From: Candidatus Aegiribacteria sp.
GTDB lineage: Bacteria; Fermentibacterota; Fermentibacteria; Fermentibacterales; JCC-6
Reading direction: 5' to 3'
Length of the DNA: 64,000 bases
NCBI GenBank assembly: GCA_030594645.1
Contig: JAUVEU010000007.1
Coordinates: 1 to 64,000 of the forward strand
A model generated the notes under the pieces. It had not been told where the DNA came from, ran no database searches, and worked only from the letters and a program-made list of their open reading frames with translations. Below, one piece after another: positions 1 to 64,000 of this stretch. The translations under genes and the position numbers were made by a program. The first letter of the stretch is position 1, and the number at the start of each line of letters is the position of its first letter.

Positions 1-143
1 CCTATCAGCACCGTCGCTGTATATGGAGGGAAAGAGAAATTGATCGTATTGAAATTGAGTAAAAATCCGATCATTCCGAAAATGATCGAAACTATGACCT
101 TATATACAGTACCGCTCCTGTAATTACTCAGGCATGAACACAT
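1..143 (-). CDS. N-terminus of an integral membrane protein (possibly a sensor), truncated by the window edge
   Basis: Minus strand from ATG at 143, preceded by GGAGAGAGCAGC, reads MCSCLSNYRSGTVYKVIVSIIFGMIGFLLNFNTINFSFPPYTATVLI and runs off the edge. It is hydrophobic. It is not in the ORF track because it is truncated. Confidence 0.55.
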   Translation of the reverse strand, partial: MCSCLSNYRSGTVYKVIVSIIFGMIGFLLNFNTINFSFPPYTATVLI

Positions 144-231
144 GCTGCTCTCTCCGGACGTACCCTCCAGTTCACCCCTGCTGGAGGACGGGCTCCGGAG
201 AGCCCGCCCCGCATGCACTGACGGTCTGCGT

Positions 232-501
232 TCAGCGTGAAGCTACCATTGGCTCTGTTATAACGTACTCCTCCATATGAGCCCTGGCCGCGAGACGGCC
301 TGCAAGGGCTGCTGAAGAGTGGGGATCTCTTCGAAGAGCACACTCATAAAGAGCGAAAGCGGTAACATAATTCCCATCATCCATGGCCTCTCGCGCAATG
401 GTGACAAAAGTGTCAACATTGGCGGGGCTGGTCGATACGATCACGCCTGCCAGCAGAACCGACGGTAGAAGTGCAACCAAAATAAGTGGTATCCACCTCA
501 T
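232..501 (-). CDS. Small exported TPR-like protein
   Basis: Start MRWIPLILVALLPSVLLAG (signal-peptide-like) after GAGGAGGTG. Contains a TPR-like segment AREAMDDGNYVTAFALYECALRRDPHSSAAL. Lies directly downstream of the tandem riboswitch. Confidence 0.65.
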   Translation of the reverse strand: MRWIPLILVALLPSVLLAGVIVSTSPANVDTFVTIAREAMDDGNYVTAFALYECALRRDPHSSAALAGRLAARAHMEEYVITEPMVASR

Positions 502-544
502 AGTGAGCACCTCCTCAATCCGCCGGCGGTTTCCCCCGAACGGA

Positions 545-630
545 CGTCAGGTAACCCGGCTGTCCTTCCCGGTTTCCCGGATTTGGATCCGTGGTTTTGC
601 GTCCCGGAATCTCTTCCGGTTTGCAATGGT
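545..630 (-). ncRNA. c-di-GMP-I (GEMM-I) class riboswitch, gene-proximal copy
   Basis: Minus strand: ATTGCAAACCGGAAGAGATTCCGGGACGCAAAACCACGGATCCAAATCCGGGAAACCGGGAAGGACAGCCGGGTTACC. Matches the GEMM core GCAAACC / GNRA hairpin / GGGACGCAAA / GCCGGGTTACC. Confidence 0.9.
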
Positions 631-631
631 C

Positions 632-735
632 AAACGGCAACCCGGCTGTCCTTCCGCCATCCCCAAACAGCGGTTAGGATCCGTGGTTTTGCGTCCCGGA
701 ATCTCTTCCGGTTTGCATGGCGGTGCTCTACCGCC
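632..735 (-). ncRNA. c-di-GMP-I (GEMM-I) class riboswitch, gene-distal copy
   Basis: Minus strand: CATGCAAACCGGAAGAGATTCCGGGACGCAAAACCACGGATCCTAACCGCTGTTTGGGGATGGCGGAAGGACAGCCGGGTTGCC. Shares an exact 41-bp block with the proximal copy (585-625 versus 677-717). Confidence 0.9.
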
Positions 736-821
736 TTTTTATATTCTATGACTTATTCCACTAATGTAAAGGGAGACAGATACGTATGCAGCAAATTGAA
801 TTATTGTTGTCCTATGAAAAT

Positions 822-2285
822 TTATTTCCTGAGAAACCTGTCATAAAGATCCATGAAAATTCGCCTTGCTGTCATTTCACTTTTTGTGGCAGCCTTTCCT
901 GTCAGAATATTTCCAAGCTGTCTTAAGACCTTTAAGGGATGAAAGAACAGCTTCGTGGAATAGAAGTTCAGATAAACTCCTGATCTATATCTGTTCAAAG
1001 GTTTGTAATCTTTTCTCCAGATGGGGGAAAAGCAGAGTTCGTCGTATTCCTCGAACCCCTGCAGAGAAGGCTCATTCATTGCCACGGTTGCAGGAAAGGG
1101 TGTGAGGATCGGCATTATTACTTCATCCACACCTTTTCTGGCAAGCCGGTTGATATATCTTTTCGTCTGTTTTCTGTCCTCATCAGTTTCTCCTGGATAT
1201 CCGGTTACGAAGAACGCGCATGTGCTGGTTCCCATGGAAGCAGCTTTCTGAATGAGTCCAGGAACTTTTTCGATGTTCGCGGTTTTGCCCATCAGCTCCA
1301 ATACCCTCAGGGAACCTGTTTCCGGAGAGAGGGAAAAATACCTGCATCCTGCTCTGATCATAAGTTCAAGGAGTTCATCATCCAGGGTCTCCATTTTCAA
1401 TCCGGATGGAAAGCAGAATGTTATACCGTAATTATCTTTTATAAGACCTCTGCAGATTTCTTCGACTCTTTTCCTGCTGATCGCGAAATTCTCATCCTGA
1501 ATATGAAAATCCCTGACACCGTACCTGTCAATATGATACCGGATCTCCTCAAGAACTCTTTCCGAGGATTTGGCAAGCCATCGACCGCCGCACATTGCAG
1601 GAGCCTGACAGAAGGCACAGGTGTATGGACAGCCTCTTGAAGTAAGAATGTTCATATATCTGCCTGCGAAGGGGCCATGGCTATAACCCAGTTTCCAGTA
1701 ATTTTCAAGGGGAAGCAGATCCACCGCGGCAAAGGGCTGCAGATCAAGGTCTGTTGTGTAAATTTCTTTTCTTTCGTTGATTCCATTTTTCGAAGCAACG
1801 CCTTCGATGGAATCAGGATCACCGCCGTTTTCCAGGGTTCTTATCAGCTCCGGAAGTCTCTTTTCCCCTTCACCGAGAACCACATAGTCAGCTCCTCCTT
1901 CTATGAATTCTCCGGGGAGAAAAGTAGCGTGGTATCCTCCTATTACAACGGGTGTTCCGGGTTTTTCCTTCTTAATGGCCCTGATGATGTGAAGAGCCAT
2001 GGTATGCTCGGTAGCACAGTGAACCGTTATTCCTGGGATTGAATCCGATCCGGCAACCCGGGCGGCTATTTCCCGGGGGGTCAGTCCCCTGGCCCTGTAG
2101 TTCTCTCTGAATGTATAGAACCTGCGGGGAGCAAGTCCATAGGCATCAAGAATATCTGTATCTATTCCCGACTGCCGGACTGATGCTGCCAGATAAGCCA
2201 GGCCGGCGGGAATACCGGGAATACTGCCGTAAAAATCCTTCTTCAGGTGGACTACAGGAGGACGTATCAGTATCAGTTTATTCAC
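822..2285 (-). CDS. B12-binding-domain radical SAM protein
   Basis: Cobalamin-binding-like N-terminus (PAGLAYLAASVRQSGIDTDILDAYG...VVIGGYHATF) and radical SAM motif RGCPYTCAFC. GTG start inferred from overlap with the upstream gene. Confidence 0.85.
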   Translation of the reverse strand: MNKLILIRPPVVHLKKDFYGSIPGIPAGLAYLAASVRQSGIDTDILDAYGLAPRRFYTFRENYRARGLTPREIAARVAGSDSIPGITVHCATEHTMALHIIRAIKKEKPGTPVVIGGYHATFLPGEFIEGGADYVVLGEGEKRLPELIRTLENGGDPDSIEGVASKNGINERKEIYTTDLDLQPFAAVDLLPLENYWKLGYSHGPFAGRYMNILTSRGCPYTCAFCQAPAMCGGRWLAKSSERVLEEIRYHIDRYGVRDFHIQDENFAISRKRVEEICRGLIKDNYGITFCFPSGLKMETLDDELLELMIRAGCRYFSLSPETGSLRVLELMGKTANIEKVPGLIQKAASMGTSTCAFFVTGYPGETDEDRKQTKRYINRLARKGVDEVIMPILTPFPATVAMNEPSLQGFEEYDELCFSPIWRKDYKPLNRYRSGVYLNFYSTKLFFHPLKVLRQLGNILTGKAATKSEMTARRIFMDLYDRFLRK

Positions 2286-3768
2286 ATTGATCCGATTCCA
2301 TGGTTTCATCATCCGCTGCAAGTGCTTCCGGCTGCCCGATATACTTTGATGTGGCTATGAGAAGGAATCCCCTGATGTATTTAGAAAGATCGAAAAAGCC
2401 GCTTATGCTTCTTATCTTCTTCCATATGAGTTTCGGTCTCATGTAAAATTTCCTGTGGCCGGCCTGAATGAGATATCTTATCTGCTCTTCGGTCATTCCC
2501 TCGGGGACAAATGAAACATTCTTGAAATTGAATCTGTTCTCGGTGAATTTTGCCGGCGTGATCTTTCCAGCGAGAAGATCTTCGTATACTTCTGTTCCTG
2601 GAAGAGGTGTAAGATTTACGAAAACAGCATAATCAAGGGGAATTGAACAGGCAAACTCGATGGTCTTAAGACCTTCCTCGTAGGTTTCTCCTGGAATGCC
2701 GAACATGAAGGTGCCGTAGGCTTCTATTCCTACTTCCGCAGTTAGCTCAACCGCTCTCCGTATCTGCTGGATGGTCGTCCCTTTCTTAAGGGTATCCAGG
2801 TTTTTCTGCACACCGGATTCAACTCCGTACAGCACTCTCCAGCAGCCGGCTTTCTTCATTTCCTCCAGCAGTTCTCTGTCAATCCTGTCGACCCTGGCAT
2901 TAACCGCCCAGTTAACCTTTATTTCCCTGTCAATCATTTCCCGGCAGAATTCCATAGCCCTTTTTTTTGAAAGGGTGAAGGTGTCATCCCAGAACGCTAT
3001 ATCGGTGACTCCATGCTCTCTGTAAAGAAGTTCTATTTCGCCTGCGACGTTCGACGCGGACCTCATTCGAACATGCCTGTCAGTATGACAGAAAGTACAC
3101 TCATACGGACATCCCCTTGCCCCTATGATATTAGCGTGTGGAAGACTCTTATAGAAAGTGGGAGAGGGAATGTAGGACGGTATATCAACAAGCTCGTGGG
3201 ACGGGAAAGGGAGAGTGTCGATGTCTTCCGTTACAGCTCTTGACCCGGTATCTACCAGGCGGCCGTCCTTTATGAACATGAGTCCTTCAACTTCTTCCAG
3301 GGATTCTCCTTTCTCGATGCAGGCGGTTAATTCACGCATGGTGTACTCTCCCTCGCCGATGACGATTACGTCGATTCCGCTGCATTCGTCAAAGCATCTC
3401 TCTTTCCATAGAGTCGGGTGGATACCTCCTGCTACGATCAGGACTTCCGGAAAACTTTTCTTCAGCTCGTTCAGCATCCATCTGGAATTCTCCCAGTCAA
3501 CGCTGGTAAGTGTTATCCCGATGATTCCGGGATTTATCTCATTTATCCTTGCAATCATCTTTTCAAGGGGGTAGAAAAGTCCTTCCAGATATGTAACATC
3601 ATGACCATCCTCTTTCAGAAAGGGGGCAAGATACAACAGAGAAGGGGATGGAACTACATTTACCAGAGGTTTTATCGAAAGCCATTTGAAGGGAAAACGG
3701 CGGACATTCATGAAGTCATGCTGGTCCTGTTCCCAGATTGCGGGCATGGTCAAAAGGACTATTTTCAA
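2278..3768 (-). CDS. B12-binding-domain radical SAM protein
   Basis: Motifs YLAPFLKEDGHDVTYLEG, VAGGIHPTL and ARGCPYECTFC. TTG start (LKIVLLTMPA) inferred. Confidence 0.85.
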   Translation of the reverse strand: MKIVLLTMPAIWEQDQHDFMNVRRFPFKWLSIKPLVNVVPSPSLLYLAPFLKEDGHDVTYLEGLFYPLEKMIARINEINPGIIGITLTSVDWENSRWMLNELKKSFPEVLIVAGGIHPTLWKERCFDECSGIDVIVIGEGEYTMRELTACIEKGESLEEVEGLMFIKDGRLVDTGSRAVTEDIDTLPFPSHELVDIPSYIPSPTFYKSLPHANIIGARGCPYECTFCHTDRHVRMRSASNVAGEIELLYREHGVTDIAFWDDTFTLSKKRAMEFCREMIDREIKVNWAVNARVDRIDRELLEEMKKAGCWRVLYGVESGVQKNLDTLKKGTTIQQIRRAVELTAEVGIEAYGTFMFGIPGETYEEGLKTIEFACSIPLDYAVFVNLTPLPGTEVYEDLLAGKITPAKFTENRFNFKNVSFVPEGMTEEQIRYLIQAGHRKFYMRPKLIWKKIRSISGFFDLSKYIRGFLLIATSKYIGQPEALAADDETMESDQCE

Positions 3769-3948
3769 TTTACAGCGTCTTTCCGTTTCTCTGAACGAAA
3801 GCAGCGGGTAATTCCGCGGCAGTGAGAAAATATACGATATCCGGACTGTCATACAAATCCTGACTCTTTTGTTAAGACTTTCACTTGGTTATCATCGGTA
3901 CCTGGAAATGATGAAACAATCTGTCAGAAATTTTTTACTTTCGCGAAG

Positions 3949-5001
3949 GTGAGTATCCTGAGAACAGCAAAAGAAATATCAGTGGTGATTCCCGCCTATA
4001 ACGCCGAAACAACCCTGGACCGTTGCCTTGGTTCTCTGAAGAAGCAGACTTTAAACCCTTTTCAGATCATTCTTGTGGATGACTGTTCCACTGACAGAAC
4101 AGCTTCTATAGCATCTGAAGCAGGAATTGAGATACTGCCTATGTCCAGGCGCGGGGGTCCTGCCATCGCAAGGAATGCAGGCGCAGAAAGAGCTTTGGGA
4201 GATATAATAGTCTTTCTTGACGCTGATGTTATTATTCCATCCGACCTCATCGAAGGAATCATCGACTGCTTTAACAGCGACAGCAGCATTGCTGCCGTTC
4301 AGACTCTTTACTCACCCTTTTGTCCAGCGGAAGATATGGTTTCAAGGTATCAGAATTTCTACTATTACCATGCTCTTGCCAGAACAAAGGAAAGCTTCAC
4401 TGCTACTTTCGCTACCTGGTGCTCGGCGATATTGAGAAATACGTTTTTTGAAATTGGCGGTTTCAATACAAGCATACCGGAGCCTACCGTTGAAGACGAA
4501 GAGCTGGGTTACGAAATAGTCGACAGAGGCGGGAAAATCGCGCTTGCATCGGATATTCAGGTAACGCACCTTGCCTCATATACGATTTCTCAGTTCAGCA
4601 ATCGGAGACTCAGGATGGCCAGGGCTCAGGCGAAGAGCGGATGGAGATCGATCAGGGAGAGGCTGCTGAAGAGATATATCAACCTGAGAGAAACCGGAAC
4701 TCACCACAGCAGATGGGTCGTGCTGAGTATACTGCTTGTGCTTGGTGCTGGTTTTGGAATGATAGTATTTTTGGCCGGTATTGTTTTTGGCTTATCTTTA
4801 TTACCGTGGCTTCCTGTTGCTGCTCCTGCTGCAATAATTCTTTCTCTTCTTTGTCACTTTAATTTCTTCCGCAGCGCGGTTTCTCATTTCGGTATGAGGA
4901 TTCTCCCCGGATTCATTCTGCTGTGCCTTCTTGATATGGCTATACTTGGCTGGGGCGTGATTACAGGAACATTACTGTTCCTGTCCGGAAAGCATTATTA
5001 A
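3949..5001 (+). CDS. Glycosyltransferase family 2 with C-terminal TM segments
   Basis: SVVIPAYNAETTLDRCLGSLKKQ...LVDDCSTDRT...FLDADV. Confidence 0.85.
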   Translation: MSILRTAKEISVVIPAYNAETTLDRCLGSLKKQTLNPFQIILVDDCSTDRTASIASEAGIEILPMSRRGGPAIARNAGAERALGDIIVFLDADVIIPSDLIEGIIDCFNSDSSIAAVQTLYSPFCPAEDMVSRYQNFYYYHALARTKESFTATFATWCSAILRNTFFEIGGFNTSIPEPTVEDEELGYEIVDRGGKIALASDIQVTHLASYTISQFSNRRLRMARAQAKSGWRSIRERLLKRYINLRETGTHHSRWVVLSILLVLGAGFGMIVFLAGIVFGLSLLPWLPVAAPAAIILSLLCHFNFFRSAVSHFGMRILPGFILLCLLDMAILGWGVITGTLLFLSGKHY

Positions 5002-5015
5002 CCGGCAGATGCAGG

Positions 5016-5750
5016 CTAAATTCTTCTGAAAATGTATCTGACAACAGTTCGCAGAACCGAAAGCCCATACGGAACTGGCTTAAGGCTTGAAAAACCTTCT
5101 CCGTGCACTGTGGGAATGGGTATTTCCTCAATGGCAAGCCCTGCCCTGATCGCTCCCACAAGCATCTCTGAATCGAAATTGAAGGTGTTCGAATAACTAC
5201 TGTATGGTATCTCGGAAAGGGCTTTCCTGCTGTAAGCCTTATAACCGCTGTGATATGAGGTCAGTTTCCGCCTGAAAACGAAATTTTCAAGAGCGTTCAG
5301 CCATATGGTTCCGTAATGCCTTGTCATGGACATGCCGCCTTTTCGCATATCTCCATAAAGAATTCTGCTGCCGCCCACAACATCTGCTCCCTTTTCAAAC
5401 GGAATAAGCATCGGTTTCAGGTATTCAGGGGGATACTGACCGTCTGAGTGGAGCATAACAGCAATATCAGCACTGTTTTCCAGCGTCCAGTCAAATGCGG
5501 TTTTCTGGACTCCTCCGTAACCCCGGTTTACAGGATGCTGAATAAGGGAGATCTTCGGGAATTCTTTCGAAAGCCTTTGCGTAAGATCGGCAGTACCGTC
5601 GGAAGAACCGTCATCAATAACAAGAATGGTACTAAGGATTTCCATTGTTTCAGATGGTATATCCCTGATTACCTTCTCCATAAGGAGTTCTGCGTTGTAC
5701 GCAGGCATGTAGCAGACAATTTTAAAGTTTTCCAGAATACAATCCTTCAC
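5016..5750 (-). CDS. Glycosyltransferase family 2, dolichyl-phosphate mannosyltransferase-like
   Basis: CYMPAYNAELLMEKVIRDIP...LVIDDGSSDGTADL...MLHSDGQYPPEYL. Confidence 0.85.
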   Translation of the reverse strand: MKDCILENFKIVCYMPAYNAELLMEKVIRDIPSETMEILSTILVIDDGSSDGTADLTQRLSKEFPKISLIQHPVNRGYGGVQKTAFDWTLENSADIAVMLHSDGQYPPEYLKPMLIPFEKGADVVGGSRILYGDMRKGGMSMTRHYGTIWLNALENFVFRRKLTSYHSGYKAYSRKALSEIPYSSYSNTFNFDSEMLVGAIRAGLAIEEIPIPTVHGEGFSSLKPVPYGLSVLRTVVRYIFRRI

Positions 5751-7519
5751 CGGTAAGTTCCTTCAATGTCAGGCATGTGCAAATATGTATGGTATTGCAT
5801 ATCCCTGGTAGGTTCGATTGTTTCAGCAAGACCCTTTGTCCATGGCTCTATATGGAAACTGCTTCCGTCAAACCAGTAAAGATAAGGGTTTCTTCCCGGA
5901 TAGGCCTGCATGAATAGAATATCCTCTGCGGATGTCTGATGAGCGCAGTAAATGATTTCATTGTCAAGAAAAGGGGAATTGAAATTCATACCGCTGCAGA
6001 TGTTCGGGTAACCATGCTGTCCCGCCTGCATGAATACTATTGAGGGTGTTTCTACGAAACCTGTCGCTGTTATCCCGGGCTGGCTGTCAATGGTCTCCCA
6101 TGGTCCCGACCTGAGTTCTATTCCCTCCGGCAGATAAACGAGCAGTGTAATCAGAAATAGACAGAAGGTGAATACAGCCACCACGTTGCTTCCATCAATT
6201 CCCTTCTTTCTCCTTGCATACTCTGCTGCTTCTCTTAATCCAATAACTGAAAGAAGCAGGATAACGGGCAGGAAGGTGAAATAATGTCTGGGCCCGTAAT
6301 CAATAGCAGGGCAGTAATGGAGAAACATCAGCAACATGATCAACAAAAGGGGGATGCAGAGCAGAAGAACACGTCTATCCTTTCGCGCCCTTTTAAGTGC
6401 CAGAAGCATGGGAAACAGGGACAGGAACGGCCAGCCGAACAAGATCGTGCTTCCGGTTCCTATCTGTCTTACAACGTTGAAAAGTCCTCTTAGAGGGGTA
6501 TGCGCGTAATCTCCGTATTCCGGAAACCAGGCCTTGTCCGGCCCGAAACCTATCAGTTTTCCCCCCCTTACCAGATCGTATCCTGCATGGAGGGGATTAC
6601 CTGTGTAGTAACTGTTCGACAGCAGGAACAGCGCGAAGGGTATTGCGGCAGCGGCAGCAACAGGGGCCAGTATGCGGAACCACCTGTCCCTGCAGCCCAC
6701 TATGACTGCAAGCGGTATGAAGAACAGCCATACGAGAACAGGATAGGGTTTCGTGGCAAAGGCCAGCCCGATAAGTAATCCGCCCGCAAACCCATATGAA
6801 ACCGATGCCCCCTTTGCCCTCCTGGAAATCATGTAAAGCGACCATGTAACCAGCATCAGATTTGTATTGTGCGCCATGAACGTAGTTGTCATAAAAAGGA
6901 AGAAAGGTGACAGCAGAAGAAGAATAACGCTGACCCTGGCCATAGCCTCCCCTGTCCAAAGCCTTATCAGGAGGAAAATCCCAAGGAGGGAAAGCAACCC
7001 TTCAAGAGGACCCAGAAGAGGAGCTGCGCCTGCAGAGGTGAAGGGCGCCATCAACAGTGAGTGGAAGGGGGTATATACAATGAACCACATATTACTTCTG
7101 AAGACAAAATGCCGGAACGGGAAATAAACCATTGGATCATCAACAGCCGGTGCTGGAGCTGCAAGGTGCCCCGCAGCGTATATCTTTGACTGAAAAAAGT
7201 ATGCGGCTTCGTCGCCGCCCTTCGGGATCCCCTCGCAAGGACCATAAACCATCCAGATGGAAAAAACCGCAAGAAGTGCGAGAAGAATACCGATGAATCT
7301 GGCTGTAGAAAGTTTTCCAATTTTTTTCAGGGCCAGCCGGACAAGATCTTTGTCAATCCTTCCGGCAGCATACAGAGCAAAGCAGAACGCTGCGGGAACC
7401 AGCAGAAAAAGCTGAACGACCTTATCCAGCGATCCCCGCGGAATTACTTCCATGTACCTGTACACAATAAAAGCGATTGTGAGACTAAGACCGGCTGGGA
7501 TTAGTATTTTAGTCCGCAA
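5747..7519 (-). CDS. Multi-TM glycosyltransferase-like protein (GT-C/GT39-like)
   Basis: 590 aa, many hydrophobic helices, GGDEAAYFFQSKIYAAG luminal-loop-like motif, GT neighbours. Confidence 0.65.
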   Translation of the reverse strand: MRTKILIPAGLSLTIAFIVYRYMEVIPRGSLDKVVQLFLLVPAAFCFALYAAGRIDKDLVRLALKKIGKLSTARFIGILLALLAVFSIWMVYGPCEGIPKGGDEAAYFFQSKIYAAGHLAAPAPAVDDPMVYFPFRHFVFRSNMWFIVYTPFHSLLMAPFTSAGAAPLLGPLEGLLSLLGIFLLIRLWTGEAMARVSVILLLLSPFFLFMTTTFMAHNTNLMLVTWSLYMISRRAKGASVSYGFAGGLLIGLAFATKPYPVLVWLFFIPLAVIVGCRDRWFRILAPVAAAAAIPFALFLLSNSYYTGNPLHAGYDLVRGGKLIGFGPDKAWFPEYGDYAHTPLRGLFNVVRQIGTGSTILFGWPFLSLFPMLLALKRARKDRRVLLLCIPLLLIMLLMFLHYCPAIDYGPRHYFTFLPVILLLSVIGLREAAEYARRKKGIDGSNVVAVFTFCLFLITLLVYLPEGIELRSGPWETIDSQPGITATGFVETPSIVFMQAGQHGYPNICSGMNFNSPFLDNEIIYCAHQTSAEDILFMQAYPGRNPYLYWFDGSSFHIEPWTKGLAETIEPTRDMQYHTYLHMPDIEGTYR

Positions 7520-7520
7520 A

Positions 7521-8531
7521 TCAGTATTTCCTTCCAGCCAGATGCATTATAACCCCGCTCAGCGCAGCAGGCACAATAATCATAAGGTCGGGCAAGGTCA
7601 TGAGTGATGCAATAAACCCTCTTGTTCCTGCCTCCCTCACAGATGCGAACCAGAATCCCGCATGACCGACCGTCAGGATCAAGAAACCGGCGGCAGCAGG
7701 CCAGATCCCCCACGTCCATCCTGCGGCATATGCTGCCAGGCCGACCGGTATCAGCCAGACACCAGCTGCCCCTGAAAGAACTGGCAGCATTTCAAGAGGA
7801 GTTGCCATCGAAAAAGAAGGTACCGCATGACCCGAGCCTCTTCGAAGAAGGTAGAGAACCTTAGACTTCATCATACTCCATTCGTACCCCATCAATTCAG
7901 GAAAAGTATATTCCCTCAAATGATAAACCTCTATCTCAGGGGCCATGAGAATACTCCCGCCCGAACCAACAAGTCTTGCGGCGAAATCAGCATCCTCCAC
8001 TGTTGCTCCTGGAATTCTGTCGTCGAACCCTTCCAGCTGCTGAAAAACAGATCTGGAAACCGCGAAGAAGAAGGTCCCGCATCCTGTAATGTAATCGCTG
8101 CCTATTCTCTTTGTGAAGGTGTAGTAGTAATAGAAATTCTTGTAGAACGTAGCCGGATGATCTCCTGCGGCAGTCGGGCTGTAAGTGGCCTGAACAGCAG
8201 CAGGCCCCTGATCAATGCGCTGCTGAAGCTTTTCTCTCCACCCGGCAGGAGCGACAGCATCACTGTCTACGAACAGCACCCATTCACCGGAAGCGGCCTG
8301 AGCACCTGTATTCCTTGCCCCCGCGGCTCCAGGGCTGCCTGAACTGGAAATTATCTTTGCTCCGAGCCGTGAGGCTATTTCCCTGGAATTATCGTTCGAT
8401 CTGTCATTGACGACAATAAGTTCATCCCCACCGCGCAATTCCTGCTGGAGCGGCTCCAGAACGGTTTCAAGAGTCTTCTCGCTGTTATGAACCGGAATTA
8501 CGACTGAGATCGATTTGCTGTTTTTTTCCAT
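7521..8531 (-). CDS. Glycosyltransferase family 2, paralogue of the 3949-5001 gene
   Basis: SVVIPVHNSEKTLETVLEPLQQ...VNDRSNDNS...FVDSDAV. Shares Y(Q/K)NFYYY and TVED blocks with the first GT2. Start set at MEKNSKSI. Confidence 0.85.
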   Translation of the reverse strand: MEKNSKSISVVIPVHNSEKTLETVLEPLQQELRGGDELIVVNDRSNDNSREIASRLGAKIISSSGSPGAAGARNTGAQAASGEWVLFVDSDAVAPAGWREKLQQRIDQGPAAVQATYSPTAAGDHPATFYKNFYYYYTFTKRIGSDYITGCGTFFFAVSRSVFQQLEGFDDRIPGATVEDADFAARLVGSGGSILMAPEIEVYHLREYTFPELMGYEWSMMKSKVLYLLRRGSGHAVPSFSMATPLEMLPVLSGAAGVWLIPVGLAAYAAGWTWGIWPAAAGFLILTVGHAGFWFASVREAGTRGFIASLMTLPDLMIIVPAALSGVIMHLAGRKY

Positions 8532-9952
8532 AGTGCAGAAATCTGCTCTCCAACCATCTGAAGGAGACTCTTGGCTCCGTTCCACATCGCCCTTACCTGG
8601 AAGAGTGACATGATATTCGTCAATCTGTAAAAAAGGAACTTCAGTCTGAAAAAGTACTTTATATATGCCAGTCTTCGCAATTCCATGATCTCATCAGCCG
8701 TCATGCTGAAAGGGACAAAACATGGACGGTCAAGAAGCATTCCCTGATCTGACAGGTTCTGTGACATGGTTCCGAAAAGTCCTTTCATCACACCCTTGTA
8801 GAGCGGCGTTCCCGGAAAAGGTGTGATCGGAAAGAACTCAACGGTAAAGGAACCCAGTTCTTTAGCGAATTCAATTGTTTTCAGCCCGTCTTCAAATGTT
8901 TCTCCCGGAATGCCGAAAATATACGTTGTGTGTGTTTTTATACCGACACTGTGCGTAAGACGAACCGCTTTTCTTATCTGGTCAAGAGTCTCGTTCTTCA
9001 TCAATGTGTCAAGATGCTTCTGTACACCGCTTTCCACCCCATAGTTGATGCACCAGCATCCCGCCTTTTTCATTGCCTCGAGAAGAGGTCTGTCCACGGA
9101 ATCCGCTCTGCAGGAAACCCACCAGCGAACTTTCAGTCCTCTTTCCATCATCTCATTGCAGAATCCATATACATGTTCATGGCTGAAAGTGAAATGCTCA
9201 TCCCAGAATTTAATTTCCCTGACTCCGTATTCATTTATGTAATACTCAATTTCATCAACTATCAGCTCAGGGCTCCTGAGGCGTATCCTCTTACCGTACA
9301 TCTTGTAACAGTAAAGGCAGCTTCCGTCGCAACCTCTGCTTGCCAGCATCTGCATCGCGGGAACAGTTGAAACCTGCTCGAAACTGGGGTAGTAACGATC
9401 CATTTCGCAAAGATCGACTGCCGGAAAGGGCAGTTCGTCAAGGTTATCCAATATCGGACGGGGAGGGGTTCTGAGCAGCTTGCCGTTCTCCTTTATGAGA
9501 AGGCCTTTGATACTGCTGGGACTGGAACCCTCCTCAATTGCGGCCATCAGTTCGCAGGATGTAATTTCTCCCTCACCTATGACGATTGCATCCAGGGATT
9601 CGGTGTCATTCATCAATGTCTCGGGCATAGCAGTTGCTCCATGACCGCCTATGAATGTATAAATATTTGGATTGGCTGCTTTCACGTCTTCGATAAACTG
9701 TTTTGCCTTATCCCATAGAAGGCTGATAACATAAACACCCAGAGCATCCGCCCTGAATTCCAGTGTTTTCCGTTTCATCTCTTCATTGGTGTAGAAAAAT
9801 CCCTCAAGGAACAGTATTTCATGTCCGGCATCCCTCAGCACTGCAGCCACATATTGAAGTCCGGGTGTTGGCCAGCATCCGGAGATTCCGCGGGTATCCT
9901 TCGCTCGAATGTCATCAGGGCCCCATGGAGGGACAACAAGCGCTATTCTCAA
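8498..9952 (-). CDS. B12-binding-domain radical SAM protein
   Basis: GLQYVAAVLRDAGHEILFLEG, IGGHGATAMPE, SRGCDGSCLYC. Confidence 0.85.
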   Translation of the reverse strand: MRIALVVPPWGPDDIRAKDTRGISGCWPTPGLQYVAAVLRDAGHEILFLEGFFYTNEEMKRKTLEFRADALGVYVISLLWDKAKQFIEDVKAANPNIYTFIGGHGATAMPETLMNDTESLDAIVIGEGEITSCELMAAIEEGSSPSSIKGLLIKENGKLLRTPPRPILDNLDELPFPAVDLCEMDRYYPSFEQVSTVPAMQMLASRGCDGSCLYCYKMYGKRIRLRSPELIVDEIEYYINEYGVREIKFWDEHFTFSHEHVYGFCNEMMERGLKVRWWVSCRADSVDRPLLEAMKKAGCWCINYGVESGVQKHLDTLMKNETLDQIRKAVRLTHSVGIKTHTTYIFGIPGETFEDGLKTIEFAKELGSFTVEFFPITPFPGTPLYKGVMKGLFGTMSQNLSDQGMLLDRPCFVPFSMTADEIMELRRLAYIKYFFRLKFLFYRLTNIMSLFQVRAMWNGAKSLLQMVGEQISALWKKTANRSQS

Positions 9953-10209
9953 ACTGATTCCTTCCCGTAGTACAAGGATAAGTTGTTATCGAATATTAAC
10001 TTCCTTGTGTCTCTGCTGCTTATCTCTGGAAAACGCATAATAGTCCAGGGCACCAATGAGGTCAAGAACTGGTGGTATTATTCAGGAAATACCAGGCTTC
10101 GCATGATGATCATGCTTGCTTGCGGAACTTAACCCATACAAATCATTAGATTATAATCATTGAAACAAGTTTGAAAATCATATCTGAAACAGGATTGGAC
10201 GAATTGAAT

Positions 10210-11331
10210 ATGAAAGTTCTGATCACAGGAGGAGCGGGTTTTATCGGTTCGCATCTGGCTGACCTCCTTCTAGAGAAAGGTTACGATGTATGCGCTCTTG
10301 ATAACCTCGATCCGCAGGTACACGGTGAAAATCCTGTCAGGCCTGATTATCTTGCGCCCGGGGTTGAGCTTATCGTCGGGGATGTCAGGAATCATTCGGA
10401 TGTTGAGAGAGCTCTTGACGGCTGTGGTATGCTGATCCACTTTGCCGCGGCTGTAGGTGTAGGGCAATCAATGTATGAAATTGAACATTACACTTCAGTA
10501 AATTCCCTCGGAGCCGCTGTTGTTCTTGAGGAAGCGATTAAGAAGCGCGACAATCTCAAAAAAATGCTGGTAGCCAGTTCAATGTCAATTTATGGAGAAG
10601 GCTTGTACGAATGTCCGCGCTGCGGTCAGTTCGCGCCGGAACTTCGCCCTTCAAAGCAGCTCGAGCGGCATGAATGGGAGGTTCTCTGTCCGGAATGCAG
10701 CTGCCCGGGCAAACCTCTCCCTGTACCGGAGACAAAACCACTGTACCCCACATCCATCTACGCGATCAACAAAAGGGATCATGAAGAGATGTTTTTGTCG
10801 ATCGGAAACGCATACGACATTCCCGCGGTCGCCATGAGGTTCTTCAATGTATACGGTACCCGGCAGGCTTTATCCAATCCATACACCGGAGTCGGCGCAA
10901 TATTCGCATCAAGACTCCTTAACGATAACCCTCCCGTTATTTTCGAGGATGGCGGCCAGAGCCGTGATTTCATCCATGTTAAGGATCTTGCAAGGGCATG
11001 CTGCCTTGCTCTTGAAAATCCCGAATCATCTGGAAAAATCCTTAATGTAGGAACTGGAAAACCCAGCACTATTCTAAGAATAGGCAGGGCTATAGCTTCC
11101 GAACTCGGTAAACCGTCAGATAATTTCATTATCAGAAACGAATTCAGAGCCGGGGACATCAGACACTGTTTCGCCGATATATCCAGAACACAGGAAGTTC
11201 TCGGCTTCGAAGCTGAAATTGGTTTCGAGGAAGGGGTGAAGGATCTCTGCAGATGGGTTGCGACATGTACATCATCCGATCTTACTGATAGAGCAACTGA
11301 GGAGCTGAAGAAACACGGACTCACTAAATAG
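10210..11331 (+). CDS. NAD-dependent nucleotide-sugar epimerase/dehydratase with a zinc-ribbon-like insertion
   Basis: ITGGAGFIGSHLADLLLEKG Rossmann motif, YAINKRDHEE active-site region, CPRCG...CPECSC insert. Confidence 0.85.
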   Translation: MKVLITGGAGFIGSHLADLLLEKGYDVCALDNLDPQVHGENPVRPDYLAPGVELIVGDVRNHSDVERALDGCGMLIHFAAAVGVGQSMYEIEHYTSVNSLGAAVVLEEAIKKRDNLKKMLVASSMSIYGEGLYECPRCGQFAPELRPSKQLERHEWEVLCPECSCPGKPLPVPETKPLYPTSIYAINKRDHEEMFLSIGNAYDIPAVAMRFFNVYGTRQALSNPYTGVGAIFASRLLNDNPPVIFEDGGQSRDFIHVKDLARACCLALENPESSGKILNVGTGKPSTILRIGRAIASELGKPSDNFIIRNEFRAGDIRHCFADISRTQEVLGFEAEIGFEEGVKDLCRWVATCTSSDLTDRATEELKKHGLTK

Positions 11332-12160
11332 GTGTGTTATTTCCCTGATGAAAAAGAGGATATTTCCTCGACTCTCTATTAATATAGAAGTTTGTATCTC
11401 TGAATCCTTTTTCTATCAACAGTTTTCTTCCGTCAGAGAGCCCATAGAAGATGTATGGTTCCCGGTGAGTGTCTGATCCGACTGTTATAAGCTGACCTCC
11501 CATTTCCTTGTACAGTACAAGAATTTCCGGTGTTGGATATGTGGTATTCTCCTTCCGGCGCAGACCGGATGTATTCAACTCAAGCGCGATATCTCTGTCA
11601 ATAATGACTTTAAGAATATGACGTATTGTATCGGTCCACAGCTCCAGTTCGTTGAAATCATGCTTCAGACCGGCCAGCGCCAGTCCTCTTCTGAAAAGAC
11701 CCATATGCGCAAGTATATCCATATCTGCTTCTTCAACCATCTGCAGCGTTTCAAGATAGTACTGCTCTACGATTTCAAGATAGTCTTCATCCTCATATAC
11801 CTCACTGCCCAGAACCATACCGATTCCCGACAGAGAATGAAGAGCTCCGGTTATGAAATCATAGTTGGAATAATCAACAATGTTCTTCACCTGTTCCTCG
11901 TAAATATGAGGTTCCCCAACCTCAATTCCTTTCAGAACAAGTATTTTGTCGCCCGCTTCCCTCCTGGCAATATCTATGGATCGATTGTAAATACTTTCAT
12001 CAAATCCTCCATAGCAGTAATCTTCCGGATTCAGATCCACATGAGCTACAAAACCGATTCCAGCAAGATTAATATCCATCCCCCGAACGACCAGTTCACC
12101 TGCGGGGATATCGGCATCGGGTGAATCGTCCGTATGTACATGCATGTCAATTAGAAACAT
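11324..12160 (-). CDS. PHP-domain metal-dependent phosphoesterase (histidinol-phosphatase-like)
   Basis: MFLIDMHVHTDDSPDADIP...GIGFVAHVD...GALHS...LAHMGL...GSDTH. Start at 12160 after GGAAGAG. Confidence 0.85.
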   Translation of the reverse strand: MFLIDMHVHTDDSPDADIPAGELVVRGMDINLAGIGFVAHVDLNPEDYCYGGFDESIYNRSIDIARREAGDKILVLKGIEVGEPHIYEEQVKNIVDYSNYDFITGALHSLSGIGMVLGSEVYEDEDYLEIVEQYYLETLQMVEEADMDILAHMGLFRRGLALAGLKHDFNELELWTDTIRHILKVIIDRDIALELNTSGLRRKENTTYPTPEILVLYKEMGGQLITVGSDTHREPYIFYGLSDGRKLLIEKGFRDTNFYINRESRKYPLFHQGNNTPI

Positions 12161-12271
12161 TATCTCTTCCCCTGAATTCCGTACAGATCCGGCATATGTC
12201 ATTTGCTCACTCTGGTTACTTAATATATATTGATGTTGTTGTGTTTTGTAATCACTGAAAGGATATGCAGC

Positions 12272-13102
12272 ATGAAATTTGTTTTTGTTCTCTGTCTTCT
12301 TGTGTCCTCTCTGGCTTTTTCTCAAGCTGATCACCTTCTTCTTACTGAAATATGTGATACACCCACAGGCGGCGAGTTCGTGGAGATCTGCAATCCCACC
12401 TCCTCGGCAGTCTCTCTGTCGCTCGTGTATATCACAGATCTCTATGGTGACAATTCCTGTGTCGAAGATTTCTATCCTCAGATCGCTGTTGGACCGATTG
12501 CGTACCAGAGTTCTTACGATTTCCTTGTGAAATTCCCGACTGGCGACGAGATCGCCCCTGGCCAGGTAATCGTCATCGCCATGAGCGGGTCAGCATTTGA
12601 AGTTGAGTACGGTATCCAGGCCGATTACGATATCTGGGGCACAGGCGGCGGTGCGACTGTAATGACTGTACCGTCGAACGGTTTCGCCGGCTCATCCGCA
12701 GGTCTGACCAACTCGGGCGAGACTGTTACTCTCTTCTCGTACGATGATTATGCTGACAGCGCCGATCTCTGTTACGATATCGATTACGCTGTCTGGGGAG
12801 ACGATGCCGGTGAATTCGTTGACAAGACCGGCATCACCATTAACTCTTCAACCTACCTTAATGACCTTCCATGGGCCAGCCAGGATGCTATTTATCATAC
12901 AGGCCATGCTTCTGACTCTACTTTTCAGAGAATAGACACCTGGGAGGGTTTTGAAACCCCTACTGGTGGTAATGGGATAACAGGCCACGATGAGACCAGC
13001 GAAAATCTCAGCGATACATGGTTTCAGTCAGATCCTACTCCCGGCACGGTCTACACAGCTCTCGAACGGGAAACCTGGGGATCGATAAAGTCAACTTTCT
13101 GA
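12272..13102 (+). CDS. Secreted lamin-tail-domain-like protein with C-terminal TWGSIKSTF tail
   Basis: Signal peptide MKFVFVLCLLVSSLAFSQA; LTEICDTPTGGEFVEICNPTSSAVSLS typical of LTD; C-terminus ALERETWGSIKSTF-stop. Confidence 0.75.
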   Translation: MKFVFVLCLLVSSLAFSQADHLLLTEICDTPTGGEFVEICNPTSSAVSLSLVYITDLYGDNSCVEDFYPQIAVGPIAYQSSYDFLVKFPTGDEIAPGQVIVIAMSGSAFEVEYGIQADYDIWGTGGGATVMTVPSNGFAGSSAGLTNSGETVTLFSYDDYADSADLCYDIDYAVWGDDAGEFVDKTGITINSSTYLNDLPWASQDAIYHTGHASDSTFQRIDTWEGFETPTGGNGITGHDETSENLSDTWFQSDPTPGTVYTALERETWGSIKSTF

Positions 13103-13128
13103 TTTTCGGTTCTTAGACTGCATATCAT

Positions 13129-13190
13129 AACGGGGACACGCACCAGAGCGTGCATGTCCCCGTTATTCTTTTTGAGCGTGCATGTCCCCG
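13129..13190. repeat. REP-like palindrome GGGGACACGCACCAGAGCGTGCATGTCCCC plus an extra right half-site
   Basis: Inverted repeat in the convergent gap, followed by GAGCGTGCATGTCCCCG at 13174-13190. Related copy at 14671-14701. Confidence 0.75.
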
Positions 13191-13206
13191 CTTATTACTT
13201 ATTCTG

Positions 13207-13878
13207 TCAGTAGGTTACCGCTAATCCGACCAGTATCATGCCTCTTGCAAGATCGAGCGGAAAGGAGAACTGGAACATGATGGATTCAGGTATGTATGAT
13301 CTGTTTGAGTTCTGATCGCTGGAACCTCTTAATTCATAGCTGCATCCGGTCCGTATGCAGGAAAAGAATGAATTTTGAACCAGGTCCCAGTCATGCCCTC
13401 CTTCATCCGTCTTCGGAATATTGGCAAGATCCGGTCCGTATCCTGCGTCACATCCTATAAAAACCTCAAGATCACGGTCGAAGCGGTGTCCGGCACAGAG
13501 GGAAATTCTCGGCAGCATGACCTGCATGGGGATGACGTAATTCATGGAGAGCAGCGCAGATACCGCGGTTGGGTTCGAAGGATGCATAAGGTTGTATTTT
13601 ACGAAGGGGCCAAGTCCATATCCGAACGATGACGCTCCAAGATCAATCCTGTCAGTCGCGCCTGTGGCAACACTTATTGAAGGGTATATCTGAATGTAGT
13701 CTATCCTGCTGTCTTCAGCTTCCCTTTTGGATTCAGCGGAGAAATACGCGGGAAGGGTGACTCCTCCTGTTACCGTAAGGTGATTCTTCCCAAGTGTGTG
13801 CGCTCCCTGCATGGCTCCATAGTAACATGATGAAAGCAATAATGAAAAAAGTATCAGAACAAGAATCATCTTGATCAT
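13207..13878 (-). CDS. Putative outer-membrane lipoprotein/beta-barrel protein
   Basis: Lipobox-like LLLSSCYYG after a hydrophobic N-terminus; beta-rich; terminal aromatic residue (LAVTY-stop). Confidence 0.55.
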   Translation of the reverse strand: MIKMILVLILFSLLLSSCYYGAMQGAHTLGKNHLTVTGGVTLPAYFSAESKREAEDSRIDYIQIYPSISVATGATDRIDLGASSFGYGLGPFVKYNLMHPSNPTAVSALLSMNYVIPMQVMLPRISLCAGHRFDRDLEVFIGCDAGYGPDLANIPKTDEGGHDWDLVQNSFFSCIRTGCSYELRGSSDQNSNRSYIPESIMFQFSFPLDLARGMILVGLAVTY

Positions 13879-14014
13879 ATTGACTCCTTTTATAGTTGAT
13901 CAAAAGATACATTACCGATAAGAACAGGCAAAGCCTTGAATACAGTGGACTGCGGTGAATTCTTTTGGTATCTGTATGCTTGTTGAATGTAATATACTGA
14001 CAGGAAAGGATAAC

Positions 14015-14665
14015 ATGAAAAGAAAAGTTGCGTTTGTACTCAGCGGAAGTGGTGTAAAGGACGGCACGGAGATTCATGAAGCTGTTTCCGCTCTTATCGC
14101 TCTGGACAGAGCCGGTTACGAAATAGTATTCACCGCTCCGGATATTGAGCAGGCAGCTACTGTTGATCACTGCACGGAAGAACCTGAACGTGAAACCAGA
14201 AATGTTCTTGTGGAATCGGCCAGAATAGCCAGGGGGAATATCAAACCTCTTACAGACCTCTCGCCTGATGAATACGATGCTGTTGTCTTCCCCGGCGGTT
14301 TCGGCGCTGCGCTGACACTCTGCTCATTCGCAAAGGATGGATCTGAATGCTCCGTCAATCCGGAAGTCGAAAATCTGATCGATAAAGCTATTGATGCCGG
14401 AAAGCCGATTGCGGCAATGTGCATCGCTCCGGTAATCCTCGCAAGAGTAATTCCTGGAGCAAGACTGACTATCGGTTCTCATCCGGAAACGGCTGCTGCC
14501 ATTAATTCCATGGGCGCTGTTCATGTGAATTGCCCTGTCAATGACTCCGTTGTGGACAGGCAAAGAAAAATTGTCACGACTCCCGCATATATGCTTGCGA
14601 GCGGCCCTGCGGAGGTTTTTGAGGGCGCTGTAAGTATGGTTGAGAAACTTGGTGAGCTTTTCTGA
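14015..14665 (+). CDS. elbB: ElbB-like DJ-1/PfpI family protein
   Basis: KVAFVLSGSGVKDGTEIHEAV...VVFPGGFGAA...KPIAAMCIAPVILA; start inferred at MKRKVAF after AGGAAAGG. Confidence 0.85.
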   Translation: MKRKVAFVLSGSGVKDGTEIHEAVSALIALDRAGYEIVFTAPDIEQAATVDHCTEEPERETRNVLVESARIARGNIKPLTDLSPDEYDAVVFPGGFGAALTLCSFAKDGSECSVNPEVENLIDKAIDAGKPIAAMCIAPVILARVIPGARLTIGSHPETAAAINSMGAVHVNCPVNDSVVDRQRKIVTTPAYMLASGPAEVFEGAVSMVEKLGELF

Positions 14666-14670
14666 AATGC

Positions 14671-14701
14671 GGGGGACACGCACCATAGAGTGCATGTCCC
14701 C
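14671..14701. repeat. REP-like palindrome GGGGGACACGCACCATAGAGTGCATGTCCCC
   Basis: Inverted repeat in the convergent gap; matches the copy at 13131-13161 apart from the loop. Confidence 0.75.
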
Positions 14702-14713
14702 TATTGATGTGTT

Positions 14714-15316
14714 TTAGAATCCAGCCTTGATATCCGCCCAGGTACCGCTTTCAAGAGATACCGGACCGGGGGTGTAAATGGTCGCTCCATCAGGAGCGAT
14801 AATGGTCATATCATCCATCCATCCGGCATCGCCAACAGCTGAATAAATCCTTGCTTCAATAACAAGACTATGAAGAGAGTCAGCGGTGGATTCCCATGAC
14901 CATGAAGTTAAGTCCCAGCCTGTTCCGGGTCCGTAATCATCATTGCCGCCGGCTGATACAGAATAGCTGTAGATATCACCCGGATCGGATATCCAGTGAG
15001 CCCAGATCCTTATTGATGGTGATCCTCCGGGAGTTGTATCGTAGCGCCAGAATTCAGCATCCAGTGTATCTCCAACCTGAATCCCTGTAATAAGAGCGAT
15101 AAATGCCTGGGATGTTCCTTTGGAATCGTTCTCCTCTATGTAAAGAGACTGTGAGCCCCCGTGCACAGGTTCGGTAGCAATTTGAGCTATTATCCCTTCG
15201 GCAGGATACATACCCAGAATGGTCTCGGTTCCTTCCCAGCCGAAGTTCACCGTTTGATCAGCGCTTGATATCTGTGAGAAGGCAAAAATCACCAAAAGTG
15301 TCAGTACCGTTTTCAT
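14714..15316 (-). CDS. Secreted protein with C-terminal TWADIKAGF tail
   Basis: Signal peptide MKTVLTLLVIFAFSQISSA; beta-rich; C-terminus SLESGTWADIKAGF-stop. Confidence 0.7.
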   Translation of the reverse strand: MKTVLTLLVIFAFSQISSADQTVNFGWEGTETILGMYPAEGIIAQIATEPVHGGSQSLYIEENDSKGTSQAFIALITGIQVGDTLDAEFWRYDTTPGGSPSIRIWAHWISDPGDIYSYSVSAGGNDDYGPGTGWDLTSWSWESTADSLHSLVIEARIYSAVGDAGWMDDMTIIAPDGATIYTPGPVSLESGTWADIKAGF

Positions 15317-15516
15317 TTCTTTCCTTTCATGTTAATTTCTATGCGAATCTCAATACTTAATTGATAAGCTATCCGGGCAGGAATATCAAGACCAGTTGCT
15401 TCGTTATCTGAGTTCCTGAACATTCCATTCGCAATCAATATGACAGCATTGTTAAGGGAGTATTAACAGAAGAACGAAAATTCAGAACCGTATGGATAGT
15501 AAAAATCCGACCTTGT

Positions 15517-16155
15517 TCAAGCTCGGTTTTTCTCCCGTTTTTCCTCCACCATTTCCTTAACCTTCATAAGCCTTGTCAGATTTCCCCGTTCCATTTCATC
15601 CAGTTTCAATCTGACAGACCTTATGGCTTCCACAAGTTCAGGGATAAGCTTGTATTCAAGAGCGTTGACCCTCCGCCTGGTAGTGTCGATTTCCCTGGCA
15701 AGCAGGCTGATAGCTTTTTCCTGCTCCGCGAGTTTTACGATACGGGGCAGTATTCTTTTGTAAACCTCAAGAGCTTCATCCAGTTCCGCGGGGGTATCAA
15801 ATATTCCATAATTACGAACATTCCCCTCTATGGATACCTCAAATACGGGTAGAATAAGGTTCATGATCTTCCTTTTGGAGGTCTGCACCTTCGCTGCCGC
15901 TCCGGGATATCGAAGAGCATCGAGAAGACCGGGCTCCGTCATTGATGCTCTCGCGAAAAGGAACTCGCCGTAAGCAATACTGAGTTCCTTTTCAAGTTCG
16001 CTCCTGGCCCCTTCATACTCCTTTATCAGAATTTTGAACTGTCGCATAAGTTCATCAAGTTTATCCTTCAGAAGTTTATGGCCCCTCCTGGCCAGACCTG
16101 CCTTCTTCCGAAATTGGAGGAGCTCCATCCTGGTGGCACGAACCTTTATCGCCAT
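15517..16155 (-). CDS. V-type ATPase subunit D
   Basis: IKVRATRMELLQFRKKAGLARRGHKLLKDKLDELM; last gene of the ATPase operon. Confidence 0.92.
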   Translation of the reverse strand: MAIKVRATRMELLQFRKKAGLARRGHKLLKDKLDELMRQFKILIKEYEGARSELEKELSIAYGEFLFARASMTEPGLLDALRYPGAAAKVQTSKRKIMNLILPVFEVSIEGNVRNYGIFDTPAELDEALEVYKRILPRIVKLAEQEKAISLLAREIDTTRRRVNALEYKLIPELVEAIRSVRLKLDEMERGNLTRLMKVKEMVEEKREKNRA

Positions 16156-17561
16156 CAGCTGGCCTCTTCCTTTTTCCCATCGTTCACTGGCCAGTACTTA
16201 TCAAGCCGTTTGGGATCAATCCGTTTCATTTCCTCCCTTGGAAGAAGCTTCAGAAGTTCCCAGCCAAGGTCCAGAGTTTCATCAATATCCCTGTTTTCAT
16301 GGTCTCCCTGGCTGATGTAGCGCTTTTCATATTCCTCAGCGAATCTCAGGTACTTCTGATCAAGCGGGCTCAATGCGGCCGCGCCAAGGATAACTGCCAG
16401 TTCCCTGGCATCTTTTCCGGCGGAGTAGGCTGCCATGAGCTGGTTGAAGAGGTCTGCGTGGTCACCGCGTGTTTTCCCCTCGCCAATACCTTTATCCTTG
16501 AGTCTCGAAAGAGATTCCATAACGTCCATTGGAGGGTAGATGCCCTTCTTGTGAAGTTCTCTGCTGAGGATCAGCTGACCCTCGGTGATATAGCCGGTAA
16601 GATCGGGAATTGGATGAGTTTTGTCGTCTTCCGGCATCGTAAGAATGGGAATCTGTGTAATCGATCCTTTTCTCCCTTTGATTCTTCCAGCCCGTTCGTA
16701 AATCGAAGCAAGATCTGTGTAGAGGTAGCCGGGGTAACCCCGCCTTCCGGGAACTTCTTTTCTCGCAGCGGCGATCTCTCTTAGAGCATCACAGTAGTTA
16801 GTCATATCTGTCATAATAACAAGAATATGCATGTCTTTCTCGTAGGCGAGGTATTCCGCTGCGGTCAGCGCCATTCTCGGTGTTGAGATACGTTCAATGG
16901 CAGGATCATCCGCAAGGTTCATGAAAACAACTGCTCTGTCCATGGCTCCTGTCGAACGGAAATCACGGATGAAGTAATCCGCTTCCTCAAATGTGATTCC
17001 CATTGCAGCGAATACTACAGCGAAGTTCTCTTCGCTTCCACGCACACGCGCCTGTCGTGCGATCTGTGCTGCAACAATGGCGTGCGGAAGTCCGTTGCCG
17101 CTGAAAATCGGAAGTTTCTGGCCTCTCACCAGCGTATTGATTCCATCAATGGAACTGAACCCGGTCTGAATGAACTCGGCGGGATAGTCCCTTGCGTAAG
17201 GATTGATAGGGGCTCCGTTTATATTCACCATCTTTTCGGGAACTATGGGAGGAGCTGTATCAAACGGAGCTCTGGGACGTCCCTGGCCATCGAATACTCT
17301 GCCAAGCATCTCCTCTGAAACACCAAGCTCGACCTGCTTCCCGAGGAAGCGGACCTTGCTTCTGGAAATATCCGTACCGCTGCTCCCTTCGAAGAGCTGT
17401 ACAAGAGCCATTCGGCTGTCTATCTCGAGAACTTTTCCGTGACGGATCTCTCCATTGGGCAGCTCTATTTCCACCAGCTCTTCGTACGCTACACCCTCAA
17501 CGCTGTCAACAAGCATCAGAGGGCCGGATATCTCAACGGTCGTTGTGTATTCTCTGATCAT
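16155..17561 (-). CDS. V-type ATPase subunit B
   Basis: [29 protein letters not shown]...[24 protein letters not shown]. Confidence 0.95.
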
Positions 17562-17575
17562 ATCCTTTTGCCCCC

Positions 17576-19345
17576 TCAGGCGGTCTGTTCCTTCTCGATC
17601 AAACCGTTGATCTGTAAAGTTACATGTTCTTTGATTGCAGAAATGTCGGAGATACTATCCTCATGGATATACCTCATTCTGGTGATTTCCTCTTTCAGAG
17701 GCAGGTTGAACAGTTCTCTTGGAGATACGCCGGCAAGCAGCGCCTTTTCCATTTCACTGTGACAATGCATTATCACTTCCATCATGGTCTTCTGTTTCGT
17801 GATGGATGTATAGGTATCTATTTCATGGAAAGCGTTCTGATGAAGGAAATCCTCCCTCAGAGATCTTGCCGTGTATAGAATCAGCTGGTCCTCGGGGGAA
17901 AGAGATTCGGCTCCGACCAGGCGGGCTATTTCCTGAAGATTCGCCTCCCGTTGAAGCAGGGCCATGGCTTGCTTCATCATCAGGACCCATTCATCCCCAA
18001 GCTCTCTATTGCAGTACTCTTTCAGGTTCTCGGTATAGAGAGAGTAACTGTCAAGCCATCCTATAGCGGGGAAGTGTCTTGCATACGCAAGTTTTGCCTC
18101 GAGGCTCCAGAATACTTTTACAACTCTGAGTGTTGCCTGTACAACCGGATCCGAAAGGTCTCCACCGGCAGGGCTGACAGCACCGACAACTGTAAGGGCT
18201 CCGTTTCTGTCCCCTCCTATGCATCTCACATTCCCGGCCCGTTCGTAGAACTCCGCTATCCGCGTCCCCAGATATGCGGGGTATCCCTCTTCTCCCGGCA
18301 TTTCTTCGAGTCTTCCGGACATCTCTCTCATCGCTTCTGCCCACCTGCTTGTCGAATCAGCCATAAGAGCAACTGAATAACCCATATCCCGGAAATACTC
18401 ACCGATGGTTATACCGGTGTATACACTTGCCTCCCGCGCGGCAACAGGCATATTGCTTGTATTCGCCACAAGTACTGTTCTGAGAATCAGTGGTTTACCG
18501 CTCTTGGGATCTTCCAGTTCCGGGAATTCCTGAAGAACGTCTGTCATTTCGTTTCCCCGCTCGCCGCACCCGACGTAAACAACTATTTCCGCGTCAGCCC
18601 ACTTGGCGAGCTGGTGCTGGATAACTGTTTTTCCACTGCCGAACGGGCCTGGAACACAGGCAGTTCCGCCTTTTCCAAGCGGGAAGAAAGCATCAATGAC
18701 TCTCTGGCCTGTTATAAGAGGTTCCGCGGGAGCTCTTTTCTCAGCTACAGGACGGGGTTTTCGAACAGGCCAGTTATGGTACATGCAAAGTTCCCTTATT
18801 CCCCCGGAGGGTTCTTTAACCCTTGCTATGATAGTATCGATATTGTACTTACCTTCATCTATCATCCAGGTTATTTCCCCTTCCACGCCGGGGGGAACCA
18901 TAACTTTGTGTACAATTACTTCGGTTTCCGGAACTTCTCCCAGTATCTCACCACCGGAGACCTGCATGCCTGTATTCGCAGCAGGCTTGAAATCCCATTC
19001 CTTCTTGTGATCCAGGCCTCTAATGCTGATACCCCTTGTGATCCAGTCTCCCGCTTCTTCGCGTATCTTGTCCAGTGAGCGCTGGATCCCATCGTATATC
19101 GCTGTAAGAAGACCCGGGCCGAGTTCAACCGAAAGGGGCTCTCCTGTAGCTACAACAGGATCTCCCGGTTTAAGTCCCCCTGTTTCCTCATACACCTGAA
19201 TAGATGCCCTGTCGCCCTTCAGTTCGATGATCTCGCCTATCAAGGCGTAATCTGATACATAGACCAGATCGAACATCCTGGCGTCTTTCATACCGTCCGC
19301 GACAACCAGCGGACCTGCTATTTTATCGATTCTTCCCTTTATCAT
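17576..19345 (-). CDS. V-type ATPase subunit A (catalytic)
   Basis: Walker [41 protein letters not shown]. Confidence 0.96.
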
Positions 19346-19381
19346 CCATCGCCTCCGGCTGGTTCTACCCGGTCCCTGAGC

Positions 19382-19711
19382 TTACTTCTGTTCATCCGAC
19401 ATCAAATCCACTCCAACAGCCCTGATTATGAGTTCTCTTATAGTATCCTCGCCGCGTTTCATCGTTCCGGTTATACCCGGAAGAACCACGACAGCCGGAA
19501 TGGCCATATGTACAACTTCTTCAATCTGCTCCTGCAGACAATCCATCATTTTCTCGGTAATCATGATAACTGATGTTTTCTGCTTTACTAATTTTTCAAA
19601 TTGTTTCCTTGCATCATCAGTGTTCTCCGGGACTATCGTTTCCACCCCAAGAGCCCTGAAGCCAAGAACGCTGTCAGCGTCTCCAATAAATGCTATCTCG
19701 CCATGCGACAT
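19382..19711 (-). CDS. V-type ATPase subunit F
   Basis: EIAFIGDADSVLGFRALGVETI; operon position. Confidence 0.9.
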   Translation of the reverse strand: MSHGEIAFIGDADSVLGFRALGVETIVPENTDDARKQFEKLVKQKTSVIMITEKMMDCLQEQIEEVVHMAIPAVVVLPGITGTMKRGEDTIRELIIRAVGVDLMSDEQK

Positions 19712-19720
19712 ACTGTGCTC

Positions 19721-20695
19721 CTATCCCCTGGGCAGGCGTTCCTGAAGCCTGCCCGAATCAACCCCGGCGGTTTTCGCTGCGACCAGAAGCTTGAGATGTT
19801 TGATTTCCATCTCCCTTCTAATAACAAACGCTGCCAGCGGGGATGGGCCGAAAACAGGAAAAGCCCCTTTTTCAAGAAGCTCCAGAAGCTGTCTGTCGCA
19901 CTCTTTTTCGAAAGCGAAGAAAGATCCGGAATCAAGGGCTTCTGCAAAAGCCCTGGCAGGTTCTTCAAAACCGGGAGTCTCCGCAATGAGCATGGGAAGT
20001 GTCTTCCTCTGATATGCCCCGGTAATTTCCTCTATGGAATGGAATCCGCCTTTAAGCAGCAGTTCCTGAACTTCCTGCTTTGAAGACCCCGCGGATGCGC
20101 ACCGGCCGGCGGTAAGGAAATTCTTCTGCTCAAGTCCGGTCATTACGAAATCTCTGAATCCGGAGCTTACGCGGGGAAGTTCTTCAAATTCAACTTCTGC
20201 CGCAAGACTATCCATAGAACGATCCAGAGCAGGGCCACTGATCCCCTCCGTTTCAAGAAGCTCCTCCAGGGTCTCTCTGAACAGTACCGGCAGTTCTTCT
20301 CTTGCTTCGGCGGTATGTACCGCTTTTTCAAGTATTTCCACAGGTATAAGTCCCGGTCGCTCAATTTCTATTTCCCCGGGAGATCTCTTACCGGAAAGAA
20401 GGTTCTTCCAGATATATCTTGCATTTCTGACATCTCTTCTGTGAAGAAGCCCTCTGATCAGCCTGTCGTCTTCCGAAAGCTCTATAAGTTCTTCCTCTGT
20501 AACCTCCATTGCATTGATGAAGCAGCCCTCAAGACTATGATGCTGCATGAAACCTCCATACCAGGTGTCTCCCAGAAATCGAAGAACTTCTTCTTCATTC
20601 TGTGCGGACATGAGCATCTGCCACATCCGTTCATCCAGCAATGTATTTTCCTTGCCGCTTATTCTTCCATTTGCATATATGAAGCTATCCGGCAT
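19721..20695 (-). CDS. V-type ATPase subunit C/d
   Basis: FIYANGRISGKENTLLDERMWQMLMSA; operon position. Confidence 0.8.
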   Translation of the reverse strand: MPDSFIYANGRISGKENTLLDERMWQMLMSAQNEEEVLRFLGDTWYGGFMQHHSLEGCFINAMEVTEEELIELSEDDRLIRGLLHRRDVRNARYIWKNLLSGKRSPGEIEIERPGLIPVEILEKAVHTAEAREELPVLFRETLEELLETEGISGPALDRSMDSLAAEVEFEELPRVSSGFRDFVMTGLEQKNFLTAGRCASAGSSKQEVQELLLKGGFHSIEEITGAYQRKTLPMLIAETPGFEEPARAFAEALDSGSFFAFEKECDRQLLELLEKGAFPVFGPSPLAAFVIRREMEIKHLKLLVAAKTAGVDSGRLQERLPRG

Positions 20696-20698
20696 TTT

Positions 20699-21286
20699 TC
20701 AATCCATCTCCAGAGGTATGAACTGCGAAAGCTCCATTACAAGCTTTTCGTGAATCAGTTCCGCTATCATCGTGAAAGTACCATTCTGGCTTATCCTGCC
20801 GGCACTTAATATGATCCCGCCTGTTTCCTTATGCCTGCTCTCCGAAAGAAAGAATTTTCTTGAAGCTGTGGAGTGTTTCTCCAGAAACTTCGCTGTTATG
20901 CGTGATTCGTCCGTAGAAGAAATCAGAACTTCAACTTCTCCTTCAATATCACAGTTGTCAAGAAGAGATGCTGTCATTTCAAGGTATTTTTTATCGCTTT
21001 CGGAGGAAAGATTCTCAACAGCCTTCCGGATTGCTTCATCCATAAGAGTTCTCCGGGCATTCATCAGTTGTCTGACAGATTCCCTTTGAACGTGGTATTC
21101 TTTTCGCTTCTGCATATCCAGAACTTTTGTTTTGATTCTGTCCAGATCCTTTTTGCGACTTTCTTTCATCTCTCCGGTCAGTTTTTCCTTTCCTTTTTCC
21201 TTTTCTCTTTCCGCTTCCCCGCGGATGATCGCGGCTTCTTTATTCGCGTCCGCCTCTATTCTTGAAAGGATTGCTTCGAGAGACAT
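20699..21286 (-). CDS. V-type ATPase subunit E
   Basis: Charged N-terminal helix SLEAILSRIEADANKEAAIIRGEAEREK; operon position. Confidence 0.8.
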   Translation of the reverse strand: MSLEAILSRIEADANKEAAIIRGEAEREKEKGKEKLTGEMKESRKKDLDRIKTKVLDMQKRKEYHVQRESVRQLMNARRTLMDEAIRKAVENLSSESDKKYLEMTASLLDNCDIEGEVEVLISSTDESRITAKFLEKHSTASRKFFLSESRHKETGGIILSAGRISQNGTFTMIAELIHEKLVMELSQFIPLEMD

Positions 21287-21293
21287 TTTCTGA

Positions 21294-21743
<450 letters not shown>

Positions 21744-21784
21744 TCAATATCTCCTTTCTCTTTTAACGGAAAGAGTTTTATTTA

Positions 21785-23821
21785 CTATTTTTCTCTATCA
21801 ATATGCACAAACTTCGGTTCATATCTCAGCGGTTTGAAAGGAACCCCCGTTCCATCGTAGAACTTCCCGAAGAATTCTACAAATTGCAGTCTTGCTGTAT
21901 GGATAAAACCGCTCAGAGCTGCCATTGCTATATTGAATAAGTGCCCGGCGACAACAACCACTATGGCCAGAATTACACCAACTACAGGTATTCCAAGTTC
22001 GCTGATCAGCATTCCTGCCATCTGATTTATCACCTGAGCAATTATCGCGCTCGAAAGGGCAAGGGCAAACAGTCTTGAATACGATAGAACGTCTCCGAGA
22101 AGATTGACTATACCGTACAAGGCGTAAGCTCCCGTTCCGATCTTTCCGAATCCCTTTGCTTCCCTTCCTCCCATTATGAATATGAGCACAGCACCTGCGG
22201 CAAGCATGGTTGTAAATACTTTATCAAGCGGTCCGTTAACGTTATATAGAGATCCGTTGAGCAGATAATGATTGAACAGCCATGGAAAAAGACCTGCCGT
22301 TGCAAGCAGCCATCCGGATTGATCTACTACGGCTGCGAATTTTTCTCCTGCTCTCCATCGTTTCCTGAGATTTACAATTATGCCTGCCGTAAGCTGGACC
22401 AGCCCAAGAGCAAGTGTTAAGTAGAGAAACTGCTTCGATACTCCGAAACCTTCCTGCCCCTGCTCACCAACCTGATATCCGGGCACGAGCTTATTAAGCA
22501 TCAGTGCCGGAGCCTGAAGAATACCTGGAAGATTATCAAAAGGAATTCCGAACCAGCCTCCGAGGAAAATTCCAACCAGAATACTCGCTAATCCCCCCTG
22601 GAACAAAAGCTGGAACAGTCTTGGATTTCCGTATCTTCTACGGACCAGATACCAGCCTAATGCAGATCCAAGAGCAAGAGCAATTCCGTATCCTGCGTCA
22701 CCGATACAGATGCCAAAGAAAAGGGCATAAAAGGGTGCTATCAGGGGCGTAGGATCGGGATCCCCTCTTGTGGGCTGACCGTACATGTCCGTAAGCAATG
22801 TATATGGTGAAGCCACAACGTTTTCAGTTATTGGGGAGGGGGGCGTTTCGTCTTCTTCAGGTTCGATTTCCTCAACAGCTGTTTCTCCAAGCTGCGCAAG
22901 ACTTTCTCTTAAACTGTCAAGATCAGCTGTGCGTATCCATGCTCTGAACATGAACACATGAGTACTGACGCATGCTGTTCTTGTGGCATTCAGTCTTTCA
23001 AGAAGCAGTCCGGCAGCATCAAGAAGAATTCGAAATCGAGTAACGAACGCAGACAATTTTACCGCTTCTTCATGAAGCGATCTCATTTTACAGTCAACAA
23101 GTTCCAGTTCCCTGCAGACCTCTTCCAGGTTGTCCTTCACCATTCCATGTCTGGATCCGAAGTCCTGTTGAGAGAATCCCGCCTCTGCCAGAGACTGCAG
23201 GATTTCTCCTGATACAGATTCGTGAAAGATCGCAAGGACCCGCTCTATTTTTTTCTTCTTCTGAATAACTTCAAGATGAAAAAGAGGTTTATCCTTTTTC
23301 CATTCGTGAGAATGCAATCGCTGAATTGCGTCTTTTTCGAGTATGCCTGCCGCAAGCAGATAAGATCCTGTTTTTCGAAGATCCTCAAATGAAACAGGTA
23401 ACTCTTCCCATTCTAAAAGGAAACTTCTCTCCTGTTCAAGTTCTTTTTCCGCGCCTTCAAGTTTGGCTTTCCGGATCGCTACGAACCATGCTTTGCGTGC
23501 TTTCTCCAGAAGATTTGCATCTTCAAACAATGCCATGAGTTCGTTTTCGGAGAGAGAGGCCGGGGGTGAAGGCTTTTGTTTCATCTCTCCGATTGTTTCT
23601 TCTTCGAGAAATTGAATTGCCTTTTCGAGGCTTGATATCTTTTCGGAGAGGTCATCTGTATTCAATGAAGCGGGCTTGAGGAACATCATTTCCTCTGTCC
23701 TGTCGATTTCAGACATATCTATCAAATGGACTTTCCCTGAGGATTCTATTTTCTCAAGAACCTTCTCGCGGATTTGAGCATGACACAGAATCTCTATCTT
23801 CGATATCGCATCAAGGCTCAT
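21785..23821 (-). CDS. V-type ATPase subunit I/a
   Basis: 678 aa; IAPFYALFFGICIGDAGYGIALALGSALG and C-terminal TM helices. Confidence 0.92.
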   Translation of the reverse strand: MSLDAISKIEILCHAQIREKVLEKIESSGKVHLIDMSEIDRTEEMMFLKPASLNTDDLSEKISSLEKAIQFLEEETIGEMKQKPSPPASLSENELMALFEDANLLEKARKAWFVAIRKAKLEGAEKELEQERSFLLEWEELPVSFEDLRKTGSYLLAAGILEKDAIQRLHSHEWKKDKPLFHLEVIQKKKKIERVLAIFHESVSGEILQSLAEAGFSQQDFGSRHGMVKDNLEEVCRELELVDCKMRSLHEEAVKLSAFVTRFRILLDAAGLLLERLNATRTACVSTHVFMFRAWIRTADLDSLRESLAQLGETAVEEIEPEEDETPPSPITENVVASPYTLLTDMYGQPTRGDPDPTPLIAPFYALFFGICIGDAGYGIALALGSALGWYLVRRRYGNPRLFQLLFQGGLASILVGIFLGGWFGIPFDNLPGILQAPALMLNKLVPGYQVGEQGQEGFGVSKQFLYLTLALGLVQLTAGIIVNLRKRWRAGEKFAAVVDQSGWLLATAGLFPWLFNHYLLNGSLYNVNGPLDKVFTTMLAAGAVLIFIMGGREAKGFGKIGTGAYALYGIVNLLGDVLSYSRLFALALSSAIIAQVINQMAGMLISELGIPVVGVILAIVVVVAGHLFNIAMAALSGFIHTARLQFVEFFGKFYDGTGVPFKPLRYEPKFVHIDREK

Positions 23822-24141
23822 CAGTCCTCTTTCCCGCCTCTGAGTATGTGTTCACGAAGACTCCTGGTTGCGGCTTTCTCAAGATTCACTTTATGCTCCG
23901 CCAGTAATTTGAGCTTACTTTCCGTTTTTTCCTCGAGTTTTCCTTTCAGCTGAATTACAACCTTCTCAGCGGCCGCTTCAGCTTCGGACGCAGTTTTTCT
24001 GAGATAATCATCTTCTTTCCGCTTCATTTCCTCAATCATCTCCGGAATACTCTGTGTTATCCGACGGGCATCTTTTTTCGCGTTTTCCAGTACCTGCCTG
24101 GCCTGATCCTCTCCTTCATGGAGAGTATCGAGTTTCGCCAT
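23821..24141 (-). CDS. V-type ATPase subunit G/H-like
   Basis: Coiled coil EGEDQARQVLENAKKDARRITQS; first gene of the operon. Confidence 0.7.
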   Translation of the reverse strand: MAKLDTLHEGEDQARQVLENAKKDARRITQSIPEMIEEMKRKEDDYLRKTASEAEAAAEKVVIQLKGKLEEKTESKLKLLAEHKVNLEKAATRSLREHILRGGKED

Positions 24142-24307
24142 TATTAGTACCACCCTTTCGATTAATCAACTTGGGAACACCGGTCTTCCAGACATTGAAA
24201 CAACCGGGAACAGCGCTATACCTCCATGACAGTATCTGTTGTGGATATTACTTATGAAACTACTTTAAGTGATTGTATATACTTATGAGTACCATGTAGT
24301 TAGATAG

Positions 24308-24345
24308 TTTTCCACAGTTTGGCAATCTTTTCCACATTTTCCACA
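24308..24345 (+). promoter_or_regulatory. Cluster of three DnaA-box-like sites TTTTCCACA
   Basis: Exact TTTTCCACA at 24308-24316, 24328-24336 and 24337-24345; each fits TTWTNCACA. Confidence 0.55.
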
Positions 24346-24702
24346 TTAGGACTCTGACTCGTTGCCACGGCTCATTTTGCAACTGCCTTCAAAGAAGACC
24401 CCATCTTCAATAACAAGAGAGCGGGTAAATATGTCTCCCTCAAGTCTGGATCCGCTTTGAAGCTCAAGCTGTTGTTCAGCTCTGACCGTTCCCCGTATTG
24501 TTCCTCCGACAATTGCCTGACTCACCGAAACATCACCTGAAATCATTCCTTCCCTGCCAACGGTCAGGGTACCGGATACCGTGACTTCTCCTTCCACGGC
24601 ACCATCTATTCTCAGACCTCCGTCTACTTTCAATGAACCTTTACAAATACTGCCAGGTCCAAGAATGGAATCCATGGTGGAGGAGTATTCCTTTTTATGC
24701 AT
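24346..24702 (-). CDS. Bactofilin
   Basis: SILGPGSICKGSLKVDGGLRIDGAVEGEVTVSGTLTVGREGMISGDVSV. Confidence 0.88.
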   Translation of the reverse strand: MHKKEYSSTMDSILGPGSICKGSLKVDGGLRIDGAVEGEVTVSGTLTVGREGMISGDVSVSQAIVGGTIRGTVRAEQQLELQSGSRLEGDIFTRSLVIEDGVFFEGSCKMSRGNESES

Positions 24703-24733
24703 GATTCCTTTTCCTCTTTTCTCTATTACGTTA

Positions 24734-25081
24734 TTACTCTTGAGAATCTACTTGCGGCGAAATAGTACTTGCTATGTTTTCGATTCGCTGTCTTTCTATT
24801 CCCAACTGCTCCAGGGTCATTTCTATATTCAAAAGGCGCACTTCTATATTTCTCCGTATTGCAAGAGAGTCCTGAAGCCTGGAGATTTCTTCTCTGAGTC
24901 TTTCCGTCTCTCCGCCTTCTATGAACCCAAAAGCAACAATGGCTGCCGCGGCAGATACCATAAGCACAAACAGAGCCAGTATCACCCTTGTCAGGTGAAG
25001 CTTCCACCCGCTTACATTAAACTGGTGATGTGTTTTACCCGAATTAGAAATAAAAGTCGCTGTAAAACCCTTCTCAGTCAT
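24734..25081 (-). CDS. Membrane-anchored coiled-coil protein resembling the N-terminus of bactofilin-associated M23 peptidases, without a peptidase domain
   Basis: One TM segment then EIEGG/ERLREEISRLQDSL...RLLNIEMTLEQLG coiled coil; ends at 115 aa with no HxxxD or HxH motif. Confidence 0.55.
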   Translation of the reverse strand: MTEKGFTATFISNSGKTHHQFNVSGWKLHLTRVILALFVLMVSAAAAIVAFGFIEGGETERLREEISRLQDSLAIRRNIEVRLLNIEMTLEQLGIERQRIENIASTISPQVDSQE

Positions 25082-25159
25082 ACAAAACCCGTCCGTTCCG
25101 CTGCCGCATGCGCTAAACTAAGCCTGTGGGTTCTTGTTTGTCAATAAAGTCCGTTATCG

Positions 25160-26161
25160 TCAAAGCTCTTTTAGCAGTTCGCTGATTTCCTGCCTGTTCA
25201 TCTTCATGCCAATACATGCCATAAGCAGCAATCTCAGCTTGTGCCCCTGCATATCTCCCGCAAAGATTGCTCCTTTCTGCTCCAGGTCTATTCCACCTCC
25301 GGAGTAATCATAAACACCAAGCACTCTTCCAACGTAGCATCTGCTCGATACACAGACAACTGTACCTTTGCTTACCGCATATTCAACGGCGGAAGCAACA
25401 TCTACCGGAACGTTACCCCGTCCGAAAGCCTCTATTACCAGTCCCCTGTCTTCACAGTCCGCACTGAATCTGATCTCTCTTGCTCCAAAGCCTGATGCAA
25501 TCTTCACCAGTCCTATACTTCCGTTCATTACAAGCTCTCCGGGCGGCAGATGAAGTCTCCATAAAGGCATTCTCTGTAGAAGAATCCTATCCTGGTCAAC
25601 AAAACCTAGAGGTCCATAACCTGGTGAAGCAAAACTGCTTACATTACTCGTATACGTCTTGGTAACTCTTCCCGCTGCATGAATCTCATCGCCCAGAACT
25701 ACTGTAACTCCCAACTTATGAACTTCAGGGTTTGCAGCAACGAGCAAAGCTCCTCTCAGGTTTCTTGGCCCATCAACTCCCATCTCTGTATTACTTCGCA
25801 TTGCCGCCGTAAAGACAACTGGTATCTTCTGCTTAATGTAAATATCAGCAAGAAAAGCACTTTCTTCCAGCGTATCTGTTCCGTGAGTAACGACAATCCC
25901 ATCGTACTTTCCGGAGGCCGCTAGTTCTTCAAGCCTGAGACAGAGTTCTCTCATAATATCAGGCGTCATATGCGGGCTTGGAATACTGCTGAATTTAACC
26001 TGTGTAACTCTGATACTGGCAGGGATAACATCTCCATCAAGCAGATTGCTGTTAATGTTGTCGTCAATCACCAGCCCTCTGCTTCCGGCAGTCATCTCGA
26101 TTGTCCCGCCGGTAGAAACCAGAGCGATTTCTCTGACGGTGGATTCGATCTGATCAGACAT
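25160..26161 (-). CDS. L-asparaginase
   Basis: ALVSTGGTIEMT and VVTHGTDTLEESAFLAD motifs. Confidence 0.88.
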   Translation of the reverse strand: MSDQIESTVREIALVSTGGTIEMTAGSRGLVIDDNINSNLLDGDVIPASIRVTQVKFSSIPSPHMTPDIMRELCLRLEELAASGKYDGIVVTHGTDTLEESAFLADIYIKQKIPVVFTAAMRSNTEMGVDGPRNLRGALLVAANPEVHKLGVTVVLGDEIHAAGRVTKTYTSNVSSFASPGYGPLGFVDQDRILLQRMPLWRLHLPPGELVMNGSIGLVKIASGFGAREIRFSADCEDRGLVIEAFGRGNVPVDVASAVEYAVSKGTVVCVSSRCYVGRVLGVYDYSGGGIDLEQKGAIFAGDMQGHKLRLLLMACIGMKMNRQEISELLKEL

Positions 26162-29100
26162 ACTTTATGCCATTATTACTCGCTTTGGATTTAGCCCCGA
26201 GATGATGAAGCAGACGTTCTTTGAGTCTGTCCGGTCGATCCGCGAGTGATCTTATGTAAAGCCTTGCTTTACCGTCACCCCAGAGATCATCTATAAGCTG
26301 TATCAGTTCGCTGTCACGGCTGACTGCTTCAAGAAGAGGATGATGCGCTTCAACAAGAGCCAGAAGATCTCCCCTTGTCGAATCCTGTGTCCATCTGATC
26401 AGTATGGCTACGGTGTTAGCGTTATCTCTGTATTTACGTCTCATGCCAAGACTTATTGCTCCAGCCTCAGGAGCGGTTACAGCTCCTGTTCTGGCTCCTA
26501 TCTCGAGGAAGAACTGAGTTATTGTTTCAACTGCGTCTCTTGCTGTTTCGACGGCCGAAGATGGTCTGACAGATTCCGAATTGAATATCCAGATATGTTG
26601 AAGAACCGATCTGGCAGATTGTATCTCCGAATTCTTGCGCTTCATTATTAAACTTTCAACGGATGCGAATATTCTTGCGTACTTCTTTGTGAAGAGAATT
26701 TGTTCTCTTGATGTTTTTTCTCTGGTAATTCTGTCAAAAAGCATGTTCGTTATCTTTTTCTGAGGTACAAATCCATTTACAGACTCAGCTGTTTTTTTCG
26801 TTGCTTTTCTGCGCCACATCAGTCTGTAAATATTTTTTTCCAGGTTTCTCTCTACCATCTGAACGGTCAGTCGTTTTCCTCTTTCAGTTTTCGAAAGGGA
26901 TTTTTCCAATGCCGTAAAAATGATTGACGGTCTGAAAACCTCATCTGTGCCGAGATACCCTATAATCTCTACAAAATCATCCATCATCTGTTCGATCTTC
27001 GAGAGACTTTCATTGCTCGTATAGAGCAGAATAATATCAATAAGTACGTTCTCCAGAGGGGAGAAGGCTTTGCTCCTCCAGAACCTGCATGGATTCTCTC
27101 CCGGAGGACAATCGCGAGAAAGGAAAAACTGCTCCACTTTTTCAGGAATCTTATCCTTCTTTCCAACAGGTTCTCTTCCTTCCATTGATCTGAAAAGATC
27201 TATCAACTCGGAATCCCCCGCAGCTTTCAGCAGTTCTGTAACTTCTTTTCTATCCGGAGACACAGAGACTTTCAGAATAAGTCCCTTACACCCGTTTTCT
27301 ATAAATCCTTCAACCAGTTTTCTTCCTTCTCTTACTACTATTTTCCTGTGAAGTATCTGCTGGGTTACCACTTTCAGAGAACCAACCGTATCTCTGAGTA
27401 TTTCCGACGAGCTGTCTCGGATAGCCCGCCAGATATTCATCATCTGTGCCCCCTCGATATCACTCTGTACTTCCTTGAGATCAGAACCGTTATCGAGTTT
27501 CCGAGCATATTCATCGATGAGTTTTTTCTCCAGTCTGTTCGACATCCAGGAAAGGAAAGTAGCTCCCGCAAGCTCCCCATGCATCGAGCCAACAGCAAGT
27601 TCAGTAATATCACGAAGATAAGAAATAACCTCTTCAGACCTGCCTGTAAGTATTTCTACAGAGAAAGGAATAGTCTCACCAAAAAACACTGAAGCGGTTT
27701 TCAGCTGCCAAAGAGCAACATTGCTGTCTTCCGTTTCCTTTGCAGGAATCATTCTTGTCAGCAATTCTCTCATCAGGTTACCGCTTGTCAGATATTCCGA
27801 AATTTCCGGATACTCAACCAGTGTTTTAACGAAAGCCGTTAATCCCCTTGAGAGAAATCTGCTGAATATTCTGTGTCCTGATTTTTCCAGCCAGACTGCC
27901 TGCTGAGAAAGAGTTTCACAAAGCGTACGGGCACAGTATATAAGATCATTAGCACTTTTCTCTTCTATTCCCGGTATCCGCAGAAGCCGATTCATCGAGA
28001 CTTTAAGCGCTTTGCTTCTGTCTTCCGCCCTGAAGAGTCTGCCAAGAAGTGTTGTTTCTTCATTTCTAAGCTGTTCCAGGCTCATTTCTTTATTGTATGT
28101 GGCAACGGCAGATGTAATCAACTCGCCGAATATTAGTTCCTCTGCTCCAATCTCCTGAAAAAGAGGAGCTATTACTTTATCCAGAAAGCGGCTTCGCATA
28201 GATCGATTTGAAATTCTCCCCATTGCTTCAACAACTTTCGTGCAGGAATCAACGGTTCCATTGGCAAGAGGAGAAAGCCAGTGTGTTTGTTCTCCTTCGA
28301 GAAGTCTGCTGCGATAGTTATCGTCCAGCAGATCAAGTATCAGGACGAATATCTCGCTCTTGATAACATGCTCATGCTTCAATGCTTCATTAGTTGATCG
28401 AAGCAGGAGTATTAACGCAGGGAGAAGCTTATCGAAACTGATTTCGGTTTCAGCTATTAACTTTTCAAGTGATTCCAGCGATATGGATGGATCGTCCTGG
28501 CTCAGCACTGCATCCATAACTCGGCCAACAGAATTAGTAATTCGTCTGATCTCAGGCGATTTTTCCTTGTCCTCAAGTATTGAAAGGGCAATCGGGATGA
28601 ATCGTAGATAGTGTTCTGTCTTCAGTTTATCATAAAAAGGCGTTTCCCGGCATTCAGCCGACATCCTGGCAATTTCAATAATAAGACCGGTGTTTTCGTT
28701 TTTCTCGCAAAGGGAATATACCTCCTCAAAGATCTTTCTCTCTGCTTTCCCTCTACTCCTGAACAGCATTATCTCGGCAATTGCCCGTCCGTATTCAAAA
28801 GGAGAGCTGTCTCCTACCGGAATGGCCATGATGCCCAGGCACATGTCTCTTTCAGATCGTCTTGCAAGTGTTCTGATCGCTTCCTCTGAAAGAAGTTCAA
28901 GTATTTCTGAAAGTACGTCTTCTTCAAGCTGGCCGACAATTTTTTCTATCTCACCTGGAATTGAATCTTCCTGCAGATTCAGAAGCTGATCTGTGTCCTC
29001 CAGGCGTCCAAGAAATCCTGAAAGGATTCTTATTGCTTCCATCTGTACAGAAAATCCCCTCAGCTTTCTCAGAAGAGATTCTCCATTTCTACCAACAGCT

Positions 29101-29807
29101 CTCCATACAGGCAGGTTTTCGTCTCCGAGAAGATACCATCCTGTTTCCAGAGCAAAATCAACCAGAGAATTTTCAGCAACAAAGGGTATTTCGGGTATCA
29201 GTTCCTGTGCTTTCTCAAGAGCGCGTATGACATTTCCTCCCCCGATTCTCGTTCTCTCGAGAATGAAACCAAAACGTTCAGGCCAGCTAAAACCTTTCTG
29301 TAACAGACTCCTTACAAGAGACGCATCTCCCTGTGTTTCTGAAAGCACCTGAAACACACGATAGAGCAGGCAGAGGAACTCCCTGAATGTTAAACCTGTA
29401 CTGGGTCCTATTTGATTCCATGTCCAGCTCAGATGAAAGAATTCAAGGACAGCTACAACAACAGCAGACGACGGAAGGTTGCTTACAGCAGAGAACCATT
29501 CCGTTGCCATGTCCTGCTTTACAGGGGGAGGTTCGCTCATCTTGGAAAGATTTTCGAGAAGGTTCTTTCCGTCGCCTTTTTTAATTGTTGAGAGAAGGTA
29601 AGCAAGAATTTCTCCCGCTTCGGGCCAGTCATTTGAAAACAGGGATATGGCGAAGATCCTGCTTCTTGCTTCAGGCTCTATAACAGATTTGTTCAGTGAT
29701 TTCGAAGGAAGTGAAAAGCCTTTGCCAACTTCCGGAGGACGAGCTGAATAAAGCTTGTTATTTCTGCTCCAGGATTCAATCTCACGGACTAGTTCTCTTG
29801 CCTTTAT
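26154..29807 (-). CDS. Large protein of unknown function (about 1217 aa if started at AUA, 1128 aa from the first in-frame AUG) downstream of gyrA
   Basis: Track ORF 26154-29540 is open upstream to 29858 with protein-like sequence but no in-frame ATG/GTG/TTG. AGGAG-CAGAA-ATA overlaps the gyrA stop. Helical composition, no motif recognised. Confidence 0.6.
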
Positions 29808-32293
29808 TTCTGCTCCTCTGTTTGAACCTCTTCGTTCTCCGGCCGGACTACAGCAGCATCAACTACCCTGTCATTATCCGGAAGATTCATTAGTCTTACT
29901 CCCATAGTGCTTCTGCCCATTTCTCTAATCTGCTCGACAGGTAATCGGATAATCATTCCAAATGCTGAAACAAGGATTAGTTCATCTTCTTCTGTTACCT
30001 GGTTGATTGAAATTACACGTCCATTCCGCTGGATATTCCGGATGTTAATGACACCGGCACTCCCTCTATGTGTTAGTCTGTAATCCTCTGAGAATGTTCT
30101 TTTCCCAAAACCATTCTCTGTTACTGTAAGCACACTCCCGGGTTCATCCATGATAACCATTCCCACGAGACTGTCATTTCCGGTAACTTTTATTCCTCTT
30201 ACTCCTCTTGTATATCTTCCCATGGAACGTATTTCTTTTTCACTGAATCTATTGGCCTTCCCGTTTGCCAGAGCAAGCAGAACCCGGCAGTTTCCATTTG
30301 TTAATGAGGCGCTTACGAGCTCTGCGTTCTCATCAAGCTTGATTGCCCATATGCCATTCCGTCGTGGATGGCTGTAACAGGAAAGAGGGGTCTTCTTAAT
30401 AATTCCATTGCTTGTTGACATCAGGATAAAGCGGTCTTCATCGAACTCCTTCACGCATACATTCGCGACAGGGCGCTCTTCTGGTTCGAGATCCAGGAGA
30501 TTAACTATAGCTTTCCCTTTGCTGATTCGTCCAGCTTCTGGAATTTTATAAACCTTCAACCAGTAACATCTTCCCTGATTAGTGAAAAACAGAATATAAC
30601 TATGGTTGGATGATACAAATATCTGATCTATTGAATCTTCCTCCTTGGTTCGTGCTCCTGTAATTCCCTTTCCGCCTCTGTGCTGGCTTTTATAGGTATC
30701 CGTTGAAAGTCTCTTTACATACCCTTCTCGAGACAGGGTGATTACCATTTCATCATCAGGTATCAGATCTTCTATATCAAATTCGTCTGCTGCAAAGGGT
30801 TCTATTTCTGTCTTCCTGTCTTCACCATAAATGTCGGCAACTTCCCTTAACTCTTCTGACACTACCTTCATACGTTCCAGGCGATTCGAAGCCAGCAAGC
30901 GAAGTCTTTCAAGGAGAACTCTGAGCTCTTCGAATTCTTCTTCAAGTTCTTCCCGTTCCAGCCCGGTAAGTTTTCTTAAACGCATTTCCAATATTGCTTG
31001 AGCCTGTATCTCGGTGAATTCAAATATTTCTATAAGCTTCTTCTTTGCTTCTTCGCTGCTTGCAGATTCTCTGATAACCCTTATTACCTCTTCTATAACA
31101 TCCTGGGCCTTTAAAAGCCCTTCTACTATGTGCGATCTTGCTTCCGCCTTTTTCAGGTCGAACGCAACTCTTCTCTCAATGACATTATGACGATGTTCAA
31201 TGAAATGATCAATCATCTGCCTGAGATTCAGCCTTACAGGCCTTCCTCCAGCAAGAGCCAGACTGTTAACTCCGAAAGTTTTTGCAAGCGTGGTGTGTTT
31301 GTAAAGCTGGTTAAGTACTACTTCAGTTACCGCATCTCTCTTCAGCTCTATCACTATTCGCATGCCATCTCTGTCGGATTCATCACGGAGATCGGCTATC
31401 ATCGTAATTTTCTTGTGTTTCACAAGATTTGCTATAGTCTCAATAAGCGATGTCTTGTTAACCTGATAGGGAATTTCTGTAATTATGATTGCTTCCCTGC
31501 CTTTTGGGGTTACCTCAGTAGTCACTCTGCCGCGGACATGGATCAGTCCCTTACCTGTACTGTAAGCATCTCTGATTCCTCGAAGGCCCATGATTATCCC
31601 TCCGGTAGGGAAATCCGGTCCTTTGATAATCTCAAAAAGCTCTTCATCGGAAAAATCGGGGTTATCTATGATTCTACAGCAGGCATCTATAACTTCTCTG
31701 AGGTTATTAGGCGGAATATTCGTGGCCATACCTACAGCAATTCCAGACGATCCGTTAACCAGAAGATTAGGTATACCGGAAGGGAGAACTGATGGTTCTT
31801 TCAGGCGATCGTCAAAATTGGGAGACATATCTACTGTTTCGCTATCGATATCGCGAAGCATTTCTCCGCCTATTTTGGACATTCTTGCTTCTGTATATCT
31901 GTACGCTGCCGCCGGATCTCCATCTATCGATCCGAAGTTGCCCTGGCCATCGATAAGCGGGTGTCTAAGTGAAAAATCCTGTGCCATACGAACCATTGCA
32001 TCATAGACAGCGCTGTCTCCATGAGGGTGATATTTTCCAAGAACATCTCCCACTACTGCAGCGGATTTCTTATACGGCCGTTTTTGCGTGAGTTTCTGTT
32101 CATACATCGAATACAGAATTCGCCTGTGTACAGGTTTCAACCCATCCCGCACATCAGGAAGGGCTCTCGAAACAATAACGCTCATGGAATAGTCCATATA
32201 TGAGCGTTTCATCTCATCTTCTATGTCGATAATATCAATCTTTTTACCTGTGCTGCCGTTCAAATGACCGCCTCCAAGCCTGTCTTCAGGCAA
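29804..32293 (-). CDS. gyrA: DNA gyrase subunit A
   Basis: [42 protein letters not shown]; GyrA-box QHRGGKG. Confidence 0.96.
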
Positions 32294-32320
32294 TAATTAT
32301 GCATATCCGGGATAATTAAT

Positions 32321-34273
32321 CTAAACATCAAGATTTCTTACTTCTGCCGCATGGAGCTGGATAAATTCTCGTCTTGGTTCTACATCATCACCCATAAGAA
32401 CTGAAAATATGTGGCTGGCCTCCATAGTGTTCTCCAGCCGGACCTTAAGAAGTATTCTTGTTTCAGGGTCCATAGTCGTTGCCCACAACTGATCCGGATT
32501 CATCTCTCCCAGACCCTTGTACCGCTGTATTACTAAACCCTGTTCTCCAAATTCCTTCGTTATTTCCTGTCTTTCTTTTTCGTTATATGCGTAACGCTTT
32601 GTTTTTCCTTTCCTTATCAGATACAGAGGCGGTTGGGCAATGTAAATGTAGCCTTTTTCTATAAGCTCTATCATGTGTCTGTAAAAGAAAGTCAACAGAA
32701 GCGTGCGGATATGTGATCCGTCTACATCCGCATCGGTCATTATTATGATTTTATGATATCGAACACTGTTTATATCGAAATCTTCTTCAATTCCTGTTCC
32801 AGCAGCAGTTATTATTGTTCTTATCTCGTTGTTGTTCAGCACTTTTCCAAGTTGTGCCTTTTCAACATTGATTATCTTGCCTCTAAGCGGAAGAATTGCC
32901 TGAAAGTACCTGTTTCTTCCCTGTTTTGCCGAACCGCCAGCAGAATTTCCCTCAACTATGAACAGCTCTGCTTCTTCTGGTTCGTTCACGGTACAATCTG
33001 CCAGTTTGCCCGGCAGAGCAGCTGTTTCAAGAGCTGATTTTCTTCTGGTCAACTCTCTTGCTTTCTTCGCAGCCTGTCTTGATCTGTTATTGAGCAAGCA
33101 CTTCTGCACTACTTTTCGTGCTATAGAAGGATTTTCCTCAAAGTATTCGGAAAGACCTCTGTTCACAAGTGATAATACAGCTCCCTGCACATTCCTGTTT
33201 CCCAGCCTTGTTTTGGTTTGACCTTCAAATTGAGGATCCGGTATCTTAACACTGATTACAATAACAAGTCCTTCTCTTACATCACTGCCCGAAAATGTAT
33301 CATCTTTATTGCTGAACATTTTATTGGTGGATGCGTAATCGTTCAGAGTTCTTGTAAGCGCTGACTTAAGACCTGAAAGGTGAGTTCCTCCGTCAATAGT
33401 GTTTATATTATTAACAAAGCTGAAAATGTCCTCTTTAAATGCCTTGTTGTACTGCAGCGCTACATCGATTAGGAGAATTCCTTCATCGCCCATCTCTATT
33501 TCACCTGCAATTCTTACAGGATCATGCAGCGTATGGTTTGCCTCGTTAATATATGAAACAAATGAACTCAACCCGCCTTCAAAACAAAATTCATCCTTCC
33601 TCAGGTCTTTTTCAGAGCGTTCATCATTCAAAAGTATTTTCAATCCGTTATTAAGGTAAGCAAGTTCTCTTAATCTGCCGGACAGGGTTTCATATTTGAA
33701 TTCAGAAGTTTCAAATATTTCCTCATAATCGGGCATGAATCTTATTCTTGTTCCGGTAAGATCTGTTTTACCCCGTTTTTTCTGTTCCGTCTGAGTTTTG
33801 CCTCTTCTGTATTCCTGAAAATAGATGTATCCATCGTTATGGACTTCCACTCTCAGCCATTCCGACAGAGCATTCACAACACTCACACCAACACCATGCA
33901 ACCCTCCGGAGGTTTTGTAAGCTGAATTATCGAATTTACCTCCAGCATGGAGAGTGGTCATTACCACTTCCAGCGCAGGCTTTCCTGTTTCGTGCATGCC
34001 TACGGGAATTCCTCTTCCGTCATCGTCAACTGAAACAGATCCATCTGAATGAAGGGTGATTGCGATTCGCTTGCAAAAGCCTGATTGTGCTTCGTCAATG
34101 CTGTTATCTACCACTTCCCACACCAGGTGATGAAGACCTGTCTGTGATGTTGAACCGATGTACATACTTGGTCTTTTTCTAACATGCTCAAGACCTTTTA
34201 GAACCTTAATAGAGTCAGCGTCGTAATTAGTGTTTTGTCCGTCTTGTTCGGTCAATACTTCTCTGCCTTCCAC
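32321..34273 (-). CDS. gyrB: DNA gyrase subunit B
   Basis: GLEHVRKRPSMYIGST; EGNSAGGSAKQGRNRYFQAILPLRGKI; QRYKGLGEMNPDQLW. Confidence 0.96.
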   Translation of the reverse strand: MEGREVLTEQDGQNTNYDADSIKVLKGLEHVRKRPSMYIGSTSQTGLHHLVWEVVDNSIDEAQSGFCKRIAITLHSDGSVSVDDDGRGIPVGMHETGKPALEVVMTTLHAGGKFDNSAYKTSGGLHGVGVSVVNALSEWLRVEVHNDGYIYFQEYRRGKTQTEQKKRGKTDLTGTRIRFMPDYEEIFETSEFKYETLSGRLRELAYLNNGLKILLNDERSEKDLRKDEFCFEGGLSSFVSYINEANHTLHDPVRIAGEIEMGDEGILLIDVALQYNKAFKEDIFSFVNNINTIDGGTHLSGLKSALTRTLNDYASTNKMFSNKDDTFSGSDVREGLVIVISVKIPDPQFEGQTKTRLGNRNVQGAVLSLVNRGLSEYFEENPSIARKVVQKCLLNNRSRQAAKKARELTRRKSALETAALPGKLADCTVNEPEEAELFIVEGNSAGGSAKQGRNRYFQAILPLRGKIINVEKAQLGKVLNNNEIRTIITAAGTGIEEDFDINSVRYHKIIIMTDADVDGSHIRTLLLTFFYRHMIELIEKGYIYIAQPPLYLIRKGKTKRYAYNEKERQEITKEFGEQGLVIQRYKGLGEMNPDQLWATTMDPETRILLKVRLENTMEASHIFSVLMGDDVEPRREFIQLHAAEVRNLDV

Positions 34274-34559
34274 TTTTTCCAGGCATCACCGCTTTTATAT
34301 CAGTAAAAAGCTCCTCGCCTGAAACCTTATTCAAATTCGAGAGTATCTCTTCTTTTCTGAGCCTGATTTCCATTCCTGCAGCCGGATGAAGAATCTTTAC
34401 AAGAATTACCGATCTGTCACAGCCGACAGGTATAGTTAATCCTGCAAGTTCTGTTCCTACAATTTCATTCCAGCAGCTAAGTATCTCGTTTCTTTGCTGA
34501 TACTTGCCCAGTTCGAATTTCCTGAATACATCAGATATCAGTAATCCGATTTTTTTCAT
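34227..34559 (-). CDS. DUF721/DciA-like protein
   Basis: LGKYQQRNEILSCWNEIVG...VILVKILHPAAGMEIRLRKEEIL; dnaN-gyrB context. Confidence 0.7.
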   Translation of the reverse strand: MKKIGLLISDVFRKFELGKYQQRNEILSCWNEIVGTELAGLTIPVGCDRSVILVKILHPAAGMEIRLRKEEILSNLNKVSGEELFTDIKAVMPGKSGRQRSIDRTRRTKH

Positions 34560-34590
34560 ATGTAACCAACGAACTGTGTTTTTGTTACAA

Positions 34591-35727
34591 TTATTCTAAT
34601 TCTGTCTGGCTCTCAAGCGTCTTTGAGAGTTTGACAGGCATTATCAGTGCCAGGTATGAGTCATCTCCTTCAGATTCTTCCTCATCGTTTATGAGAACAG
34701 CTGTATTGCTGTCCTTCATCCTCATTACAATCCTCTCACAACTCATATTACGAAGAATCTCCATAAGGAAATTTCCGTTGAAACCAATCTGAAATGGACT
34801 ACCGTCATATTCGGAAAGAAGAGTTTCTTTTGCTTCTCCGGCATCTGCACTTTCAGCCTGAACAACTGTTTTCTCTTTTTCCAGAGAGAATTTTACCTGG
34901 TGTGTTGATGGATTAGCCATAGTTTTAACACGTCTCAATACAGCTATAAGGCTTTCTCTGTCTGTATGAAGAATGCAGTCATTGTCTTTTGGAATTACTT
35001 TTTTGTAAGGAGGATACTCGCCATCTATAGTGCGGCTGAATATCATGGTATTGTCAAATTCAAACGATATCTGAGAACCCTTAAAGCGTATATTTACATC
35101 ACCATCGGAGGAAAGCTTAGCAAAAAGATTAAGAGCTTTCTGTGTGATCAGCGCTTTAATGGAATTGTCGGACTTAATACTTGAGAGGCTGATACAGCTT
35201 AACCTGTGGCCATCAGTAGCAACCATTTCAAATCCGTCTTTACCTATATCAAGTAACGCTCCGTTAAGTGTTGCTCTATAATCATCTTTTGCAACGGCGT
35301 AAGATGTCTTTCTTATAGCGTCAGAAAATATGTTAACTTGAACTATACATGGTTCCATACTGCTTTTAGACGGAAGAGTAGGAAACTGATCGCTTGAACT
35401 GCCGCTTAAAGAAAATAATCCATGACCGCAATTTATGGTAATCCTGTTACCTGTAGCACTCATTCTTACTTCTTCTTCAGGCAATTCACGTACAATTTCA
35501 TGCAATTTTTTTCCAGGAAGTGTTATTGAACCTGCAGTTGTAATCGAAGCTGGAACCGTAGTTATTACTGTAGTATCAAGATCTGTTGCAGAAAGTTTAA
35601 GTTTGTCTCCTTCTGTTTCAAGAAGAACATTGGTTAAGTATGGAAGACTGCTTCTTGCGGGAAGCGCTGTTGCAACAGAATTCAAACCTTTCAGCAAATC
35701 AGAATGATTGACAAGAAGCTTAATCAT
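34591..35727 (-). CDS. dnaN: DNA polymerase III beta subunit
   Basis: MIKLLVNHSDLLKGLNSVATALPARSSLPYLTNVLLE...ATDGHRLS...YPPYKKVIP; start after GGAGGAAAACTT. Confidence 0.95.
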   Translation of the reverse strand: MIKLLVNHSDLLKGLNSVATALPARSSLPYLTNVLLETEGDKLKLSATDLDTTVITTVPASITTAGSITLPGKKLHEIVRELPEEEVRMSATGNRITINCGHGLFSLSGSSSDQFPTLPSKSSMEPCIVQVNIFSDAIRKTSYAVAKDDYRATLNGALLDIGKDGFEMVATDGHRLSCISLSSIKSDNSIKALITQKALNLFAKLSSDGDVNIRFKGSQISFEFDNTMIFSRTIDGEYPPYKKVIPKDNDCILHTDRESLIAVLRRVKTMANPSTHQVKFSLEKEKTVVQAESADAGEAKETLLSEYDGSPFQIGFNGNFLMEILRNMSCERIVMRMKDSNTAVLINDEEESEGDDSYLALIMPVKLSKTLESQTELE

Positions 35728-35931
35728 AAGTTTTCCTCCAGCTTGATGAAAACAATTATAAGAGAACAATAATGATAGTTATTATACACGTGGATATGTA
35801 GACATGTCACGTGTTATACGAATGCATGTATGTTCATGGATGTTGAAAAAATGTTGAAAAATGAATAGTGAAACATTGGTTTTCAACATTCACGTTTTTT
35901 GAACAATATTATCCATACAATTCTCCACATA

Positions 35932-37281
35932 CTAAATTGAAGTAAGTTTTCTTCTTAATTCTGCTATCGTTCTTTCAAGTTCGGCATCATGTTTTTTCAA
36001 TTTATCTATTCTGTCGATGGAATTTAGAACAGTTGAATGATCACGCCCAGAGAAAAACGAACCTATCTCCTTAAGTGACATGGAAGTAAGTTCCCTCATA
36101 AGAGACATGGCGACCTGTCTTGGAATAAGAATGTTCCTCTTTCTCTGTTTTCCTTTGAGCTGCCCTGGAGAAACATTGAAGTTCTCAGCGACAGCGGATG
36201 TAATATTTCCTGCAGTAAGTCTTCTTGTTATTGAACCGAGTGAGGAACGAATCTCTCTCTGTGCGATATCCATATTTATTTCACAGTCTGTTAATCGAGA
36301 TATTGCAGCAAGTCTGTGCACAACCCCTGCAAGCTGACGAACATTCTTTCTGATAGAAGAAGCGATATAATCAAGGACATCATGTGAAACAGACAATTTT
36401 TCATCTCGAAAGAGAAGCTGAAGAATAGCAATACGTGTTTCGTATTCAGGAGGCTTTATATCAGCTACAAGTCCCCATTGAAAACGGCTGATCAAACGTT
36501 CATGAAGATCCTGAAGCTCATGGGGAGGTCTGTCTGAAGTAAGGACTATCTGTTTACCGTTCTGATGAAGTTCATTGAATCTATGAAAAAATTCTTCCTG
36601 AGTCTGTTCTTTCCCTTTAAGAAACTGAATGTCGTCCATCAGGAGAAAATCAATATTGTGAAACAGCTTCCTGAATTTTGAGAAATCATTCTGCAGAACT
36701 GATTTAATATATCGATCAACGAGCAGTTCAGTGGACAGATAGTGAAATGTTCGACCCTTTCCTTCCTGATGAAGGCTATGTGCTATAGCTTGAATAAGAT
36801 GTGTTTTTCCAAGACCGACACCACCGTAGATAAAAAGGGGATTATAGCTGGCGGAATTGCTTCCACGGCTGACAGCAAGAGCTCCTGCATGAGCAAGCTG
36901 ATTGTTAGGGCCAACAACGAAGTGGTCGAATGTATAGTTTGAACGTAGAAAAGCCGTATCGGATTGGCCTGAAGCTCTTCTGGCGGAAAGAGAAATAGAA
37001 GATGAAGGACCTGGTTTTGCAGGATCACCGATGAATTGTAGCGCAAGATCTTTTCTACCGGAGATATCTCGAATAAGTTCTTCAAGAAATTCACCAAATC
37101 GGGATTTGGCATGACCTGCAACGAATGAATTCGGAAAACGGATTACCATAAGGCTTCCGTTAAGATCTTCGAAACTTGATTTTTTTAGCCAGGCTTCAAA
37201 TTCAGTTGACTCAAGTGAATTTTTCGCTTCGCTGAGACATTGAATCCATAGCTCGGCCGGGTTAAAACTGTCCATCTTCAT
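35932..37281 (-). CDS. dnaA: Chromosomal replication initiator DnaA
   Basis: NPLFIYGGVGLGKTHLIQAIAHSL; FLLMDDIQFLKGKEQTQEEFFHRFN; GRDHSTVLNSIDRI. Confidence 0.97.
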   Translation of the reverse strand: MKMDSFNPAELWIQCLSEAKNSLESTEFEAWLKKSSFEDLNGSLMVIRFPNSFVAGHAKSRFGEFLEELIRDISGRKDLALQFIGDPAKPGPSSSISLSARRASGQSDTAFLRSNYTFDHFVVGPNNQLAHAGALAVSRGSNSASYNPLFIYGGVGLGKTHLIQAIAHSLHQEGKGRTFHYLSTELLVDRYIKSVLQNDFSKFRKLFHNIDFLLMDDIQFLKGKEQTQEEFFHRFNELHQNGKQIVLTSDRPPHELQDLHERLISRFQWGLVADIKPPEYETRIAILQLLFRDEKLSVSHDVLDYIASSIRKNVRQLAGVVHRLAAISRLTDCEINMDIAQREIRSSLGSITRRLTAGNITSAVAENFNVSPGQLKGKQRKRNILIPRQVAMSLMRELTSMSLKEIGSFFSGRDHSTVLNSIDRIDKLKKHDAELERTIAELRRKLTSI

Positions 37282-37595
37282 TCCAATCGTTGATAGAAGT
37301 CTAACGATATAACTTACAGTAGGTTGTCATACATATCCACAAGTGAATCCACAAAAATGAAGTATAGTATATTGTTTAAACGCAAAAACATAAGGAAAAA
37401 CCATCTTTCTGTTGTCGCAACAATGTTGAAAACCTTTGTCAGACTATTTGAAGCTGCCACAAATACTTGACAGAAAGCATTCTATTGGCTAACTTCGATA
37501 ATCGTTGAACAAAGAAATATTTTCTAAGTTAGTGATGATACTGTTGCAGAAATCCTGACTGCGTCAAGTCTGGTTTTCGAGAGAGAGTGAATAAA
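37282..37595. other. Probable oriC/promoter region between divergent dnaA and rpmH
   Basis: Gene-strand switch; near-consensus DnaA boxes ATATCCACA (37333-37341) and GAATCCACA (37345-37353) next to an AT-rich run; repeat AATGTTGAAAACC at 37422-37434. Confidence 0.55.
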
Positions 37596-37730
37596 ATGAA
37601 AAGAACGTTTCAGCCGAGCAATATTTCAAAAGCAAGAAGACATGGATTCAGAGCGAGAATGGCAAGCAAGAATGGCAGGAAAGTACTTAATATGAGGCGG
37701 CGCAAGGGCAGAAAGAATCTGATTCCCTGA
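37596..37730 (+). CDS. rpmH: Ribosomal protein L34
   Basis: [44 protein letters not shown]; missing from the ORF track because it is short. Confidence 0.96.
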
Positions 37731-37734
37731 TAAA

Positions 37735-38079
37735 ATGAAGAATACCCTGAAGAAGGGATACCAGTTCAGAAGGATACTAAGAACAGGTAGTGCTTTCAGA
37801 GGAACATCTTTCAGAGCTGTATACAGACTGAATTCCCTGGGCATTATTCGCCTGGGGTTTTCGTTGTCAGCAAAGTGCGGTAACTCTGTTAAAAGAAACT
37901 TAATGAGGAGAAGACTCCGGCATCTTTCAAGAGAAAAGGGAATGAATACCGGGGCAGATGTCGTTATAATACCTGAAGGCAGGCTTTCAAAAAGTAACTG
38001 GGAGAGCTTGAGGGAGGATTTCAAAGGGCTGCTGGTTTCGATAGAGGAAACAGAGAAAAACAGACAGAAAAATAGATAA
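37735..38079 (+). CDS. rnpA: Ribonuclease P protein component
   Basis: Between rpmH and yidD; GFSLSAKCGNSVKRNLMRRRLRHLSR. Confidence 0.9.
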   Translation: MKNTLKKGYQFRRILRTGSAFRGTSFRAVYRLNSLGIIRLGFSLSAKCGNSVKRNLMRRRLRHLSREKGMNTGADVVIIPEGRLSKSNWESLREDFKGLLVSIEETEKNRQKNR

Positions 38080-38128
38080 GAAATAGTAATGAGAAAACGT
38101 ATAAGTCGACTAAAGAAAATCTTGCGGT

Positions 38129-38371
38129 ATGAAAATCAGCATGACTGTAATGCTTATTGCCGTTGTTAAGGTTTACAGGAAACTTATCTCACCACTGTTT
38201 CCACAGAGTTGCATTTACACACCAACCTGCAGCAGGTATGCGGAAACAGCATTAACAAGGTATGGGGCGATAAGAGGAGGATGGCTTACTGTTCTAAGGG
38301 TTCTAAGGTGTCATCCATTTAAAAAGGGTGGATACGATCCCGTTCCTGAAAAATGGGAGAATCGCAAATGA
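38129..38371 (+). CDS. yidD: Membrane protein insertion efficiency factor YidD
   Basis: [58 protein letters not shown]. Confidence 0.96.
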
Positions 38372-39978
38372 GTGATCAAAAAAGGCTTCTTATAGCAGCA
38401 GTTCTGATGGCGGCAGTGTTATTTGTCAGCTGGCAGTTCATGGGGAAAACAACATCGCAAAACGAATCGATAAACACCCCTGGTACAATTGAAGATCAAA
38501 TAATTCCTGAACAGACAGTTATTCCGGAAGATTCAGAGGTTGTAAAAACTCTTCCGTTTGATACACTGTCGATAAAAGTATATGAAGATACCCTTGTTAT
38601 TGATGCTACAGAAAAAGGACCGGAAGAGCCAGATGAAAGGCTAATAACAGTAATAATCAGGGGCAAGGACGAAGATTTAGTATATGCTGAAATATCAACA
38701 TATGGCGGAGCAATAAGAAACTGGGAGCTTCCACAGTTCGAAGATATGCCGGGTGGAGGCGAAGGAAGATGTATAAACTTTAATGGAAACAGCTGGCTCG
38801 ATAGAGACGTAGTGTTTGAAACCGATTCACCGGACACGCTGATAGTAGATGAGCAGCCACAGACAATTGTATTATTCACAGAAACTGAAAAAGAGCTCAG
38901 GTATACATTTACACCTGATCATTACGGATTCAGCATTGAAGCAACAGGATTTGATGAGATGATAAGCATTCCAGCAGGTGTACTTCCTGTGAGTGAGATG
39001 AATGTGAATGCTTCAAAGTATTTCAAGGCACAGTGGAACGCGGAAAAAATAAAGGACAGAAAATCAGGTGATATCAATGAAATAGAGCAGGTTGGAAACG
39101 TCAGGTGGATTGCCGCAAGATCCCATTACTTTGCAATTATACTGATGCCTGAGTCATATGAAAGGGCATATGGATATGTATTACCATCCGGGCCGGAAGA
39201 ATCTCCGTCAATTGGAATTCAGGATACAAGAGTTAATGTATTCGCTGGACCCCTTGATTACGGAAGATTGCGGAAACTGGGCGGAGATACAAGCAGACTG
39301 GTTGATTTTGGATGGCCATTCATAAGGGAAATAGGAAGACTGCTCTTCTGGTTCTGTACTAATGTAATTGCTTCTGTAAGTAACTGGGGGATAAAGATAA
39401 TAGTACTTGCGTTAGCGCTTAAACTGGTACTTTTACCTCTTACAGACAAAAGTTTCAAATCAATGGCGAAACTCAAGCAGGTTCAACCGAAGATGAAAGT
39501 GCTTCAGGAGAAATTCAAAAGTGATCCGAAAGCACTACAGACGGCAATGCAGAAACTATACCGTGAAGAGGGAGTCAATCCTCTTGGAGGATGCCTGCCG
39601 ATGCTGATGCAGATGCCGGTATTTTTTGCACTATACAGGGTACTTGCGAACTCGGTTCAGCTAAGAGGCGCTCCATTCATGCTGTGGATTCAGGACCTTT
39701 CACATCCTGAAATTCTCATCAAACTTCAGCCACCTATACTTGGCCTTCATGGTATAGGGCTGCTGGCTGTACTGATGGGTGTAGCAATGTTCTTCCAGCA
39801 GAAAATGACAATGACAGATCAGAAGCAGAAAGGAATGATGTACATGATGCCTATATTCATGACATTCCTGTTCATGCGCTTCCCAGCCGGCCTGACTCTT
39901 TACTGGTTCACTAATAATCTGCTGACAATAGCACAGCAGGAAATGATCAAGCGAAAACTGGAAAAAGCACAAGCCTGA
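38368..39978 (+). CDS. yidC: Membrane protein insertase YidC
   Basis: [56 protein letters not shown]; start overlaps the yidD stop. Confidence 0.96.
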
Positions 39979-40009
39979 TCTGAAAAGGTTTAGAGAGAAC
40001 ACATCAGAT

Positions 40010-40188
40010 GGTGAAATATTCCGGTTAAATCCGAATATTTCACCAGATTGCTTAACGAAACGGTGTAGAAGCGCTTGCAGACAAGGCATACGAAAGAGGT
40101 CGACGCAGATGTATTGTATATACTTCAAGGAAGGCCGATTGAGCATAACGCAGTATGCGAGTGTCTTATGCACCGTTACAGTAGTAAC
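40010..40188. other. Structured intergenic element of unknown class (long hairpin, nested-stem module, small hairpin)
   Basis: GGTGAAATATT(40010-40020)/AATATTTCACC(40034-40044); AACGGTG(40059-40065)/CACCGTT(40171-40177); AGACA(40079-40083)/TGTCT(40162-40166); GCATAC(40086-40091)/GTATGC(40153-40158); GTTAC-AGTA-GTAAC just before mnmE. Confidence 0.5.
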
Positions 40189-40199
40189 TCTGGTGAGAT

Positions 40200-41474
40200 A
40201 TGCGGATTAAAGTCTCACCTGAGATAATATGCGCTCCCGCCACACCCGAAGGATATTCAGCGCTTGCAGTGATACGTGTAAGCGGAAAAGGATCCTTAGA
40301 CCTTATAGAGAGAATAATGTCTCTAAAAACCGGAAGACTACGGGGAATGAGAAGGAAGCTGGGAGTAATTTCTGACAATGGAAAGGTAATAGATGAAGTT
40401 ATCGCTTTTTCGTGGCCTGCAGAAAGAAGTTACACAGGGGAGGAAATGGTCGAGATAACATGTCACGGAGTTCCGGAAATAGTCAGAGGGATTATGGATG
40501 TTCTCGTAAGGCATGGAGCTGGAAAAGCACATAACGGTGAATTCACAAGAAGAGCATTCATATCAGGAAAGCTCAATGCAATACAGATAATGACACTTGC
40601 ATCGAAATGGAATAAAGGAAACGAAAAAGGAAATATTTCCGGAAGATTCGGCAGGGAATGCGAAGAATTCATTAATCAGATTGAAAAAGTAAAGGAACTG
40701 CTTGAAGGTGATATTGAATTCGGGGAAGCTCATCTTGACTCCGAGAGAATAGCAATTCTAACAGAACTTTCGTCATTAATTAGAGACTCAGAAAAGCTTA
40801 TACAGCAAGCTGGAAAAATCGAACAGGGTCAGAAGGTTTTTTTAATGGGCCCTGTAAACTCAGGTAAATCAACACTTTTCAATATACTCGCAGGAGGCAA
40901 AGCTCTTGTATCAGATGTTCCGGGAACAACAAGGGATGGAACAAGAAGGAATGTAGAGTTAAGAGGGAGGAAAGTCCTTCTATGTGACACTGCTGGAACC
41001 GGAGGGGAAGGACTGGATATACAGGCATCAAAGACGGTACTGGATGAAATACAGGAGTTCGACAAAGTAGTGTGGATGTCGCAGAACGGAAAGGAATCCG
41101 CACCAGAAGAGTTATCAAGCAAATTGCCTGAAATCCTGGAAGTAGCAAGCAAAAGTGATCTGAATCAAGTTTCAAAGAAATCCTTCGAAGAAAATGGAAA
41201 AATCCTTAAACTCTCTTCAATAACGGGAGAAGGGATACTTCTATTAGAAGAATGGATTTCAACATCTCCCGGAAACATGTCTCTGGCAGGGGCGTTAGAC
41301 AGAACTGTGAACCATATAGTAAATGCGGAAAAATTTGTAACAGGAGATGAATTCGGAATTGCTTCAGAGCATCTTAATGAAGCGGAAAGAGAGATACGAA
41401 GCATCCTTGGAAAAGGAGAGAACCTGACATTGAGCGTAGAGAGAGCCCTTTCAAGCATGTGCGTAGGGAAATGA
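40200..41474 (+). CDS. mnmE: tRNA modification GTPase MnmE
   Basis: ICAPATPEGYSALAVIRVSG; FTRRAFISGKLN; P-loop GPVNSGKST; C-terminal MCVGK. Confidence 0.92.
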   Translation: MRIKVSPEIICAPATPEGYSALAVIRVSGKGSLDLIERIMSLKTGRLRGMRRKLGVISDNGKVIDEVIAFSWPAERSYTGEEMVEITCHGVPEIVRGIMDVLVRHGAGKAHNGEFTRRAFISGKLNAIQIMTLASKWNKGNEKGNISGRFGRECEEFINQIEKVKELLEGDIEFGEAHLDSERIAILTELSSLIRDSEKLIQQAGKIEQGQKVFLMGPVNSGKSTLFNILAGGKALVSDVPGTTRDGTRRNVELRGRKVLLCDTAGTGGEGLDIQASKTVLDEIQEFDKVVWMSQNGKESAPEELSSKLPEILEVASKSDLNQVSKKSFEENGKILKLSSITGEGILLLEEWISTSPGNMSLAGALDRTVNHIVNAEKFVTGDEFGIASEHLNEAEREIRSILGKGENLTLSVERALSSMCVGK

Positions 41475-43318
41475 AAATCTCTGAAAATACATTTGACGTA
41501 ATAGTTATTGGAGGAGGACATGCTGGAATAGAAGCTGTTCTTGCGGCTGAAAGAATGGGTTGCAGCACCCTGCTTGTAACGGCCAGGTATAGCAGAATCG
41601 GTGAAATGTCATGCAATCCGGCAATAGGTGGTATAGCGAAAGGGACGCTTGTTCGCGAGATTGATACTCTCGATGGATCAATGGGAAAAGCAGCTGACGC
41701 TACAAGACTTCATTTCAGGATGCTCAACAGGAGAAAAGGGCCAGCGGTATGGGGTCCAAGAGTGCAATCGGATGCAGATGCTTACGCTCTGTTTCAAAGG
41801 AATTATCTGGAAAGAAAAGCAATCAGGATCCTGGAAGATGAAGTAATTGCGCTTGAGGGAAGTACAGAAAATCCAGAGGGGATAAAGTGTAGAAAGAACG
41901 GCGTGGTACTAGGGAGAACAATAGTGATGGCTGTAGGCACGTTTTTAAGAGGCAGGCTGTTCAGGGGGCAGAGCGAATGGAGAGGCGGCAGAATTGGAGA
42001 TATTGCGTCTGATAACCTCGAGGAAGACATAAGAAGAAGACTGTTCCACGTGGAACGTTTCAAAACCGGAACACCGGCAAGAATTGTAAGAACATCAGTA
42101 GACACAGGTGAACTCGGGATTCAGGAATCAGAGGAAACAGATTTCAGGTTCAGCACGGACAGAAAAGACCTGCCTGGAAACCGCGAAGTATGCTATTTAA
42201 CAAAAACTAACAGAAACACAATGATTGCTGCAAAAGAGTACATGCATCTTTCTCCGCTTCTTGCGGGACGAATTGACGGAATAGGACCGAGGTACTGTCC
42301 GAGTTATGAGGATAAGGTAGTCAAATTCCCGGAAAGAGAGCAGCACAATATATATGTTGAACCTATGGGATACAGATCAAGGATATTTTACCTGAACGGA
42401 CTTTCAAGCAGCCTTCCTGCAGAAGCCCAGGAAAAGATGGTTCGCAGTCTTCCAGGCTTCGAAAAGGCGATTATCTCTGATTACGGTTACGCCGTTGAAT
42501 ACTCGTATTTTCATCATACAGAGATAGCACCGTCATTAAGATTGAGAAGAACACATAATGTATTTGTCGCAGGACAGATGTGCGGAACATCAGGGTATGA
42601 AGAAGCAGCAGCACAGGGGCTTCTTGCAGGGGCAAACGCAGCAGGAATCGTAAAGGGAGCCAAGCAGCTTACTCCATCGAGAGGCAATTCATACATGGGG
42701 GTTATGATCGATGACATAGTCTCAAAGGGAACGGACGAACCTTACAGACTTTTTTCATCCAGGGCTGAAAACAGATTGCATATAAGACAGGACAACGCCG
42801 ACCGGCGCCTCTATGAGTTCGGAAAATCATTGGGCGTTCTGTCAGAAGGAAAATCCTTGCTTCTAGAGCTTAACATGAAAGAGGCAGCGGAAATAGAAAC
42901 CGTACTCAGTGAAAGCATAATAGAAAGATGCCAGGCTGCGATTTGGTGCAGAAGGCCTGGGGCGGAAGCAGAACGATTGGCTGAACTGATACCAACGCTT
43001 TCATCGTTCAGCAGAGATAGAATATTCTCAGTGATGCTTGATGAGAAATACAGCGGCTATATAAGAAGAAGTATGAAAAGGGATGAATCAAGAAGAAGGG
43101 CCTCATCAGTTAATCTGAGCAGTATTACTTCATATATGGAGATAAAGGAAATATGCTGGGAAGCGAGAGAGGTTCTGGAGAAGGCGAAACCCCGCACACT
43201 GGCAGAAGCAGAAAGAATTCCGGGTATCAGGCCAACCGATCTGGAAGGGCTGCTGCTCCATCTTGCAGGAAAGCGTTCCACGTGGAACAGTTCCATCAAG
43301 AAAGAAACAGATCAGTGA
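41471..43318 (+). CDS. mnmG: tRNA uridine-5-carboxymethylaminomethyl modification enzyme MnmG
   Basis: FDVIVIGGGHAGIEAVLAAERMG; NPAIGGIAKG; FKTGTPARI; QMCGTSGYEEAAAQGL. Confidence 0.96.
   Translation: MKISENTFDVIVIGGGHAGIEAVLAAERMGCSTLLVTARYSRIGEMSCNPAIGGIAKGTLVREIDTLDGSMGKAADATRLHFRMLNRRKGPAVWGPRVQSDADAYALFQRNYLERKAIRILEDEVIALEGSTENPEGIKCRKNGVVLGRTIVMAVGTFLRGRLFRGQSEWRGGRIGDIASDNLEEDIRRRLFHVERFKTGTPARIVRTSVDTGELGIQESEETDFRFSTDRKDLPGNREVCYLTKTNRNTMIAAKEYMHLSPLLAGRIDGIGPRYCPSYEDKVVKFPEREQHNIYVEPMGYRSRIFYLNGLSSSLPAEAQEKMVRSLPGFEKAIISDYGYAVEYSYFHHTEIAPSLRLRRTHNVFVAGQMCGTSGYEEAAAQGLLAGANAAGIVKGAKQLTPSRGNSYMGVMIDDIVSKGTDEPYRLFSSRAENRLHIRQDNADRRLYEFGKSLGVLSEGKSLLLELNMKEAAEIETVLSESIIERCQAAIWCRRPGAEAERLAELIPTLSSFSRDRIFSVMLDEKYSGYIRRSMKRDESRRRASSVNLSSITSYMEIKEICWEAREVLEKAKPRTLAEAERIPGIRPTDLEGLLLHLAGKRSTWNSSIKKETDQ
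42042..42057. promoter_or_regulatory. parS: parS-like site TGTTCCACGTGGAACG
   Basis: Perfect 14-bp palindrome GTTCCACGTGGAAC, close to the bacterial parS consensus, inside mnmG near parAB. Confidence 0.85.
43274..43289. promoter_or_regulatory. parS: parS-like site CGTTCCACGTGGAACA
   Basis: Second copy of GTTCCACGTGGAAC at the 3' end of mnmG. Confidence 0.85.
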
Positions 43319-43353
43319 GTTTCCCGACACAATACTTTCCGGACGAAATCAGG

Positions 43354-43944
43354 ATGCATAAGGACTGCGGCTTGCTTAAGTTCGATTTGACTGGCGAGCA
43401 GGCTGAATTGCTCAAGGAATTTGCGAAAATTCTTTTGCTGAGATCACTGAAAACAAATCTAATAGGACCACGGGAAAGATACAGGTTATGGGAAAGGCAC
43501 ATTCTTGAATCAATATCATATATCCAGCTGATCGACAGGAACCGTAAAGTTGTTGATATAGGCAGCGGGGCAGGATTTCCAGGGCTTGTGCTTGGGATTC
43601 TTGGTTTGAAGACTGTTCTTCTGGAACCAAGAAGAAAAAGACATGAGTTTCTGTCTCACGTAACAAAAGAACTCGGCCTGTCAGAAACAGAAGTAGTTGC
43701 TGTCAGAATAGAGGATGCCAATCCGGACATTCTTGGAGATCAGTTCATAGCAAGAACCGTGGCGCCACCGGACATTCTTCTGGAACTGATCAGGAGGAGA
43801 AAAGAAGGAGATTCAATACTGATTTATAGAGTACCGGCTGACATGGAACTTACAAAGGGGAAGAAGTACATAAAACTTGAATGTCCACCGCTTGACCGAC
43901 CAGGATTTCTGGTGCAGTATCAGACCTGTTCGCAAATTGAATGA
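43354..43944 (+). CDS. rsmG: 16S rRNA (guanine-N7) methyltransferase RsmG
   Basis: LTGEQAELLKEFAKILL...NLIGPRERYRLWERHILES...VVDIGSGAGFPGLVLGI; start set at MHKDCGLLKF. Confidence 0.9.
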   Translation: MHKDCGLLKFDLTGEQAELLKEFAKILLLRSLKTNLIGPRERYRLWERHILESISYIQLIDRNRKVVDIGSGAGFPGLVLGILGLKTVLLEPRRKRHEFLSHVTKELGLSETEVVAVRIEDANPDILGDQFIARTVAPPDILLELIRRRKEGDSILIYRVPADMELTKGKKYIKLECPPLDRPGFLVQYQTCSQIE

Positions 43945-43986
43945 TATCAGCTGCTTGACAGGGTATAGTTTTGAAAAGAGCCATAT

Positions 43987-44748
43987 ATGAATGAAACCAG
44001 CATCATCGCAGTAGCAAATCAGAAAGGTGGTGTTGGGAAAACAACTACAGTTATTAACCTTGGTGCGAGCCTTGCGATGAATAACAAAGATATCCTGATG
44101 ATAGATTTTGACCCCCAGGCAAATGCTACCAGCGGCTTTGGAATGGATAGCAATCGGGAAACTGATGTATGTTCACTTATTCTTGGTAAGCACAGCCTTG
44201 AGGAAGTTATAGTCAAGACAGAGGTTGAAGGTCTTTATCTGGTGCCTGGATCTCGCGATCTTGCGGGTCTTGAGATCGAACTTGCAGGTGCGGAGGAAAG
44301 AGAATTCCTTCTCGTAGAGGCTCTGGAGAAGAGTGTGGACAGATTCGACTATGTTCTTATTGACTGTCCTCCATCTCTGGGCTTGCTGACAATTAATGCT
44401 CTTGTTGCGGCGACAGAGGTGCTTATTACCTTACAGAGTGAATATTATGCGCTCGAAGGGCTTTCACACCTTATGAGTACGATTAGGAATATCCGGAAAC
44501 GGTGGAATGCAGATCTTTCAGTTAGCGGTGTTGTGCTTACGATGTTCGATGGGCGCCTGAAACTGAGTCAGGAAGTTGCTTTGGATGTTAAAGAGCATCT
44601 TGGTTCAATTCTTTACAAAACGCGCATTCCAAGAAATGTAAAGTTAAGTGAGGCACCAAGTTATGGCATGCCAGTGATTCTTTACGACGCCAGATCAAAG
44701 GGAGCCTCAAGTTATTTGAATCTGGCTGAGGAGGTGCTGCAAAGGTGA
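43987..44748 (+). CDS. parA: Chromosome partitioning ATPase ParA/Soj
   Basis: IIAVANQKGGVGKTTTVINLGASLA; DYVLIDCPPSLGLLTINAL. Confidence 0.95.
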   Translation: MNETSIIAVANQKGGVGKTTTVINLGASLAMNNKDILMIDFDPQANATSGFGMDSNRETDVCSLILGKHSLEEVIVKTEVEGLYLVPGSRDLAGLEIELAGAEEREFLLVEALEKSVDRFDYVLIDCPPSLGLLTINALVAATEVLITLQSEYYALEGLSHLMSTIRNIRKRWNADLSVSGVVLTMFDGRLKLSQEVALDVKEHLGSILYKTRIPRNVKLSEAPSYGMPVILYDARSKGASSYLNLAEEVLQR

Positions 44749-45623
44749 CAACAAGGAAACGTAGAGCTCTTGGAAAGGGTCTTGAAGAAATATTCCCCGG
44801 AATAGATGATGAAAACAATTTGTTCCGTTCTATGGAAGTTGATATCGATCTGATAGACCCCAATCCTTTCCAGCCGAGAAAGGAATGGAAACCTGAAGAA
44901 ATCACTTCACTGGCAGCTTCTATTAGATCGCAGGGAATAATTCAGCCCCTTATTCTGAAGAAGGAGGGGAAAAGATACCAGCTGATTGCAGGTGAAAGGC
45001 GCCTGAGGGCAGCCAGGGAAGCAGGCCTTAAAAAAGTTCCCGTAATTGTCAGGGAAGCCAGCAAAGAACAGATGCTTGCTCTCGCGCTGATAGAGAACAT
45101 TCAGCGACAGGATCTTGGTCCCATGGAAAAGGCAGAAGCCTTTCAAAGACTGTCGAGCGAGTTTAACCTTACCCAGGAGGATATGGGAAATAGAGTTGGA
45201 ATGAGCAGATCCTCTGTTGCTAATTTCATGCGATTGCTTGATTTACCCGAATCAATCAAGAAAATGCTAAGGGAAGGGAAGCTTCAAATGGGACACGGAA
45301 GAGCTATTCTTGGTCTCAATGATACATCAGCAATGCAGAGGGCAGCGGTAGCAGCATTCAAAAGAAATATGTCTGTAAGACAGCTTGAAGAAAAAATCCG
45401 CCTGCTTGTTTCAGGAACAAAGAAAAAACCTGCAGCAGCTGCAAAAAGAACTACACCGGAGGAAAAAGTGCTGGTGGAAACTCTCCAGCGGCTTCTTAAA
45501 ACGAGGGTGAGAATCAGAGGTTCAGGAAAAATGGGCAGAATTGAAATAAGCTATCACAGCCTTGATGAACTGGAAAGAATCCTTGATCTTATCAGATCCG
45601 GCGCAAAGAGAAGCGTTAAATAA
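44745..45623 (+). CDS. parB: Chromosome partitioning protein ParB/Spo0J
   Basis: GKGLEEIFPG; NPFQPRKEW; LIAGERRLRAAREAGLKKVPVIVRE; ENIQRQDLGPMEKAEAFQRL. Confidence 0.95.
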   Translation: MTTRKRRALGKGLEEIFPGIDDENNLFRSMEVDIDLIDPNPFQPRKEWKPEEITSLAASIRSQGIIQPLILKKEGKRYQLIAGERRLRAAREAGLKKVPVIVREASKEQMLALALIENIQRQDLGPMEKAEAFQRLSSEFNLTQEDMGNRVGMSRSSVANFMRLLDLPESIKKMLREGKLQMGHGRAILGLNDTSAMQRAAVAAFKRNMSVRQLEEKIRLLVSGTKKKPAAAAKRTTPEEKVLVETLQRLLKTRVRIRGSGKMGRIEISYHSLDELERILDLIRSGAKRSVK

Positions 45624-45711
45624 TGTTGACTGGCTATTTGGCAATAGATATAGTCCTTTACCTGTAATTGTTGAAGCAGACGTTCATATTCAGAACAGAA
45701 AAGGAGAGGCA

Positions 45712-45879
45712 ATGGCGCACATCATTAATGATGATTGTATTGCTTGCGGAGCATGCAAGCCGGAATGTCCTGTTGACGCTATCAGCGAAGGCGAAAAGTA
45801 CGTGATAGATAAGGATGCCTGCATAGATTGCGGCGCATGTGTTCCCGCATGCCCTGTTGGAGCAATAGAAGCTCCCTGA
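45712..45879 (+). CDS. 2[4Fe-4S] ferredoxin
   Basis: MAHIINDDCIACGACKPECPVDAISEGEKYVIDKDACIDCGACVPACPVGAIEAP. Confidence 0.93.
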   Translation: MAHIINDDCIACGACKPECPVDAISEGEKYVIDKDACIDCGACVPACPVGAIEAP

Positions 45880-45901
45880 TAAGGCATCGCGGTATATTAT
45901 G

Positions 45902-45928
45902 GAAGCCCGGATTTTCATTCCGGGCTTC
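45902..45928. terminator. Likely bidirectional terminator hairpin in a convergent gap
   Basis: GAAGCCCGG...CCGGGCTTC, 9-bp arms. Confidence 0.7.
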
Positions 45929-45943
45929 TATCCATTTACTGAT

Positions 45944-48766
45944 TCAGTCACCCAGAGATTCAAGTCTGAAAAGATCGTGATCCTTCATTTCCAGGGCAAG
46001 CTCCCCAAGAGTAATGCCGCGGTAGATTCTGAGTATCCGTTTAAGTCGGAAAGTGGTTTTTCTGCCTGAATTATGATGTTGTCTGAAACGCTGGAAGGCA
46101 CTCATTCTATTGGAGATATTCAGCGAATCAATTTCCCAGGGATGGAAATATAGAACTGGAATTCTACCGGTTCTGGAAATGCTTCTGAGAAGCATTCTGT
46201 GAAAAGCGCCAGGATAGAATCTCATATAAGCTCCACCTGCTGCAGGCAGCTTTACACGCAGAAATTGAATGGACGCGAGAGGCAGCTCAAGAATAGAATC
46301 TTTCTCACCCTTTAGTTCAAAAGGAGAAAGTGGCGCGCAGGGCATACCGTATCGATGCCTGAACATGGGATAAATACTGCTGTCATACCTGTAACCGCGA
46401 GCAACAATCTCATCAATAACCCATTTGGTTCCGGAAGTAACAGAAAAACTGGGCGCCCTGAATCCAATCGGTTCCGGTATGGATAAAGGTTCGACAAGCT
46501 TCTGGAAACGATCAATGTTTCTGCAGAACTCATCGCGCGATTGCATGGAGAGTTCAAGGTGATGATAGCCGTGGTAGCCTATTTCGTGTCCTTCCTGGAC
46601 TATTTTCTGAGCGAGTTCAGGATGGCGCTCAAGAAGCCACCCGAGAAAGAAAAAAGTTGCTTTTGCCTTATGAGCGCTTAGAAGGTCAAGAATATCGTTC
46701 AGTGTTTCAGGTGTCCTGGAGTCCATGCTGTTCCACTGTTCCTGAGGATACCATTTTCTTGCGGCGTAGGTCTGGAACCATTCCTCAATATCGAATGACA
46801 GGGCAACCCTTGGTCTGGGGATCTTTATACCGGCTATGTCTCCGCCCATATCCCGGAATCGATCCACATCATCCTTCGAAGGGAAGTAATTGAAAGTTGC
46901 TTTATCGGAAGAATTCTCAAACAGTTTGTAATCACCACGTTGTATAATCGAAAGTCCTTCAGAGACAAGATCGGCAGTAATTCGTTTTGATTCCACCTGA
47001 AGCAGTTGAACAGATATGTTTTCTATGGAGGCATCAAAAGGTTTCTGAATAAGAATTCCTCCTGCATCGAGTTTCTTTTCCATCTTATGAAGAGTAACGC
47101 CAGGCTGATCTCCGTGGAAAAGAGACCAGAAAGTCGGAAGCATTCCACGGTTTGCGGGAAGGAGAGAAGAATGCACATTCCAGGCTCCGAGTCTGGGGAT
47201 TGCGAGCGTACTCTTACTTAGAATCTGTGGACATGCCAGAGAAAGAAAAATATCCGGATCAAGGTTTCTAAGCAGATCGTTGGAATCAGGGCTATTTATT
47301 CTGTCCAACTTAATGTAATCAGCATGCATTCTGGAAGCTGTCTGTTTCAACGAATGGGGAAAGCGGGTGGGTAACCTGATAAAGCCTGCTGTCTTAAAAG
47401 ATAAAAAGCGGATCAGCTCCCGGAAGAATCCGGAAGGACCATAAAGAGCTGTATAGCGCTTTAAGTTCAGTACTGGTTTCTTCAATGATCCATGTCCGGG
47501 AAGAGAGACGAGAGTATACCTGTTGAAGGGGTTTTTCCTGATGATATTTGTGACAGTCCGGGGAATATTGAAAGGTTCGTTATCACAAAGAAAAACTATA
47601 CTCATCTCTGGAGAGCTTATTCTGGTGTAGAGATCAAATAAGCAATCAACCATCCTGCGAGCGGAAAAGGGTTCTATGTCATCATCCACAGATGACAAAA
47701 GATGAGTGACAGTAGAGGGGGAATCCAGCAGGCTTATAACACCTCCGGCAAGAGCGGGTATATCGCCTTCGGGAAACAGTAATCCATTTCGATTCCCATC
47801 GACAAGTTCATGAATGCCGCCGACATCGGTAGACACAACAGGAATCCCTGCAGCAAGGCATTCCAGCAGAGCTCTTGGAAGCCCCTCTGTACGTGATGTT
47901 ATCAGAAAGAGATCGAAAGCAGGCAGGATTTCTGCAATATCCTTTCTGCTTCCGACAAGAAGAAAGCTATCCTGAAGATTATGAGATTCAATCCATTTTT
48001 CTGTCTGTTTCATGAGGGGGCCGTCACCGACAAGAACAAACAGAACGTCGGGTTTATGCTTGATAACCAGAGAGGCGACTTTAACAAAAATGTCGGGTGC
48101 TTTCTCCTGACAGAAACGCATAACTGACCCGATAACAGGAATGTCAATCGGGAGATCAAGCTTTGCTCTTGCCTCGGACTTATTGCCTCTTGCCTTTCGG
48201 AATTCCTCGAAATCAACTCCGCTTCGAATAATCATGTAGCTGTCCCTGGATCCGATTCCGAATCTGACAGCTTTATCGCGATCTCGGGAGCTAACGGCGA
48301 TATTGGCGTGAGCAAGCCTGAAACCGATCTTTTCAAGCGAGATGTAAAACCATTTTTTTAAAGAGTGCATGGAATCATAGAAAGGCCATCCATGGGCAGT
48401 CTGTATTATTTTTACTTCAGGAAAAGAGGCAGCAGCAAGCCTCCCGAGGAATCGAGCCTTTGATCCATGTGTATGAACGATATCATAATTCCCGTCTTTT
48501 ATAATATTTCGAATCTCGAAAAAAGCGATCAAATCATTAACAGGAGATATCTCTCTTTTGAGATGAGGAGCCAGAAGAAGGTTAATATCCCATTCTCTGA
48601 CAAGATCATACAAATCCCCTTCAGAAGGTCTCTCAGGTCCGGTGAGGATATCTGAAGGGTAACCTTTTTCTGATATATCTCTGGTGGAAATAAGCGTATT
48701 CATCTGGGCACCACCAACAGCAATTTTCGTGATTATATGGAGTACACGGACTTTTCTTTCTGACAT
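45944..48766 (-). CDS. Three-domain fusion: GT4-like glycosyltransferase, formyltransferase, NodB-type polysaccharide deacetylase
   Basis: GT4: KVRVLHIITKIAVGGAQMNTLI and TSRTEGLPRALLECLAAGIPVVSTDVGGI. Formyltransferase: NVHSSLLPANRG and LDAGGIL. Deacetylase: ALSFDIEEWFQTY, KATFFFLGW, HEIGYHGYHH, GFRAPSFS. Confidence 0.85.
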   Translation of the reverse strand: MSERKVRVLHIITKIAVGGAQMNTLISTRDISEKGYPSDILTGPERPSEGDLYDLVREWDINLLLAPHLKREISPVNDLIAFFEIRNIIKDGNYDIVHTHGSKARFLGRLAAASFPEVKIIQTAHGWPFYDSMHSLKKWFYISLEKIGFRLAHANIAVSSRDRDKAVRFGIGSRDSYMIIRSGVDFEEFRKARGNKSEARAKLDLPIDIPVIGSVMRFCQEKAPDIFVKVASLVIKHKPDVLFVLVGDGPLMKQTEKWIESHNLQDSFLLVGSRKDIAEILPAFDLFLITSRTEGLPRALLECLAAGIPVVSTDVGGIHELVDGNRNGLLFPEGDIPALAGGVISLLDSPSTVTHLLSSVDDDIEPFSARRMVDCLFDLYTRISSPEMSIVFLCDNEPFNIPRTVTNIIRKNPFNRYTLVSLPGHGSLKKPVLNLKRYTALYGPSGFFRELIRFLSFKTAGFIRLPTRFPHSLKQTASRMHADYIKLDRINSPDSNDLLRNLDPDIFLSLACPQILSKSTLAIPRLGAWNVHSSLLPANRGMLPTFWSLFHGDQPGVTLHKMEKKLDAGGILIQKPFDASIENISVQLLQVESKRITADLVSEGLSIIQRGDYKLFENSSDKATFNYFPSKDDVDRFRDMGGDIAGIKIPRPRVALSFDIEEWFQTYAARKWYPQEQWNSMDSRTPETLNDILDLLSAHKAKATFFFLGWLLERHPELAQKIVQEGHEIGYHGYHHLELSMQSRDEFCRNIDRFQKLVEPLSIPEPIGFRAPSFSVTSGTKWVIDEIVARGYRYDSSIYPMFRHRYGMPCAPLSPFELKGEKDSILELPLASIQFLRVKLPAAGGAYMRFYPGAFHRMLLRSISRTGRIPVLYFHPWEIDSLNISNRMSAFQRFRQHHNSGRKTTFRLKRILRIYRGITLGELALEMKDHDLFRLESLGD

Positions 48767-48769
48767 TAC

Positions 48770-49291
48770 TCAGTCCGTACGTGAGTTTCCGCTGTTTGTG
48801 GTGGGTTTGCAGAAAAGGGCGTAAAGGTAGAAGAGGGCAAGAACCACAGTAAGACCGGAGTAGAACAACGGGCTGATGAAAAGACAACCGATAGCCCAGA
48901 ACAGGAGAAGAGGTATCAATATGATGCGAAAATGCTTTTTTCTGGTCCAGGTGCGGTCAGGGGGGTAAGAAGAAAACAATCTGAAGAGATCTTCAGCAAT
49001 ACTGAAAAGAACCACGGAAAGAGCAACGAGCAGAAGATGAAAGATCATTCCTCCGGCCAGGTGCTGATTATCAATGAGGGCAAAAGCAGATGTGATGAAA
49101 GGGAGAAAAATCATGCCCGTGAGGAGAGTTATAAAACCTGTCACCATAAGCCTGTCAGCCGTCAGGACAGGATACTTCTCCTTCAGGTGACGAACCATTG
49201 TATGCATAAGAATACGTGACAGACGAAATAGCCCAATGATCACAAGAATAACAAAGGCAACCATGCCGTAGTCAATCAGTCTTTCAGTCAA
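48770..49291 (-). CDS. Integral membrane protein of unknown function
   Basis: Several hydrophobic segments; inferred TTG start after GGAGG. Confidence 0.55.
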   Translation of the reverse strand: MTERLIDYGMVAFVILVIIGLFRLSRILMHTMVRHLKEKYPVLTADRLMVTGFITLLTGMIFLPFITSAFALIDNQHLAGGMIFHLLLVALSVVLFSIAEDLFRLFSSYPPDRTWTRKKHFRIILIPLLLFWAIGCLFISPLFYSGLTVVLALFYLYALFCKPTTNSGNSRTD

Positions 49292-49369
49292 ATGAATCCT
49301 CCCGATCCAAGAAAATCCGTATTTCAGACAAAGCAATATACAATTCAGTCAATTCAAGACACAGATAGA

Positions 49370-49966
49370 TCAATCCTTGAGATCCTTTGTCTGGTAGAAG
49401 TAACCGGTGATTGCAAAAATCGCTGTCAGAGCAATTCCGATGATGAATCCGCTGTTAGTATTTTCGGTATACATCCCGATTGTTCTGAGAAAACCAGCAC
49501 GGTCAAGAATATCCAGAGCTGAAGATCCGGCGACATAGCCTCCGGCCAGAGCGGTTATGAACGCAATGACAGGAGTTCTGTATACCTGTACAAGAATACC
49601 GATAGCAAGAGCAATTCCAGCATGAGCAACGCCTGGAATTCCAGGAAGAAGCCCCCTCACGGCAAAAAGACCTATAACCGTGCCGGCAAAGAACATTGAT
49701 ATCTTCCAGGCAACAACGGAAAGTCCGGCTGATACTAATCCGGTCACCCATGGAATCCAGGGGGAACTGCTGATGGTTTGATTAAGGGCATCGCAGACAA
49801 CCTGCGCGCCAAGGGAATAACCGATCAGAAATCCGAAAAGAAGAATGACGAAACCAAGTAACTTCTTCCCGAAGAAACAGAATATAAGACCGATAACCAG
49901 TCCTGCAATCGAAAGAGTAAGAAGATCTGTCTCAAAAATAAGATGCATATAGCTTTCCTTTCTCAA
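49370..49966 (-). CDS. DUF4203-like multi-TM protein
   Basis: Glycine-rich TM segments GLVIGLIFCFFGKKLLGFVILLFGFLIGYSLGAQV. Confidence 0.55.
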   Translation of the reverse strand: MRKESYMHLIFETDLLTLSIAGLVIGLIFCFFGKKLLGFVILLFGFLIGYSLGAQVVCDALNQTISSSPWIPWVTGLVSAGLSVVAWKISMFFAGTVIGLFAVRGLLPGIPGVAHAGIALAIGILVQVYRTPVIAFITALAGGYVAGSSALDILDRAGFLRTIGMYTENTNSGFIIGIALTAIFAITGYFYQTKDLKD

Positions 49967-50655
49967 TTCCTTTCTGTTGTATTCAGAAGGGTAAGAATAG
50001 ATCCAATACCGTTAATTGCATATCCTGACTTAATGTCAAGCCCTCGATTAAGGTCGTTAAGCACAAGAACACTTTGAAAACCGCCTTCCTCTGCCGCTCT
50101 GATGCCTTTCCAGGAATCCTCGAAGACCAGGATATCAGAAGGCAGAACGCCCATCCTTGAAGCGGCAAGAAGGAAAATGTCTGGAGCAGGCTTTTTCCTT
50201 AAACCCTCTCCTCCTACAAGAGCAGGAACATGTGCGTTGGAATGCTGGAGAATCTCCTTCACAATCCATGAACGTGTATTCGAAGCAATGCAGAAAGGGC
50301 GTATAGACATTTCAGACACGGAGGAAAGTCTGGCCAGCAACTCTTTTACCCGTGGAAACAGCGGGATATCTCCCCGTCTGCAATAACCCTCATATATCTC
50401 CCTCTGAGAAAGAGCCGCTTGATCAGCATCTATGTTCTGAAGACCGTTTCTCCGGATCTCACCTTCCAGCCCTTCACCAAGTGAAGACCAGTACAGCCAG
50501 TAATCCTCAGGGGTAATTGAATGGCCCCATGGCTCGAGCGCAGCATTCCAGGATCTTCTGAAAAAGGGTTCGCTGTCTGCCAGAACGCCGTCAAAATCGA
50601 AAAGGGCGGCTCCGCATTTATTCCATGCTTCAGCCAGTTTATCAGAGGCGTTCAT
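49963..50655 (-). CDS. HAD-family phosphatase (beta-phosphoglucomutase-like)
   Basis: ALFDFDGVLADSEPFF; FCIASNTRSW; LVFEDSWKGIRAAEEGG. Confidence 0.88.
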   Translation of the reverse strand: MNASDKLAEAWNKCGAALFDFDGVLADSEPFFRRSWNAALEPWGHSITPEDYWLYWSSLGEGLEGEIRRNGLQNIDADQAALSQREIYEGYCRRGDIPLFPRVKELLARLSSVSEMSIRPFCIASNTRSWIVKEILQHSNAHVPALVGGEGLRKKPAPDIFLLAASRMGVLPSDILVFEDSWKGIRAAEEGGFQSVLVLNDLNRGLDIKSGYAINGIGSILTLLNTTERN

Positions 50656-50803
50656 TATTCAGCATTCCGTTCCTTTCACCTTGGCCTTACGTGAATCTGG
50701 TTACATAATACAAAATCCGACAGCACAGAGACCACATTGCTGTTTGATTAAGAGTGTGCCATACGATCTTTACAGGAAGATAACAGGTTCGGGGGGGGTT
50801 GAA

Positions 50804-51706
50804 TTGTTCAAGAATTTCCTTGAAATCAGACAGGCCGCAAAAGATATATCCGATGCCAGGGTGGCCGTTCCTATGGGACATGACCCGGCCTCTATGAAAG
50901 CCCTGATTACAGCCGTGGAGGAAGGTCTGGCTTCGGTTGTTGTCTTTGGTCCGATGGCAGGGGTGAACGACACCCTTTCAGGCCTGGGGATGAACCTTCC
51001 ATCAGGAATAGAAATTGTGGATACGGAAGATCAGGAGAAAGCAGCGGCAGAAGCGGTAAGGATGGTAAGTTCAGGAGAGGCTTCAATCCTGATGAAGGGC
51101 ATGCTGAAAACCTCGGTATTTCAGAAAGCTATGCTCGACAAAGATACAGGCCTTCGTACAGGTCGGGTTCTGAGTCATGTAGCTGTAGTGAGCGCACCGG
51201 TTATGGGCAGATTGATCATAATTACAGACGGAGGGATGAATATACGGCCTGAGTCTGACGCGGTCGTACAGATAGCACTCAATGCGTCCGATGTAATAAT
51301 GAAACTGGGTGCGGAGAAACCTCTTGTTGCTCTGCTTGCCGCGATAGAAACAGAGAATCCCAAAATGCCTGAGACAATACGCTTTTCTGAAGTAGCACGC
51401 AGGGGTATTCCCGGACTGGAAGTTCTCGGACCGGTAGCAGTTGACGGGGCGCTGGATCCTGAATCCGCGGCAGTAAAGAACATTTCAGGCCCGGTCGCGG
51501 GGAAAGCAAATATACTGATCACACCTGATATCGCATGCGGCAATATTCTGGCGAAAGGTTTGATGTATATGGCTGGAGCGGAGATAGGAGGTTTGATCAT
51601 GGGAGCGGCAGCTCCGGTGGTGATGCTGTCCCGCTCTGACAAACCGATTACAAAATTGAATTCTCTCGCTCTTGGCGTGATACTTTCAGGAGGATGCAAT
51701 GTCTGA
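50804..51706 (+). CDS. ptb: Phosphate butyryl/acetyltransferase-type acyltransferase (Ptb-like)
   Basis: AVPMGHDPASMKALITAVEEGLASVVVFGP; GGMNIRPESDAVVQIALNASDV; adjacent to buk. TTG start inferred; the track starts at 50681. Confidence 0.85.
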   Translation: MFKNFLEIRQAAKDISDARVAVPMGHDPASMKALITAVEEGLASVVVFGPMAGVNDTLSGLGMNLPSGIEIVDTEDQEKAAAEAVRMVSSGEASILMKGMLKTSVFQKAMLDKDTGLRTGRVLSHVAVVSAPVMGRLIIITDGGMNIRPESDAVVQIALNASDVIMKLGAEKPLVALLAAIETENPKMPETIRFSEVARRGIPGLEVLGPVAVDGALDPESAAVKNISGPVAGKANILITPDIACGNILAKGLMYMAGAEIGGLIMGAAAPVVMLSRSDKPITKLNSLALGVILSGGCNV

Positions 51707-52781
51707 AGAAGGAAGATTGATTCTGGCTATCAATCCTGGAGGGACTTCTACAAAACTCGGTCTCTTCAGGGAAACAGAGCTGCTTTTTGAAGAAAGTATT
51801 CGCCATCTCCAGGAAGAGCTGGGAAAGTATGAAACCACGTTCGATCAACATGAGTTTCGAAAAGAAATCATCCTGAATACCCTTACAGAAGCCGGACATG
51901 ATGTTTCAGACCTGACGGCTGTTGTGGGAAGAGGAGGAGCTTTCAAACCACTGAAAAGCGGAACCTACAGGGTAAACAAAAAACTTGTTGATGATATAAA
52001 GGAAGGGACAACTCTGCAGGCTGATCATCCGTCAAATCTAGGAGCTCTTCTTGCTTTCAGCATTGCGGAAACATCAGATCTCGCAGCATTTATTGTTGAT
52101 CCTGTGTGCGTTGATGAAATGATAGACGAGGCAAGACTTTCCGGCCTTCCATGCCTTCCGAGAATCAGCCTGAGCCATGCTCTCAATATCCGCATGGTAG
52201 CGTATAAGGCAGCAGAAAGACTTGAGAAAAACCTTGATGAAATCAATCTTGTTGTACTGCACCTCGGTAGCGGTATATCGGTAAATGCCCTGAGAAAAGG
52301 ACGAATGATTGATACGAGTCAGGCAAATGATGGAGGACCTTTCAGCCCGCAGAGAGTAGGGGCGCTTCCAACAACAGGCCTTGCTCGATTATGTCTTTCA
52401 GGCGACTATAACTGGAAAGACATGAAAAGGATCCTTCTGAAAGAAGGAGGTCTTTATGCATACACCGGAACCGACCATGTTGGAGAAGCGGTACAGAGAG
52501 CAGAAAGAGGAGATAAAACAGCCGACCTGGCCCTCAGAGCGATGGCCTACCAGATAATCAAGGAAGGCGGCGCTATGGCGGCTGCTCTTCACGGAGATGT
52601 GGATGCTATAGTAATTACAGGAGGAATAGCGCATAACAGATGGATGACAGACAGGCTGATTGAAGGCCTGGGTTTCCTCGGAGAAGTGATTCTTTTCCCT
52701 GGCGAAGAAGAACTGGAAGCTCTTGCCAGAGGAGTACTGAGAGTTCTGGACTCTGTCGAGGAAGAAAAGACATACGACTAA
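51699..52781 (+). CDS. buk: Butyrate kinase
   Basis: LILAINPGGTSTKLGLFRETELLFEESIRH; GSGISVNALRKGRMIDTSQANDGGPFSPQRVGALP. Confidence 0.93.
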   Translation: MSEEGRLILAINPGGTSTKLGLFRETELLFEESIRHLQEELGKYETTFDQHEFRKEIILNTLTEAGHDVSDLTAVVGRGGAFKPLKSGTYRVNKKLVDDIKEGTTLQADHPSNLGALLAFSIAETSDLAAFIVDPVCVDEMIDEARLSGLPCLPRISLSHALNIRMVAYKAAERLEKNLDEINLVVLHLGSGISVNALRKGRMIDTSQANDGGPFSPQRVGALPTTGLARLCLSGDYNWKDMKRILLKEGGLYAYTGTDHVGEAVQRAERGDKTADLALRAMAYQIIKEGGAMAAALHGDVDAIVITGGIAHNRWMTDRLIEGLGFLGEVILFPGEEELEALARGVLRVLDSVEEEKTYD

Positions 52782-52798
52782 TTTCAGAAAGGCGGAAT

Positions 52799-54583
52799 AT
52801 GAGAGAAAAACTCAATACGATTGTGGATGGAACTCTCCTTCTATCAGGAAACGAAGCAATCGCAAGAGGTGCCTGGGAGTCCGGCGTGCATTTCGCGTCA
52901 GCCTATCCAGGGACTCCTTCTACTGAAATCCTTGAGACAATTGGAGATGAATACGACGAGATTGACGCTCAATGGGCTCCTAATGAAAAAGTCAGCCTTG
53001 AGGTTATTGCAGGAGCATCATTCGCAGGAGCAAGAGTGTTATCCGCAATGAAGCATGTGGGGCTGAATGTTGCTGCCGATCCTCTTTTTACGCTCAGCTA
53101 CCTGGGGGCAACAGGTGGAATAGTCATAGTATCCGCTGATGATCCGGGCATGCATTCCAGTCAGAACGAGCAGGACAACCGTCTTATGGCGAGAGCAGCG
53201 AAAGTTGTCTGCCTTGAACCTTCCGACAGCCAGGAAGCCAAGGACATGGTCGGAGAGGCTCTTTCCATATCCGAGGATTTTGACACTCCGGTTCTCATAC
53301 GAGTCACTACCAGGATATGTCACTCAAAGAGTATCGTGAAGGTAGGTCCCCGCAGGGAAGTTCCAGTGAAGGGGTATGTAACTGATATAGCCAAAAGAGT
53401 ACCTATTCCCTCGAACGCAAGGAAAATGCATTCAAGAGTCGTTAAAAGGCTCAAAGAACTTTCCGTCTGGGGCTCCGAAAGTTCTCTAAACTGGATTGAG
53501 GATGGCGACCGCGCTGTCGGCATTATAACAAGCGGAATCTCATATCAGTACGTCAAAGAGGTTTGTCCGGAAGCATGCCTGCTGAAGATAGGCATGTCCA
53601 ACCCCTTACCCTGGAACTTGATAGAGAAGTTTATCGGCATGGTCGACAAAGTGATCTTCGTCGAGGAAGGAGAACCATTCCTTGAAGAAAGAGTCCGTTC
53701 GAAATTCCTCATTCCCGCAATCGGCAAGGATATTATTTCAAATGAGGGAGAACTGAATCCGGAATTAGTCAGGAAAGCTCTACATCCGGGTACGACAAAA
53801 GCGGTCACATTCTTCGAAGCAGAACTCCCCGCGAGACCTCCTGCTCTTTGCCCCGGCTGCCCCCACAGAGGCGCTTTCTACTGCCTGAGTAAGCTCAATG
53901 GCAGTTCCACTGGAGACATTGGCTGCTATACTCTTGGACTCATGGCGCCCTTCAATGCGCTTGAGACAACTATCTGCATGGGCGCTTCCATTGGAGTACT
54001 GAGCGGAATTGAAAAAGCGGTTGGCAGAGAGGGAATGGGGAAACTTGTTGCCGCAATAGGAGAATCAACTTTTGTGCATTCCGGAATAACCGGACTCATA
54101 GACATGGTCTACAATGGGAATACCGGAACCGTAATGATAATGGACAACAGCCTTACCGCTATGACCGGCGGGCAGGAAAACCCTACAACAGGTAAAAATT
54201 TGAGGGGAGAGCCTGCGCCTGTGCTTGATCTTGTCAAGGTTGTTGAATCCTGCGGAGTGAAGCACATCAGGGTTATCGACCCGCATGATCTAACCGAGAT
54301 GGAGAAAGTATTCAAAGAGGAGTTCGAGAGGGATGAACTTTCAGTGATTATCACAAGACGTCCCTGTGTAATGTGCTACAGACCGGTAAAAAAGAGTGTG
54401 GCAATACTTGATCCGGAGAAATGTATAGGGTGTAAACTCTGCATGAAACTCGGGTGTCCCGCTATAAGCTGGAAGGATGAAAAACCTGATATCAGCAAGC
54501 TTCTCTGCTGGCCTAACTGTGATCTTTGCGTTCAGGTCTGTCCTGTTGACGCTATCTCGAAGGACATGGAGGGATTGGAATGA
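52799..54583 (+). CDS. iorA: Indolepyruvate ferredoxin oxidoreductase alpha subunit
   Basis: LLSGNEAIARGAWESGVHFASAYPGTPSTEI; CPGCPHRGAFY; C-terminal CIGCKLCMKLGCP and CDLCVQVCPVDAI. Confidence 0.94.
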   Translation: MREKLNTIVDGTLLLSGNEAIARGAWESGVHFASAYPGTPSTEILETIGDEYDEIDAQWAPNEKVSLEVIAGASFAGARVLSAMKHVGLNVAADPLFTLSYLGATGGIVIVSADDPGMHSSQNEQDNRLMARAAKVVCLEPSDSQEAKDMVGEALSISEDFDTPVLIRVTTRICHSKSIVKVGPRREVPVKGYVTDIAKRVPIPSNARKMHSRVVKRLKELSVWGSESSLNWIEDGDRAVGIITSGISYQYVKEVCPEACLLKIGMSNPLPWNLIEKFIGMVDKVIFVEEGEPFLEERVRSKFLIPAIGKDIISNEGELNPELVRKALHPGTTKAVTFFEAELPARPPALCPGCPHRGAFYCLSKLNGSSTGDIGCYTLGLMAPFNALETTICMGASIGVLSGIEKAVGREGMGKLVAAIGESTFVHSGITGLIDMVYNGNTGTVMIMDNSLTAMTGGQENPTTGKNLRGEPAPVLDLVKVVESCGVKHIRVIDPHDLTEMEKVFKEEFERDELSVIITRRPCVMCYRPVKKSVAILDPEKCIGCKLCMKLGCPAISWKDEKPDISKLLCWPNCDLCVQVCPVDAISKDMEGLE

Positions 54584-55158
54584 AACCCGTAACAAATGTG
54601 ATCATATGCGGCACTGGAGGTCAGGGGATTCTGCTTGCGAGCGAGATTCTCTGCGAAGCGGCCAGGATGGCCGGCAATGATGTAAAGAAGAGCGAGGTTC
54701 ACGGAATGGCCCAGAGGGGCGGAAGTGTTTCCAGCCATGTCAGGTTCGGAGAGAAAGTGTACAGCCCACTGGTGGAAAAAGGGACGGCTGATCTTATCCT
54801 TTCAATGGAGAAGATGGAGGCTCTGAGATGGGCACCATTCCTTTCGCCATCTGGAACCCTTTTATCATGTGATCTCGAGATAACTCCAATGACAGTTAAC
54901 ACAGGACACGCTGTGTATCCCGATGTTATATCCATGATGAAAGAGCAGGATATACCATGCAGAATGGTACCGGCTTTTGAGATAGCCGAGGAACTAGGTA
55001 ACCTCAGAGTGGTCAATGTGGTACTGATCGGAGCAGCGTCTCCATTTATTCCGATAGATGAAGATTACTGGTACAGGGCTGTCGAGGAAAGGGTTCCGTC
55101 AAAAGCTCTCAAGGTAAACATTGAAGCTTTCAGAAAAGGAAGACAACTGTCAGTATGA
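54580..55158 (+). CDS. iorB: Indolepyruvate oxidoreductase beta subunit
   Basis: VIICGTGGQGILLASEILCEAARMAGNDVKKSEVHGMAQRGGSVSSHVRFG; overlaps iorA. Confidence 0.94.
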   Translation: MKPVTNVIICGTGGQGILLASEILCEAARMAGNDVKKSEVHGMAQRGGSVSSHVRFGEKVYSPLVEKGTADLILSMEKMEALRWAPFLSPSGTLLSCDLEITPMTVNTGHAVYPDVISMMKEQDIPCRMVPAFEIAEELGNLRVVNVVLIGAASPFIPIDEDYWYRAVEERVPSKALKVNIEAFRKGRQLSV

Positions 55159-56561
55159 GGATTCTTTTTCTGGTTCATGACCCAATAACAATACCTCTGG
55201 GAATAGGTTACCTTGCATCGATTGCCATTGACCTCGGCCATGAAATAAGCGCTCTTTCATTAAACATGAAGGATCTTACGGACACTGTGCGAAAAACAGC
55301 GCCGGATATCCTGGCGTTTGGAACCACCACAGGATTCCACAGGAAATACAGCGAAGTCGTGAAAAGCCTTAAAGAAGCAACAGGAGTTCTCACGATAATG
55401 GGAGGAGCTCATCCGACGTTCTTCCCCGAGGTGCTGTCCGAGAATTCATGGCTTGATTACGCAATGCGCGGCGAAGCCGAGACGGCGTTTCCACAATTTC
55501 TGGAAGCGCTTGATGGAAGAAGATCGATAGGAGAGGTCGGCAACCTTCTCTATCGGGAGAACGGACAGATACGTGAAAATCAGATTCTTCCATTGGTTGA
55601 AGACCTTGATACAATCCCGTTTCCCTATAGAGATCTGCTTCCTGGAGCGAACAGAAAGGCTGTGTTCTGCATAACAGGTCGGGGATGTCCATACGATTGC
55701 AGTTACTGTTTCAATCAGAGCTTCAGGCAGATGTACAGCGGTCTCGGAAAGTACTGCAGAAGAAGATCAGTCGGAAATGTTATCGATGAATTGAAAGAGT
55801 TGAAGGAAGAAAATACCGAACTTCAGATGATAATTTTTCAGGATGACATCTTCATTCTTGATCACGAATGGGTCAGAGAATTCTGCAGGAAATACAGTAT
55901 TGAAATTGCTCTCCCGTTTCACTGTCATCTCAGAGCCAATCTGGTTACAGATGAAATCATGGGACTGCTGGCGGAAGCGGGGTGCATCAGTGTGAAAATG
56001 GCGCTGGAAACCGCAAATCCACGCCTGAGGAAGGAAGTGCTTAATCGAGATCTCAGCACAGAGGAACTGCTGAATGCCTGCCGGGCCGTTAAGGAAAGCG
56101 GCATCATGCTGGTAACACAGAATATTCTTGGTATCCCCACCGGCACACTTGAGGATGATCTGGACACTCTCAGACTGAACTATGAAATACAGCCGGATTT
56201 CGCTTTTGCGACACTGATGCAACCCTATCCGCGTACAAAAATCAGTGAATTCAGCAAAGAACAGGGTCTTCTCAGCGATGGTGACTACATACCTGATTCA
56301 TTTTTTGATGACTGTATTCTGAATCTTCCTGACAACGATAGAAGGAAGCGGCTGCGTCAGTTATTCGCGCTTTCCATAGAATTCAAACCGGTGCGGTATC
56401 TTTTGAAAACACTGATAAGACTGCCTCTTGATTGCCTGTACGGATTTCTGGACAAACTGTGGAAGGGTTACTGTATAAAGCAGAGGGAATTCCCTTACAA
56501 GCTCTCATTCAGAGAATATGTATCCAGTATGCTGACCTATTTCAGAAGCAGGTACTACTAG
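55155..56561 (+). CDS. B12-binding-domain radical SAM protein
   Basis: PLGIGYLASIAIDLGHEISALS; IMGGAHPTFFPE; GRGCPYDCSYCFNQ. Confidence 0.88.
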   Translation: MRILFLVHDPITIPLGIGYLASIAIDLGHEISALSLNMKDLTDTVRKTAPDILAFGTTTGFHRKYSEVVKSLKEATGVLTIMGGAHPTFFPEVLSENSWLDYAMRGEAETAFPQFLEALDGRRSIGEVGNLLYRENGQIRENQILPLVEDLDTIPFPYRDLLPGANRKAVFCITGRGCPYDCSYCFNQSFRQMYSGLGKYCRRRSVGNVIDELKELKEENTELQMIIFQDDIFILDHEWVREFCRKYSIEIALPFHCHLRANLVTDEIMGLLAEAGCISVKMALETANPRLRKEVLNRDLSTEELLNACRAVKESGIMLVTQNILGIPTGTLEDDLDTLRLNYEIQPDFAFATLMQPYPRTKISEFSKEQGLLSDGDYIPDSFFDDCILNLPDNDRRKRLRQLFALSIEFKPVRYLLKTLIRLPLDCLYGFLDKLWKGYCIKQREFPYKLSFREYVSSMLTYFRSRYY

Positions 56562-56577
56562 CCCGGATCCACCCGGA

Positions 56578-57144
56578 TTACAATCCAATGTCTTCAGCGA
56601 TGCCCTTCATCGCGTCAAGCGCAAGAGTAACAAAAACATCAAGATCGTATCCCGCCTTTGAACATTCTCTTATCGTATCTCTTGGAACAGATCTGGCAAA
56701 GGCTGACATGTTCATCCTTTTAAGAACGGATTTCGGTTTGACTGAAGCAAGTTTCCTGTCCGGGTATACAAGGGCAACAGCGACTATAAGCCCGGTGATA
56801 GACTCCCCGGCAGCAAGGAGATAGTCGAAATCAGAACCTCTTTCTATACCGGTATGCAAAGCGTTGTGAGACTGAATAGCGTGGATCGATTCGAAAGGGA
56901 GATGATCAGCCAGTATGTCCGCCGCGATCATGCCGTGTTTGGACGGATCGTCTGAAGTGAGTTCGTAATCAATATCATGAAGCAGACCCGTTATTCCCCA
57001 GAGATCAATATCCTCGCCTCTGTCCTCCGCGAGTGCGCGAAGGACGGCCTCAGAAGCAAGGCAGTGACGAATGAGATTGATGTTTCCCAGATTGTTCTCA
57101 AGCAGTTTCAACGCTTCAGTTCTGTTAATAAGCATACTCACTTC
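56578..57144 (-). CDS. HD-domain hydrolase
   Basis: LIRHCLASEAVLRAL; GLLHDIDYE; DPSKHGMIAADIL. Start inferred at MLINRTEAL. Confidence 0.8.
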   Translation of the reverse strand, partial: EVSMLINRTEALKLLENNLGNINLIRHCLASEAVLRALAEDRGEDIDLWGITGLLHDIDYELTSDDPSKHGMIAADILADHLPFESIHAIQSHNALHTGIERGSDFDYLLAAGESITGLIVAVALVYPDRKLASVKPKSVLKRMNMSAFARSVPRDTIRECSKAGYDLDVFVTLALDAMKGIAEDIGL

Positions 57145-58672
57145 TCCATTTTCCTCCGGGCGTGAGTAATTCGCTCTGACTGCCGTTTTCAATTGTACGG
57201 AACGCCCTGCCCATATTTGAAATCACATCGGATGGAATCAGCGATCGCTCTGAAAAATGCTCAATAGCAATATCAGCCGAGAGACCGTGTACATACGCGG
57301 AAAGAACAGCTGCTTCAAAGGGTTTCAATCCCTGCGCCATGAGAGAGCATGCTATGCCTGTAAGAACATCCCCGCTCCCTCCTGTCGCCAGGCCGCTGTT
57401 CCCTGTTGGAATCAGACAGCATCCTCCGTCAGGGTTAAAAACCATGGAAGGTTTCCCTTTGAGGAGTACAACGGCTCCCGAAGAAGCTGAAAGTTTTGCG
57501 GCAGCTTTTGACATGCTCCTGATATTCGACACGTTGCATTTCGTCAATCTTGAAAGTTCTCCGGGGTGTGGCGTTATCAACAGAGATCCCTTGTATTCAC
57601 TCAACTGGCTCACAGGATCCTGCAGAACATTGAGAGCGTCAGCATCAAGCACAAGAGGAACTTTCCAGTTCTGAAGGATATAGGAAACAATTTTCATGGT
57701 TGCAGAATTGTTTCCCATCCCCGGGCCTATGGCGATGGCGTCGAACTCATCAGGCTTCGGCAGGCCAGTGTAATCTCCCGGAAGGAAGTAGGAACCGAGA
57801 ACCTCGGGAATTCTTCCGGAAATGAAGGGATGTGCTGGAAGAGGAACAGATAGAAAAACAAGCCCTGCGCCGGATCTGAGAGCTCCCAGAGACATAAGCT
57901 GAGGAGCCCCCGGCATGTTCTCGGAGCCCCCGATAAGGAGAAGTCGGCCAAAAGTTCCCTTATGCGCATTAACAGGTCGATCAGGCAGAAGAGCAAAAGC
58001 ATCACTCAATCCGAGAACCATCTGCTTTTTATTGCGGTTAATGCTTATTCCGATATCAGGCACCAGAATATTTCCTGTATAGCCACACCCCGGCGGGAGA
58101 AGCAATCCCGCTTTTGGTGCTGCGAAAGTCACAGTAGCATCTGCTCGCGGAGTATGAGGATCAACGCAGCCGGTTTTGCCGTTAACACCTGTAGGAGTAT
58201 CAACAGCGAGTACTTTGCAATGGCTATGTCTTATAATGTCAGCACACTCTGCAAAAACTCCTTTCAGTTCTCCATCGAAACCTGTACCAAGAAGGGAATC
58301 AACCACCAGGGCGGGAGAATCAGGCAGGTCTTTCAGTTTCTGCGGAGCAAGAACTTTTCCTTCGACCTGAACGAATCGGCCAAGATTGGATTGACAGTTA
58401 TGAGAAAGGCTCTTCCCCGATGTAGTCGCAAGAACAGCGCAGACATCATAGCCCCTTTTCTTCAGCTGCCTGGCGAGAACAAGACCATCTCCGCCATTGT
58501 TTCCGGGACCGCACCAGACCTGGACAGGACCCTGGTCAGGTTGTGTCATTGCTATCGCGACGAGAGCGGCAGACGTGCCTGCCCTCTCCATAAGAACATC
58601 GCCAGGAGTACCTGCCTTAATAGCCCTGGCATCGAATTTCGCCATTTCTTCAGGTGTGACCCAGTATCTCAT
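57125..58672 (-). CDS. nnr: Bifunctional NAD(P)HX epimerase/dehydratase
   Basis: VWCGPGNNGGDGLVLARQLKKRGYDV; KGTFGRLLLIGGSENMPGAPQL; GSGDVLTGI. Confidence 0.93.
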   Translation of the reverse strand: MRYWVTPEEMAKFDARAIKAGTPGDVLMERAGTSAALVAIAMTQPDQGPVQVWCGPGNNGGDGLVLARQLKKRGYDVCAVLATTSGKSLSHNCQSNLGRFVQVEGKVLAPQKLKDLPDSPALVVDSLLGTGFDGELKGVFAECADIIRHSHCKVLAVDTPTGVNGKTGCVDPHTPRADATVTFAAPKAGLLLPPGCGYTGNILVPDIGISINRNKKQMVLGLSDAFALLPDRPVNAHKGTFGRLLLIGGSENMPGAPQLMSLGALRSGAGLVFLSVPLPAHPFISGRIPEVLGSYFLPGDYTGLPKPDEFDAIAIGPGMGNNSATMKIVSYILQNWKVPLVLDADALNVLQDPVSQLSEYKGSLLITPHPGELSRLTKCNVSNIRSMSKAAAKLSASSGAVVLLKGKPSMVFNPDGGCCLIPTGNSGLATGGSGDVLTGIACSLMAQGLKPFEAAVLSAYVHGLSADIAIEHFSERSLIPSDVISNMGRAFRTIENGSQSELLTPGGKWRSEYAY

Positions 58673-59045
58673 TTCGATTCTCCACCCCCCCAAGCACAAC
58701 TATTGCTATTGCAGTCCCAGTTGTCTTTGAAACACTGACATGCACTCTCCGTCCCTTAAGCAATTCGTATGATACTCCTGATACTTCCGGCCTTAAAGTG
58801 TCTTCAGTTTCAGGAGGCAGAGAGAAATCATGCCATCGAACCCCTCCGGAAATGCCGGTGCCCAGCGCCTTGAAAAAAGCTTCCTTTGCTGCGAAACGTG
58901 TTGCGAGAAAGCTAAAATCGATGTGGAGAAGAAGTTCTTCCGATGTAAATATACGCCTGAGAAAATTTTCTCCGCTTCGCTGAACAGCTTTTTCTATTCT
59001 GCTGATACTTACAATATCAACACCCTGCGATGTATCAGCCCGCAA
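58650..59045 (-). CDS. acpS: Holo-[acyl-carrier-protein] synthase
   Basis: GVDIVSISRIEKAVQR; FLATRFAAKEAFFKALGTGI. Confidence 0.92.
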   Translation of the reverse strand: MRADTSQGVDIVSISRIEKAVQRSGENFLRRIFTSEELLLHIDFSFLATRFAAKEAFFKALGTGISGGVRWHDFSLPPETEDTLRPEVSGVSYELLKGRRVHVSVSKTTGTAIAIVVLGGVENRNEILGHT

Positions 59046-59117
59046 AACTCACCAGCATACGTTATCTCCTTGAACAATAGAATTGAACATGTATGATTAT
59101 AACGTTATGGATTCAGA

Positions 59118-60131
59118 TCAGGTACAGCACAGCGGTTTGAGGGTTGTACCTGACCATCTTGAGAATGCGTTGCATGACAGAGAGGAGGAAGAGGAAGGAT
59201 TTTCGCGAATGACAGCGTAAGCAGCCCTTCCAACCATAACGGCATTGTCCGTGGCGTGTTTTTTATCAGGCAGGAAGAGAGCAATTCCCCGTTTCGCGCA
59301 CTCCTCTCTCAATCGGGATCTAAGCAGATTGTTAGCAGTAACACCGCCAGCTGCAAGGACACTCACTGCACCTGAACGATCCGTCTGAAAAAGCAGTTTT
59401 GAAACCAGGATATCAACAACGACTTTCTGAAAGGAAGCCGCAAGATCCGCAAGGTCAGCGCCGCTTTCCCATTGAAGTTTCACAGCTGTTTTCAGGCCGC
59501 TGAAACTGAACTCCGGAAGAGTTGGGTCTGACAGAGGAGAAGGCAGCAATACATTCCCTGGATTTCCATCGATTGCAGCCTTTTCCAGAGCTTCTCCGCC
59601 AGGATATCCAAGACCCGCAAGTTTAGCCGTCTTGTCAAAAGCTTCTCCTGCTGCATCATCTCTTGTTGAACCCAGCAGAACTGCGCGGTTCCAGGATTCC
59701 ATGATGAAAAGACAGGTGTGTCCGCCGGAAACCAGCAGGGCAACCGCTGGAAAAGCTATGGAATCCGGCCCTGTGTAATGAGCATGAAGGTGGGCTGAAA
59801 GATGATTGATTCCGAGAAATTGCTTTCCGGATGCGAAGGCAGCTGCTTTAGTCCAGGATAGTCCTACAAGAAGGGAGCCTACAAGCCCCGGACCCGCTGT
59901 TGCCGCGAATACATCAATTTCACGGAGAGAGCTTGTCCCGGATTCTGAAAGCACTTCCTTCACAAGACCGGGAAGGATCTCAATGTGCTGCCTGGAGGCG
60001 AGTTCAGGGACAACCCCGCCATGATTCGAATGAATGCTCTGACTGTGGATCCTCTCCGCGACTACACTGCTGTCTTCGAGCAATGCAACCGCGGAGTCGT
60101 CACACGATGTTTCTACTGCAAGGATTCGCAA
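59118..60131 (-). CDS. tsaD: tRNA t6A modification protein TsaD
   Basis: MRILAVETSCDDSAVALLED; GVVPELASRQHIE; GINHLSAHLHAH; LLVSGGHT. Confidence 0.96.
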   Translation of the reverse strand: MRILAVETSCDDSAVALLEDSSVVAERIHSQSIHSNHGGVVPELASRQHIEILPGLVKEVLSESGTSSLREIDVFAATAGPGLVGSLLVGLSWTKAAAFASGKQFLGINHLSAHLHAHYTGPDSIAFPAVALLVSGGHTCLFIMESWNRAVLLGSTRDDAAGEAFDKTAKLAGLGYPGGEALEKAAIDGNPGNVLLPSPLSDPTLPEFSFSGLKTAVKLQWESGADLADLAASFQKVVVDILVSKLLFQTDRSGAVSVLAAGGVTANNLLRSRLREECAKRGIALFLPDKKHATDNAVMVGRAAYAVIRENPSSSSSLSCNAFSRWSGTTLKPLCCT

Positions 60132-60136
60132 GAAGA

Positions 60137-60586
60137 CTAATCCGCTTCTGGTAGAATCTTTACGATGATTTCGGAGCGAATATCTCCATATATTTTCACA
60201 GAAATTGGGAAGTCACCCGTTTTCTTTATATGATCGCTCAGAAGAACGTGTTCAGCGTCTATAACAAATCCTGCCTCTTTCAGAACTGCAGAAATCTGTT
60301 TCTCGGTTATGCTTCCATAAAGATGTCCGTTGTCATCGGCAGAAGCAGCGATTTCAACAGTGAATCCCCTGAGCTTCTCAGCGAGCTGCTCCGATTGATT
60401 TAAGGTCTCTGCCTGTTCCTCCAGGGCTTTAGCACGATAGATCAGGGCGGATTTCACGGCTGAAGGAGTTGCCTTAATCGCAAGATTTCTTGGAAACAGA
60501 AAATTTCTCGCATAACCATTAGCGACATTTACAACTTCACCTCCAATGCCCAGATCTTCAACACTCTTCATTAGAAGTACTTTCAT
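60137..60586 (-). CDS. rplI: Ribosomal protein L9
   Basis: MKVLLMKSVEDLGIGGEVVNVANGYARNFLFPRNLAIKAT. Confidence 0.96.
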   Translation of the reverse strand: MKVLLMKSVEDLGIGGEVVNVANGYARNFLFPRNLAIKATPSAVKSALIYRAKALEEQAETLNQSEQLAEKLRGFTVEIAASADDNGHLYGSITEKQISAVLKEAGFVIDAEHVLLSDHIKKTGDFPISVKIYGDIRSEIIVKILPEAD

Positions 60587-61461
60587 TCCTGTGTTTTCCT
60601 TTCCAAATATTTTTTCAGTCGCAGTCTGAAATCAAACCATGTGTCCATTATGCCTGCCAGAACAAGAATGCAAATCGCCGCAGGGGGAAAAATGATCGCA
60701 ATCAGGACTGCAGCCATAAGCAGCATAGGGAAACTGCGCAGAGCAATCCTGAAGATTCCGAAACCAACCAGAGAATATGGCAGGATCATGAAAATAGAGA
60801 TATTCACAGCTGCCTGTTGAACGTATGGTGGAAACCCTCCGCCGGTAAGATTGACTGAAAGAGCAGCTATCAGGATCCATGCGGGTAACAGGCCAAGACG
60901 GAGTTCCATTCCCTGAGTGATAATTCTAAATGATTCTTTCCTCCGCTGATTTACTGTTCGAACCGCAAACGCTGCTGTGACAGTGCCGGCAACCGCCCAT
61001 ATAGCCAGCAGAGAAGGGAGGATATAAAGAAAAATGCTCAGAATCGTGGTTGTCTCAGAAGAACTTAAGCCAGCCGATCTGTAGATTCGTGACAGCGCTT
61101 CCATATTCTCCTGAGATATGAGCGATTGATCGGGCATTAATATCGTCCCGAATATTGATGTTATGGCTGCCGCCCCCGAAGCAAATATGGTTGACAGTTC
61201 AAGGCTTCTTCCCGATCTTATTCCGGCGGAAAGCAAACCTGAACCGGTTGCAGTAATCAGTGCCCCTGTAAAATCCGATATCAGATATACACCGACAAGA
61301 GTTACAACCGCCAGCGGTAACGCTCTTCTGAAATTTGAAAGCGAGAGCATCATAGTCATAACAGCCATTCCCACGAAAGGGATGCCCATCAGAATCAAAA
61401 TAATACCCAGAGCTATAATCCCGAAGAATCCTGTTCCTGTTCTCTTTAAAGTCTGTTCCAT
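60583..61461 (-). CDS. DUF2232/YybS-like membrane protein
   Basis: Multi-TM; rpsR-rplI context typical of YybS-like proteins. Confidence 0.65.
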   Translation of the reverse strand: MEQTLKRTGTGFFGIIALGIILILMGIPFVGMAVMTMMLSLSNFRRALPLAVVTLVGVYLISDFTGALITATGSGLLSAGIRSGRSLELSTIFASGAAAITSIFGTILMPDQSLISQENMEALSRIYRSAGLSSSETTTILSIFLYILPSLLAIWAVAGTVTAAFAVRTVNQRRKESFRIITQGMELRLGLLPAWILIAALSVNLTGGGFPPYVQQAAVNISIFMILPYSLVGFGIFRIALRSFPMLLMAAVLIAIIFPPAAICILVLAGIMDTWFDFRLRLKKYLERKTQE

Positions 61462-61483
61462 TTTTCTGAGCCTGCAGACAACC

Positions 61484-61741
61484 TTATCTGTAGTGTTCCC
61501 TTACGTAGGGAAGCAATGCAAAAAATCTTGCTACCTTGATGGCATTCGCGATTCTTCTCTGATGTTTAGCACAGTTACCGGTTACTCTCCTGGCAATGAT
61601 TTTCCCTCTGTCGGAGATGTGTCTCTGGAGCATCTTATCGTTCTTGTATGATATTTCCAGCTGTGGATTTCCGCAAAAACGGCATTTCTTTTTACGTCCG
61701 AATTTACTGCTCTTTTTCTTCATTCGTTTTTTTGTGACCAA
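61484..61741 (-). CDS. rpsR: Ribosomal protein S18 (zinc-binding form)
   Basis: KKKCRFCGNPQLEISYKNDKMLQRHISDRGKIIARRVTGNCAKHQRRIANAIKVARFFALLPY. Confidence 0.95.
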   Translation of the reverse strand: MVTKKRMKKKSSKFGRKKKCRFCGNPQLEISYKNDKMLQRHISDRGKIIARRVTGNCAKHQRRIANAIKVARFFALLPYVREHYR

Positions 61742-61762
61742 ATCAGTTCCTCCTGCTGGTCT

Positions 61763-62116
61763 TTATGATCTTGCTTCCAGCGATTCAACACCGGATGCTT
61801 TTACGATCATTCTGTGATGTAGTCCCTTTGATCTGTCTTCGTACGATCTGCTGACAAGACTGCCCTCAACCAGAACTGTAGAACCGCTCTTTATCCGTCT
61901 GTCTATTTCCTCTGCCAGGTTGCCCCAGGCTTCAACTGAGAGAATAGAGGAAGTCTTTCTTGCTTCCGCGGTTCCGGTGGCAAAAGTTACGGTACTCTCA
62001 ACTTCAAACCTGATTACAAAGATATTGTACCTGGTAAGAGAGAGCTTTTCAATACGTTCCACCGTGCCTGTGAAAATGATGTAATTGAGTTCAGGCAATT
62101 CGTGAGGTACAGTCAT
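61763..62116 (-). CDS. Second SSB-like OB-fold protein, no acidic C-terminal tip
   Basis: ELNYIIFTGTVERIEKLSLTRYNIFVIRFEVESTV...AWGNLAEEIDRRIKSGSTVLVEGSLVSRSYEDRSKG. Confidence 0.7.
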   Translation of the reverse strand: MTVPHELPELNYIIFTGTVERIEKLSLTRYNIFVIRFEVESTVTFATGTAEARKTSSILSVEAWGNLAEEIDRRIKSGSTVLVEGSLVSRSYEDRSKGLHHRMIVKASGVESLEARS

Positions 62117-62121
62117 GATAT

Positions 62122-62580
62122 CTAGAACGGAATGTCATCGTCCGGAGTCATAGGTTTAGACTCGGAGAATTCATTTCCCTCTGTAGAATCCTTACTTTTC
62201 TGTTCCTGCGGAGAATCCTGATAAGAGGAATCCTGGCCTCTGCGCTCCAGGAATTGAATTCTTCTGGCGTTTATCTCCAGTCTGCTCCTCTGGTTTCCGT
62301 CCCGGTCTTCCCATGAATTGTAGACGAGTTCGCCCTCCACCATAACGGGAGAGCCCTTACGGCAGAATTCACCTACCAGTTCAGCGGTTTTTCGCCAGGC
62401 AATTACATTTACATAGCAGGTCTTTTCCTGCCACTCACCATTCCTGTCACGGTAACGCTGATTATTGGCGATAGACATCTTCGCGAGATGTGTTCCATTT
62501 TCAAGAATTCTTGCATCAGGGTCTCTGACCAGATTTCCGGAGATGATAACCTTATTGATATTAGGCATCCTGAGATCCAT
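62122..62580 (-). CDS. ssb: Single-stranded DNA-binding protein
   Basis: NKVIISGNLVRDPDARILENGTHLAKMSIANNQRYRDRNGEWQEKTCYVNVIAW; C-terminal DDDIPF. Start after GAGGAGGTGG. Confidence 0.95.
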   Translation of the reverse strand: MDLRMPNINKVIISGNLVRDPDARILENGTHLAKMSIANNQRYRDRNGEWQEKTCYVNVIAWRKTAELVGEFCRKGSPVMVEGELVYNSWEDRDGNQRSRLEINARRIQFLERRGQDSSYQDSPQEQKSKDSTEGNEFSESKPMTPDDDIPF

Positions 62581-63004
62581 TACTGATATCCACCTCCTCC
62601 TCGTTGACACGGTCAAAGTCATCAAAGGAATTGACCGAAGCCACTCCATCATCATCAGACCGGAGCGTTGCATACCTGATACAGCCTTCGTGAATTCTCA
62701 GAAGCTTGTCGATTGAATCGATGATGTCAGTTTCACCATTCCATTTAATGAAATGGTAGATTCCTTCGGTCTGCTTTTTGATAGGATAGGCAAGCATTCG
62801 GCGGCCCCATTTGTCAGAGCCTTTGTACTCTCCCTTATTCCCTTTGATGATCTCAACAACACGATCGTGCTCTTTTTCGATCTCAACTTCGGGAATACTG
62901 GCATTCCAGATTACTACAGTTTCATAGTCTCGCAAACCAGAAACTCCTTCCAGATAGTGGTTAAACGCAAAGTAAAACCGGCCGGAAGGAGAAATAGAAC
63001 TCAT
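62561..63004 (-). CDS. rpsF: Ribosomal protein S6
   Basis: YETVVIWNASIPEVEIEKEHDRVVEIIKGNKGEYKGSDKWGRRMLAYPIKKQTEGIYHFIKWNG; operon context. Confidence 0.92.
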   Translation of the reverse strand: MSSISPSGRFYFAFNHYLEGVSGLRDYETVVIWNASIPEVEIEKEHDRVVEIIKGNKGEYKGSDKWGRRMLAYPIKKQTEGIYHFIKWNGETDIIDSIDKLLRIHEGCIRYATLRSDDDGVASVNSFDDFDRVNEEEVDISNGSQDA

Positions 63005-63136
63005 TTGTGTTTATCGCTTCCGGTCCGGTAACCTGCGTTACTACGGGCTGCGCAGATAATGCGCAGCAAACGACAGGGCAATAATCAGACAATTACGGTC
63101 AAAGGTCAAGTCCTGAGTTGGTAATACTTACGGATT

Positions 63137-64000
63137 TCAGCTCATATACAGTTTCCGGCTGCCGAAAACAGGATTGGAGGTTACGTTTATTCCAAGATTT
63201 CTTAAACCGTTTCCGTCTCCCGGAGAGGGCATGTGAGTAAGATGAGCTTCACAGCCTCTTAGTTCGATAAGCTTTCTCATGGCGCTTGCTGCTGCTTCAG
63301 AAGTCGCCGAACTTACACTCAGGGCAATAAGAACTTCCTCAAGGTCGAGATTGAGCGTGGGAATCTCCATTACTTTCTTAAGCTCTCTAATGGAATCGAT
63401 GGTTGCCGGAGAAAGAAGAAGAACCTCTTTGCTGATCCCTGCCAGCTTCTTGACAGCATTCAGAATAAGAGCTCCTGAAGCATGCATCAGATCGGAACTG
63501 GTGCCTGTGACGAAGCTGCCGTCCTTAAGCAGGATAGCCGCGGCTTTTCCGTTATCGATACCTTCCTCGGATTCCTTTGAGCGCATCCTTCCGAGAGCAG
63601 GTTCCACAACAGGCCTGCAGGAAGGTGACAGATCGAAATCGCGCATCAGCAGTTCTACTCTCTGTACCGTACCCTTATCCGCAAGCCCCATAACATATTC
63701 ACAGCTGTAGCGGAAGTATCTTCTGATAATTTCCTGCATTGCCGCTTCTCTCACAACCTCATCATCAGTTATACCGAATCCTGCTCTGTTCACACCCATG
63801 TCCGTAGGAGAATCGTAAGGTGACCTGTCTCCCGTTATCTTTTCCAGTATGCGCTTGAGCAGAGGAAAAGCCTCAACGTCACGATTGTAGTTAATGGCGA
63901 TCTCTCCGCAGGCATCAAGATGAAACGGGTCCACCAGGTTAACATCCCGCAAGTCAGCAGTTGCCGCTTCATAAGCGGCATTGACAGGGTGCTTTAAAGG
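63137..64000 (-). CDS. DUF1846 family protein, truncated by the window edge
   Basis: Frame continues beyond the track ORF as PLKHPVNAAYEAATADLRDVNLVDPFHLDACGEIAINYNRDVEAFPLLKRILEKITG. Confidence 0.85.
   Translation of the reverse strand, partial: PLKHPVNAAYEAATADLRDVNLVDPFHLDACGEIAINYNRDVEAFPLLKRILEKITGDRSPYDSPTDMGVNRAGFGITDDEVVREAAMQEIIRRYFRYSCEYVMGLADKGTVQRVELLMRDFDLSPSCRPVVEPALGRMRSKESEEGIDNGKAAAILLKDGSFVTGTSSDLMHASGALILNAVKKLAGISKEVLLLSPATIDSIRELKKVMEIPTLNLDLEEVLIALSVSSATSEAAASAMRKLIELRGCEAHLTHMPSPGDGNGLRNLGINVTSNPVFGSRKLYMS

Follow-up and report, generated by a model that had tools for sequence, protein, structure and literature searches.

C-terminal tags have repeatedly opened the way to sorting machines, among them the sortases, exosortases, rhombosortases and the type IX secretion system (T9SS). 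Encapsulin cargo-loading peptides, whose cargo is cytoplasmic, are short linear C-terminal motifs that follow a flexible linker and bind a receptor surface. For exported proteins the LPXTG, PEP-CTERM, GlyGly-CTERM and MYXO-CTERM tags have a tripartite definition, a signature motif followed by a transmembrane helix and a basic cluster (PMC11980579), and the shortest C-terminal domains (CTDs) reported for the T9SS, from Prevotella intermedia, span 43-55 residues and carry motifs B, D and E (PMC11969387). The locus described here encodes two exported proteins that end in a shared tail of the general form T-W-G-x-[IVL]-K-x-x-[FY](R), which we regard as a putative short linear C-terminal sorting tag, with a probability of roughly 0.8. 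The tail resembles an address label, of a kind not described before, that would tell the cell where to send or attach its bearers: Pfam and NCBIfam hold no model covering it, literature searches with the motif strings found no paper that names it, and no paper combining Eisenbacteria and type IX secretion was found.

Two tail-bearing proteins and the genes between them

The window, a stretch of 64,000 nucleotides from Candidatus Aegiribacteria sp. (contig JAUVEU010000007.1, positions 1 to 64,000), contains the tail-plus-stop DNA pattern twice, against 0.05 matches expected, and both of the open reading frames (ORFs) and tails singled out in an earlier note on this DNA are present. The first ORF (12272..13102, + strand) encodes an exported Lamin-Tail-Domain-like (LTD-like) protein of 276 amino acids with a signal-peptide-like N-terminus, MKFVFVLCLLVSSLAFSQ (12272..12325, +), recognised by direct reading and scoring above threshold in a heuristic based on hydrophobicity and charge. 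The protein terminates in TVYTALERETWGSIKSTF followed by the stop codon; a position-by-position consensus delimits the C-terminal tag as LERETWGSIKSTF-stop (13061..13102, +), and the invariant core is TWGSIKSTF-stop (13073-13102, +). For the LTD-like label given in the earlier note, the match to Pfam LTD, at 33.6 bits, lies slightly below the cut-off of 34.3. Tail-bearing homologs of this protein occur in genomes L052 and L132 and in L207, a genome of the Eisenbacteria phylum, and structure prediction with 3 sequences reached a pLDDT of 31.

Two genes without the tail lie between the tail genes, and both are conserved neighbours whose synteny is kept in six loci: a lipoprotein-like gene with the lipobox LLSSC (13207..13878, -), for which Pfam and NCBIfam scans gave zero matches, and a gene of the DJ-1/PfpI family (13955..14665, +; Pfam DJ-1_PfpI, E = 6.5e-10).

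The second tail protein, of 200 amino acids (14714..15316, -), is exported and is predicted to be a beta sandwich on the basis of its AlphaFold2 model and a Foldseek search. Its signal-peptide-like N-terminus is MKTVLTLLVIFAFSQISSAD (15257..15316, -; direct reading and heuristic score) and its terminal sequence is TIYTPGPVSLESGTWADIKAGF, directly before the stop codon. A hypervariable linker, TPGPVSLESG (residues 182-191; 14744..14773, -), delimited from 36 homologs and pLDDT, leads into the tag TWADIKAGF-stop (residues 192-200; 14714..14743, -), delimited from the same homologs. Sequence comparison to known families gave no match for this protein, and a whole-protein search found homologs in 33 of the 42 genomes of its phylum. 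Across the 36 homologs the mean frequency of the commonest residue is 0.72 in the body, 0.54 in the linker and 0.82 in the last nine residues, with W, I and K retained in 36/36, T in 35/36 and F in 34/36. In the AlphaFold2 model (mean pLDDT 73.7) the body is ordered and the linker disordered; from residue 185 onwards pLDDT drops below 50, and residues 193-199 form a helix predicted at low confidence. A Foldseek search of the PDB (E about 7e-6) places the modelled fold closest to carbohydrate-binding modules and Lys-gingipain cleaved-adhesin domains.

Common ancestry of the two window proteins was rejected, as they do not align (best E = 3.4) and fall into separate homology clusters; the earlier note had likewise judged them unrelated, and full-length homology, which it had recognised as fatal to its proposal, was not found. 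It had also assigned signal peptides to both proteins, in agreement with the heuristic, by which both starts are signal-peptide-like.

Conservation, export and distribution of the tail

The source genome (3.07 Mb, 158 contigs) was searched with a DNA pattern specifying W, a G/A-type residue, x, I, K, x, x, [FY] and stop, with the reversed pattern as control; tail counts from strict DNA patterns of this kind are lower bounds. This pattern, stricter than the one used for the window, gave 28 matches genome-wide and its reversed control 0, and all 28 matches are the ends of ORFs, nearly all of which have signal-peptide-like starts. A chance or compositional origin of the motif is ruled out by the reversed-pattern controls. 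The genome encodes at least 32 tail proteins in 12 unrelated clusters. When the stop codon was not required, 33 of 35 TW[GA]xIK sites still lay within 9-12 residues of a C-terminus, and variants came to light such as TWGCIKAGFVD, TWGAIKADFTE, TWAGIKSVW and TWGRIKAAI, each directly followed by the stop codon; the endings of variants in this genome comprise FVD, FTE, GWE, W, I and L. The idea of a generally internal motif was discarded, there being one clear internal copy, in a 1251-aa protein at C103:15073. The site at C28:3178 lies in a reading frame too short for it to be placed relative to a C-terminus. The earlier note had considered that the tail might be confined to its two proteins or be equally common at internal sites; neither proved to be the case, given these counts and the 181 distinct tail ORFs collected overall.

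With tail and signal peptide removed, the 181 ORFs sort into 57 body clusters that have no mutual similarity at E<1e-4, and cluster-weighted information climbs over the last ~14 residues only, so that the pattern proposed from the first two examples, in which unrelated exported proteins are conserved at their very ends and nowhere else, extends to the whole collection. The consensus in Fermentibacterota and most other groups is [AS]-[LV]-E-x-x-T-W-G-x-I-K-x-x-F-stop and that in Eisenbacteria is P-T-P-x-x-x-[ST]-T-W-G-x-[IVL]-K-x-L-[YF]-R; ALEQSTWGSIKTLF is an example of the 14-residue tail. The tag is usually preceded by [AS]-[LV]-E-x-x or by a Pro/Thr linker, and the T[VI]YT that had been noted upstream of both window tails is a coincidence. 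Conservation of T, W and K is partly set by the search pattern, that of I, the flanks and the end position not wholly so, and orthologs gathered by whole-protein similarity display the same conservation pattern as the tails found by pattern. The core tail is kept in 222 of 231 body homologs, most of the exceptions being broken frames and one reading TFGRIKSLF. T, G, I and K are encoded by varying synonymous codons, which argues for selection at the protein level and rules out a DNA-level repeat in place of a protein signal.

Export of the tail proteins was assessed with a simple signal-peptide heuristic rather than SignalP, and by this measure 166 of 171 complete tail ORFs pass, versus 94 of 185 other ORFs from the same genome (a background pass rate of 51%), a contrast that persists under stricter thresholds. 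This bears on the question raised in the earlier note of whether cytosolic proteins carry the tail equally often, to the extent that such a heuristic separates exported from cytosolic proteins. The bodies are mostly 150-350 amino acids in size, several are beta-rich, and they include LTD, NHL propeller/ScyF, DNRLRE/CBM96, PPC, CBM_4_9 and choice-of-anchor J and R domains. Of these, choice-of-anchor J and R, DNRLRE, PPC and NHL/ScyF are kinds of body that are elsewhere tied to C-terminal anchors, and the domains include kinds that NCBI names choice-of-anchor or finds on PEP-CTERM, rhombosortase-dependent or myxosortase-dependent proteins, each such match being a single member. Comparison of the neighbourhoods of tail genes revealed no dedicated partner gene beside them, and the neighbours that do recur were set aside as ordinary synteny of one locus type. 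Tail genes that are scattered and lack a recurrent partner are as expected for the cargo of a system encoded elsewhere.

The tail occurs in 42/42 genomes of Candidatus Fermentibacterota, where the named records of the source-genome group that carry it are Candidatus Aegiribacteria, Sabulitectum and Fermentibacteria, and in 45/47 genomes of the Eisenbacteria phylum, which holds two records titled Candidatus Eisenbacteria. In the latter phylum a single genome carries as many as 38 tails, the usual form is TWGx[IVL]KxxYR-stop, and the endings are YR, FK or YK; reversed-control matches were 0 in both phyla. In a third sample it was found in 15/15 genomes, again with 0 reversed-control matches, a result that speaks to presence and not to frequency because these genomes were picked since most already had a tail match. 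There are 15-18 tails per genome record in Coatesbacteria, 2-8 in Krumholzibacteriota, and 2-5 each in Latescibacterota, Handelsmanbacteria and metagenome-assembled genomes (MAGs) labelled Gemmatimonadota. Phylum names are those on the sequence records, and most genomes are MAGs. The tail is thus present in five or more named FCB-group phyla, and "lineage-specific", as the earlier note had it, is therefore too narrow a description. A collection-wide scan for the tail gave at least 105 matches, and no Bacteroidota were among the matches listed; gammaproteobacterial matches of the Halomonas/Billgrantia type (TWGKIKDYFW, in a membrane-transport-like protein) were rejected as false positives in which TRR had matched TGG. 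Homologs within clusters 11 and 12 end in F or L in Fermentibacterota and in R in Eisenbacteria, and because homologous proteins carry either, the F ending and the YR ending belong to one and the same tail.

It is clear that the tail is a motif at the exact C-terminus, or a few residues short of it, that is conserved at the protein level, is borne on a flexible, variable linker and is found on many unrelated signal-peptide proteins in several FCB phyla. Conservation confined to the C-termini of many exported proteins without common ancestry is a trait of C-terminal sorting signals in the broad sense, which makes the tail a candidate for one.

Possible readers of the tail

A sorting or surface-attachment tag, still putative, is the most economical reading of these observations. 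Tail proteins would cross the inner membrane via Sec and then fold, after which the free tail would be recognised by its sequence, in the periplasm or at the outer membrane, by a trans-acting receptor or processing factor common to these proteins, which may send them out or fix them on the cell surface. Descent of all tail proteins from one very diverged family, with the tail as its last conserved piece, is extremely unlikely: most bodies are indeed alike in size and several are beta-rich, but the 57 clusters lack body similarity, the LTD, NHL propeller, DNRLRE/CBM96, PPC and CBM_4_9 bodies are distinct, and conservation in the linker before the tail falls below that of the body, an outcome that fading homology would not produce. 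The C-termini of MinD and FtsA are membrane-binding amphipathic helices, and a tail that acts in this manner, with no specific receptor, would fit its hydrophobic residues W, I and F at i, i+3 and i+7, its net charge of usually +1 to +3 and the weakly predicted helix of the second window protein. This is nonetheless unlikely, as the helical hydrophobic moment falls at the 62nd percentile of shuffles, lower than the value at beta periodicity, and T, W and K hardly vary from phylum to phylum, a constancy that lipid binding by itself would not demand; a protein receptor is favoured over plain lipid binding because of this near-invariance and the unremarkable amphipathic moment. C-terminal aromatic signals are known in general for DegS and BAM, and the terminal F of the Fermentibacterota tails recalls them. 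Even so, a quality-control or proteolysis mark for a periplasmic PDZ protease, or a BAM-type beta-signal, is very unlikely: the last residue varies both in Eisenbacteria and within the source genome, which disfavours such readers, the body is modelled as a soluble beta sandwich and not as an outer-membrane barrel, and the hydrophobic spacing of the tail is non-alternating.

Under the preferred reading, that of a sorting tag, the T9SS is the obvious candidate reader because all tail-bearing genomes tested have it and because tail and CTD appear to exclude each other. SprA is found in 42/42 genomes of Fermentibacterota (40 over cut-off), as is the PorV family, with 4-11 matches per genome, and the ordinary CTD profile has from 30 to at least 105 matches per genome. 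In 61 genomes outside the phylum SprA is matched in 61/61 (53 over cut-off) and CTDs occur in all; across the tail-bearing genomes tested, SprA is present at E<=0.001 in 101/101 and over the curated cut-off in 91. This co-occurrence does not show that the T9SS reads the tail, because SprA and CTDs are found in every sampled genome, including the tail-free genomes G095 and G100, and the T9SS apparently needs no tail, since no Bacteroidota were among the matches listed. Genome G014 lacks a full SprA and has one strict-pattern tail together with PorV and CTDs; as its SprA may simply be missing from the assembly, it was left out of the weighing. A link between the tail and type IX secretion is thus plausible, as a hypothesis rather than a finding.

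The most direct form of such a link would make the tail a minimal type IX signal: a CTD reduced to an extreme, which a PorV paralog would bind and SprA would deliver. This branch of the sorting-tag reading can be entertained tentatively. The presence of SprA, PorV-family proteins and CTDs throughout the phylum favours it, as do CTDs of as few as 43-55 residues in Prevotella intermedia (PMC11969387) and the likeness of the predicted body of the second window protein to gingipain adhesin domains. Tail and CTD were never found on one protein: among 51 tail-family representatives, neither TIGR04183 nor Por_Secre_tail was among the matches listed (NCBIfam E<=1, with 25 of 27 matched families listed; Pfam E<=0.01). 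On the other side, motif B, the GxY motif D, motif E and a beta fold with three or more strands are all absent from the tail consensus, the tail is modelled as coil followed by a weak helix of low confidence and not as beta strands, ordinary CTDs of the same genome are of the textbook form PNP...GxYF...IVIE and end GxYFxRV...TxxFIVIE, and the universality of SprA in the sampled genomes makes the correlation uninformative. More generally, a candidate receptor on or beside the type IX machinery, with the tail as an additional type of signal alongside the ordinary CTD, is possible at somewhat less than even odds, and an independent sorter is about as likely. A more specific and more tentative proposal is that TWGxIK is the tag of an undescribed FCB sorting pathway that would run parallel to type IX secretion, across five phyla or more, and in which a dedicated receptor or transpeptidase would recognise a free linear C-terminal peptide instead of a folded domain or a tail held in the membrane.

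Relation to described tags

The tail is carried by nearly every sampled genome of two phyla and occurs in several other phyla, on up to ~38 proteins per genome. With a profile of the tail, annotators could predict some of the exported or surface proteins of the largely uncultured FCB phyla and search directly for the receptor.

The tail shares with the LPXTG/sortase, PEP-CTERM/exosortase, GlyGly-CTERM/rhombosortase and MYXO-CTERM/myxosortase (TIGR03901; PMC11980579) systems a phylum-wide distribution at the C-terminus of dozens of unrelated exported proteins, and some of the choice-of-anchor-type bodies. It differs from them in lacking a transmembrane helix, a basic cytoplasmic cluster and a conserved Cys, and no co-localised sorting enzyme was found beside the tail genes. 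The first reading of the locus had already set PEP-CTERM and LPXTG aside, rightly, as no hydrophobic stretch or basic cluster follows the motif and a few residues at most separate it from the end of the protein; because these elements are missing, nothing can keep the tail in the inner membrane within reach of an intramembrane protease. The type A CTD of the T9SS (TIGR04183), including the short CTDs of Prevotella intermedia (PMC11969387), is likewise C-terminal and borne by unrelated families exported via Sec, and the likeness extends to tens of copies per genome, occurrence in FCB phyla, a flexible linker, and SprA and PorV in the same genomes. In contrast, the tail has 9-14 residues where CTDs have 43 or more, it is without motif B, the GxY motif D, an Ig-like beta fold or a TIGR04183 match, and the matches listed for it include no Bacteroidota. 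With encapsulin cargo peptides, finally, the tail has in common that it is a short C-terminal linear motif after a flexible linker, whereas its bearers have signal peptides and encapsulin cargo is cytoplasmic.

Gene neighbourhood of the window tail proteins

The two tail genes of the window lie in a five-gene block (11324-15316) made up of a PHP-domain gene, the LTD tail gene, a lipoprotein gene, a DJ-1/PfpI gene and the second tail gene. Synteny comparison found this block again in six loci of the phylum, and the two window tail proteins are thus stable neighbours. A V/A-type ATPase operon (15517-24153), its subunits recognised by eye among the ORFs, directly adjoins the tail genes, with comparable adjacency in loci L045 and L094. 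A bactofilin gene lies at 24346-24702 (Pfam PF04519, E=4e-27).

Further tail proteins and possible tolerance of change in the tail

In Latescibacterota-type MAGs (loci L032-L125) an orthologous exported protein of 285-315 aa, body cluster 2, bears the tail, and the representative of this cluster had no match in a Pfam search; a conserved exported protein of ~895 aa is often encoded next to it. G000:C5:5818-27357 (loci L173 and L174) holds a tandem array of nine or more paralogs that carry the tail (MKKLLF...FFDFYGEPVSALEPETWGSIKTLF), and truncated copies within this array, including a 46-aa frame consisting of the tail and little else, suggest rapid birth and death of the paralog family. At locus L086 a cluster 6 homolog (229-aa frame, - strand) has the C-terminus SLESTTFGRIKSLFN, in which F replaces W and the rest of the tail is intact. 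The W position may therefore tolerate F, making the tail counts lower bounds.

A second protein matching SprA

Several genomes (G027-G038 and others) encode, beside full-length SprA (~1870 aa), a second protein of ~1040 aa, which in the profile search of the phylum's genomes matches the translocon at SprA positions ~600-650 only.
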